Source of the DNA: Bacillota bacterium
Lineage (GTDB): Bacteria; Bacillota_I; Bacilli_A; RFN20; CAG-826
Length of the DNA stretch: 33,451 bases
Assembly (NCBI GenBank): GCA_030537155.1
Contig: JAUNOH010000013.1
Span: 1-33,451 of the forward strand
Direction of reading: 5' to 3'
Position 1 is the stretch's first letter. Each line of letters begins with the position of its first letter. Of this stretch, positions 1 to 33,451 are shown in pieces. The notes below the pieces were generated by a model. That model did no database searches. It saw only the letters and a program-made list of their open reading frames with translations, and was not told the origin of the DNA. The position numbers were made by a program, and so were the translations under genes.

Positions 1-28
1 CTCAGGCAGGCTTATCCTCTTTTATATA

Positions 29-583
29 TTATAGGAGCGTGGCGATGGTCACGTTTTCCTTTTCCTCGCCATTGCTTTGGCTATAGAGGAGTTTCGGGTC
101 GTCGGCGGTCCCATAATCCGAGATGTGGATGTTAAGCATCGGGATCCCGAGTTTCCTCAGCATCAATAGGTTCATAACGCCCAAATCAAGGTAATCCTCG
201 CCCGAGGTGCGCTTGCAGGCTAGTTGAAACCCTTTTTCGATTAACTCCATCTGGAGCTCGCGGGTGACGCTGATGTGGGAGAAGCCGATGGCCGGGCCGA
301 AGTAGCAGACGAATTTCTCCGGGGCCAGCTTCTTTCCTTTAATCAGCTTCGACATCTCCTGATATAGCTTTTCGCCCAGGGTGTCGTCGAGATTGATTTT
401 CATCCCGCCCAAGAGTTTCCCGTCATAGCAGAAGATGAAGGGGATGTCGTCGTTGCTCAATAGCCGCAGCGGCTTATTGCCATAGACGAATGAGGTGACC
501 GGGTTTCCGCCCTCGGGGGCCCGGTTGGCCTTGGTATAGGTGACCACCTCCATATGGGGGGTCCGGAAAATGATGTTATCCAT
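29..583 (-). CDS. Degenerate laccase-domain (YfiH/PgeF-like) protein
   Basis: 184 residues. The second half matches the C-terminal part of the YfiH/PgeF (DUF152, polyphenol oxidase-type laccase domain) family: a GPAIG motif near residue 96, a following helix, a YLDLG segment, and a LLYSQ segment where the family has F-S-Y/H-R. PgeF proteins are usually about 240-260 residues and use a Cys/His triad. Here the family's D-C-x-P is D-I-P (LSNDDIPFIF) and the H-A-G-W-R-G motif is replaced by KINLDDT, so the catalytic metal ligands look lost and the N-terminal part is missing. I infer a non-catalytic or re-purposed paralogue. The ATG lies 7 nt after a TATAAT with no ribosome binding site. It is a single-gene unit downstream of a terminator. 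The fold assignment is moderately sure; the function is unknown. Confidence 0.6.
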   Translation of the reverse strand: MDNIIFRTPHMEVVTYTKANRAPEGGNPVTSFVYGNKPLRLLSNDDIPFIFCYDGKLLGGMKINLDDTLGEKLYQEMSKLIKGKKLAPEKFVCYFGPAIGFSHISVTRELQMELIEKGFQLACKRTSGEDYLDLGVMNLLMLRKLGIPMLNIHISDYGTADDPKLLYSQSNGEEKENVTIATLL

Positions 584-590
584 ACGCTAG

Positions 591-596
591 ATTATA
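591..596 (-). promoter_or_regulatory. -10 element for the 29-583 gene (leaderless start)
   Basis: Perfect TATAAT on the minus strand, 7 nt before the ATG at 583 (spacer CTAGCGT). Transcription should start at or next to the A of the ATG, leaving no room for a Shine-Dalgarno. There is no clear -35; the upstream bases belong to the preceding terminator. Confidence 0.65.
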
Positions 597-606
597 GCAA
601 AAAAGA

Positions 607-627
607 AAACCGGCGAATGGCCGGTTT
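607..627 (-). terminator. Rho-independent terminator of the 638-1564 gene
   Basis: Stem AAACCGGC/GCCGGTTT (607-614 with 620-627) around a 5-nt loop. On the minus strand it is followed by a T-rich run (TTTTCTTTTTT). It lies directly after the stop at 638 and directly before the next gene's -10. Confidence 0.85.
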
Positions 628-637
628 CCAAATTGCC

Positions 638-1564
638 TTAGTTGTTGCTGTAATTGGCGGTGAAGGGGTTCGACTTGTCGGTGGTGTCGGTGTGGTTCCA
701 CATATTGATGAGCGTCTCGGCGTTCTCATACTTGGAATCCCCGGACAGGGAGAAGATGACTTCGCTGGCACCCACACGTCCAACGCGGGTGGAGATGCTG
801 GTTCCGCTTTGGGCCAATTGGCTGGCTTCATAGGTGTAGTCGACCAACATGATGGTCGGGACCTGGAACTCGCTCTCGTCGCAGCTGGCCATATCCTCAT
901 AGTAGGAGCTATCGATGCTGGCGTTCTTCACGTAGGGGGTATATTGGCTGAGACGGCTGGCGGCCTCCTCGAAGAACTCGCCTTGGATCTTCAGATACCT
1001 CTGGAAGGCGGAATCGTCTTCCATACCGTCATCATCGTCATTGGAGGAGGTCTCATCGGTGAAGATGGTGTAGACCTTCAATTCCTCGGTGATTGAGGCG
1101 CCGCTTTCAGTGCGGTGGGTGGCCGAGGGGATGTAGTTGACGTTCCAGTTGTCGCTTAAGGTCTCGAAGGCCTCGGCGGCATCGGTGACATCGCTGCTAT
1201 CCTCATCGCAGAAGACGAGGAAGAACTTATAACCATAGGCGGTGGCTTCCTCCGAGGGGGTGAAGCTGTCCTCGTTCTCGAAGTTGGAGTTTTCGTAGAT
1301 CGAGGCGGTGATCTTATCGGCCTCGGTGGTGACCGTCAGGGAGGTGGTGTTGCCCGAGGGCTCACCTTCGAGGGTCAGCTGGTAGCGGGCGAAGTAGTTG
1401 GCGCTATCGGCGCTGATGGACTGAATCCAGCTGGTGAAGTAGGGGATTGAGAAGATGAGGGCGAAAATCGCGCCGACGATCAGCAAAGGCTGGATCCACG
1501 CGGTCTCCTTAATCCATCTCCATAGTCTGGCGAATCCTTCGCCAATCATCTTTAATAATCTCAT
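638..1564 (-). CDS. Membrane-anchored extracytoplasmic protein, unknown function
   Basis: 308 residues from the ATG at 1564, chosen because GGAGG lies 6 nt upstream; a longer in-frame extension has no support. A basic/aromatic N-terminus (residues 1-20) is followed by one hydrophobic segment (about 25-45, IQPLLIVGAIFALIFSIPYF) and then an acidic Ser/Thr/Asp/Glu-rich domain, so an N-in anchor with an outside domain is likely. The pattern FFLVFCDEDSSD near residue 115 and VPTIMLVDY near 250 recalls the first strand and the cis-Pro strand of thioredoxin-like folds, but there is no CxxC, so this is only a suggestion. It has its own promoter and terminator (monocistronic). I do not recognise the family. 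Confidence 0.75.
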   Translation of the reverse strand: MRLLKMIGEGFARLWRWIKETAWIQPLLIVGAIFALIFSIPYFTSWIQSISADSANYFARYQLTLEGEPSGNTTSLTVTTEADKITASIYENSNFENEDSFTPSEEATAYGYKFFLVFCDEDSSDVTDAAEAFETLSDNWNVNYIPSATHRTESGASITEELKVYTIFTDETSSNDDDDGMEDDSAFQRYLKIQGEFFEEAASRLSQYTPYVKNASIDSSYYEDMASCDESEFQVPTIMLVDYTYEASQLAQSGTSISTRVGRVGASEVIFSLSGDSKYENAETLINMWNHTDTTDKSNPFTANYSNN

Positions 1565-1610
1565 CGAATTCCTCCGAGAAAGGACATGTTTCCTTAGAAA
1601 CAGCGGGTCA

Positions 1611-1639
1611 ATTTTAGCATCAAGGCATAGGCCTATCAA
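1611..1639 (-). promoter_or_regulatory. Promoter of the 638-1564 gene
   Basis: On the minus strand: -35 TTGATA (1639-1634), 17-bp spacer, -10 TAAAAT (1616-1611). It leaves a leader of about 40 nt with a GGAGG ribosome binding site at 1575-1571. This is a conventional leadered gene, in contrast with the leaderless starts elsewhere in the window. Confidence 0.75.
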
Positions 1640-1689
1640 CAAAGAGTTATACGGAACTCTTTATGGCTCAAGTTGTGCCTGTCGGGCGC

Positions 1690-1717
1690 TTGTTTATGCC
1701 ATCGGCATTGGTATAAT
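1690..1717 (+). promoter_or_regulatory. Promoter of the YitT-family gene
   Basis: -35 TTGTTT (1690-1695), 16-bp spacer, -10 TATAAT (1712-1717). The ATG at 1733 is 15 nt after the -10, so the leader is only about 8-9 nt and contains no Shine-Dalgarno. Confidence 0.75.
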
Positions 1718-1732
1718 CGTAGGCGTTACTTT

Positions 1733-2743
1733 ATGGGAAACTCCGAGAAGAAGTCGTTTAGTCAGCGCTACAACGAATGGGGTTATGAGCATTTGGCCGC
1801 CAGACAGGCCATCAATTATTTCATCTTGTTTTTCGTCTCGACTTTCTCGGCCGCGGTCTTTGCTTTCGGCTATTGCACCTTCATCAATCCTAATGTCGAT
1901 GGGGTCCAAAGCTTCGTCTCCGGCGGGGTTTCCGGTATTTCTCAGGACATTTCCCTGCTCATCGAGATTTTGATTCCCGCCTCCAAGGACTATAGCGAGT
2001 ATTTCTTCCCGATTTTCTACTTCGGTTTGAATATTCCCGTCTTCATCTTGGCGATCAGGGGAATCGGAAGGCGCTTCGCCATCTTCACCCTCATAAACGT
2101 CATCGAGGTTTCCATCTTCACCTCGTTCTTCGGGGACTTGGAGTTCATTCAGCAGATGACGGCCTACGTCGATAGCGAGGGCGGGATGCTTGCCAGATCT
2201 TTATTCGGGGGCGTCTGCACCGGCGTGGCGGCGGCCCTCTGCTTCCGTTTTGACTTCTCCGATGGGGGAGTTGATGTCATCGCCTACTACATCGCCCTCG
2301 TCAAATCTGAGACGGTGGGCCGTTATGTCGTCATCCTCAACTCCATCATCATCGCCTGCTACACGCTTCTATCCAGCATCCAGGCCGGCGCCCTTTCGGT
2401 CGAGATTATGGGGGCGGCCCTCTTCTCGCTGATCTACATGTTCACCGGTTCTTTGGTGATCGACCGCATCAACGTCCGCAACAAGAAGGTGGAGATGAAG
2501 ATCTACACCAATAACAAAGACCTTCACAAAATCATCCTCCTCAACATTCCGCATGGCGCGACCTTAATCAAAGGTATCGGCGCATATTCGGGTCAGGAAA
2601 AGACGATTATCTCCATGGTTGTTTCAAGTTATGAAGTCAATAAGCTCGTTCAATTGGTTCAGAAAAACGACCCAAACGCTTTTGTTCAAGCTACCTGTTT
2701 ACAACAGGTATATGGACGCTTCTTTATAAAGCCAGTTAAGTGA
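1733..2743 (+). CDS. YitT family (DUF161/DUF2179) membrane protein
   Basis: 336 residues. Hydrophobic helices at about 25-45, 95-115, 125-140, 165-185, 205-225 and 235-255 form the YitT_membrane region. The inner sequence GGVCTGVAAALCFRFDFSDG with GGVD is typical of the family, which has conserved small/acidic residues after helix 4. The last 80 residues (from about NKKVEMKIYTNN) form a cytosolic DUF2179 domain with a ferredoxin-like pattern and GIGAYSGQEKTIIS. Proteins of this family are inner-membrane proteins of poorly known, possibly transport-related role. The start at 1733 is preferred over an in-frame upstream codon at 1673 because the latter lies upstream of the promoter -10. The gene ends 23 nt before a strong terminator. 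Confidence 0.9.
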   Translation: MGNSEKKSFSQRYNEWGYEHLAARQAINYFILFFVSTFSAAVFAFGYCTFINPNVDGVQSFVSGGVSGISQDISLLIEILIPASKDYSEYFFPIFYFGLNIPVFILAIRGIGRRFAIFTLINVIEVSIFTSFFGDLEFIQQMTAYVDSEGGMLARSLFGGVCTGVAAALCFRFDFSDGGVDVIAYYIALVKSETVGRYVVILNSIIIACYTLLSSIQAGALSVEIMGAALFSLIYMFTGSLVIDRINVRNKKVEMKIYTNNKDLHKIILLNIPHGATLIKGIGAYSGQEKTIISMVVSSYEVNKLVQLVQKNDPNAFVQATCLQQVYGRFFIKPVK

Positions 2744-2766
2744 TCACCGTCATTTTTCAATAAAAT

Positions 2767-2795
2767 AGGCAGCCAGTTGCGTGGCTGCCTTTTTA
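2767..2795 (+). terminator. Rho-independent terminator after the YitT gene
   Basis: Perfect 9-bp stem AGGCAGCCA/TGGCTGCCT (2767-2775 with 2782-2790), 6-nt loop, then a T run on the plus strand. It lies between two converging genes. On the minus strand the following bases (ATTTTATTG) are moderately T-rich, so it may also end the minus-strand operon. Confidence 0.9.
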
Positions 2796-2811
2796 TGTTT
2801 ATTGGATCTGA

Positions 2812-3333
2812 TTAGAAGGGGCAATCGTCCTTCCCCATGGAATAGAGTATGACGTCGCTTGGCTCTCCATTCTCGTCCAAGAGAGCTTCTTTTAAATAGC
2901 CCTCCTGTTTGAAACCCATCTTCTCCATGAGCCTGATTGAAGCGGCGTTCCCGGGGAGGACGTGGGTGGCGAATCTCCTGGCAAAACCCTCCTCAAATAA
3001 CTTTTTAATAAGCGGTGACAGCAATTCGGAGGCCAAGCCCTTGTGGGCGTATTCCTCCTTGAACCAGCCGGCGATTTCCTTTGAACCGGTTTGATAACGT
3101 ATGGGGTCTTCCTTTAAGTAGAGGCATCCGATGGGGGATCCATCCTCGCGATTGGTCATTACGAAACTAGGGAGTTCCCTAATCTCCTCCTTAAACTCCT
3201 CCAGGCTCACTTTGGGGTAGGCGTTGTAACGGTTTACGAATTCGCTGTTACGGGCTTCTAAAAGGGCCTCTGCATCCCCATCCTGAGGTTCTCTTATGAT
3301 GAGCCTAGGCGTCACGACCTTCATGGCTGTCAT
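2812..3333 (-). CDS. GNAT acetyltransferase (RimJ/RimL type), last gene of the RiPP-like operon
   Basis: 173 residues. The N-terminal TPRLIIREPQDGDAEAL is the hallmark beta1/alpha1 of the Acetyltransf_3 (RimJ/RimL-like) branch, and the motif after GWFKEEYAHKGLASELL matches the acetyl-CoA pyrophosphate loop. NAASIRLMEKMGFKQEGY near residues 130-147 is the usual C-terminal motif. Enzymes of this branch acetylate N-terminal or side-chain amines of proteins and small molecules. The start at 3333 has AAAGGA 5 nt upstream and lies 29 bp inside the end of the radical SAM gene, implying translational coupling. I therefore infer that it is part of the same pathway and may acetylate the mature peptide or confer self-protection. 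A housekeeping role cannot be excluded. Confidence 0.88.
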   Translation of the reverse strand: MTAMKVVTPRLIIREPQDGDAEALLEARNSEFVNRYNAYPKVSLEEFKEEIRELPSFVMTNREDGSPIGCLYLKEDPIRYQTGSKEIAGWFKEEYAHKGLASELLSPLIKKLFEEGFARRFATHVLPGNAASIRLMEKMGFKQEGYLKEALLDENGEPSDVILYSMGKDDCPF

Positions 3334-4450
3334 TCAATCCTTTCTGAATCATCAGGGCGGATTTGAGGATGGCCGCGCTGTCTTTCTTCGGGAGGTCGTT
3401 GAGCCGACCGGAGAGGAAGAGCTTCATGGCGAAATAGGCCAGGGCCTCAAATTGGATCTTGTGCATTTCGCAGAGTTTGACGTCGCGCTTATATATATCC
3501 CCAGTCGAGGAGAAATTCTCCCCATAGCAGGTCGGGCAGACGTTTTTGATGACGCACTCGCGGCACATGGGGTTTTGCTTTGAGAAGTCGAAGGAATAGC
3601 CACCCCCGAAATCGATTTTAAGCGACTCTTGGGCTTGCTCTTTGCCGATGCTTAGGGGGAGGAAATGCTGGCAGGGGTAGAATGTCCCATCGTAGTCATA
3701 GGCCTTCATATGGATCCCGGCCCCGCAGTATCGGAGATTGTCCTCCATCTGGTATGACATGCTCTTGATGCGGTTTATCTCAAACAGGGCGCAGGGCTCA
3801 ACCTCGGGGTGGGCGAGGTAGTAATCGATTAACAGGGTCAGCTGCTCGGAATACATCTTCCGGTATTTCTCATCGTCCCAATCGATCCCATAGGCCAAGT
3901 TGGCCGAGACCTTAAAGCCGAATTCGTGGGCAAAGATTATCCCTTCCGCCAGCTGGGGGAGCGTCTCCCTCGATATCGTCATCTTCACCGATTGCTCGGG
4001 ATAGGTGTCCCGGAAGAAGGCCAAGTCGATTTTATCGAAGCAATCGCCACGGTTGACGTTATGCATCTCGCGGGTGCCGTCCAGGCTTAAGCCGATCTGC
4101 AAGAGGTCCGCGTTTTCCCTAAGCCATTTCTTCCTGGGCTCGGTAAGCAGGACCCCGTTGGTGGTGATGAAGAAGATGAAGGCCTTCTCGTAATCCTTTT
4201 TCTTGGTCTCCTCGACCAATCTCTTGATTGTCTCGAACTCCAGCAGAGGCTCGCCCCCGAAGAGGTCTATCTCCACCATATCGGTCCCGTCGTCCATCCT
4301 CATTTCCTTGTCGATGATGGACATGGCCATTTCAAAGCTCATCCTCTCGTTGCCCTTATGAAGCTCATAGCAATAGGTGCATCTTAGGTTGCATTGATGG
4401 GTCAAAACCAAGGTTATGCTCTTGGTTTTTCCTTCGCTTTCGTATGACAT
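3305..4450 (-). CDS. Radical SAM/SPASM peptide maturase
   Basis: 381 residues. The radical SAM cluster motif C20-x3-C24-x2-C27 (CNLRCTYC) sits near the N-terminus, and GGEPLL (65-70) is the SAM-binding GGE-type motif. The C-terminus is a SPASM domain: C242-x17-C260, then C296-x2-C299-x5-C305-x2-C308 and C327, enough for two auxiliary iron-sulfur clusters. SPASM enzymes commonly modify ribosomal peptides, for example by thioether or carbon-carbon crosslinks. The immediate upstream gene encodes a 55-residue six-cysteine peptide, its probable substrate. AGGAGA lies about 9 nt before the ATG. The N-terminus carries no recognisable RiPP recognition domain by eye; leader binding may be done by an extension that I cannot identify. 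An anaerobic sulfatase-maturase role is less likely because no sulfatase is nearby. Confidence 0.92.
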   Translation of the reverse strand: MSYESEGKTKSITLVLTHQCNLRCTYCYELHKGNERMSFEMAMSIIDKEMRMDDGTDMVEIDLFGGEPLLEFETIKRLVEETKKKDYEKAFIFFITTNGVLLTEPRKKWLRENADLLQIGLSLDGTREMHNVNRGDCFDKIDLAFFRDTYPEQSVKMTISRETLPQLAEGIIFAHEFGFKVSANLAYGIDWDDEKYRKMYSEQLTLLIDYYLAHPEVEPCALFEINRIKSMSYQMEDNLRYCGAGIHMKAYDYDGTFYPCQHFLPLSIGKEQAQESLKIDFGGGYSFDFSKQNPMCRECVIKNVCPTCYGENFSSTGDIYKRDVKLCEMHKIQFEALAYFAMKLFLSGRLNDLPKKDSAAILKSALMIQKGLNDSHEGRDA

Positions 4451-4474
4451 TGTCTTCTTCTCCTAGCATGTTTC

Positions 4475-4502
4475 GGACGCGCCAAGATGATGTGGCGCGT
4501 CC
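4475..4502 (-). promoter_or_regulatory. Strong intercistronic hairpin between precursor and maturase genes
   Basis: A perfect 10-bp GC-rich stem (GGACGCGCCA with TGGCGCGTCC, 4475-4484 and 4493-4502) with an 8-nt loop lies 15 nt after the precursor stop and upstream of the maturase ribosome binding site. No T run follows on the minus strand. It therefore looks like a leaky terminator or a 3'-end stability hairpin rather than a full stop, which would keep peptide mRNA more abundant than enzyme mRNA. Confidence 0.75.
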
Positions 4503-4517
4503 ATGTGTTTTGGAAAC

Positions 4518-4685
4518 TTATTTCTTTTCCTTGCTGGCCTTGCATTTGTTGGCGCAGTTTTCGGCGCAGCTGTTTGAGCAGGTCATGCAGCCGCCCATCG
4601 AATAGTAGCAATCGCTGGATTCGACGTATTCGCTTTCGACGAACGATTCGACCATGGCCAATTCGTTGTTATCGATCTTGAACAT
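4518..4685 (-). CDS. Six-cysteine small peptide, putative RiPP precursor
   Basis: 55 residues from the ATG at 4685, chosen because AAAGGGGG lies 8 nt upstream; a longer frame back to 4733 would need a TTG start. The N-terminal half is acidic and Cys-free (start MFKIDNNELAMVESFVESEY, leader-like). The C-terminal half holds all six cysteines: C26-x6-C33-x2-C36-x3-C40-x3-C44-x3-C48, ending in a Lys-rich tail. The regular x3 spacing with Ser/Asn/Ala between cysteines is what is seen in peptides crosslinked by SPASM enzymes (ranthipeptide/SCIFF-like), but the spacing and the lack of a QSACKTSC block differ from the SCIFF consensus as I know it. It lies between an AMP-forming ligase and a SPASM enzyme on the same strand. 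A metal-binding peptide is the alternative. Confidence 0.8.
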   Translation of the reverse strand: MFKIDNNELAMVESFVESEYVESSDCYYSMGGCMTCSNSCAENCANKCKASKEKK

Positions 4686-4733
4686 TTCGGTACCCCCTTT
4701 CATTGATGTGTTGTCTATATTACCTTCCCTCAA

Positions 4734-6221
4734 TCATCTGCTTTCGGGATGGTTTTCGGTGTTTTTGATGCATTCCTCGGCTAGGCTAAGGAGTTTGCCC
4801 TTATCGAGTTTTCCGTTGGGCAATAACGGGAATTTCTCGTAAAAGAGAATGCGGTCGGGAATCTTGAATGAAGGAAGTTTCTCCCTCAGCCGATCCTTTA
4901 TTTCGGCCTCGCTCAATTGCTGGTTTCCTTTTTCGATGAGGGCCACTATTTGATCGCCTAGGAAGTAATCATTCCTTCCATAGACATAGGCGTCCTCGAC
5001 GCCATCTAAGGCGGATAGGGCATCCCTGATCTCGACTGGGTAGACTTTTTCTCCGGCCCGATTGATCATCTCGTCCTTTCTGGAAAGATAGACTAGGTAG
5101 CCCTTTTGGTTGAGATAGCCCAGATCCCCGGTGTGGAAGTAGGAGTCCCCGTCGACGATCGACTGGTCTCCATATTTCAGATAATCGGACTTGATATATA
5201 TCTCGCCAGGCTTCCCTTTTTCCAAAGCCTGTCCGCTTTCGGGGTCAACGATTTTGATGCTGATGTCCGAGAGGGGCTTTCCGACGCTTTCGAGGATGTC
5301 GGGCACTGAATCGTCGAGCATGCTGTGGGCGACGGCCGCGCACTCGCTGCTGCCGTAGAGCTTTAAAAAGGAAACCCCGGGTAAGGCGGAGAATATATCC
5401 ATCATGGCCGCCTTGCTGGGGCTGGCCCCGCCGATCGTGCTCGTCCTTAAGTGCGATTGGTCAAAATCCTTCAGGTATTCGCTATGGGCCAAGGCCAACA
5501 TGAGGGTTGGGACGGCGTTGATGATGGTGCATCTGCCTCCCTCTAGGCAAGAGAAGACGTCTTTGCTCCTGGTGCTGGCGGGTATATATAAAGGAACGCC
5601 CACCATCAGGCAGGGCAAAAGGGTTCCTAAGCCAAAGATGTGATTGAGGGGCAAAACGAGGCAGCACGAATCTCCGGGCCTCATTTTCTCCATATTCGCG
5701 ATGGCATCGATGGAGAATATCAATTGCCTTTCGGTGGCCCCGATTAGCTTGGGGGTGCCGCTGCTGCCGGAAGTCAAAAAATATAGGACTGGCAAGTGCT
5801 CGCGTTTATCGATTTCTCCCTCGGGGAAACTGGATATATGAGGCTCGCCCTCCTCATCTATTTTCACTAGGTGCGTCAATTTAAGAGAAGAGGCGGTGGT
5901 TACGAGCTCCTTATCGACGCTTTTGTAATTGAAAAGGATCATGACGGCGCCCAGGTGATTTAAAGCGAAGAAAGAGGCCGCCCAACCCGCTGAATTGGGC
6001 CCGCAGAATCCGACGTGGCAACCCTTATGGATTCCGTTATCGGAGAAGGTTTGAATGAGCTTCTCGGTTGTCTTTTTTAAATCGCCATAGGTAAAGGAGA
6101 CGCCATGATAAACCATGGCTACCTTTGATGAGTCCTCGTCGCATTTATCGAAAAAAAGCTCGCCCAAACCTTTGGGCTGTTGGACATAGCGATATTGTCC
6201 TTCGATTAAAAAATCCCCCAC
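4734..6221 (-). CDS. AMP-forming acyl-CoA synthetase/ligase, first gene of the RiPP-like operon
   Basis: 495 residues of the ANL superfamily. Seen in order: the phosphate-binding loop YFLTSGSSGTPK (147-158), YGSSE (289-293), TGDLGYL with the adenylate-binding Asp366, SRKDEMINRAG with Arg381 at the hinge, and PNGKLDK with the catalytic Lys471. All key residues are intact, so adenylation of a carboxylic acid should occur. The N-terminal third resembles class I CoA ligases. The substrate cannot be told. The start is a GTG at 6221 preceded by AGGGGGG. It ends 48 bp before the Cys-rich peptide gene and shares its promoter. In context it could activate an acyl group to be joined to the peptide or activate a peptide carboxylate; a separate fatty-acid role is possible. 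Confidence 0.9.
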   Translation of the reverse strand: MGDFLIEGQYRYVQQPKGLGELFFDKCDEDSSKVAMVYHGVSFTYGDLKKTTEKLIQTFSDNGIHKGCHVGFCGPNSAGWAASFFALNHLGAVMILFNYKSVDKELVTTASSLKLTHLVKIDEEGEPHISSFPEGEIDKREHLPVLYFLTSGSSGTPKLIGATERQLIFSIDAIANMEKMRPGDSCCLVLPLNHIFGLGTLLPCLMVGVPLYIPASTRSKDVFSCLEGGRCTIINAVPTLMLALAHSEYLKDFDQSHLRTSTIGGASPSKAAMMDIFSALPGVSFLKLYGSSECAAVAHSMLDDSVPDILESVGKPLSDISIKIVDPESGQALEKGKPGEIYIKSDYLKYGDQSIVDGDSYFHTGDLGYLNQKGYLVYLSRKDEMINRAGEKVYPVEIRDALSALDGVEDAYVYGRNDYFLGDQIVALIEKGNQQLSEAEIKDRLREKLPSFKIPDRILFYEKFPLLPNGKLDKGKLLSLAEECIKNTENHPESR

Positions 6222-6242
6222 GGTCCCCCCTATGTATTGTTA

Positions 6243-6270
6243 ATGATACCTTTAAGATGAGATAGAGCAA
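6243..6270 (-). promoter_or_regulatory. Promoter of the RiPP-like operon
   Basis: On the minus strand: -35 TTGCTC (6270-6265), 16-bp spacer, -10 TATCAT (6248-6243). It leaves a short leader containing AGGGGGG before the GTG at 6221. No other clear promoter was seen between here and the GNAT gene, so the four genes probably share it. Confidence 0.65.
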
Positions 6271-6344
6271 GTTTTTAATATGTGAGTTGGGTAAAGCCCA
6301 AATTACATGCGTGTGGGCTGAAACACCTAGGATTTAAATATAAA

Positions 6345-6369
6345 AAACCGGAGCTAATTGCCCCGGTTT
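6345..6369 (-). terminator. Rho-independent terminator of the repeat lipoprotein gene
   Basis: Stem AAACCGG/CCGGTTT (6345-6351 with 6363-6369), extended inward by GC/GC after one mismatch. On the minus strand it is followed by TTTTTTATATTT. It lies 11 nt past the stop of the lipoprotein gene. Confidence 0.85.
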
Positions 6370-6380
6370 ATGGAAGTGAG

Positions 6381-8702
6381 TTAGAGACGAGTTATCGAGC
6401 CGACGGTCCCGCCCTCGTTTTTGCCATAGGCCCCATAATCGCCGTCATAGCTGATGCTGGTTGAGGTGTAACTATCAGTGGTATAGCCCTGTCTGGATTC
6501 GGAGGTGTTGAACGATAGCTCGACGGTGCTGGCACCGGTCAAACTGCCAAGATTGTAACCGACGATGGTTCCGACGGTTCCGGTGGAGGTGGTGCTTAGA
6601 GGCCATCCGCTGGTGCCTACGTTCTTTATCCTGTTGGTTATGATCTCAGAACTGAAGGACATAGAATGAGTCAAACTGCAATTGCTCACCGTTTTGTTGT
6701 TAACGGCACAGATTCCACCAAAATTACCACGGAGATTTAGATTCCAGAAATCACTTCCGGCCACTCCGCCGATCGCACCCATCATTGATTGGATGTAACC
6801 GTAGGTGCTGAAGGTTGAGTTGGCGGCGTTGGTGCAATTCGAGATGGTTCCTCTGTTATTGGCGACGAAGCCACCGAAATTGACGGTCGTGGCATCGTTA
6901 AGGACAGAGGATTGAGCAGAGGCCGCCCAAGTGAAGTAACGCCTATCAGCACGCGAGTTCTTCATCGTAAGGTTGCCGGTGAGCTTGCAGCTATCGATGA
7001 TGCCATAGTTGGTGACGGCAATCGAGCCGTAATCGGCGGTGATGTTGTCGGCGTCGGTCCAGTTTTCCCAAGTGTTGCTCTTGTCTAGGTCGAAGGAGAC
7101 AACCACGCTGAAGCTGTCGACGGAGAGATTCCTGACGGTCCCATAGTTTTCGGCGAATAATCCACCGGTCGAATGGACCCTCGAGTTATCGTTTGAGAGA
7201 TTGTAGGAGAAATTGGTGAGCGAGTGGTCGTTGCCATCCAAGACGCCGGCGAAATTGCTGATGGGGGTCCACCAGGATCCGCTCATGTCGATGTCGTTGG
7301 CCAAATAGTAGTAGCCGTCTAAATCGTTGGCGATCTTCTCAACGTCGCTCCTGGTGCTCAGGGCGGTGTAAAGCGGGTTATATTCTCCGCAGCCCCTGGA
7401 GCAGGTCAATTCCAATCCGTTGGAGCCGAAGGTGTGACTGAGCTTGGCGATTTCCGTGCGGTCGGTGATGACCTGATGGCAGACGCTGCAGGAATAGCTG
7501 GCGGTGTAACCAACGGATTTGCAGGTCGGCTCGACGGCGTTGTCGTCCTTAACAAGGGTATGATCGCTCATCGGGATTTGCTCACGGTCGCTGAGATGCT
7601 TGCTGCAATTGGCACAGTGGGTGCTGGCGGTGTAACCATAGCTGGTGCAGGTCGGCTCGATGCCGTTTTCATCGCTCACGGCGACGTGGTCGATCATCGC
7701 GATTTCCTCACGCGGAACGATCAATTGCTTACAAACGCTGCAGCTCTGGCTTTCGGTGTAGCCGATGCTGATGCAGGTCGGCTCGACGGCATCGTTATTT
7801 CCGACTAAGGTGTGGGCCTTCAGCGGAAGGGCTTGCTGAGCGGACAGGACGGTGTGGCATACCGAGCAGCTGGTGCTGGAAGATAATCCGGCCTCAGTGC
7901 AGGTGGATTCAACTCTATTCCCATCGTCGACCGGCGTGTGGTCAACCATCGGGATGACTTCTTGCTCTTGGGTCAAAGTGCCGCAAACAGAGCAGTGGTA
8001 GCTGGCGGTTAAGCCAGTGGCGGTGCAGGTGGCCTCGGTTCCGTTATTATCGGAAACGGGAGTATGGTCGAGCATCGGGATTTCCTCTCTTTGCACGATG
8101 ACTTTATTGCAGACGCTGCAGGTCTTGCTCGAGGTCCAACCGGTCGAGGTGCAGGTGGCGGCAACGCCGTTACCGTCATCGACTAAGGTGTGGTTCCCGG
8201 TGGCGGCCAACGTTTCGGTCACTTTCTCACTGCAGAAATAGACGTATTCCCCGACGGTGATCTGAGCCGAATGCTCCTGAGAGCCGGCAGCGTCACAGGT
8301 CGGCTGCTGCAAGACGGTGGTGGTGACGGTGGCTTCGTAGGTATATGTGTGCCCCTCGGTCGTTTCGGTGCAGCTTTCCCTGGAGCAAGTGACGGTGGCA
8401 TCGCAGCCATAACCGGTTTTCCACTGCCAGTTGATGTTATTGTAATCGTAAGAGTGCCCTAAGGCGTCGGTATAGGATTCAGTGTCGATGTAGAATTCGC
8501 CGCACGAGCAGACGTATTTGGTATAACCGGCTTCCGTGCAGGTGGCCGCGACGGTCTCGGCCGTGTACTCATGCAGATGCTCGGAACTTGACGCCGAAGC
8601 GCTGTCATCTAAAAGACAGCTAGTCAATAAGGTTGCGCATGCGAATAAAGTGGCGCCAAGCAAACCAAGGCGCCTTTTCCTTTTGAAATTAAAAACTTTC
8701 AT
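6381..8702 (-). CDS. Large surface lipoprotein with six Cys/His repeats and a GLUG-like region
   Basis: 773 residues from the ATG at 8702 (GGGGGG upstream). Basic N-terminus, hydrophobic stretch, and lipobox L-T-S-C29 give a lipoprotein signal. Residues 41-170 hold less regular Cys-rich units. Residues 171-422 are six tandem units of exactly 42 residues, each with invariant H1, C14, C25 and C28 (pattern H...TC...C-S-V-C). Residues about 435-773 contain repeated G-G-x2-x-x-N-x-G-T-[IV]-x-N-[CL] segments like the GLUG motif, which builds beta-helix-type surface domains. Proteins with such zinc-ribbon-like repeats are known from gut Bacillota surface proteins, role unclear. I infer a cell-surface binding protein. 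It is monocistronic with its own terminator, followed on its other side by tRNA-Ser. Confidence 0.85.
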   Translation of the reverse strand: MKVFNFKRKRRLGLLGATLFACATLLTSCLLDDSASASSSEHLHEYTAETVAATCTEAGYTKYVCSCGEFYIDTESYTDALGHSYDYNNINWQWKTGYGCDATVTCSRESCTETTEGHTYTYEATVTTTVLQQPTCDAAGSQEHSAQITVGEYVYFCSEKVTETLAATGNHTLVDDGNGVAATCTSTGWTSSKTCSVCNKVIVQREEIPMLDHTPVSDNNGTEATCTATGLTASYHCSVCGTLTQEQEVIPMVDHTPVDDGNRVESTCTEAGLSSSTSCSVCHTVLSAQQALPLKAHTLVGNNDAVEPTCISIGYTESQSCSVCKQLIVPREEIAMIDHVAVSDENGIEPTCTSYGYTASTHCANCSKHLSDREQIPMSDHTLVKDDNAVEPTCKSVGYTASYSCSVCHQVITDRTEIAKLSHTFGSNGLELTCSRGCGEYNPLYTALSTRSDVEKIANDLDGYYYLANDIDMSGSWWTPISNFAGVLDGNDHSLTNFSYNLSNDNSRVHSTGGLFAENYGTVRNLSVDSFSVVVSFDLDKSNTWENWTDADNITADYGSIAVTNYGIIDSCKLTGNLTMKNSRADRRYFTWAASAQSSVLNDATTVNFGGFVANNRGTISNCTNAANSTFSTYGYIQSMMGAIGGVAGSDFWNLNLRGNFGGICAVNNKTVSNCSLTHSMSFSSEIITNRIKNVGTSGWPLSTTSTGTVGTIVGYNLGSLTGASTVELSFNTSESRQGYTTDSYTSTSISYDGDYGAYGKNEGGTVGSITRL
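7437..8192 (-). repeat. Six tandem 126-bp (42-residue) repeats
   Basis: Six in-frame units without any insertion or deletion between them. Conserved H1-x12-C14-x10-C25-x2-C28 in every unit, followed by a hydrophobic E-I-P-M-type end. DNA identity between units is partial, so they are old duplications under selection for spacing. The His/Cys set could bind one zinc ion per unit, which is an inference. Confidence 0.88.
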
Positions 8703-8726
8703 AATCCCCCCTTGGAATTCGCCATC

Positions 8727-8732
8727 ATAATA
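8727..8732 (-). promoter_or_regulatory. -10 element for the repeat lipoprotein gene
   Basis: TATTAT on the minus strand about 24 nt before the ATG at 8702, leaving a short leader with a GGGGGG ribosome binding site. The -35 (TGTCTA, 8755-8750, 17-bp spacer) is weak. Confidence 0.5.
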
Positions 8733-8849
8733 CACGCCTTTGCTTTGTTTAGACACCCCCAATTTCGACATTGCTTTCCAAAAGGAAAATATCAATTCAA
8801 ATGGGATTTGTCGGTTTTTTTGGATATGAGCGGGCGTTAAAACAAAAAA

Positions 8850-8868
8850 GTCCGGCCGGTGGTCGGAC
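8850..8868 (-). terminator. Terminator of tRNA-Ser(CGA)
   Basis: Stem GTCCG/CGGAC (8850-8854 with 8864-8868) with further partial pairing, followed on the minus strand by TTTTTTGTTTT. It is 12 nt past the tRNA 3' end. Confidence 0.8.
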
Positions 8869-8880
8869 GATCATTCTTCA

Positions 8881-8972
8881 TGGCGGAGGCTTAGGGATTC
8901 GAACCCTAGCTGGAGCGAGGCCCCACTATCAGTTTTCGAAACTGACCCCTTCAGCCGCTTGGGTAAGCCTCC
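8881..8972 (-). tRNA. tRNA-Ser (anticodon CGA)
   Basis: Minus-strand cloverleaf. Acceptor GGAGGCT pairs with AGCCTCC, discriminator G, encoded CCA at 8883-8881. The anticodon arm TCAGT-TTCGAAA-ACTGA gives anticodon CGA. A long variable arm and the T-loop GGTTCGAATCC are present. The 92-nt length fits a class II serine tRNA decoding UCG. Confidence 0.96.
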
Positions 8973-8984
8973 GCAGCGGGGTAT

Positions 8985-9013
8985 ATCTTAGCACCGACCA
9001 ACATCTTCGACAA
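8985..9013 (-). promoter_or_regulatory. Promoter of tRNA-Ser(CGA)
   Basis: On the minus strand: -35 TTGTCG (9013-9008), 17-bp spacer, -10 TAAGAT (8990-8985), about 12 nt upstream of the tRNA 5' end. Confidence 0.65.
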
Positions 9014-9033
9014 TAACAAGTCCCTAGGGTTTT

Positions 9034-9054
9034 TACCACTATATGTGGTACACT
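9034..9054 (+). promoter_or_regulatory. Inverted repeat overlapping a -10-like element
   Basis: Perfect dyad TACCAC-TATAT-GTGGTA (9034-9050) overlapping TACACT (9049-9054), a possible -10 for the long operon starting at 9083. Its place is typical of a repressor operator. There is no clear -35. The leader would be about 20 nt with only a weak ribosome binding site (CAGG). Confidence 0.5.
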
Positions 9055-9082
9055 AACGGGGCCGAAAAAGCAGGTCTTTTTG

Positions 9083-10834
9083 ATGATTGCCAATATTCTC
9101 TCAATCTCTCAATACGTTCCGCTGATCTCCGGGATCATCGTTTTGGTCTCTTTATTGGTGGTGACTATTTTCTATTTCGTCGGGGAGAGCTTCCAACGGA
9201 AATACCAAGCCAGGATTATGGAGAAATCCAACTCGGTCCGCGTCTTCGTCATCGACGTGGCCATGGAGATCGTGACTTATTTCAATGTCAAAAACCTCCG
9301 GGAAGTCCGAAAGATGAAGTTGTCGGATTTCTATAAGCAGTTCGCCAAAGCCGATAGACCCAAGATCGCCAAGTGGATCAAGGGGCTGCTTGAGCCGGAT
9401 TCGGGGACCCCGAATTATTTAGAGGTCGATGTGAAGGTCACCGCCGACAGGAAGGATTACTTCTCCATGCTTCAGGTGTCCCATCTCAATCAGCAGGAGG
9501 GCATCATCCACATCGAATCCTATCTATTTAAATATGTGCCAGTGGCTAAGGCCTCGGCCTCGGCCAACGCCAAGATGACGAGCAAATCCGATTTCGACGC
9601 CCAGATAAAGAGCTCCAGCAAAAACAAAGGCGCCAGCCTCTGCCTCAGGATCATCTTCAAAAAGCAGAGCGAGGTCGAGCAATACCTGGAACCCGTCCTT
9701 TTTAACTCCCTCAAAAACGAGTTGTCCACCCTCCTAAGGGAAAACAAACGCTTTATCCTCATCGCCTCCAAAAGCGAAATCATCGTCTCCGACCTCAAGG
9801 TATCCTCGCCCGCCCAGGCTAGATTTTTCCTTCACCAGACCTCGGCCATCTGCAATCGCTTCATCTCCTTCAACGGGCTCGCCTCGACTTTGGAGATAAG
9901 GATTGGGGCGGTGGAACACCGTTATTTCCCCTATGATGCCGAAGCCATCGTCTCCGAGGCCAGGAAGTGCGCCAAACTGGCCCATGACGTCAACGAACGT
10001 TATTACTGGTATAACCCGACCAGGCGCATCGATATGGTCGTGGACGATGAGTCCAGCTACCGCACCGAGGTTGAGAGGATCATAAATGGCCGGAAACTCG
10101 GCTTCTATTTCCGGCCGATTTATTCAGTCGATCAGCTGAGGGTCATCGGTTATTTGGCCAAGGTCAAGCCCGAGGATGCCTATTTCTCGACCATTGAGGA
10201 ACTGAAGGAATACGCGGCCAGAGCCAGGGAGGGGCAGGAGCTATTCGGCACCATCGCCATGAACCTGATCACCACCTTCTCCGCCCAAAAGGGCGATGCC
10301 TCGCCGATGCTATATATCCCCGTCGCCTGCAGCGAGTTCCGCTACGTATTGACCACCTTCTCCCCCTTGGTTGAGGGGAAGAACCTGAAGATATGCTTTG
10401 TCGTCAGCGAGGAGGATATCTCCGCCCACTTGGGCTCCATGGGCGTGGACGGCATCAGCCAAACCATCGCCAACATCCGGGCCAAGGGATTCAAATTCGC
10501 CCTTTTAATCGGCGAAAAGCTCATATTGCCCGAGGAGTTCTATCCGCTGTTTGACTACTTCATCGTCAGCTTCGCCTTCGCCGGGGCCCAGACCGGATTG
10601 GATACCAGGATTAGGGCCGACCTCCACGCGACGGTCGAGAAGCTGCTCAAGTACAAGAAGAGGATCATGGCCAGCGACATCGATGGATGGAATGCCATTG
10701 AGCTTCTAGTCCGTTCAGGACTAAACTACATATCCGCCGAAGCCTTCTCCCCCTATGAGAGGATGATTGCCCCGGTCAATCCCAAGAGCCTAAAACGCAT
10801 CAAGCAAATAGCCAAGGAGGCTAAACACATATGA
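9083..10834 (+). CDS. Membrane protein with degenerate GGDEF and EAL domains
   Basis: 583 residues. One membrane helix (about 10-35). Residues 50-155 look PAS-like. Residues about 175-320 keep the outline of a GGDEF domain (the segment before and after FILIASKSEIIV at about 222-233, then LEIRIGAVEHRYFPYDAEAI and a final YYWYNP), but G-G-D-E-F itself is gone. Residues about 335-575 follow the EAL fold (LGFYFRPIYS..., GYLAKVKP in place of E-A-L-x-R, IRAKGFKFALLIGEK in place of the D-D-F-G-T-G region), with all metal-binding residues replaced. It should neither make nor cut cyclic di-GMP. A receptor or scaffold role is possible. It starts at ATG 9083 and its stop overlaps the proS start (ATGA). 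Confidence 0.8.
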   Translation: MIANILSISQYVPLISGIIVLVSLLVVTIFYFVGESFQRKYQARIMEKSNSVRVFVIDVAMEIVTYFNVKNLREVRKMKLSDFYKQFAKADRPKIAKWIKGLLEPDSGTPNYLEVDVKVTADRKDYFSMLQVSHLNQQEGIIHIESYLFKYVPVAKASASANAKMTSKSDFDAQIKSSSKNKGASLCLRIIFKKQSEVEQYLEPVLFNSLKNELSTLLRENKRFILIASKSEIIVSDLKVSSPAQARFFLHQTSAICNRFISFNGLASTLEIRIGAVEHRYFPYDAEAIVSEARKCAKLAHDVNERYYWYNPTRRIDMVVDDESSYRTEVERIINGRKLGFYFRPIYSVDQLRVIGYLAKVKPEDAYFSTIEELKEYAARAREGQELFGTIAMNLITTFSAQKGDASPMLYIPVACSEFRYVLTTFSPLVEGKNLKICFVVSEEDISAHLGSMGVDGISQTIANIRAKGFKFALLIGEKLILPEEFYPLFDYFIVSFAFAGAQTGLDTRIRADLHATVEKLLKYKKRIMASDIDGWNAIELLVRSGLNYISAEAFSPYERMIAPVNPKSLKRIKQIAKEAKHI

Positions 10835-12273
10835 GCCAGATCAAGCAAAACAAGAACGATTCCATCACCCGCCAGGAGGATGATTTCGCCCAGTGGTATA
10901 CCGACGTCTGCAAGAAAGCCCAGCTGATGGATTATTCCTCGGTCAAGGGCTTCATCGATTATCTGCCATACGGATACGCCATCTGGGAGGAGATCAGGAA
11001 TTACTGCAACCGCCGCTTCAAGGAGGTTGGCTCCGAAAACGTCTATCTGCCTTTGGTCATCCCCCAGTCCTTATTTGCCACCGAGAAGGAACACGTTGAG
11101 GGCTTTGCCCCCGAATGCTTAGTCTGCACCATCGGCGGCAACGAAAAGCTCAATGACCCCCTCATCATCCGCCCGACCTCGGAGATCCTTTTCTCCGAAC
11201 TATTCAGGAAGATGGTTTCCTCCTACCGCGATTTGCCCAAGGTCTACAACCAGTGGTGCTCCGTCGTCCGCTGGGAAAAGACGACCCGCCCATTTTTAAG
11301 GGGCGCCGAATTCCTCTGGCAAGAGGGGCACTGCCTCTTTGAGACGGCCGAACAGGCTGAGGAGAACGCCCTCAAGGTGCTGGATATCTACGACGATATC
11401 GGCAAAGAGCTGTTGGCCGTCCCCTTCGTCAAAGGCGTCAAGACCGCCCATGAGCGGTTCGCCGGGGCCGTCAACACCTATTCCATCGAGGCTTTGATGC
11501 CTGATGGGAAGGCGCTTCAGGCCGGGACCACCCACTGCCTGGGTCAGGGCTTTGCCAAGGCCGCCAAAATCCAATTCCTCGGCCGCGATCAAAAACTCAA
11601 CACCCCCTATCAGACCTCCTGGGGTGTCTCCACCCGCCTTATCGGCGCCATGATCATGGCCCATGGCGACGACAACGGTCTGGTTCTTCCTCCCTACGTC
11701 GCCCCCATCCAGGCGGTCATCGTCCCCATCAGGATGGATAAGGAACCCCGCGTTTTGGAGGAGGCTAACCGCATCAAGGCCAAACTCGAATCGTTGGGCG
11801 TCCGCGTCAAGTTGGATGACTCCGACAAGACCCCCGGCTGGAAATTCGCCGAGTGGGAGATGAAGGGCGTTCCCCTCCGCATCGAGTGCGGACCCCGCGA
11901 CTTGGAGAATAACACCCTCAGCCTCTCTAAGCGTTATAACGGCGAGAAATCAGTCCTCAGCATCGATGAGCTCGATCAGGTTCCCGCCATCCTCAAATCG
12001 ATCCACGAGGGCATGTATCAGAAATCCTTGGAATTGCTCAACAACTCCATCACTGAAGTCCACTCGATGGAGGAGCTTAAGGCCGCCTTGGATAAGGGCG
12101 GATACGCCAAACTCATGTGGAATGAAAACGAAGAGCTCGAGATGAAGATAAAGGAGCTCACCAACGGCGGCACCGCCAGGTGCTATCCCTTTGACGCCAA
12201 ACCCTTCGGCGACACCAACCCCCTAACGGGCGAGAAGGCCGATAAGGTTATCTATTTTGCCAAGGCTTATTGA
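10831..12273 (+). CDS. proS: Prolyl-tRNA synthetase (short archaeal/eukaryotic-type)
   Basis: 480 residues, the length of the ProRS branch without the editing insertion. It charges tRNA-Pro with proline in the cytosol. Class II motif 2 is VVRWEKTTRPFLRGAEFLWQEGH. Motif 3 is in GVSTRLIGAMIMAHGDDNGLVLPP. An anticodon-binding domain follows (IQAVIVPIRMDKEP onward), then a C-terminal extension ending CYPFDAKPFG...YFAKAY with the terminal Tyr typical of this type. The start overlaps the upstream stop by 4 bp and the stop overlaps the next ATG by 1 bp (TGATG), so translation is coupled along the operon. No anticodon T-box leader was seen. Confidence 0.97.
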   Translation: MSQIKQNKNDSITRQEDDFAQWYTDVCKKAQLMDYSSVKGFIDYLPYGYAIWEEIRNYCNRRFKEVGSENVYLPLVIPQSLFATEKEHVEGFAPECLVCTIGGNEKLNDPLIIRPTSEILFSELFRKMVSSYRDLPKVYNQWCSVVRWEKTTRPFLRGAEFLWQEGHCLFETAEQAEENALKVLDIYDDIGKELLAVPFVKGVKTAHERFAGAVNTYSIEALMPDGKALQAGTTHCLGQGFAKAAKIQFLGRDQKLNTPYQTSWGVSTRLIGAMIMAHGDDNGLVLPPYVAPIQAVIVPIRMDKEPRVLEEANRIKAKLESLGVRVKLDDSDKTPGWKFAEWEMKGVPLRIECGPRDLENNTLSLSKRYNGEKSVLSIDELDQVPAILKSIHEGMYQKSLELLNNSITEVHSMEELKAALDKGGYAKLMWNENEELEMKIKELTNGGTARCYPFDAKPFGDTNPLTGEKADKVIYFAKAY

Positions 12274-15218
12274 TGGAAAAGGAAAAGTATCTCTCTTTAG
12301 GCATCGACGTCGGCTCGACCACCGTCAAAGCCGTCGTCCTCGATTCCGACAACAACGTCTTATACGCCAGCTATGTCCGCCATGGCTCCAAGGTGAAGGA
12401 GACGGCCCTTTCCCAATTGTCCGAAATCAAAGAGAAGATAGGGCTGGGGCCTTATAAAATCTCTTTTACCGGCTCGGCCGGTCTAGGTCTTTCCGAAAGG
12501 GCGCATCTTCCTTTCGTTCAGGAAGTCCAATCGGCCTATCAGGCCATTAAAAAGCTATATCCCCAGGCCGACGCCGCCATCGAATTGGGCGGGGAGGATG
12601 CCAAGATCATCTTCATCACCGGCGGCCTCGAGGAGAGGATGAATGGCTCCTGCGCCGGCGGGACCGGGGCCTTCCTCGACCAGATGGCGACCTTGCTAAA
12701 CATCTCTCTCCCGGAGATGAATGAACTCGCCAAACACGCCCAGAAGGCCTATCCGATCGCCTCGCGTTGCGGGGTCTTCGCCAAAAGCGACATCCAGTCC
12801 ATCCTGAACCAGGGCGCCAACAAGGAGGATGTCTCGCTCTCCATCTTCCATGCGGTCGTCGACCAGACCATCGCCGGTCTGGCTCAGGGCCGCGAGATAA
12901 AAGGGAACGTTTTATTCCTAGGCGGACCCTTGCACTTCCTAACCTCGCTTCAGGATGCCTTCAAACAGCAGCTTCACCTCGACGATGAGCACGCCATATT
13001 CCCGGAGGATTCCGAGACCTTCATGGCCAAAGGCGCCGCCATATACGCAGCCAAATCCTATGAGGACCCGATGTCCCTCGATTCGATTATCGCCAACATC
13101 GAGGCGGTATCCTCGGTCGGCACCATCGTGACCGGCCGACCCCTCTTTAAAGACGAGGACGATTTCAAGGAACACCAAAAGCGGCACAAGGACTTCGACG
13201 TCCAAACCGCTGATATTTCGACTTATGAGGGCAAGGCATATCTAGGGATCGATGAGGGCTCGACGACCACCAAGATCGTTTTGCTTTCCGAAGACGATAA
13301 GCTCCTATACTCCAATTACGAGCCCAATAACGGACTCCCCATCGAGAAGATCGTCGCCCAATTAAAACATATCTATGAGATAGCCAACCCGAAACTGGAG
13401 ATCGTCTCCTCGGCCGTCACCGGCTATGGCGAGGAATTGATCATCTCCTCCCTCCACGTCGACTATGGCCTCGTCGAGACGGTGGCCCACTTTAAAGCCG
13501 CCAGTTTCTTTGAGCCGGAAGTGGAATTCATCCTCGATATCGGCGGCCAGGACATCAAGTGCTTCCGCATCAAGAATCAGGCCATCGACTCCATCATGCT
13601 GAATGAAGCATGTTCCTCGGGGTGCGGCTCCTTCCTCCAGACCTTCGCCGGGGCCCTTGGATATGACATCCAGACCTTCTCGGAAATCGGCCTATATGCC
13701 AAAAAACCGGTCGAACTTGGCTCACGCTGCACCGTCTTCATGAATTCCTCGGTTAAGCAGGCTCAAAGGGATGGCGCCCAGATTGAGGACATCTCAGCGG
13801 GCTTATCGCGTTCGGTCGTCAAAAACGCCCTCTATAAAGTCATCCGCGTCAATTCGTTCAAGGAATTGGGCGATAAGATCGTCACCCAGGGCGGAACCTT
13901 TTTGAACAACGCCGTCTTGAAAGCCTTTGAAATGGAAATCGGGCATGAAGTAATCCGTCCCTCAATCGCCGGATTGATGGGGGCTTTCGGAGCCGCCTTA
14001 TATGCCAAGGAAAAAGGCGGAAAAGGCGGTCTATTGAAGAAAGATGAATTGGAGGCCTTCACCTATAAGAGCTTCCAGTCGGTGTGCCAGGGCTGCGCCA
14101 ATCACTGCAACCTGACGATCCTCCGCTTCCCGGATAAGGGTGTTTTCGTCTCCGGGAATAAGTGCGAGAAGGGCGCCGGAAAGAAACCCTCCTCCGATGA
14201 GTTGGATATCTACGCCTTTAAGCGGAAGAGGCTCCGCGAGCTGATTCCTGCCAAACCCGAGAATAGCAAAGGTAAAGTGGGGCTCCCGATGAACCTCGCG
14301 ATGTTTGAGCAGTTGCCGCTTTGGGCCACATTCTTCCATGAATTGGGCTATGAAGTGGTGGTTTCGCCCTATTCGACCCGCGAATTGTACCGCCAGGGCC
14401 AGAGGACGATTCCCTCGGACACCGCCTGCTACCCGGCCAAATTGATGCACGGCCACGTCGACTACCTAATCAACGAGGGCGTCGACTTCATCTTCTATCC
14501 CTCCGAGTCATATAACATTGACGAGCAACGCAGCCAGAATAACTTCAACTGCCCCGTCGTCGCCTACTATGGCGAATTGATCAAGAAAAACGACGCCAGG
14601 CTAAACGATAATAACTTCCTCGACCCCTTCATCGACATCAACTCCGAGAAGACGGCGGTAAAGACGCTTTCGGAAACCTTCCCGAACCTTTCGAAAAAAG
14701 AGGTCAAACACGCCTTCGAAAAAGGCGCCAAGGCGATGCTTGATTACCGCGAGGAGGTTAAGTCCCGCGGCGACTACATCATCGAGAGGTCCCGTAATGA
14801 ACATAAACGCATGATCGTTTTGGCGGGAAGGCCCTATCACATCGATCCAGAGATCAACCACGGCATCGATAAGCTCCTCGATTCCTTGGGTGTGGCCGTC
14901 TTAAGCGAAGACTGCCTCCGCTTTACCGGCAAACCTCCCCATCCCCACGTCCTCAACCAGTGGACCTACCACGCCAGGCTATACGATGCGGCCGAATACA
15001 TCTCCGCCCAGCCGGATATGGAGTTGGTCCAATTGGTCTCTTTCGGGTGCGGGGTCGACGCGGTCACCACCGACGAGGTGAGGGCCATCCTCGAGGGCCA
15101 TAAGCGCCTCTACACTCAGCTGAAGATCGACGAGATCTCCAACCTCGGGGCGGTCAAGATCAGGATCAGATCCCTTTTGGCAGCCGTCGAGGAGCGCGAT
15201 CAGAAAGGGGGCAATTAA
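12273..15218 (+). CDS. Double-domain 2-hydroxyacyl-CoA dehydratase activase-like ATPase with DUF2229
   Basis: 981 residues from the ATG at 12273 (one in-frame TTG precedes it). Two BcrAD/BadFG-type ATPase domains stand in tandem. The first has GIDVGSTTVK near residue 10, GGEDAK near 106 and the cluster cysteines C127 (NGSCAGGTG) and C166 (SRCGVF). The second has GIDEGSTTTK near 323, GGQDIK, C447-x3-C451 and GSRCTVF. A DUF2229-type region follows, with C605-x2-C608-x3-C612. Single-domain activases use ATP to push an electron into dehydratases. These large COG3580-type relatives are widespread in anaerobes but their substrate is not known. In other Bacillota the next gene's product is often fused to this one; here it is separate. 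Confidence 0.9.
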   Translation: MEKEKYLSLGIDVGSTTVKAVVLDSDNNVLYASYVRHGSKVKETALSQLSEIKEKIGLGPYKISFTGSAGLGLSERAHLPFVQEVQSAYQAIKKLYPQADAAIELGGEDAKIIFITGGLEERMNGSCAGGTGAFLDQMATLLNISLPEMNELAKHAQKAYPIASRCGVFAKSDIQSILNQGANKEDVSLSIFHAVVDQTIAGLAQGREIKGNVLFLGGPLHFLTSLQDAFKQQLHLDDEHAIFPEDSETFMAKGAAIYAAKSYEDPMSLDSIIANIEAVSSVGTIVTGRPLFKDEDDFKEHQKRHKDFDVQTADISTYEGKAYLGIDEGSTTTKIVLLSEDDKLLYSNYEPNNGLPIEKIVAQLKHIYEIANPKLEIVSSAVTGYGEELIISSLHVDYGLVETVAHFKAASFFEPEVEFILDIGGQDIKCFRIKNQAIDSIMLNEACSSGCGSFLQTFAGALGYDIQTFSEIGLYAKKPVELGSRCTVFMNSSVKQAQRDGAQIEDISAGLSRSVVKNALYKVIRVNSFKELGDKIVTQGGTFLNNAVLKAFEMEIGHEVIRPSIAGLMGAFGAALYAKEKGGKGGLLKKDELEAFTYKSFQSVCQGCANHCNLTILRFPDKGVFVSGNKCEKGAGKKPSSDELDIYAFKRKRLRELIPAKPENSKGKVGLPMNLAMFEQLPLWATFFHELGYEVVVSPYSTRELYRQGQRTIPSDTACYPAKLMHGHVDYLINEGVDFIFYPSESYNIDEQRSQNNFNCPVVAYYGELIKKNDARLNDNNFLDPFIDINSEKTAVKTLSETFPNLSKKEVKHAFEKGAKAMLDYREEVKSRGDYIIERSRNEHKRMIVLAGRPYHIDPEINHGIDKLLDSLGVAVLSEDCLRFTGKPPHPHVLNQWTYHARLYDAAEYISAQPDMELVQLVSFGCGVDAVTTDEVRAILEGHKRLYTQLKIDEISNLGAVKIRIRSLLAAVEERDQKGGN

Positions 15219-15219
15219 T

Positions 15220-16449
15220 ATGGGAATGAGCAAAGAGAGAAAAGCCCTCTTCAAGAAACTGAGGGATGAGAAATACACGATTCTGGTGCCCGACATGTGC
15301 CCGATCCACTTTAACTTGCTCTGCGAGATCATCTCCCGCGAGGGTTATAAGGTTAAAGTCGTTACCCCCAGCGGCCGTGAGGCCAAGGATGAGGGGCTCC
15401 GTTCCATCCATAACGACGCCTGCTATCCGGCCCTGATCGTCTGCGGCCAGTTCGTGGCCGAATTAAAAAGCGGGAACTACGACCTCAATAAGACCGCCGT
15501 CATCATGTCCCAGACCGGCGGGGGCTGCCGCGCGAGCAACTACATCTCCATGTTCCGCAAGGCTTTTGCCAAGGAATTCCCCACCGTCCCCGTTTTATCT
15601 TTGAACTTCTCCGGCCTTGAGAAGGATGCCTCCTTCCCGATGGGTTGGCACTTCATCAAAAACGCCATCGTGGCCCTCCAGTATGGGGATATGATCATGA
15701 ACCTCTATTACCAGACGGCTTCCTATGAGGAACGTCCTGGCCAGGCCAAGGAAATCGCCGATGAGTGTCTGAGGAAGCTCCGCGAGAAGATCGACACCAA
15801 GGACTTCAACAAGATGGAGAAGAACATGCGCGAGATCATCGCCGACTTCTCCGTCATCAAAATCCCCGAGAAAAGGAAACCGCGCGTCGGCATCGTCGGG
15901 GAGATTTTCGTCAAGTATTCCTCCTATGCGAACAACAACTTGGCCGATTTCCTTATCAAACAGGGGGCCGAGGTCGTCTATCCCGGATTATGCGAGTTCC
16001 TGCTTTATTGCATCTACAACATGATCCAGGACTATAAGCGTTATGGCAAAAGCCCGATCACGGCCTTCGCCGCCAAATTCGTCTACCGTTACTTCCTCAA
16101 GAAGTGCCGCAAGACCGACGCCTTATTGGAGGGCACCCAGTTTTATCCGTTTGAGGATTTTGAGTTCATCGTCAAAGAAGGTGAGCGGATCATCAACACC
16201 GGCGTCAAGATGGGCGAGGGGTGGGTCATCCCCGCCGAGATGCTGGCCTTCGCCGACCACGGCGTGAAAAACGTCGTCTGCGTCCAACCCTTTGGCTGCC
16301 TCCCCAACCATATAGTCGGCAAGGGTATGGTCAGGCCGCTTAAGCAATTAAATCCCGAACTCAACGTGGTGCCTTTGGATTTCGACGCCTCCTCCAGCGA
16401 GGTCAATCAGGAAAACCGATTGAAGCTGATGCTCTCCAATCTAAACTAG
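15220..16449 (+). CDS. Activase-related dehydratase-like protein (COG3581 type)
   Basis: 409 residues, starting 1 nt after the previous stop with AGGGGG as ribosome binding site. Conserved Cys-containing segments are seen: LVPDMCPIHFNLLCEI near residue 30, HNDACYPALIVCGQF near 67, SQTGGGCRASNY near 105, and QPFGCLPNHIVGKGMVR near 370. These match the C-terminal, HgdB-like part of the large activase fusion proteins of anaerobes, which likely binds an iron-sulfur cluster. Gene order and spacing indicate that it works with the upstream activase. The reaction is unknown; no acyl-CoA dehydratase alpha/beta pair or fermentation genes lie nearby, so a role in amino-acid fermentation cannot be claimed. 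Confidence 0.87.
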   Translation: MGMSKERKALFKKLRDEKYTILVPDMCPIHFNLLCEIISREGYKVKVVTPSGREAKDEGLRSIHNDACYPALIVCGQFVAELKSGNYDLNKTAVIMSQTGGGCRASNYISMFRKAFAKEFPTVPVLSLNFSGLEKDASFPMGWHFIKNAIVALQYGDMIMNLYYQTASYEERPGQAKEIADECLRKLREKIDTKDFNKMEKNMREIIADFSVIKIPEKRKPRVGIVGEIFVKYSSYANNNLADFLIKQGAEVVYPGLCEFLLYCIYNMIQDYKRYGKSPITAFAAKFVYRYFLKKCRKTDALLEGTQFYPFEDFEFIVKEGERIINTGVKMGEGWVIPAEMLAFADHGVKNVVCVQPFGCLPNHIVGKGMVRPLKQLNPELNVVPLDFDASSSEVNQENRLKLMLSNLN

Positions 16450-16491
16450 AGATAGCGGAGCCCGGTTTTTCGTTGTATATTATTTCGGCGC

Positions 16492-16583
16492 GGAGGCGTA
16501 CCCAAGAGGCCGAAGGGGGCAGGTTGCTAACCTGTTAGGTCGGGTTTCCCGGCGCTCGGGTTCGAATCCCGACGCCTCCGCCA
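16492..16583 (+). tRNA. tRNA-Ser (anticodon GCU)
   Basis: Acceptor GGAGGCG pairs with CGCCTCC, discriminator G, encoded CCA at 16581-16583. The anticodon stem CAGG/CCTG with loop TTGCTAA gives GCU, reading AGC/AGU. A long variable arm and GGTTCGAATCC T-arm are present. TATATT at 16476-16481 may be its -10. Confidence 0.96.
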
Positions 16584-16594
16584 TTAACAAAAAC

Positions 16595-16620
16595 GCCCGA
16601 TGCATTCGCACCGGGCTTTT
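16595..16620 (+). terminator. Terminator of tRNA-Ser(GCU)
   Basis: Stem GCCCG/CGGGC (16595-16599 with 16612-16616), with an inner TGC/GCA pairing, then TTTTTCTTT. It starts 12 nt after the tRNA and ends just before the converging PAP2 gene. Confidence 0.85.
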
Positions 16621-16623
16621 TCT

Positions 16624-17586
16624 TTAGTCGGTTAAGGACGACGTTTCGTTATCCTGTTTATCTAAGGGAGAGAAAACCTTTTGGTAGAGGAAGCAGAAGC
16701 CGAGGATCAATAGGCTGGTGATCAACAACCCAAACCCGGTGTCGCTGAGGTAGTGGGCCCCGGCTAAGATGCGGGCTAAGGCCACTATCAGGGTATAGGC
16801 CAAGGCCGAGAGGAAGAGGGCCAATTTGCAATATTTCCCGTCGAAGCGGAAGCAGCTGGAAGCGGCGGTCAGGCATAAGGTGACTGCGGCGGTGGCGGTG
16901 TGGCCACTAGGCCAGGAATAGAAGCAGTCTTTGGCGGGATTGGAAAAGAAGGCGAATTTCCACCATTCGGAATAGACGTATTTGCTGCCCTCAAAAACGC
17001 CGGCTGTATCCCCGTAATAGAGGAAGCGGTAACGGGGCCTTCCACCGACATATTTCAATAGCAACAGGATGAGCCATTGGAGTAAAACGACGGTCAGCAT
17101 CAACGTGCCGGCTTTCACCAAGGCTGCCGGGTCATCCTTCTTAAGAAGGAAATAGACTCCGACGGCGATGAGGACGAATAAAACTAGCCCTATGGCCACA
17201 CATAGCCATTTGTTTTCCGATAAGCCATAGCCATAGCTTCTGACCGCGAGGGTTGGATCGTCCGGGGCCTTGATCTTCAATGAGTCACCGAATAGGTAAC
17301 CGCCGATCAACACCGAAAGGACTAGGAATACGGGACCCAGTATCTTCTGCCACCTCTTCCCATAGGTCCATAGGCCCTTAAATAGCATCACCCCACCGAC
17401 TGGGATAGTCGCATAGGCGAATATCTCACCCCAGGTCTCCACCAGGCAGCCCAGCCAATTCGATTCGCTGGCCAAGGCGTTGGAAATCGAAAGGTCCGAG
17501 AACGAGCCGACGATTATCATGATCATGGCCACGAGCAAAACGATGTAGATCCAATATAGGGGGATGCCGAGTATTTTTTTCTTCAT
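16624..17586 (-). CDS. PAP2-family membrane phosphatase
   Basis: 320 residues from the ATG at 17586. An ATG three codons earlier overlaps the -10 element and cannot be used if the mRNA starts where predicted. Several hydrophobic helices are present. The PAP2 motifs lie in the C-terminal half: K-Y-V-G-G-R-P-R (motif 1-like), Y-S-W-P-S-G-H (motif 2) and A-R-I-L-A-G-A-H (R-x5-H, motif 3), so the acid phosphatase site is complete. Such enzymes remove phosphate from phosphatidic acid, undecaprenyl pyrophosphate or related lipids at the membrane. The substrate is open. It is a monocistronic gene facing the tRNA-Ser. Confidence 0.9.
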   Translation of the reverse strand: MKKKILGIPLYWIYIVLLVAMIMIIVGSFSDLSISNALASESNWLGCLVETWGEIFAYATIPVGGVMLFKGLWTYGKRWQKILGPVFLVLSVLIGGYLFGDSLKIKAPDDPTLAVRSYGYGLSENKWLCVAIGLVLFVLIAVGVYFLLKKDDPAALVKAGTLMLTVVLLQWLILLLLKYVGGRPRYRFLYYGDTAGVFEGSKYVYSEWWKFAFFSNPAKDCFYSWPSGHTATAAVTLCLTAASSCFRFDGKYCKLALFLSALAYTLIVALARILAGAHYLSDTGFGLLITSLLILGFCFLYQKVFSPLDKQDNETSSLTD

Positions 17587-17593
17587 GTCGGTC

Positions 17594-17599
17594 ATTATA
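17594..17599 (-). promoter_or_regulatory. -10 element for the PAP2 gene (leaderless start)
   Basis: TATAAT on the minus strand, 7 nt (GACCGAC) before the ATG at 17586. No ribosome binding site fits in between. Confidence 0.65.
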
Positions 17600-17672
17600 T
17601 ATGAAAGCGTCGCTTTTTGTCTTTTACCCCCGCGAAAAGAATCGTTGTTCTTTCCTTAAGGAAAAGGGAAGG

Positions 17673-17678
17673 TATAAT
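17673..17678 (+). promoter_or_regulatory. -10 element for the Sel1/ABC operon (leaderless start)
   Basis: TATAAT, then 9 nt (GACCGCGAG), then the ATG at 17688. A 14-bp palindrome, TTTCCTTAAGGAAA (17651-17664), covers the -35 position and may be an operator. Confidence 0.65.
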
Positions 17679-17687
17679 GACCGCGAG

Positions 17688-19115
17688 ATGAAGAAAGAAG
17701 AAAATCAGGCCATCGGGGAAGTAACTCCCGAACAGGCCCCGAAGATAAAAAAGATGAAGCGGGTCTCCGCCAAGGATAGGAAGGCCTATCTCGAGGAGTG
17801 CCGTACCCACGCCAAAAATAACAGCGTAGAAATACTAAGCTCCGAGCAGGCCGGCTGTTTCTTTTGCCGCCACGTCTATTCGGCCCGCGACATCCAGGAT
17901 TGGATCGACGATGAGCATGGCGTCTCCGCCCTCTGTCCCGAATGCGGGATGGACGCGGTGATCGGCGATGCCTCCGGCTATCCGATCGACAAAGCCTTCA
18001 TGAAGGAGATGAACATTGCCTTCTATGGTGAGGATTTCATGGCCGCCCATCCGGATGCGGCCCGCACCTACGTCCAACGTTACGCCGAGCATAAAATCGT
18101 CCACAAGGAGAAGAGCGAGGTCTTCTATATCCATTACCTCCGCCTCCTCGAAGCGAGGGAGAATGATGCCTCGGCCGCTTTGACGCTGGGCGAGATATAT
18201 CTATACGGCACCCAATTCACCCAGCCCGACCCCATCGAGGCATTGAAGCATTTCCGGATGCCCCCCTTATTCGCCAACGCGACGGCCTTAAACGCCATCG
18301 GGACCATCCTGCTTTCCTTAATGGAATCCAAAGAATCGGTCCAGGAGGCCTATGAGTGCTTTGCCAAAGCCGCCGCCTTGGGCAGCCTTGAGGCCGCCTA
18401 TCACCTCTATGATTGCTATTCGGACGGATTCTTCGTCAAAACCGACAAGGACTTCGCCTTCCAGATACTCTTGCAGTCCAGCGGCGACATCTATAACCGC
18501 TTTGCCATCCTCAGGAACGAATGGTTCGACTTCCCGGAGTTCGCCGTCAGGTTGGGCGAATGCTACCTCCGCGGCGTCGGGGTAGCCCGCGACGAGGAGA
18601 TGGCCCTCCGCTATTTCGTCTTGGGCGATTTGGCCCTCAGGCTTCGCTTGGCCTTTTTAGGCAGCGAGAGGCATCCCGAGACCGCCGCCAGGCTCGCCAA
18701 CGGAATCCTCACCTTCAAAAACCAGCACCAGTTGGCCAAAAACGACCCGGTCTATGACATCGACTCCTTCGAGGATTCGGCCGTCGACTTCTCATTAAAC
18801 CCGGCCAAGAAGGTGCTTTCCGACGTCGAGTTCGACCCGCTTTCCCATGAGCTCTCCTTCTCGATCTCCTTCTCCTCCCCGACCCTCTTCCTGGATTTGG
18901 GGAACCTCACCGCCGGCTTCCTTTCCGGCAAGACTTCCTGGAACTTCCAGGATGTGGCCTATGCCAAATTCTCCAGCGAGCGTCACTTCACCAAGATCCT
19001 CGGGGATTACGATGAGGGATATCGCTTCGCCTATGAGGATGATGAGGGGGAGGACGTCATCGTCGCCGAGATCATCTTCCTGCCGGATAAAGGCAAAATC
19101 ACCATACCGGAATAA
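17688..19115 (+). CDS. Zinc-ribbon protein with Sel1-like repeats
   Basis: 475 residues from the ATG at 17688; an upstream in-frame start at 17601 lies before the -10. The basic, Lys-rich N-terminus is followed by a treble-clef/zinc-ribbon-like module with C57-x2-C60 and C83-x2-C86, followed by GDASGYPI, a module seen in small cytosolic proteins of unknown role. Residues about 150-335 hold Sel1-like (TPR-type) helix pairs: ALTLGEIYLYG, EAYECFAKAAALGSLEAAYHLYDCYSDG and VRLGECYLRGVGVARDEEMALRYF. A C-terminal beta-rich domain (about 365-475) is unrecognised. Sel1 proteins are scaffolds. It is the first gene of an operon with two ABC exporter subunits. Confidence 0.8.
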   Translation: MKKEENQAIGEVTPEQAPKIKKMKRVSAKDRKAYLEECRTHAKNNSVEILSSEQAGCFFCRHVYSARDIQDWIDDEHGVSALCPECGMDAVIGDASGYPIDKAFMKEMNIAFYGEDFMAAHPDAARTYVQRYAEHKIVHKEKSEVFYIHYLRLLEARENDASAALTLGEIYLYGTQFTQPDPIEALKHFRMPPLFANATALNAIGTILLSLMESKESVQEAYECFAKAAALGSLEAAYHLYDCYSDGFFVKTDKDFAFQILLQSSGDIYNRFAILRNEWFDFPEFAVRLGECYLRGVGVARDEEMALRYFVLGDLALRLRLAFLGSERHPETAARLANGILTFKNQHQLAKNDPVYDIDSFEDSAVDFSLNPAKKVLSDVEFDPLSHELSFSISFSSPTLFLDLGNLTAGFLSGKTSWNFQDVAYAKFSSERHFTKILGDYDEGYRFAYEDDEGEDVIVAEIIFLPDKGKITIPE

Positions 19116-19118
19116 ACC

Positions 19119-20861
19119 ATGCCCGCCAAAACCGCCCTCGGACCGCTTAAGAAATACCGCGTCAAAGTCATCTTGGCGCCTATTTTCAAAGCCTTTGAGA
19201 GCGTCTGCGAGCTGATCGTCCCGATCCTGGTCAAGCAGATCGTCGACTTCCTTTCCGATGGGGCCTTATCCGATTATACCCAACAGGAGCAGATCCTGTT
19301 TTGCCTATACCGCTCCCTGATCGTGCTGGGCTTGGCCGTGGCTGGCTTTGCCGTCACGATGATCACCCAATATTTGGCGGCTAGGGTGGCGGCCGATTAC
19401 ACCTATGATCTGAAGAAGGAGCTTTACGCCCAGCTGAATTCTTTATCGCCGCGCCAGATCGAGCGCTTTGGGAGTTCCAAGACCCTCACCATCCTCAATA
19501 GTGACTCCTTCTCCCTCGAGACCGGGGTGAATATGTTCATGCGCCTCTTCGTGCGTTCCCCCTTCATCCTCATCGGCTCGGTGGTGGCCTCCTTCATCGT
19601 CAACGTCTATGCCGGGTTCATTGTCCTCGGGGCTTTGCTTTTATCCTCAGTCGTCGTCGGATTGGTCATGGCTTTGACCCCGAAGCGTTATCAGGCCATC
19701 CAGAGCCAGCTGGACAAAATCTCGACCCTCGGCGAGGATTCGCTTTCCGGCGCCCGCGTCATCAGGGCCTTCAATAAGCAGGAGGATGAACAGGCCCGCT
19801 TCGAGGAGGCCTCCAGCGAATACCGGCTCCGCTCGGTCAAGCTGCAGAAGGTCAATAGCTTCCTCAACCCCCTCACCTTCGCCTTCATCTCGCTGGGCAT
19901 CGTTTGGTTGCTTTATTTGGCCGGATATCAATATGGCTCGACCGGCATCGACGATGGGGTGGCGGTGGCCATCATGAGCTACTTCACCCAGGCCTTGACC
20001 GCCTTATTGGCTTTCTCCAAATTGGTCACCTCCCTCACCAAGGCCATGGCCAGCAAGAAGAGGGTCGACGAATTCCTCGCCATCGAGCCCGAGATCGTCG
20101 ATGGACCCCTGGATGGGCGTAAACCCGAGGCGGGGGAGAATATCTTCACCCTCCGCGGGGCCAGCCTCAGCTATGGCGGCGAGGAGAAGGCCCTATCCGA
20201 GGTCGACTTTGTGGTCAATGAGGGCGAGAGGATCGGCGTCATCGGGGGAACGGGCTCCGGCAAATCCAGTCTGATTAAGCTATTGGAGAGGCTGGAGGAT
20301 GCCGATGGCGGGGAGGTGCTTTACCTCGGCAGGGATATCAAGGAATACAAACTTGCGGGTGTCAGGGGACAGATCGCCCTCGTCTCCCAAAAGCCGCAGC
20401 TATATAAGGGGAGCGTCAGGAGCAACGTCTGCCTGGCTAACCCCGATATCGACGAAGCCCATATCGAGCAGGCCCTTAGGGATTCTTTATCCTATGAATT
20501 CGTCAGCCGTTACGAAGACGGATTGGAACACCCGATCAATGAGGGTGGGAGCAACCTTTCCGGCGGCCAGAAGCAGAGGATATTGATCGCCCGGGCTTTA
20601 GCCTCGGAGCGCCCGATCCTCATTTTGGACGACTCTACCTCGGCCCTCGACTATAAGAGCGACCTCGAGGTCAGGAGGAACATCGCCAAGAGGAAACTCA
20701 CCAGCATCATCATCTCCCAGCGCGCGACCTCGATAAGGGATTGCGACCGAATCTATGTCCTGGATAAGGGACGTCTGATCGCCTCGGGTAAGCATGAGGA
20801 GCTACTTTCCTCTTGCCCGATCTATCAGCAGATATATCAGACGCAGGTGGCCACCAAATGA
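19119..20861 (+). CDS. Heterodimeric ABC exporter, subunit with degenerate nucleotide site
   Basis: 580 residues: an ABC_membrane type 1 exporter fold (six helices, residues about 15-320) plus an ATPase domain. Walker A GGTGSGKS (about 376-384) and signature LSGGQKQR (about 480) are intact. The Walker B end is L-I-L-D-D, with Asp where the catalytic Glu should be, and the switch His is Gln (IISQRATS). This is the pattern of the degenerate half of heterodimeric exporters such as TM287/288. It starts 3 nt after the Sel1 gene and overlaps the next subunit by 4 bp. The cargo is unknown; drug, lipid or peptide are all possible. Confidence 0.93.
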   Translation: MPAKTALGPLKKYRVKVILAPIFKAFESVCELIVPILVKQIVDFLSDGALSDYTQQEQILFCLYRSLIVLGLAVAGFAVTMITQYLAARVAADYTYDLKKELYAQLNSLSPRQIERFGSSKTLTILNSDSFSLETGVNMFMRLFVRSPFILIGSVVASFIVNVYAGFIVLGALLLSSVVVGLVMALTPKRYQAIQSQLDKISTLGEDSLSGARVIRAFNKQEDEQARFEEASSEYRLRSVKLQKVNSFLNPLTFAFISLGIVWLLYLAGYQYGSTGIDDGVAVAIMSYFTQALTALLAFSKLVTSLTKAMASKKRVDEFLAIEPEIVDGPLDGRKPEAGENIFTLRGASLSYGGEEKALSEVDFVVNEGERIGVIGGTGSGKSSLIKLLERLEDADGGEVLYLGRDIKEYKLAGVRGQIALVSQKPQLYKGSVRSNVCLANPDIDEAHIEQALRDSLSYEFVSRYEDGLEHPINEGGSNLSGGQKQRILIARALASERPILILDDSTSALDYKSDLEVRRNIAKRKLTSIIISQRATSIRDCDRIYVLDKGRLIASGKHEELLSSCPIYQQIYQTQVATK

Positions 20862-22582
20862 AGACGGTGAAGAGATTGATGTTCTATCTGAAGGGGAGCA
20901 ACGGCATCGCCTTGCTGTCGCTTCTTTTCGCCCTGATCTCCGTCTTCTCGAAGATGGCCATCCCCTATGTGGCGGGCTTAGCCATCCAGAGGATCGCCGA
21001 TGGGGAATACGACATCTCCCTCCACCTGATTCTCATCGGCTGCTTCTTGGTGGCCGGGACCCTGTTCCGTTACCTATTCGATCTGACCAACGCCTACCTC
21101 GGGCAGAGGGTGGTGAAGAGGATGAGGGATGAGGCCTATGAGGCCATCAACTCCGCCCCCATCTCCTATATCGATTCGCATTACCATGGCGATTTATTGC
21201 TCTGCCTCGTCAACGACATCGAAAACGTCCAGACCGGATTAATCGCCGGGGCCAGCGCCCTCTACGAAGGCATCGTCCAGATCGCCATCACCCTGGTGTT
21301 CATGTTCATGCTCAACTGGGTCATGGCGTTGCTGGTCATCTTCTTGACCCCGCTTTCGATTTTGGTCTCCCGCTTCGTCAGCAACGCCAACTCCAAATAC
21401 TTCAAGGCTCAGAATAAGAACATGGCCGTTTTGACCGCCTATAGCCTGGAGTCGCTGAATAACCTCGAGGCCACCCTCACCTATGGATTGGCCAAAACAA
21501 AAGAGGGGGAATTCGACGCGATAAACGAGAATCTCCGCAACAGCGACTTCAACGCCAAATTCGCCACCGGCTGGATCAATCCGGCCACCCGCGTGGTCAA
21601 TAACACCATCTACGCCATCCTCTGCTTCGTGGGCGCCCTCATGATCGTGGTCTCACCCGCCGAGCTGGGCATTACCTCCTTCGGGGTTGGGGCCCTCTCC
21701 TCGATGCTTTCATACGCCTATCAGTACATGGCCCCCTTCAATGAGATCTCCTCGGTCTCCTCCGAGGTCAGCTACGCCGCGGCCAGCTTTAGGAGGATCG
21801 ACGATCTGATCTGCTCCCCCCATGACGTCGACGAGGGGGAGGATAGCCTCGATGAGCCGATTGAGAAGCTTAAGGCCGAGCACATCGATTTCTCCTATGA
21901 CGGCAGCCGGAAGATCATCTCCGATTTCGACGTCGACATCTACAAGGGACATAAGATCGCCCTGGTCGGCCCGACCGGATGCGGCAAGACGACGATCATC
22001 AATCTATTGCTCCGCTTCTACGACCCCCAGCAGGGTGGCTTCATCGTCAACGGGAAACCATCATCCTCCTATAGCAAGCAATCGCTTAGGAAACACATCG
22101 GCATGGTATTGCAGGAGACGTGGCTGTTCAAGGGGAGCATCGCCGATAACATCGCCTACGGGCGCCCCGAATCCACCCGCGAGGAGATCATCGAGGCGGC
22201 CAAAAAGGCCCACGCGGACGAATTCATCCGCCAATTCCCGGATGGGTATGAGACCATCGTCAGCAACTCCTCCGGATTATCAACCGGCCAGAAGCAGCTG
22301 CTCTGCGTGGCCAGGATAATGCTGGTCGAGCCGGAGGTCGTCATCCTCGACGAGGCCACCTCAAACATCGACTTGAGGACCGAATTATTGCTTTCCCAGA
22401 GCTTCGACGAATTGATGAGGGGGAAAACCTCCTTGGTCGTCGCCCACCGTTTATCCACAATCAAAAACAGCGATTTGATCATCGTCTTGAAGGATGGGGC
22501 CATCATGGAGATGGGAAACTTCCAGCAATTGTTGGATAAGGGCGGTTTCTTCAAGCAGCTATACGATTCCCAGCTCGCCTAA
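20858..22582 (+). CDS. Heterodimeric ABC exporter, catalytically competent subunit
   Basis: 574 residues from the ATG at 20858, which overlaps the previous stop (ATGA). Membrane domain residues about 10-310. Walker A GPTGCGKT (about 371), signature LSTGQKQL (one change from LSGGQ), Walker B VVILDEATSNID with intact Glu, and H-loop VAHRLST. Its changed signature pairs with the degenerate Walker site of the upstream subunit, while its good Walker site pairs with that subunit's LSGGQ, so the two genes clearly make one heterodimer. The last 4 bp overlap the end of the converging GNAT gene. Confidence 0.94.
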   Translation: MKTVKRLMFYLKGSNGIALLSLLFALISVFSKMAIPYVAGLAIQRIADGEYDISLHLILIGCFLVAGTLFRYLFDLTNAYLGQRVVKRMRDEAYEAINSAPISYIDSHYHGDLLLCLVNDIENVQTGLIAGASALYEGIVQIAITLVFMFMLNWVMALLVIFLTPLSILVSRFVSNANSKYFKAQNKNMAVLTAYSLESLNNLEATLTYGLAKTKEGEFDAINENLRNSDFNAKFATGWINPATRVVNNTIYAILCFVGALMIVVSPAELGITSFGVGALSSMLSYAYQYMAPFNEISSVSSEVSYAAASFRRIDDLICSPHDVDEGEDSLDEPIEKLKAEHIDFSYDGSRKIISDFDVDIYKGHKIALVGPTGCGKTTIINLLLRFYDPQQGGFIVNGKPSSSYSKQSLRKHIGMVLQETWLFKGSIADNIAYGRPESTREEIIEAAKKAHADEFIRQFPDGYETIVSNSSGLSTGQKQLLCVARIMLVEPEVVILDEATSNIDLRTELLLSQSFDELMRGKTSLVVAHRLSTIKNSDLIIVLKDGAIMEMGNFQQLLDKGGFFKQLYDSQLA

Positions 22583-23112
22583 AAGTCCATACAGGCGAGC
22601 CCTTCCTTCTTGTGGCGCTTGAGGAAGAGAAAACTCTGCTTCCCAAGCTCCTGAAGGCTATCCGGTATCTCGCAGATGAGGTAAAAGCCGTGGCGGTGGA
22701 AGAAGTCCATCGCCTTTTTCTTATCCTCACCGATGGGGGCCAGATAGCTCCGGTGGGGATAGAGGGAATACATATACTGCAATAGGTCGTTCCCGGCCCC
22801 TTTGCCCCAATAGGCGGGGTCGACGTAGATATAGATGGCAAGCAGGGCCTCGTCACGGCATCCGGATTTTTCCAGCAATCCGGCCAATTTGGCCTCCGAA
22901 TGGGATTTGGGGAATAGGGCTTCCCCAAGATTATGGGAAACCAGGCACAGGGAGATGATCCTCCCGTTTTCCTTGGCCACGTAGGCCCGGCCGTCCCCGG
23001 AGGCCTTTTTGAGGTCGGGGAGCGGGAAATCACCCTCAAACGATTGGATGCGGCGGAGCAATTTCTCCGTTAACGGGATGTCGCGTTCAAATAGTGGGCA
23101 GTAGCGGCGCAT
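22579..23112 (-). CDS. GNAT-family acetyltransferase
   Basis: 177 residues. Motif A is IYIYVDPAYWGKGAGNDLLQYM (V-D-P-x-Y-x-G-x-G-x-G/A), with the acetyl-CoA loop G-K-G-A-G. The late segment AMDFFHRHGFYLICEIPDSL is motif B (FF-x-x-x-GF). The substrate is unknown. It converges with the ABC operon and shares stop bases at 22579-22582 (TAG and TAA read from opposite strands). The ATG lies 6 nt after a TAGAAT -10 and lacks a ribosome binding site. Its C-terminus KKEGLACMDF is not family-specific. Confidence 0.87.
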   Translation of the reverse strand: MRRYCPLFERDIPLTEKLLRRIQSFEGDFPLPDLKKASGDGRAYVAKENGRIISLCLVSHNLGEALFPKSHSEAKLAGLLEKSGCRDEALLAIYIYVDPAYWGKGAGNDLLQYMYSLYPHRSYLAPIGEDKKKAMDFFHRHGFYLICEIPDSLQELGKQSFLFLKRHKKEGLACMDF

Positions 23113-23118
23113 GGCTAT

Positions 23119-23124
23119 ATTCTA
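23119..23124 (-). promoter_or_regulatory. -10 element for the 22579-23112 GNAT gene (leaderless start)
   Basis: TAGAAT on the minus strand with 6 nt (ATAGCC) to the ATG at 23112. The -35 is not clear; its place is shared with the divergent promoter of the 23194 gene. Confidence 0.55.
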
Positions 23125-23128
23125 CCGC

Positions 23129-23157
23129 TTAAAGTGAGGGGCATAAGGTGGTATCTT
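23129..23157 (+). promoter_or_regulatory. Promoter of the 23194-24702 gene
   Basis: -35 TTAAAG (23129-23134), 17-bp spacer, -10 TATCTT (23152-23157), then a leader of about 30 nt with GGGAGGTGG at 23181-23189. It overlaps the divergent GNAT promoter, so the two genes may compete for polymerase. Confidence 0.5.
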
Positions 23158-23193
23158 ATACCCAAGCGTTTTTGTTCTTTGGGAGGTGGCGTC

Positions 23194-24702
23194 ATGACGT
23201 TCGATGATAAGGATTGCTACCTCTTTGCCCCCATCCCCGGAATGGATATTTTGGCCAATGACGGCTCCTCTTTCTCCAAGCCCTACCTCGATTCGGCCAT
23301 CTCCTACCTCAGGGGCATATCCCATATCCAAAAGGCTCCCGGATTCCTAACCTACCCGAGCAATTACGACGAGGACCTCGTCCAGAAGCAACGGCACGAG
23401 GAATTCTCCCTCAGTGAGTGGATATTGGGTGCCATCGCAATCGATGGGAAGGGCTATCCGCGGAAGGCCTTGCTCATCCATTCCGTCCACCACGAGGAGG
23501 GGATGCTGATCGCTTTGCCCAGCGGTCTGGCCGAGGTTTATTTCTACCGCGGCTTCGCCATTAAGGAATTCGATGATGCCCCAATCCAAAGCGGGATTGA
23601 TTTCCTTCTTTCCCTCGGGATCGAGGAGAGCGAATACGAGGTCACCGTCTCCGACGATGACGAAGAGGAACCGATCATCGAGGTCAGCCGTCCCAAATTC
23701 GTGCCGCATAGCAAAAAGAAGATCGTCAACCTCGGGGGATATGAGGCCCCGGTCGAGGTCGACGTGGACGAGGAGGGGGATCTCCATATCGACGTCGATA
23801 GGCCGCAATTCGTGGCCTCCAGCAACAAAAAACCCAGGAATTTGGGAAGCTCCGGCTTCCATCCCAAGAGGCAAATCAGGGAGGAAGGGGATAGCGGCCC
23901 CGGGCCGATCTCAATCGAACGGCCGCAATTCGAGGCCGCCTCCTCAAAGAAGCCCAAGAACATCACCTTCGGGGAGAGAAGGAAGCAGAATAAACCCATA
24001 GAGAAAAAGCCGCCAGTCACTCAGCCCGTGGCCCCGAAACCACTTACCGAGACTCCGGCTCCTGAAAAGAGTGAGCCGAAAAAGGTCGAAGTCGATAGGC
24101 CGGCCTTCTCCGCGAATAGCTCCAAAAAGCCCCGGAACCTCCATATTAGGGAGGAGAACCCCACCAGCGTCGTCTATGAATCCATCGGCGGAGAGAGCCT
24201 CAATCCGCGGAGAAACAGGGAACCCAGGAGGGAAACCCAGCCTGTGGTGGAGGAGAGAAATTGGACCTCCATCGACGTTTTTAAGCTCAAGCCCCGGGTC
24301 TTCTCCGGGGAGAGGGCCTTGGTCAATTCGCCATCCTTCCATGGGGAGGAGCACTTTTCCAAAGCCTCCGGAATCCTTTCCTCCCTCAATTCCATCAGGA
24401 TTTCCAAAAACTGCGTCTTCGTCCCAGGGGTCTTCGATGAGGATGACCCCCATCTATCCAAGATATCATCCTTCGACTTCACGGATTGGGAGTTTTTGGC
24501 CATCACCCTCGATAAGCAGGAGGACGTCATCTATAACCTCCTCCAAAATAAGAAAGAGGATGGTTTCTGCATCCTCGTCTCCTTCAAACATAAAGGCCCC
24601 CATATCGTCATGGTGTCTCTGAAGGGCGCCGCTTTGGACGATCGGGCCCTGCCTTATTTGGGCTATGAGCAATTGAAGCAGATGGCCCTCGGGAATAGGT
24701 AA
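23194..24702 (+). CDS. Unrecognised protein: two related domains joined by a repeat-bearing disordered linker
   Basis: 502 residues from the ATG at 23194 (GGGAGGTGG upstream). I do not recognise the family. Three parts can be seen. The N-terminal domain (about 1-145) contains SLSEWILGAIAID and a later H-x-x-G-M-L-I-A-L-P-S-G-L. The linker (about 146-350) is charged and rich in Pro, Lys and Glu, and carries four copies of a 17-residue motif at 164, 201, 241 and 300. The C-terminal domain (about 360-502) contains FTDWEFLAITLD and D-G-F-C-I-L-V-S-F-K, which parallels the N-terminal domain, so an internal duplication is likely. No signal peptide or membrane segment. Cytosolic adaptor or scaffold is a guess. 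Confidence 0.75.
   Translation: MTFDDKDCYLFAPIPGMDILANDGSSFSKPYLDSAISYLRGISHIQKAPGFLTYPSNYDEDLVQKQRHEEFSLSEWILGAIAIDGKGYPRKALLIHSVHHEEGMLIALPSGLAEVYFYRGFAIKEFDDAPIQSGIDFLLSLGIEESEYEVTVSDDDEEEPIIEVSRPKFVPHSKKKIVNLGGYEAPVEVDVDEEGDLHIDVDRPQFVASSNKKPRNLGSSGFHPKRQIREEGDSGPGPISIERPQFEAASSKKPKNITFGERRKQNKPIEKKPPVTQPVAPKPLTETPAPEKSEPKKVEVDRPAFSANSSKKPRNLHIREENPTSVVYESIGGESLNPRRNREPRRETQPVVEERNWTSIDVFKLKPRVFSGERALVNSPSFHGEEHFSKASGILSSLNSIRISKNCVFVPGVFDEDDPHLSKISSFDFTDWEFLAITLDKQEDVIYNLLQNKKEDGFCILVSFKHKGPHIVMVSLKGAALDDRALPYLGYEQLKQMALGNR
23683..24141 (+). repeat. Four copies of a 17-residue linker motif
   Basis: Motif [VI]-x-R-P-x-F-x3-[SN]-x-K-K-x-x-N-[LI] starts at residues 164, 201, 241 and 300 (nt 23683, 23794, 23914 and 24091). 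R-P, F and K-K are invariant, and spacing between copies varies (37, 40 and 59 residues), as expected of binding motifs in a flexible linker rather than a folded tandem repeat. Confidence 0.85.
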
Positions 24703-24734
24703 ACGCTTCCTTAAGGAAAAAGGGGAAAAATCGT

Positions 24735-24762
24735 TTGCAATCCTCCCCGGGTTTCCTAAAAT
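24735..24762 (+). promoter_or_regulatory. Promoter of the MATE transporter gene
   Basis: -35 TTGCAA (24735-24740), 16-bp spacer, -10 TAAAAT (24757-24762). The start would fall at about G24769, upstream of the hairpin at 24788-24815, so that hairpin lies inside the MATE mRNA leader. Confidence 0.75.
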
Positions 24763-24768
24763 CTAATC

Positions 24769-24825
24769 GTCAATGCGTAGCCCTCTGGCGTAAGACCAAT
24801 TGACTGATCTTACGCTTTTTATTTT
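24769..24825 (+). ncRNA. Riboswitch-like leader with terminator upstream of the MATE gene
   Basis: The predicted leader begins with GTCAAT (24769-24774), which can pair with ATTGAC (24799-24804), enclosing a GCC/GGC hairpin (24780-24782 with 24787-24789). The alternative is a terminator: GCGTAAGA (24788-24795) with TCTTACGC (24808-24815), then TTTTTATTTT. The terminator 5' arm lies within the first structure and shares bases with its inner stem, so the two folds compete. A ribosome binding site (GGGAGGG) and ATG follow within 13 nt of the T run. I recognise no known riboswitch class. A plain terminator of the upstream gene is the main alternative. Confidence 0.55.
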
Positions 24826-24837
24826 GCGGGAGGGTTT

Positions 24838-26259
24838 ATGGCTGGTGCTAACAAGATGGCGGAGTCGTCCGTCAAGAAGCTGATTTGGAGCATGGGGCTA
24901 CCGATGGTGGCGTCCATGGTCCTGCAGGGGATTTACAATGTCGTCGATACGGCCTTCGTGGCCAATATGGAGGAAGGCGGCGCGGCCGCTTTGCTGGCTT
25001 TGACCTATGCCTTCCCCGTCCAGATCTTCATGATCGCCATCGGCGTCGGCCTCGGAATCGGGGTAAACGCCCTGATTTCCTCTTATTTGGGGGCCGGCCA
25101 GCGGGAGAGGGCCTCCAAGGCCGCCTATAACGGCATCTTCCTGGCCTTATGCTTCTATGCCATCTTTTTGATATTCGGCCTCTTCTTCGCCGAAGGCTTC
25201 ATAAGCATGCAGGCGGCCAGCCTCGAGGATGATGCCCTGAGGGAGCAGGTGATCAACTATGGGACCGATTACCTCTCCATCAACTGCATCTTCTCATTCG
25301 GCCAGATTTTATTCGCCGTCTTTGAGCGATTCCTCCAGGGGACCGGAAGGACGATGTGTTCGACCATCGGGCAAATCGCCGGGGCCGTTACCAACATCGT
25401 CTTGGATTATGTCTTCATCTTCCCCTGTGGAATGGGGGTGGCCGGGGCGGCCTATGCGACCATCATCGGCCAGATACTCTCCGCGATCATCGATTTCACG
25501 TTCCACCTCATTTTCGTCAAGGAAATCGACAACAAATTGAAAAACCTCCTGCCGGAATGGGAGATCATCAAGGCCATCTTCGTCATCGGTTTACCGGCCA
25601 TGATCATGCAGGCCTTAATCTCCATTAACATGCTCGGCATCAACCTGATACTCGGCACCTCGTCCGACCCCAGCACCATCACCGGGGCCTATGGCATTTA
25701 CTTCAAGGTCCAGCAGATCGCCCTCTTCGCCTGCTTTGGTATGTCCAATACCCTCATCACCATCGTCTCCTACAACTATGCGTTGGGGAAGAAGGATAGG
25801 GTCATCGAAGCCGCCAAACGGGGCATTGTCGACACCCTGATACTATCGGCGCTAATCTTCGCTTTGTTTGAGGCTATCGCCGTTCCCCTCTCCCAGCTAT
25901 TCGGCATGGCCGGCGGGGATTCCTCGACCGCGATCGTCGAACTCTGCGCCCTGGCCATCTGGATCACCTCGCCCGGCTTCATCTTCATGGGCTTCTCGGT
26001 GGCCATCCAAGGTATCCTGCAGGGGTTGAGGGAGGTCTTTAGCCCTCTGATTATTTCCATACTGCGTTTGGTCGTCTTCATCTTCCCTCTGGTCTATATC
26101 TTCCTTTTAAGCGGGAACAACTGGCTTGTGTGGGTGGCCTTCCCAATCGCCGAGGCCATAACCGCCTTCATCAGCTTCTTCATCATCCGGGCAAGATTAA
26201 AAAACCGCCTCTCGAAATTGGGCGAAAAGGAACCTGAACCTGTTCAGGAGAGCCTTTAA
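24838..26259 (+). CDS. MATE-family efflux transporter
   Basis: 473 residues with about 12 hydrophobic helices. The start region WSMGLPMVASMVLQGIYNVVDTAFVAN and the helix-2 region IGVGLGIGVNALISSYLGAG are characteristic of the MATE family, and the second half repeats the pattern (GLPAMIMQALISINMLGINLIL, YNYALGKKDR). It exports cationic drugs, toxins or metabolites using a sodium or proton gradient in the cell membrane; the cargo is not readable. GGGAGGG lies just upstream. Expression may be controlled by the leader hairpins before it. The stop lies 29 nt before the next gene's ATG, and that gene's promoter abuts it. Confidence 0.95.
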   Translation: MAGANKMAESSVKKLIWSMGLPMVASMVLQGIYNVVDTAFVANMEEGGAAALLALTYAFPVQIFMIAIGVGLGIGVNALISSYLGAGQRERASKAAYNGIFLALCFYAIFLIFGLFFAEGFISMQAASLEDDALREQVINYGTDYLSINCIFSFGQILFAVFERFLQGTGRTMCSTIGQIAGAVTNIVLDYVFIFPCGMGVAGAAYATIIGQILSAIIDFTFHLIFVKEIDNKLKNLLPEWEIIKAIFVIGLPAMIMQALISINMLGINLILGTSSDPSTITGAYGIYFKVQQIALFACFGMSNTLITIVSYNYALGKKDRVIEAAKRGIVDTLILSALIFALFEAIAVPLSQLFGMAGGDSSTAIVELCALAIWITSPGFIFMGFSVAIQGILQGLREVFSPLIISILRLVVFIFPLVYIFLLSGNNWLVWVAFPIAEAITAFISFFIIRARLKNRLSKLGEKEPEPVQESL

Positions 26260-26276
26260 TCTAAGGCATCATTGGC

Positions 26277-26282
26277 TATAAT
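26277..26282 (+). promoter_or_regulatory. -10 element for the Vsr-NUDIX gene (leaderless start)
   Basis: TATAAT with 6 nt (CTTGGC) to the ATG at 26289, so transcription should start on or next to the start codon. TTTAAT (26255-26260) could be a poor -35 and overlaps the MATE stop. Confidence 0.65.
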
Positions 26283-26288
26283 CTTGGC

Positions 26289-27242
26289 ATGGATAATCAG
26301 GCCAAGGAATATACGCCGCGCGACCCGAAAATCGTCTCCTTTACGATGTCCCATATCCGTTATAAGGATACGGGCATCGAATTGAAGCTTAGGCGCGAGC
26401 TCCATCGCCGCGGCTACCATTATCGATGCAACGACAAACGCGTTTTCGGGCATCCGGATATCGTCTTCCCGAAGTGGCGCTTGGTTATCTTCTGCGATTC
26501 GGAGTTTTGGCACGGTTATAACTTCGAAAAGGCTCAGGAAAACATCAAATCGAACCGTGACTTCTGGCTGACTAAAATCCAGCGGAACATCGCCAGGGAT
26601 AAAACCGTCAATGAAAAGCTGAAATCGGAGGGGTATATCGTCCTTCGTTTTTGGAGCTTTCAGATCAACAAGGATTTCGATTATGCCATGGAGACTATCG
26701 AAAAGGCGATTTCAGACTGTAAAAAGTTCGATGAAATCACTGGAAATGGCCTAATTAAGACGACGCTTTGCTATTTGGAAAAAGATGATTGTTATCTGAT
26801 GCTTTACCGCAATAGGAAAAAAGACGATCTCAACCAGGGTAAATGGATTGGGGTTGGTGGACATCTAGAAGATGGGGAAACCCCATATCAATGCGCAAAA
26901 AGGGAGATATTCGAGGAGACATCTTTGACTATCAACAAAATGCGTTACCGTGGCTACATTGATTTCCTTAACGACGCCTATCCAGGCGAACGTATGTATC
27001 TATATACCTCCAACGATTTTTCGGGTGAATTATCCGACTGTGACGAGAGTGAATTGAAGTGGATTAAAAAAGAGGAAATCTCTTCGCTGAACCTATGGGA
27101 TGGCGACCGTCTTTTCCTGCCGCTTTTAACCTCGGAAAAGAAGACGTTTTCCATGACGCTTTTTTACCACGGCGATGAATTGGCCAGGCACATCGGCCCT
27201 ATCTATAAGGAAGCTAAAAAGCATGGCAGGCGAAAACGATAA
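26289..27242 (+). CDS. Fusion of a Vsr-like DNA endonuclease and a NUDIX hydrolase
   Basis: 317 residues in one frame. Residues about 15-140 match very-short-patch-repair endonucleases (Vsr): SFTMSHIRYKDTGIELKLRREL, HPDIVF with Asp57 (the magnesium-binding Asp), VIFCDSEFWHG with His75, FWLTKIQRNIARD, and YIVLRFW. The Thr/His pair and the zinc Cys/His of E. coli Vsr are changed (C-D-S-E in place of T-H-G-C), as in a variant branch. Residues about 155-280 are a NUDIX domain with Nudix box G191-x5-E197-x7-R205-E206-I-F-E209-E210 and Ser for the second Gly. That domain resembles 8-oxo-dGTP-type pyrophosphatases. Both activities guard DNA fidelity, but no Dcm-type methylase is in the window. It overlaps the SWIM gene by 20 bp. 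Confidence 0.88.
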   Translation: MDNQAKEYTPRDPKIVSFTMSHIRYKDTGIELKLRRELHRRGYHYRCNDKRVFGHPDIVFPKWRLVIFCDSEFWHGYNFEKAQENIKSNRDFWLTKIQRNIARDKTVNEKLKSEGYIVLRFWSFQINKDFDYAMETIEKAISDCKKFDEITGNGLIKTTLCYLEKDDCYLMLYRNRKKDDLNQGKWIGVGGHLEDGETPYQCAKREIFEETSLTINKMRYRGYIDFLNDAYPGERMYLYTSNDFSGELSDCDESELKWIKKEEISSLNLWDGDRLFLPLLTSEKKTFSMTLFYHGDELARHIGPIYKEAKKHGRRKR

Positions 27243-27618
27243 GATCTTAGTCGACCTCGGCCTGGCCGAATCGCTAACCGAGGCCCCTCTATGGAAAAAG
27301 GGTTTGGATTATTTCAACAAGGGGGCCGTCGGGAAGATTTATTCCTATGCGCCGGGAGAATTCGAGGCCAAGGTCGAAGGCAACGGGCGTTTCCCCTATA
27401 AATGCACGATCGTCATAAGGGAGGGCAGGCTCGCTTCCCATAATTGCGATTGCGAGGCCCATCGCCGCTACCCCGGCCCCTGCAAACACGTGATCGCCCT
27501 CCTTATGAAGGTGGCTGAAGAAAAAGGGCTCCCCCAAAAGGAGAGCCTCGACTTTGATTTTGATCAGACGGGAGGGGATGATTTCTTCGATGACCTCCCG
27601 ATTAGGAAAGACGATTAA
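27223..27618 (+). CDS. Small SWIM zinc-finger protein
   Basis: 131 residues from the ATG at 27223; a longer frame from 27175 would overlap the Vsr-NUDIX gene more. The SWIM motif C-D-C-...-C-K-H lies in CDCEAHRRYPGPCKHVIALL (about residues 76-95), binding one zinc. The region before it (KGAVGKIYSYAPGEFEAKV) is the beta-hairpin normally preceding SWIM fingers. The tail is very acidic. SWIM domains bind DNA or proteins. It overlaps the upstream gene by 20 bp, so it is probably co-translated with it, and ends with a 4-bp overlap with the converging phosphatase gene. Confidence 0.87.
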   Translation: MAGENDKILVDLGLAESLTEAPLWKKGLDYFNKGAVGKIYSYAPGEFEAKVEGNGRFPYKCTIVIREGRLASHNCDCEAHRRYPGPCKHVIALLMKVAEEKGLPQKESLDFDFDQTGGDDFFDDLPIRKDD

Positions 27619-28151
27619 ATCTCGTATTCGGCGACCTCGCAGTTATCGAGGCCGTAGGTGACGAATTCCTCGTTTTCCATGTCGTGGAAATAGCTGTGGA
27701 ACACCCTGCTCATGCCGCCGTGGGCGACGACTAGGATCGTTTTATCCGGATACTTCTCTTTGATTTCGTTGATGAAGGCGTAGACGCGGGCGCAGACATC
27801 AAGATAGGACTCGCCGCCGGGATAACGCTTGAAGAAGCTCCTTCTTTGGACTTGATAAAGCGTGTTGCTAGCATCCCTGGGGGCGCCCTCTAATTTCCCA
27901 TAGTATTCCTCGATGATTCTTTTATCGGGGATAATCGGAACATTATGGGCCTCGTTTATGATTTTGGCGGTGTCCATCGCCCTTGCCAAAGGTGAGGAAA
28001 ATATCAGGTCTATCTTGGTGTCTTTTAGCTTATCGCGGACGGCCGCGGCCTGTTTTAATCCAGTGGCGTTAAGCGGCACCTCGATTTGGCCCTGAATCTT
28101 GTGCTGGAGGTTCCAATCGGTTTGGCCGTGCCGAGTCAGGTAAATCTTCAT
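27615..28151 (-). CDS. Histidine phosphatase (phosphoglycerate-mutase-like)
   Basis: 178 residues. The catalytic R-H-G motif is at 7-9 (YLTRHGQTDWN). Then come FSSPLARAMDTA (S-S-P-L-x-R) near 52-62, EEYYGKLEG near 81-89 with the acid Glu, and VAHGGMSRVF with His144. All active-site residues are present, so it should be an active small-molecule or protein phosphatase. The substrate is unknown, as for most GpmB/CobC-like members. Its start overlaps the stop of the XRE membrane regulator (ATGA, 4 bp), so the two are one operon. Confidence 0.92.
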   Translation of the reverse strand: MKIYLTRHGQTDWNLQHKIQGQIEVPLNATGLKQAAAVRDKLKDTKIDLIFSSPLARAMDTAKIINEAHNVPIIPDKRIIEEYYGKLEGAPRDASNTLYQVQRRSFFKRYPGGESYLDVCARVYAFINEIKEKYPDKTILVVAHGGMSRVFHSYFHDMENEEFVTYGLDNCEVAEYEI

Positions 28152-28774
28152 TTTTGGAGGTTGTTTCTCCTCATCATGGCGGCCAAGATTATGATGGCCT
28201 GGACCGGAAGGCCGATGAAGAGGATATACCAGATATTCTGCGGGGGATCGGTGAAGAATTGATAATGGAAACCAAAGGCCAGAAGCAGGGTCCAGATTGA
28301 GGCGGATAGCAAAACAACAGAAGAAAGATTTTTATAGAAGGCTTTGCATAGGGCGGTGGAGGCGAATAAACAAGCCGGAACCATCCAAAGCAGCATATAC
28401 CAGGCCACCCGTCCGGTGTTCATCAATAAGCCCGAAATGATGATGGTGATGCAGATGCCGACGATCGAGATGTTGACCAAAGCCAAAATGATGGCTTTGT
28501 TAGCGTTGTTAGGATCGATTTTCTCGTCGTTTGCCTTCACGATTTCGTCGACTTTATCCTTGTCCATCGGCACCAAAAGCGAATCGATTGTGACGCCATA
28601 AAAATCGGCGAATTCCTTAAGGATATCCACGGAAGGAATGGCATAGCCAAGCTCCCATTTTGAGATGGATTTGTCACTGTAGTGGAGCATGTTGGCCAAC
28701 TGCTGTTGAGTGAGGCCTTTTGCCTTCCTAAGCGAGACGAGGTTTTTTCCAACGATGGCAGATAAATCTTCCAT
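28148..28774 (-). CDS. XRE-type HTH regulator with four membrane helices
   Basis: 208 residues from the ATG at 28774; an in-frame codon at 28798 lies upstream of the -10. Residues about 6-62 are a Cro/cI helix-turn-helix (NLVSLRKAKGLTQQQLANML, SISKWELG, PSVDILKEFADFYGV). Residues about 95-205 hold four hydrophobic helices, so this is a membrane-tethered DNA-binding protein. Such XRE-membrane proteins are common in Bacillota and may sense membrane stress. It is followed by the histidine phosphatase in the same operon. Ligand and target DNA are unknown. Confidence 0.9.
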   Translation of the reverse strand: MEDLSAIVGKNLVSLRKAKGLTQQQLANMLHYSDKSISKWELGYAIPSVDILKEFADFYGVTIDSLLVPMDKDKVDEIVKANDEKIDPNNANKAIILALVNISIVGICITIIISGLLMNTGRVAWYMLLWMVPACLFASTALCKAFYKNLSSVVLLSASIWTLLLAFGFHYQFFTDPPQNIWYILFIGLPVQAIIILAAMMRRNNLQK

Positions 28775-28781
28775 AAAAACT

Positions 28782-28787
28782 AGTTTA
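28782..28787 (-). promoter_or_regulatory. -10 element for the XRE-phosphatase operon (leaderless start)
   Basis: TAAACT on the minus strand with 7 nt (AGTTTTT) to the ATG at 28774. CTGAAA (28810-28805, 17-bp spacer) may be the -35. Confidence 0.5.
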
Positions 28788-28878
28788 CAACTTTTCAAAT
28801 TATCTTTCAGTTATAATGTGCTAACCCCGATGGCAAGCAGGTTTTTTTGTGACCGAGATTTAATTTTGGGTGAAAAAA

Positions 28879-28887
28879 TGCTACAAT
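28879..28887 (+). promoter_or_regulatory. Extended -10 promoter of the CarD-like gene
   Basis: TGC-TACAAT (extended -10, TACAAT at 28882-28887) upstream of a leader of about 70 nt. The leader carries only a weak AGAAGA before the ATG at 28963. A second TATAAT at 28812-28817 lies further upstream. Confidence 0.45.
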
Positions 28888-28962
28888 CATTAGGAAAGCG
28901 AGACAAGCCCATACGGTTCTGCTGAGACAGATCGTTTGGTTACTGTCCGCTTCTTTAGAAGA

Positions 28963-29439
28963 ATGGCATTCAAGATTCAGGAACTCGTTCATCACCGCCA
29001 CTCAGGGGTGTGCCGCGTCACGGACATCTCGACGCTTTCTTCTATGCCAAACGGACCGGAGTATTATGTGCTCCAGCCACTGTTCGGTGAGGATAAGGGC
29101 ACCATCGTCAGGGTGCCTACGACCAACACCGTTTCCCTCGCCCCGATATTGAGCAAGGAAGTAGCCTTCGACCTAGTAGAAAATTGGCCGAAGGGCGATA
29201 ACCTCTATGAGGCCGACGCCAAAAAGAGGAAACAGAATTACGAGTCTGCGATCGCTTCCGGCGAATATCTAACTTTTCCACGGCTGCTCGAGGGCATCAG
29301 GCAAAAGAAGGCCAAAGAGGGAAAGCTGAATTCCATGGATCAGCAGTTCCTCTCTCGGGCCCAGCCCATCCTATATGGCGAAATCGCCAGCGCCCTCGGG
29401 GTCCAATACGAGGACGTCGACGGCATCATCCATAAATAG
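28963..29439 (+). CDS. CarD-like transcription regulator
   Basis: 158 residues. The N-terminal beta-rich RNA-polymerase-interacting domain (CarD/TRCF-type) is seen in KIQELVHHRHSGVCRVTDIS and YYVLQPLF, ending with IVRVPTTN. Then comes an alpha-helical half with AKKRKQNYESAIASGEYLTFPRLLEGI and a typical SMDQQFLSRAQPILYGEIASALG tail. CarD proteins bind the RNA polymerase beta subunit and stabilise open promoter complexes, a feature of interest here because many promoters are leaderless. The usual CarD length is about 160 residues. It is monocistronic with a strong terminator. Confidence 0.93.
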   Translation: MAFKIQELVHHRHSGVCRVTDISTLSSMPNGPEYYVLQPLFGEDKGTIVRVPTTNTVSLAPILSKEVAFDLVENWPKGDNLYEADAKKRKQNYESAIASGEYLTFPRLLEGIRQKKAKEGKLNSMDQQFLSRAQPILYGEIASALGVQYEDVDGIIHK

Positions 29440-29444
29440 GCAAT

Positions 29445-29474
29445 AAAAAACTCGGCGATTCTGCCGAGTTTTTT
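29445..29474. terminator. Bidirectional terminator between converging genes
   Basis: Perfect 12-bp stem, AAAAAACTCGGC pairing with GCCGAGTTTTTT (29445-29456 with 29463-29474), 6-nt loop, A and T runs on the two sides. It serves the CarD gene on the plus strand and the converging 29483-29950 gene on the minus strand. Confidence 0.92.
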
Positions 29475-29482
29475 GATTGCTT

Positions 29483-29950
29483 TTAGGCGTTTTTGAAGGT
29501 GGTGTATCCGGCGTAGATCCCAAGCAAGCCAGCGATACCGGCGAAGATTGCGTTGCAGATCGGGGCATAGGAGATGCTCATCGAGGCGGTTTCCTGGATG
29601 ATATCGCCCTGGGCCCATTGATAGATGGGAACGGCGCAGAGGAAGGTGACGGCGGTGGCGATCAGTAGCAATCCAGAGACCCCGAGGGTGATGGCCTGCG
29701 GCTTTTCCTTAAGGAAGGGAACGGCGAATAGGGCTAAGACGGCCACGCACTGGAGGCACCAGGCCACGATTAGCGGGATGGTCGGGTTGTAATCCTGCTC
29801 CCAATACATGAATAGGATGAAATAGGCGCTTCCGCGTTCACCGCCGAACTCCGGATAGACGAAGAACATGTCGGAGAACAATACGAGAAGGGCGATGGCC
29901 GAGAAGAGGATCATGATCCCGGCAATCATTAGGTTGTTTTTGGCTCTCAT
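29483..29950 (-). CDS. Small four-helix membrane protein, unknown function
   Basis: 155 residues with four hydrophobic segments at about 8-30, 60-80, 85-108 and 130-152, giving N- and C-termini on the same side. Charged loop WEQDYNP follows a long first loop. No family is recognised. GAGGT lies 7 nt before the ATG at 29950, so this is a leadered gene. Its promoter carries a dyad in the spacer that is shared with the RdgB promoter, the only hint about regulation. Confidence 0.85.
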   Translation of the reverse strand: MRAKNNLMIAGIMILFSAIALLVLFSDMFFVYPEFGGERGSAYFILFMYWEQDYNPTIPLIVAWCLQCVAVLALFAVPFLKEKPQAITLGVSGLLLIATAVTFLCAVPIYQWAQGDIIQETASMSISYAPICNAIFAGIAGLLGIYAGYTTFKNA

Positions 29951-29967
29951 AGAATTACCTCGGAGAA

Positions 29968-29996
29968 ACTATACACTCGCACGCACGAGTGGGCAA
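29968..29996 (-). promoter_or_regulatory. Promoter with operator-like dyad for the 29483-29950 gene
   Basis: On the minus strand: -35 TTGCCC (29996-29991), 17-bp spacer, -10 TATAGT (29973-29968). The spacer is filled by the dyad ACTCGTGCGTGCGAGT (29990-29975). The same 9-nt ACTCGTGCG and a GAGT arm occur at the RdgB promoter. Confidence 0.65.
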
Positions 29997-30110
29997 CAAG
30001 CGAGCGCAAAACGCCTCGCCTGATAGGCGGTAGATATTGTAAAGCAATTCGAAATGGCTTTGAACCATCATTTTAAGCCGCCCTCGATTCCAAAAACGGC
30101 CACGTTACTA

Positions 30111-30116
30111 TAGAAT
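30111..30116 (+). promoter_or_regulatory. -10 element for the CmpB-type gene (leaderless start)
   Basis: TAGAAT with 7 nt (GTTTCAC) to the ATG at 30124. An earlier ATG at 30115 overlaps the -10 and cannot be the start of a transcript from it. Confidence 0.55.
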
Positions 30117-30123
30117 GTTTCAC

Positions 30124-30948
30124 ATGTTTGAACCTATATATCAGAATTTCGATCCGACTGACGCTTTTTGCTATCTTCAATGGTTCTTTTCTTTGAGCCT
30201 GATGTTTGTTTTAGGCGGGCTGATCGGTTGGGTAATCGAGCTGTTTTTCAGGCGTTTTGCTCATAAAAAGTGGGTTAACCCCGGTTTTTTGAGCGGTCCT
30301 TTCTTGCCACTTTATGGTTTTGGGAATGTAGCTATGTATCTCGTCTTTTCCCTTCCCTATGATTGGGCTGGCCCGACTTGGGCCCGTTATTTGGTAATGA
30401 TTCTTTTCGTCGGCGTCTTGATGACCGTCATTGAGTTCATCGCCGGCTTGATATTTATCAAGGGCATGAAGATTAAGCTTTGGGACTATTCCAAGATGAA
30501 GGGGAACATCATGGGTATCATCTGCCCGCTTTTCTCGGCGATCTGGCTATTTGCCGGGGCGGCCTATCTCTTCGTCCTTTTCCCGCCCATGACGTATATG
30601 GTGGATGCCCTTTTGCCCAACATGCTTTATCTGCTCTTCTTTGTGGGCCTCTTCTATGGCGTGCTCGTAACCGACCTCGGCTACTCCTTCCACTTGGCCA
30701 CCAGAATCAAGAAGGCCGTGTCCGATTCCGGAATCGCCGTGGATTGGGAGTCTTTCAAGGAAAAACTTCAGGAAAAGGGAAAAGAGCTCAAGCAGAAGAC
30801 CAGCTTCCTTTTCCCGTTCGCTTTATCGACTGAAACCAGAAGGAGCGCCTTGATCGATCACTTAAACGAGTTGAAGGAAAAAGGACAAAACCTTTTTAGG
30901 CACGACGACGAAAAAAGCGATACTATAGAAGAAGACAGGGGAAAATGA
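30124..30948 (+). CDS. CmpB-type putative ABC transporter permease (PF06541-like)
   Basis: 274 residues from the ATG at 30124. About five hydrophobic helices. The region GGLIGWVIELFFRRFAHKKWVNPGFLSGPFLPLYGFG matches the signature of the ABC_trans_CmpB family (W-x-x-E, then G-F-L-x-G-P-x-x-P-x-Y-G-F-G). Family members are named as permeases but usually have no ATPase partner nearby, and none is here. A later D-Y-S-K-M-K-G-N and a charged cytosolic tail (about 215-274) follow. The stop overlaps the lysoplasmalogenase start by 4 bp. Confidence 0.85.
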   Translation: MFEPIYQNFDPTDAFCYLQWFFSLSLMFVLGGLIGWVIELFFRRFAHKKWVNPGFLSGPFLPLYGFGNVAMYLVFSLPYDWAGPTWARYLVMILFVGVLMTVIEFIAGLIFIKGMKIKLWDYSKMKGNIMGIICPLFSAIWLFAGAAYLFVLFPPMTYMVDALLPNMLYLLFFVGLFYGVLVTDLGYSFHLATRIKKAVSDSGIAVDWESFKEKLQEKGKELKQKTSFLFPFALSTETRRSALIDHLNELKEKGQNLFRHDDEKSDTIEEDRGK

Positions 30949-31637
30949 ACTTAGATAAGTGCACTTCAGGAGCCGGCGTAATCACCTTTTTGGCGATTTT
31001 CGGTGTGGTTTTCGTCCTGGAGCTGCTTTTCGCTTTCCTCGAAAAGCAGACGGCCCGCAAAATCGTTAAGCCCTTCGTCATGCTGAGTTTGCTTGGCTTG
31101 GCCCTTTGCTATGACTGCAGCGTCTCCATGATCTGGGTTTACCTAGGCATAATCTTCGGCCTGGCCGGGGATGTATTCCTCATATTCCCGAGAAACGATA
31201 CGATTTTCAGCCTTGGGGCCTTTGCCTTTTTCATAGGCCATGTGTTCTATATGGTCCAGATGGTTTTGATGGTGGGCGAGGATTTCAGCTTTGTCATACC
31301 CATTATTTGGGCCGCTTTGATCGTAAGTTATTTCCTCTGCACCTTTAGGATCAGCAAAAAAATCAGCCAAAACCTATTCATTAGAATTGGGATGATCCTA
31401 TATACCGGAACCCTTTTGGTCATGTTGGTCACGTCGGTGACCTTCAGCTTCATGGGTTGGGCGAGGTATCTAATCCTCGTTTATGCCGGTTATATCTTCT
31501 TTATTGGAAGTGACATCTACCTTATCTACGTCAACTTCATCAAGCACCAGAAGAGAGAGGATTTCTACATTATGGGCACCTATATGGCCGCCCAGTTCCT
31601 CATCGTCTTCGGCTTATTGCTCACCAGCTCGATTTAA
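30945..31637 (+). CDS. YhhN/TMEM86-like lysoplasmalogenase family membrane protein
   Basis: 230 residues with about eight hydrophobic helices. Family-specific signatures are IFGLAGDVFLIFPR (G-D-x-F-L), FSLGAFAFFIGHVFYMVQ (G-x-x-x-F-x-x-x-H-x-x-Y), and AGYIFFIGSDIYLIYVNF (F-x-x-S-D). These are the conserved acidic/His residues of the family, whose animal member cleaves lysoplasmalogens; plasmalogens do occur in some anaerobic Bacillota, so the link is plausible. Coupled to the CmpB-type gene by ATGA. The last 24 bp overlap the end of the converging RdgB gene. Confidence 0.87.
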   Translation: MNLDKCTSGAGVITFLAIFGVVFVLELLFAFLEKQTARKIVKPFVMLSLLGLALCYDCSVSMIWVYLGIIFGLAGDVFLIFPRNDTIFSLGAFAFFIGHVFYMVQMVLMVGEDFSFVIPIIWAALIVSYFLCTFRISKKISQNLFIRIGMILYTGTLLVMLVTSVTFSFMGWARYLILVYAGYIFFIGSDIYLIYVNFIKHQKREDFYIMGTYMAAQFLIVFGLLLTSSI

Positions 31638-32213
31638 ATACTCGACCAGTTTCTTGAGGGCTTTGGCCCGGTGGGAATACTGGTTTTTCTTTTCGGGGGA
31701 GGCTAAGCCCATATCCAAGTCGAGCTCATCGCTGTGGAAATATGGATCATAGCCAAAGCCGCCATGGCCGGAGCTTTTAGGTAGGAGGGTGCCAGGGAAG
31801 TCGGCTTCGAAATATAGCGGTTCCTCACCGGGATTTTTGAGGAAGCATATGCAGCAATGGAATTTGGCTTTCCTGCTCGGCGAATCTCCAAGCATATCGT
31901 TGAGGGCGCGGCCGGCTCTTTCATAATCCCCGTCGTAGTCGGCGGCGAAGCGGGAACTGAATAATCCCGGTCTACCCCCTAGGGCCTCAACTTCGAAGCC
32001 TGAGTCGTCGGAGATGACCGGTAAACCTGATGCCGAAGCAAAGGCCAGAGCCTTGATATATGAGTTCTCGCGGTAAGTAGTCCCGGTCTCTTCAGGGTCA
32101 ATGTGTAGGCCCAGGTCAAAAGGGGACACCACCTCGTATCCACATTCAGATAAGGCCGCGCGGCATTCGGCCAGTTTCGATTTGTTATTGCTCGCCAAAA
32201 GTATTTTGCTCAT
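31614..32213 (-). CDS. rdgB: Non-canonical purine NTP pyrophosphatase (RdgB/HAM1)
   Basis: 199 residues. It hydrolyses dITP, XTP and ITP to monophosphates, keeping deaminated purines out of nucleic acids. Motifs in order: ILLASNNKSKLAE near 4-16, ETGTTYRENSYIKALAFA near 42-59, V-I-S-D-D-S-G-F-E-V (68-) with the catalytic acids, G-R-P-G-L-F-S-S-R-F, G-H-G-G-F-G-Y-D-P-Y-F, and S-H-R-A-K-A-L. All active-site residues are present. The ATG lies 7 nt after a TATCAT -10 and has no ribosome binding site. Confidence 0.96.
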   Translation of the reverse strand: MSKILLASNNKSKLAECRAALSECGYEVVSPFDLGLHIDPEETGTTYRENSYIKALAFASASGLPVISDDSGFEVEALGGRPGLFSSRFAADYDGDYERAGRALNDMLGDSPSRKAKFHCCICFLKNPGEEPLYFEADFPGTLLPKSSGHGGFGYDPYFHSDELDLDMGLASPEKKNQYSHRAKALKKLVEYLNRAGEQ

Positions 32214-32220
32214 ATGGAAG

Positions 32221-32242
32221 ATGATACTACTCCCGCACGAGT
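32221..32242 (-). promoter_or_regulatory. Promoter region of rdgB with operator-like dyad (leaderless start)
   Basis: On the minus strand, -10 TATCAT (32226-32221) stands 7 nt before the ATG at 32213. Two nt before it lies ACTCGTGCGGGAGT (32242-32229), sharing ACTCGTGCG and GAGT with the 29950 gene's promoter. The -35 (TGGTTA-like, 32248-32243) is poor. Confidence 0.6.
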
Positions 32243-32507
32243 AACCATTAATCAGATTAGGGAATATCGGAAGATATAGGGTCCTATAGCTAAACTCGTT
32301 TTACTATGTTTTTCTATCATTGTCCTAACTTAAAAGTTCATATAATAAAATACAAAGTATTTTCATTTTGAAATTACCATTTGTTCAAAGCTTTTGTATG
32401 AACCGACTCTACTATAAATTTCAGTTTTACATATCACTTACGAAAGCTTTGGCTGGCGAGTGCCTGGTCATCTCCCGTTGAGCCTTAGATCCTTGACAAA
32501 AAGAAAA
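32243..32507. other. AT-rich intergenic stretch without genes
   Basis: Markedly poorer in G+C than the genes around it (about 30 percent by eye, 32243-32455). It holds an inverted repeat GTTCATA (32336-32342) / TATGAAC (32397-32403) and two AAAGCTTT palindromes, and a TATAAT at 32341-32346 with TTGTCC at 32320-32325 (spacing only 15 bp). No open frame with a plausible start is seen. It may be a remnant or a regulatory region; I see no known RNA. Confidence 0.6.
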
Positions 32508-32527
32508 CCGCCGATTGGCTTCGGCGG
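32508..32527 (-). terminator. Terminator of the D-2-hydroxyacid dehydrogenase gene
   Basis: Perfect stem CCGCCGA/TCGGCGG (32508-32514 with 32521-32527), 6-nt loop. On the minus strand it is followed by TTTTCTTTTT. It lies 18 nt past the stop at 32546. Confidence 0.88.
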
Positions 32528-32545
32528 CTTCGGTTTCGGGTTGGC

Positions 32546-33451
32546 TTATTTGATAAGGGTGTTCTTGCAGGTACCGGTCTCGAGGAACTCATCCATATTC
32601 TTGAGGGTGACCTCAATCATGTCGATGAGGGCCATATCGGTAGCCGATCCGACATGTGGGGTAATCAAAACTTTCGGGTAGAGATCGATGATGGCCTGAT
32701 GGACCGGATTTTCCATGTGTTCCGGGTCGTGGTCCTTGTTGAAGAGGGTGGCCTCATGATCGATTACGTCGAGCCCCAGGCCGTCTAGGTGGCCGTTTTT
32801 CACGGCTTCCAAAGCCGCGGCGGTATCCATAACCTCGCCACGGGCGACGTTGACGATGATCGAGTGGTCTTTCATTTTGGCAATCTTCTCGGCATCGAGG
32901 AAGTTGTCGTTCTTGCCTTTGAAATAGGCCATATGGACGCAGACGATGTCGCTCTCGGCCAAGAATTCATCGATGTCCTTAAACTCAACCAGGGACTTGG
33001 CATAATCGCTTTGGTAGACGTCATAGCCGATGACCTTGGCGCCTAATCCTTTGAAGAGGGAGGCGGTCACGCAACCGATTTTGCCACAGCCCAGAATACC
33101 GACGGTGCATCCACGAACTTCGCGGGAGAACATTTGATTGGTCACTTTGAAGTGGCCCTTGTGGGTGAGGTCGGTGGTATAGGCGGCGTTGCGTAGCAGC
33201 ATCATCGCCAGTGTCACAGCCAATTCGGAGATGGCGTTGGGTGAATAACCGGGGACGAAGGCGGATTGGATTCCAAAGTCCTTGCAGGCCTTGAGGTCCA
33301 CATGGTTGAAGCCAGCGGTCCTAGTCAGGTAATACTTGAGCCCGGCATCGGCCAATAGCTTCATATGGTCATAATCGACGAAGCAATTTCCCCTGACCAT
33401 GACGATGGGGTAACCGAGGGCTAGCTCGTAGTTGTTCGTGTTGAGGTACTC
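32546..33451 (-). CDS. D-lactate/D-2-hydroxyacid dehydrogenase, 5' part cut by window edge
   Basis: The open frame runs off the window, giving 301 visible codons (an ATG at 33400 lies inside the frame and is not the start: upstream codons read EYLNTNNYELALGYPIV). It reduces pyruvate-like 2-keto acids with NADH. Motifs: catalytic Arg in NVARGEVMDT, Asp/Glu segment LGLDVIDHEATLF, and catalytic His in VLITPHVGSAT, with the NAD-binding loop GILGCGKIG in the middle. The P-G-Y-S-P-N-A-I-S-E segment is typical of D-LDH. Length fits the D-LDH/VanH family (about 330 residues). Monocistronic end with its own terminator. Substrate not certain; D-lactate is the best guess. Confidence 0.93.
   Translation of the reverse strand, partial: EYLNTNNYELALGYPIVMVRGNCFVDYDHMKLLADAGLKYYLTRTAGFNHVDLKACKDFGIQSAFVPGYSPNAISELAVTLAMMLLRNAAYTTDLTHKGHFKVTNQMFSREVRGCTVGILGCGKIGCVTASLFKGLGAKVIGYDVYQSDYAKSLVEFKDIDEFLAESDIVCVHMAYFKGKNDNFLDAEKIAKMKDHSIIVNVARGEVMDTAAALEAVKNGHLDGLGLDVIDHEATLFNKDHDPEHMENPVHQAIIDLYPKVLITPHVGSATDMALIDMIEVTLKNMDEFLETGTCKNTLIK

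Follow-up and report, generated by a model that had tools for sequence, protein, structure and literature searches.

The window, that is, the whole stretch of 33,451 nucleotides that was analyzed, carries four minus-strand genes encoding an ANL-superfamily (AMP-forming) acyl ligase, a Cys-rich peptide, a radical SAM/SPASM enzyme and a GNAT N-acyltransferase (Table 1). The four ORFs are intact and, as described in an initial annotation made from the sequence, neither a protease nor an exporter is linked to them. A purine-rich Shine-Dalgarno-like stretch is present upstream of all four genes. A promoter had also been placed at 6243-6270; this is unsupported, a sigma-70 scan having given no match there. 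The overlap of 29 bp described between the GNAT and radical SAM genes stands if the first ATG is used, and one of 20 bp is equally likely, because the GNAT homolog of a second genome, G073, aligns from Met4 of the window GNAT, whose true start may thus be 3324. The terminator-like hairpin at the operon end is usable on either strand and is common to the operon and a convergent YitT-family gene. The hairpin between the precursor and radical SAM genes (-22.6 kcal/mol with flanks) has no T tract on the coding strand and is a probable RNA-processing or stability element.

Table 1. Genes, core motif and hairpins of the four-gene locus (positions in the window).
Feature	Position	Strand	Details
ANL-superfamily (AMP-forming) acyl ligase	4734..6221	-	495 aa, GTG start 6221
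Precursor peptide	4518..4685	-	55 aa, ATG start 4685, sequence MFKIDNNELAMVESFVESEYVESSDCYYSMGGCMTCSNSCAENCANKCKASKEKK
Core motif CX2CX3CX3CX3C, C33-C48	4542..4589	-	Lys49 directly after
Radical SAM/SPASM peptide maturase	3305..4450	-	381 aa
GNAT N-acyltransferase (Rim/SpeG-type fold)	2812..3333	-	PF13302
Terminator-like hairpin of the upstream gene	6345..6369	-	folding z -5.1; upper operon boundary
GC-rich 10-bp hairpin, precursor-radical SAM intergenic	4475..4502	-	folding z -5.6
Terminator-like hairpin, operon end	2767..2790	-	9 bp stem, T-rich tail, folding z -6.3

Precursor peptide and radical SAM/SPASM enzyme

The peptide has no Pfam match and consists of an acidic, Cys-free leader (MFKIDNNEL...) followed by a Cys-rich core, in which the spacing first noted, C26-x6-C33-x2-C36-x3-C40-x3-C44-x3-C48, is exact. 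The residue at i+4 is Cys for C36, C40 and C44, Ser for C33 and Lys for C48. A double-Gly site ahead of C33, with an unlinked C39 protein for the cleavage, was considered but is not claimed here, since the GG is not kept in G073.

The radical SAM enzyme (PF04055, E 1.9e-13) has the cluster motif CX3CX2C as C20/C24/C27. In the alignment of 11 homologs, the auxiliary cysteines C242, C260, C296, C299, C305 and C308 are kept and C327 is nearly invariant. Its structure model (pLDDT 87.8) is without an N-terminal RRE domain. The best match in both sequence and fold is CteB, with 149.5 bits in the sequence comparison with solved structures (the next having 82) and a Foldseek E of 1.9e-18 (5why/5wgg); Foldseek also matches anSME, ChlB and EpeE.

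Ten relatives of the enzyme, with 32% to about 61-62% identity and from several phyla, were obtained by an alignment-based search, a single-sequence search of the genome contigs having given no match. At least eight of the ten have a small peptide adjoining the SPASM gene, usually with the leader start MF-x-[LI] and a CX2-3C-rich tail, and such loci span the family of the window, Clostridia-type bacteria, Bacteroidota (Alistipes) and Synergistota. Homologous peptides were always beside a SPASM gene (at least 9 of the 11 loci compared, all of them found via the SPASM gene, by which route peptides elsewhere would be missed). Within this scope, the refuting case named in the initial annotation, peptide homologs that mostly lack the SPASM gene, was not observed. 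The plasmid and viral collections gave only remoter SPASM enzymes, none of them with a linked ligase and GNAT. The conservation together of a leader-and-core precursor and its modifying enzyme supports the original reading of the locus as a RiPP operon. It is very improbable that the genes stand together by chance and that the 55-aa ORF encodes no precursor: short ORFs are common and the scan found no consensus promoter, but the same enzyme adjoins, in many genomes, peptide homologs with a shared leader start and Cys-rich core, and the DNA pattern for the core motif, with one occurrence in the window, was found in 0 of 100 shuffles.

Among named families, the best NCBIfam match of the enzyme is TIGR04115, the maturase of the CXXX-repeat systems (173.3 bits; curated cut-off 350), and it is alignable over the whole NF047865 model of PapB, from the freyrasin-type ranthipeptides (165.1 bits; cut-off 340). 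Because both scores are well below the cut-offs, the enzyme is a relative, not a member, of these two families. The match to TIGR03974 (SCIFF/CteB) reaches 99.4 bits (cut-off 425). The likeness to the CXXX-repeat systems includes a short precursor with Cys at each fourth residue, beside a SPASM maturase. However, the score of the window peptide with TIGR04114, the target family, is 12.9 bits, short of the cut-off of 20 (16.5 for G073 and 19.0 for locus L019). In addition, a true TIGR04115 member (genome G074, locus L011) carries a TIGR04119 part, whereas the window enzyme is single-domain and without it, and the window operon has the ligase and the GNAT as extra genes. PapA shares the Cys-rich core and the i,i+4 spacing, but its core is built on CX3D/E motifs and binding of its leader is expected to involve an RRE (PMC9413430); in the window peptide the i+4 residue is mostly Cys and CX3D/E is absent, and the enzyme model has no RRE. 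SCIFF peptides also have six Cys in a short sequence, with a different spacing, and the window enzyme is without a CteB-like N-terminal extension.

By analogy with the thioether-forming CteB as the closest solved relative, the links formed would be thioethers. Ranthipeptides are defined chemically, by thioether links to carbons other than the alpha-carbon; the match to CteB makes the SPASM enzyme a relative of known ranthipeptide maturases. The peptide could instead be a metal- or cluster-binding carrier or a signal, with SPASM chemistry other than thioethers (epimerization, a C-C link or Cys oxidation). CX2-3C repeats are suited to metal binding, no conserved partner residue that could be a consistent thioether acceptor is evident across the compared precursors, and anSME, ChlB and EpeE represent other chemistry. 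This alternative is nevertheless improbable given the wide margin by which CteB is the closest solved relative and given that, among named families, the CXXX-repeat and PapB maturases come nearest.

Acyl ligase and GNAT in two genomes

The ligase contains PF00501 (E 4.7e-51) and PF13193 (E 2.7e-10) and keeps the P-loop TSGSSGTPK, YGSSE, HTGDLGY and the C-terminal NGKLDKGK, the domains and catalytic motifs that characterize an ANL enzyme. Its nearest solved relatives are 4-coumarate/acyl-CoA ligases (3a9u, E 2.2e-39). The GNAT (PF13302, E 2e-17) has a model (pLDDT 89.7) with an ordinary acetyltransferase-type fold, as in RimL, RimJ and SpeG.

The search for the same gene order, proposed with the initial annotation, returned exactly these four genes again in G073, in unchanged order. 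Only these two genomes have the peptide-SPASM pair flanked by ligase and GNAT, and only in them is a GNAT linked to the precursor; most relatives of the pair have neither gene. The identities between the two loci are 61-62% for the radical SAM enzyme, 43% for the peptide (49 ungapped residues), 32% for the GNAT and 25% for the ligase, and the peptide genes are identical at 57/63/37% by codon position. Among 220 family genomes, each of the two GNATs has the other as its best match (88.6 bits, next 47.4), and they are sisters in the tree (support 83/86). Since the radical SAM enzymes of the two genomes are also sisters (support 87/90), the GNAT was probably gained once. The GNAT-ligase-ACP-SPASM set of L011 in G074 was considered as a further case and left out of the count: the GNAT there is unrelated beyond the fold (22-23%), the ligase falls in another clade and the set showed no precursor. 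In the peptides, Lys follows the last Cys in both of those with a GNAT and in none of the seven without; this correlation, noticed post hoc and based on two related peptides, is no more than suggestive of an acyl group on Lys.

The two operon ligases were rejected as orthologs (AU p = 3e-6), and because they form no clade, the slot before the peptide has been filled twice, which makes the ligase a replaceable, not a fixed, part of the operon. In the two loci, 48 and 56 nt separate the ligase gene from the peptide gene, both being on the same strand. ANL genes are few per genome (three in G000), so chance is a poor explanation for a ligase in this slot twice. At other loci of this bacterial family, ANL ligases directly adjoin acyltransferases (HGSNAT in three loci and Acyl_transf_3 in one), and on this account the best reading is that the ligase supplies acyl-CoA to the GNAT. 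Counting against it, the ligase and GNAT are known together in two genomes only, and the ordinary acetyltransferase-type fold needs no ligase.

The same points enter a rather unlikely alternative, an ordinary Cys-rich RiPP in which the GNAT acetylates the product with acetyl-CoA (as self-protection or finishing) and the ligase, a fatty-acid or aryl-acid activator sharing the transcript, is unrelated to it. The likeness of the fold to acetyl-CoA enzymes, the non-orthologous ligases, as for a passer-by, and the lack of both genes in most relatives of the SPASM pair are in its favor; the occupation of the same slot by unrelated ligases in both genomes, at the distances given above and on the same strand, and the habitual pairing of the ligases of this family with acyltransferases speak against it.

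Proposed pathway and related RiPP systems

The sequence itself gives the four genes with their catalytic motifs, a conserved pairing of peptide and enzyme, the four-gene recurrence and a conserved GNAT with a replaceable ligase; every chemical step of the pathway is deduced from these. Here it is proposed that the operon encodes an acylated, radical-SAM-modified Cys-rich RiPP, which these features make, on balance, probable. The 55-aa precursor would be made, and the SPASM enzyme, lacking an RRE, would recognize its leader with the MFKI start. With SAM and two auxiliary Fe-S clusters, the enzyme would join the thiols of several of the five clustered Cys to nearby carbons to give thioether rings, with a change of -2 Da each. 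The ANL ligase, with ATP, would convert a carboxylic acid to acyl-AMP and then to acyl-CoA, from which the GNAT would transfer the acyl group to a peptide amine, most likely that of Lys49, or of another Lys of the tail. Leader removal and export would be done by unlinked proteins.

Acylation of this kind has a counterpart in the selidamides and nostolysamides, in which a GNAT moves an acyl group from acyl-CoA to the side chain of a Lys or Orn in a RiPP that contains rings (PMC13060382, PMC9505594). Those peptides have NHLP or Nif11 leaders, mostly lanthionine rings and acyl groups from primary metabolism; in the window, by contrast, the rings would be made by the radical SAM enzyme and the operon has its own ligase. 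The Pfam search found no NHLP or Nif11 leader in the window peptide, whose leader is too short. The CLI_3235/CcpM bacteriocin clusters (TIGR04068, TIGR04066, TIGR04069) combine a Cys-rich peptide and a radical SAM/SPASM enzyme with an acyl-carrier-like protein (PMC10731318). Their published gene table contains neither ANL ligase nor GNAT, whereas the window operon has both, is without a carrier protein and has a radical SAM score of 105 against a cut-off of 500. TIGR04069 carrier proteins were also considered as a link to CcpM-type clusters and set aside, the matches being only weak and generic ACP-like.

The description of the operon as previously undescribed has to be narrowed: the peptide-SPASM pair has named relatives in the CXXX-repeat and PapB systems, so that novelty is confined to the ligase and GNAT. 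No paper on this gene combination was found in the open-access literature, which is weak evidence of absence. Tentatively, the product may be the first ribosomal peptide to combine thioether rings made by a radical SAM enzyme with an acyl group (lipid or aryl) from its own ligase, that is, a lipidated ranthipeptide, in which lineages swap the ligase, and hence the acyl group, while keeping the peptide, the SPASM enzyme and the GNAT. If true, this would join radical SAM cross-links and ligase-fed acylation, RiPP modifications not known together, in a group of gut-type bacteria that have small genomes and for which little secondary metabolism is known. The exchange of the ligase would then be a natural change of lipid tail via one gene, useful for lipidated cyclic peptides. 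The RRE-less, CXXX/PapB-like SPASM subfamily is itself new, is distributed over several phyla and is reachable by simple co-expression.

Layout of the operon

The window forms contig C25 in a draft genome of 1.33 Mb, and the four minus-strand genes that the initial annotation had read as a RiPP operon were all found intact and in the order claimed. Their intergenic distances, in operon order, are 48 nt and 67 nt, followed by the overlap of the SPASM and GNAT genes, which holds as an overlap, its size of 29 bp being one of two values (20 or 29 nt). A purine-rich stretch precedes each of the four start codons, terminator-like hairpins bound both ends, and the GC content of the operon, at 51%, differs little from the 53% of the whole window; the promoter formerly placed at 6243-6270 was not recovered. 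In the 67-nt peptide-SPASM gap lies a strong hairpin that lacks a coding-strand T tract and perhaps sets the peptide:enzyme ratio. The regular Cys spacing described for the peptide was found as CX2CX3CX3CX3C, occurring once in the window and in none of 100 shuffles.

Genes of the operon
Gene	Position	Strand	Pfam	State
AMP-forming ligase	6221-4734	-	PF00501/PF13193	intact
55-aa Cys-rich peptide	4685-4518	-	none matched	intact
Radical SAM/SPASM enzyme	4450-3305	-	PF04055	intact
GNAT	3333-2812	-	PF13302	intact

Elsewhere in the window, the protein encoded at 6381-8795 is large and looks secreted: its start resembles a lipobox, and HxLVxDxNxVxxTCTxxG...C..C is repeated many times in it. Its Pfam matches are all weak and sub-threshold.

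The peptide and its SPASM enzyme

The top NCBIfam matches of the SPASM enzyme are the CXXX-repeat maturases (TIGR04115, 173 bits, 350 required) and PapB (NF047865, 165 bits, 340 required), so it is kin of both and a member of neither. Among solved structures, its profile scores highest with CteB (5wgg, 149.5 bits, next 82), also the best structural match of its AlphaFold model (pLDDT 87.8), which runs from the rSAM barrel through to two C-terminal helices and has no space for an RRE domain. All 11 homologues compared keep the rSAM triad and six auxiliary Cys, and a seventh Cys is nearly invariant, pointing to a full SPASM domain with two clusters. PapB joins Cys with Asp/Glu within CX3D/E motifs (PMC9413430), whereas the window peptide has Cys at i+4 of three Cys; across the compared precursors, no conserved thioether acceptor was found.

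SPASM homologues at E <= 1e-30 occur in six of the 224 genomes of the family: that of the window, its four close relatives G007, G073, G147 and G203, and G074, whose homologue is distant and of the true TIGR04115 type. Searching species genomes by alignment gave further loci in Ruminococcus, Tyzzerella, a deer-gut bacterium, Alistipes, Synergistales and Oscillospiraceae. A small Cys-rich peptide adjoins the SPASM gene in eight other loci (the four close relatives, L015, L017, L018 and L019), is doubtful at L020 and was not seen at L016. The precursor alignment proposed earlier gave a usual MF-x-[LI] start and a tail rich in CX2-3C. The operon is judged real, and the RiPP reading of its peptide-SPASM core is firm and very probably correct. 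The rSAM tree is at odds with genus labels: the window enzyme pairs with that of G073, which belongs to a different genus (87/90), rather than with that of G007, a member of its own. Together with the patchy distribution, this suggests gene transfer.

A GG immediately precedes the core of the window peptide and is absent in the G073 peptide. A membrane protein of 409 aa that carries a C39 peptidase domain is encoded, unlinked to the operon, in the window's genome (contig C21, 703-1932) and is a possible leader peptidase.

Two other arrangements were noted elsewhere. On a contig filed as viral (IMGVR_UViG_2876118799_000002, locus L169, 4253-4695), three tandem short peptides, FDVExQYCxPxxCxxDC...NC, lie directly ahead of a SPASM enzyme. 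Anaerococcus prevotii plasmid pAPRE01 (locus L200, 44-9203) has a CXXX maturase beside LanKC, a class III lanthionine synthetase, and the LanKC precursor; two ABC transporters accompany them.

The ligase and GNAT

Among about 200 loci scanned, the window and G073 alone have ligase and GNAT on either side of the pair, in identical order and orientation; the four-gene order sought in related bacteria thus recurs in G073 only. Identity between the two is 61-62% for the rSAM enzyme, 43% for the peptide, 32% for the GNAT and 25% for the ligase. Across 220 family genomes each of the two GNATs has the other as its best match (88.6 bits, runner-up 47.4), and they are sisters in the tree (83/86). The operon ligases form no clade, that of G073 grouping with G147_C21, G203_C15 and G000_C35 (100/99); forcing them together was rejected (AU p = 3e-6). 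A ligase was therefore placed before the peptide twice, or one was swapped for another. Since the window's genome (G000) has only three ANL genes, chance is hard to credit for this recurrent slot. Two proteins are encoded directly upstream of the G073 ligase (locus L007, 4262-7214): one of 832 aa with NB-ARC/TPR domains (STAND-like), and one of 143 aa that matches no family and lies 17 nt ahead of the ligase.

Ligases related to that of G073 adjoin an HGSNAT-type membrane acyltransferase in three family genomes, as a conserved pair (L202 4949-7454, L203 4348-6844, L204 4731-7243), and the nearest G007 ligase adjoins an Acyl_transf_3 protein, so in this bacterial family ligases of this kind tend to stand beside acyltransferases. 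For the RiPP operon, the GNAT would be this partner. In G074 (contig C14, 1997-6141), a GNAT, an ANL ligase, an acyl-carrier-like protein and a SPASM enzyme of CefB/Clo7bot-like type stand in a row, which may be a further rSAM pathway fed by a ligase. Nearby, on the opposite strand (9820-7775), lies a true TIGR04115/TIGR04119 CXXX maturase, and no precursor peptide was seen at this locus.

The GNAT model resembles N-acetyltransferases of proteins and polyamines (RimL, SpeG) and, further down the ranking, an acetyltransferase of lasso peptides (9iy3); the modelled fold fits an amine acceptor and does not fix the acyl group. Both GNAT-bearing peptides have Lys directly after the last Cys (NKCK, RNCK), where the seven GNAT-less peptides (G147, G007, G203, L015, L017, L018, L019) have G, S, Y, W, Q, S and V, respectively. 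As a pattern noticed afterwards in two related peptides, this Lys is a lead only as candidate acceptor. Precedent exists in the selidamides and nostolysamides, in which GNATs attach acyl groups to the side chains of Lys or Orn (PMC9505594, PMC13060382).

A search of open-access papers found no report of this gene combination, which weighs little as evidence of absence. The core of peptide and SPASM enzyme forms a new branch close to the known CXXX/PapB-type systems, and the added ligase-GNAT pair is predicted, with moderate confidence, most likely to acylate its product.
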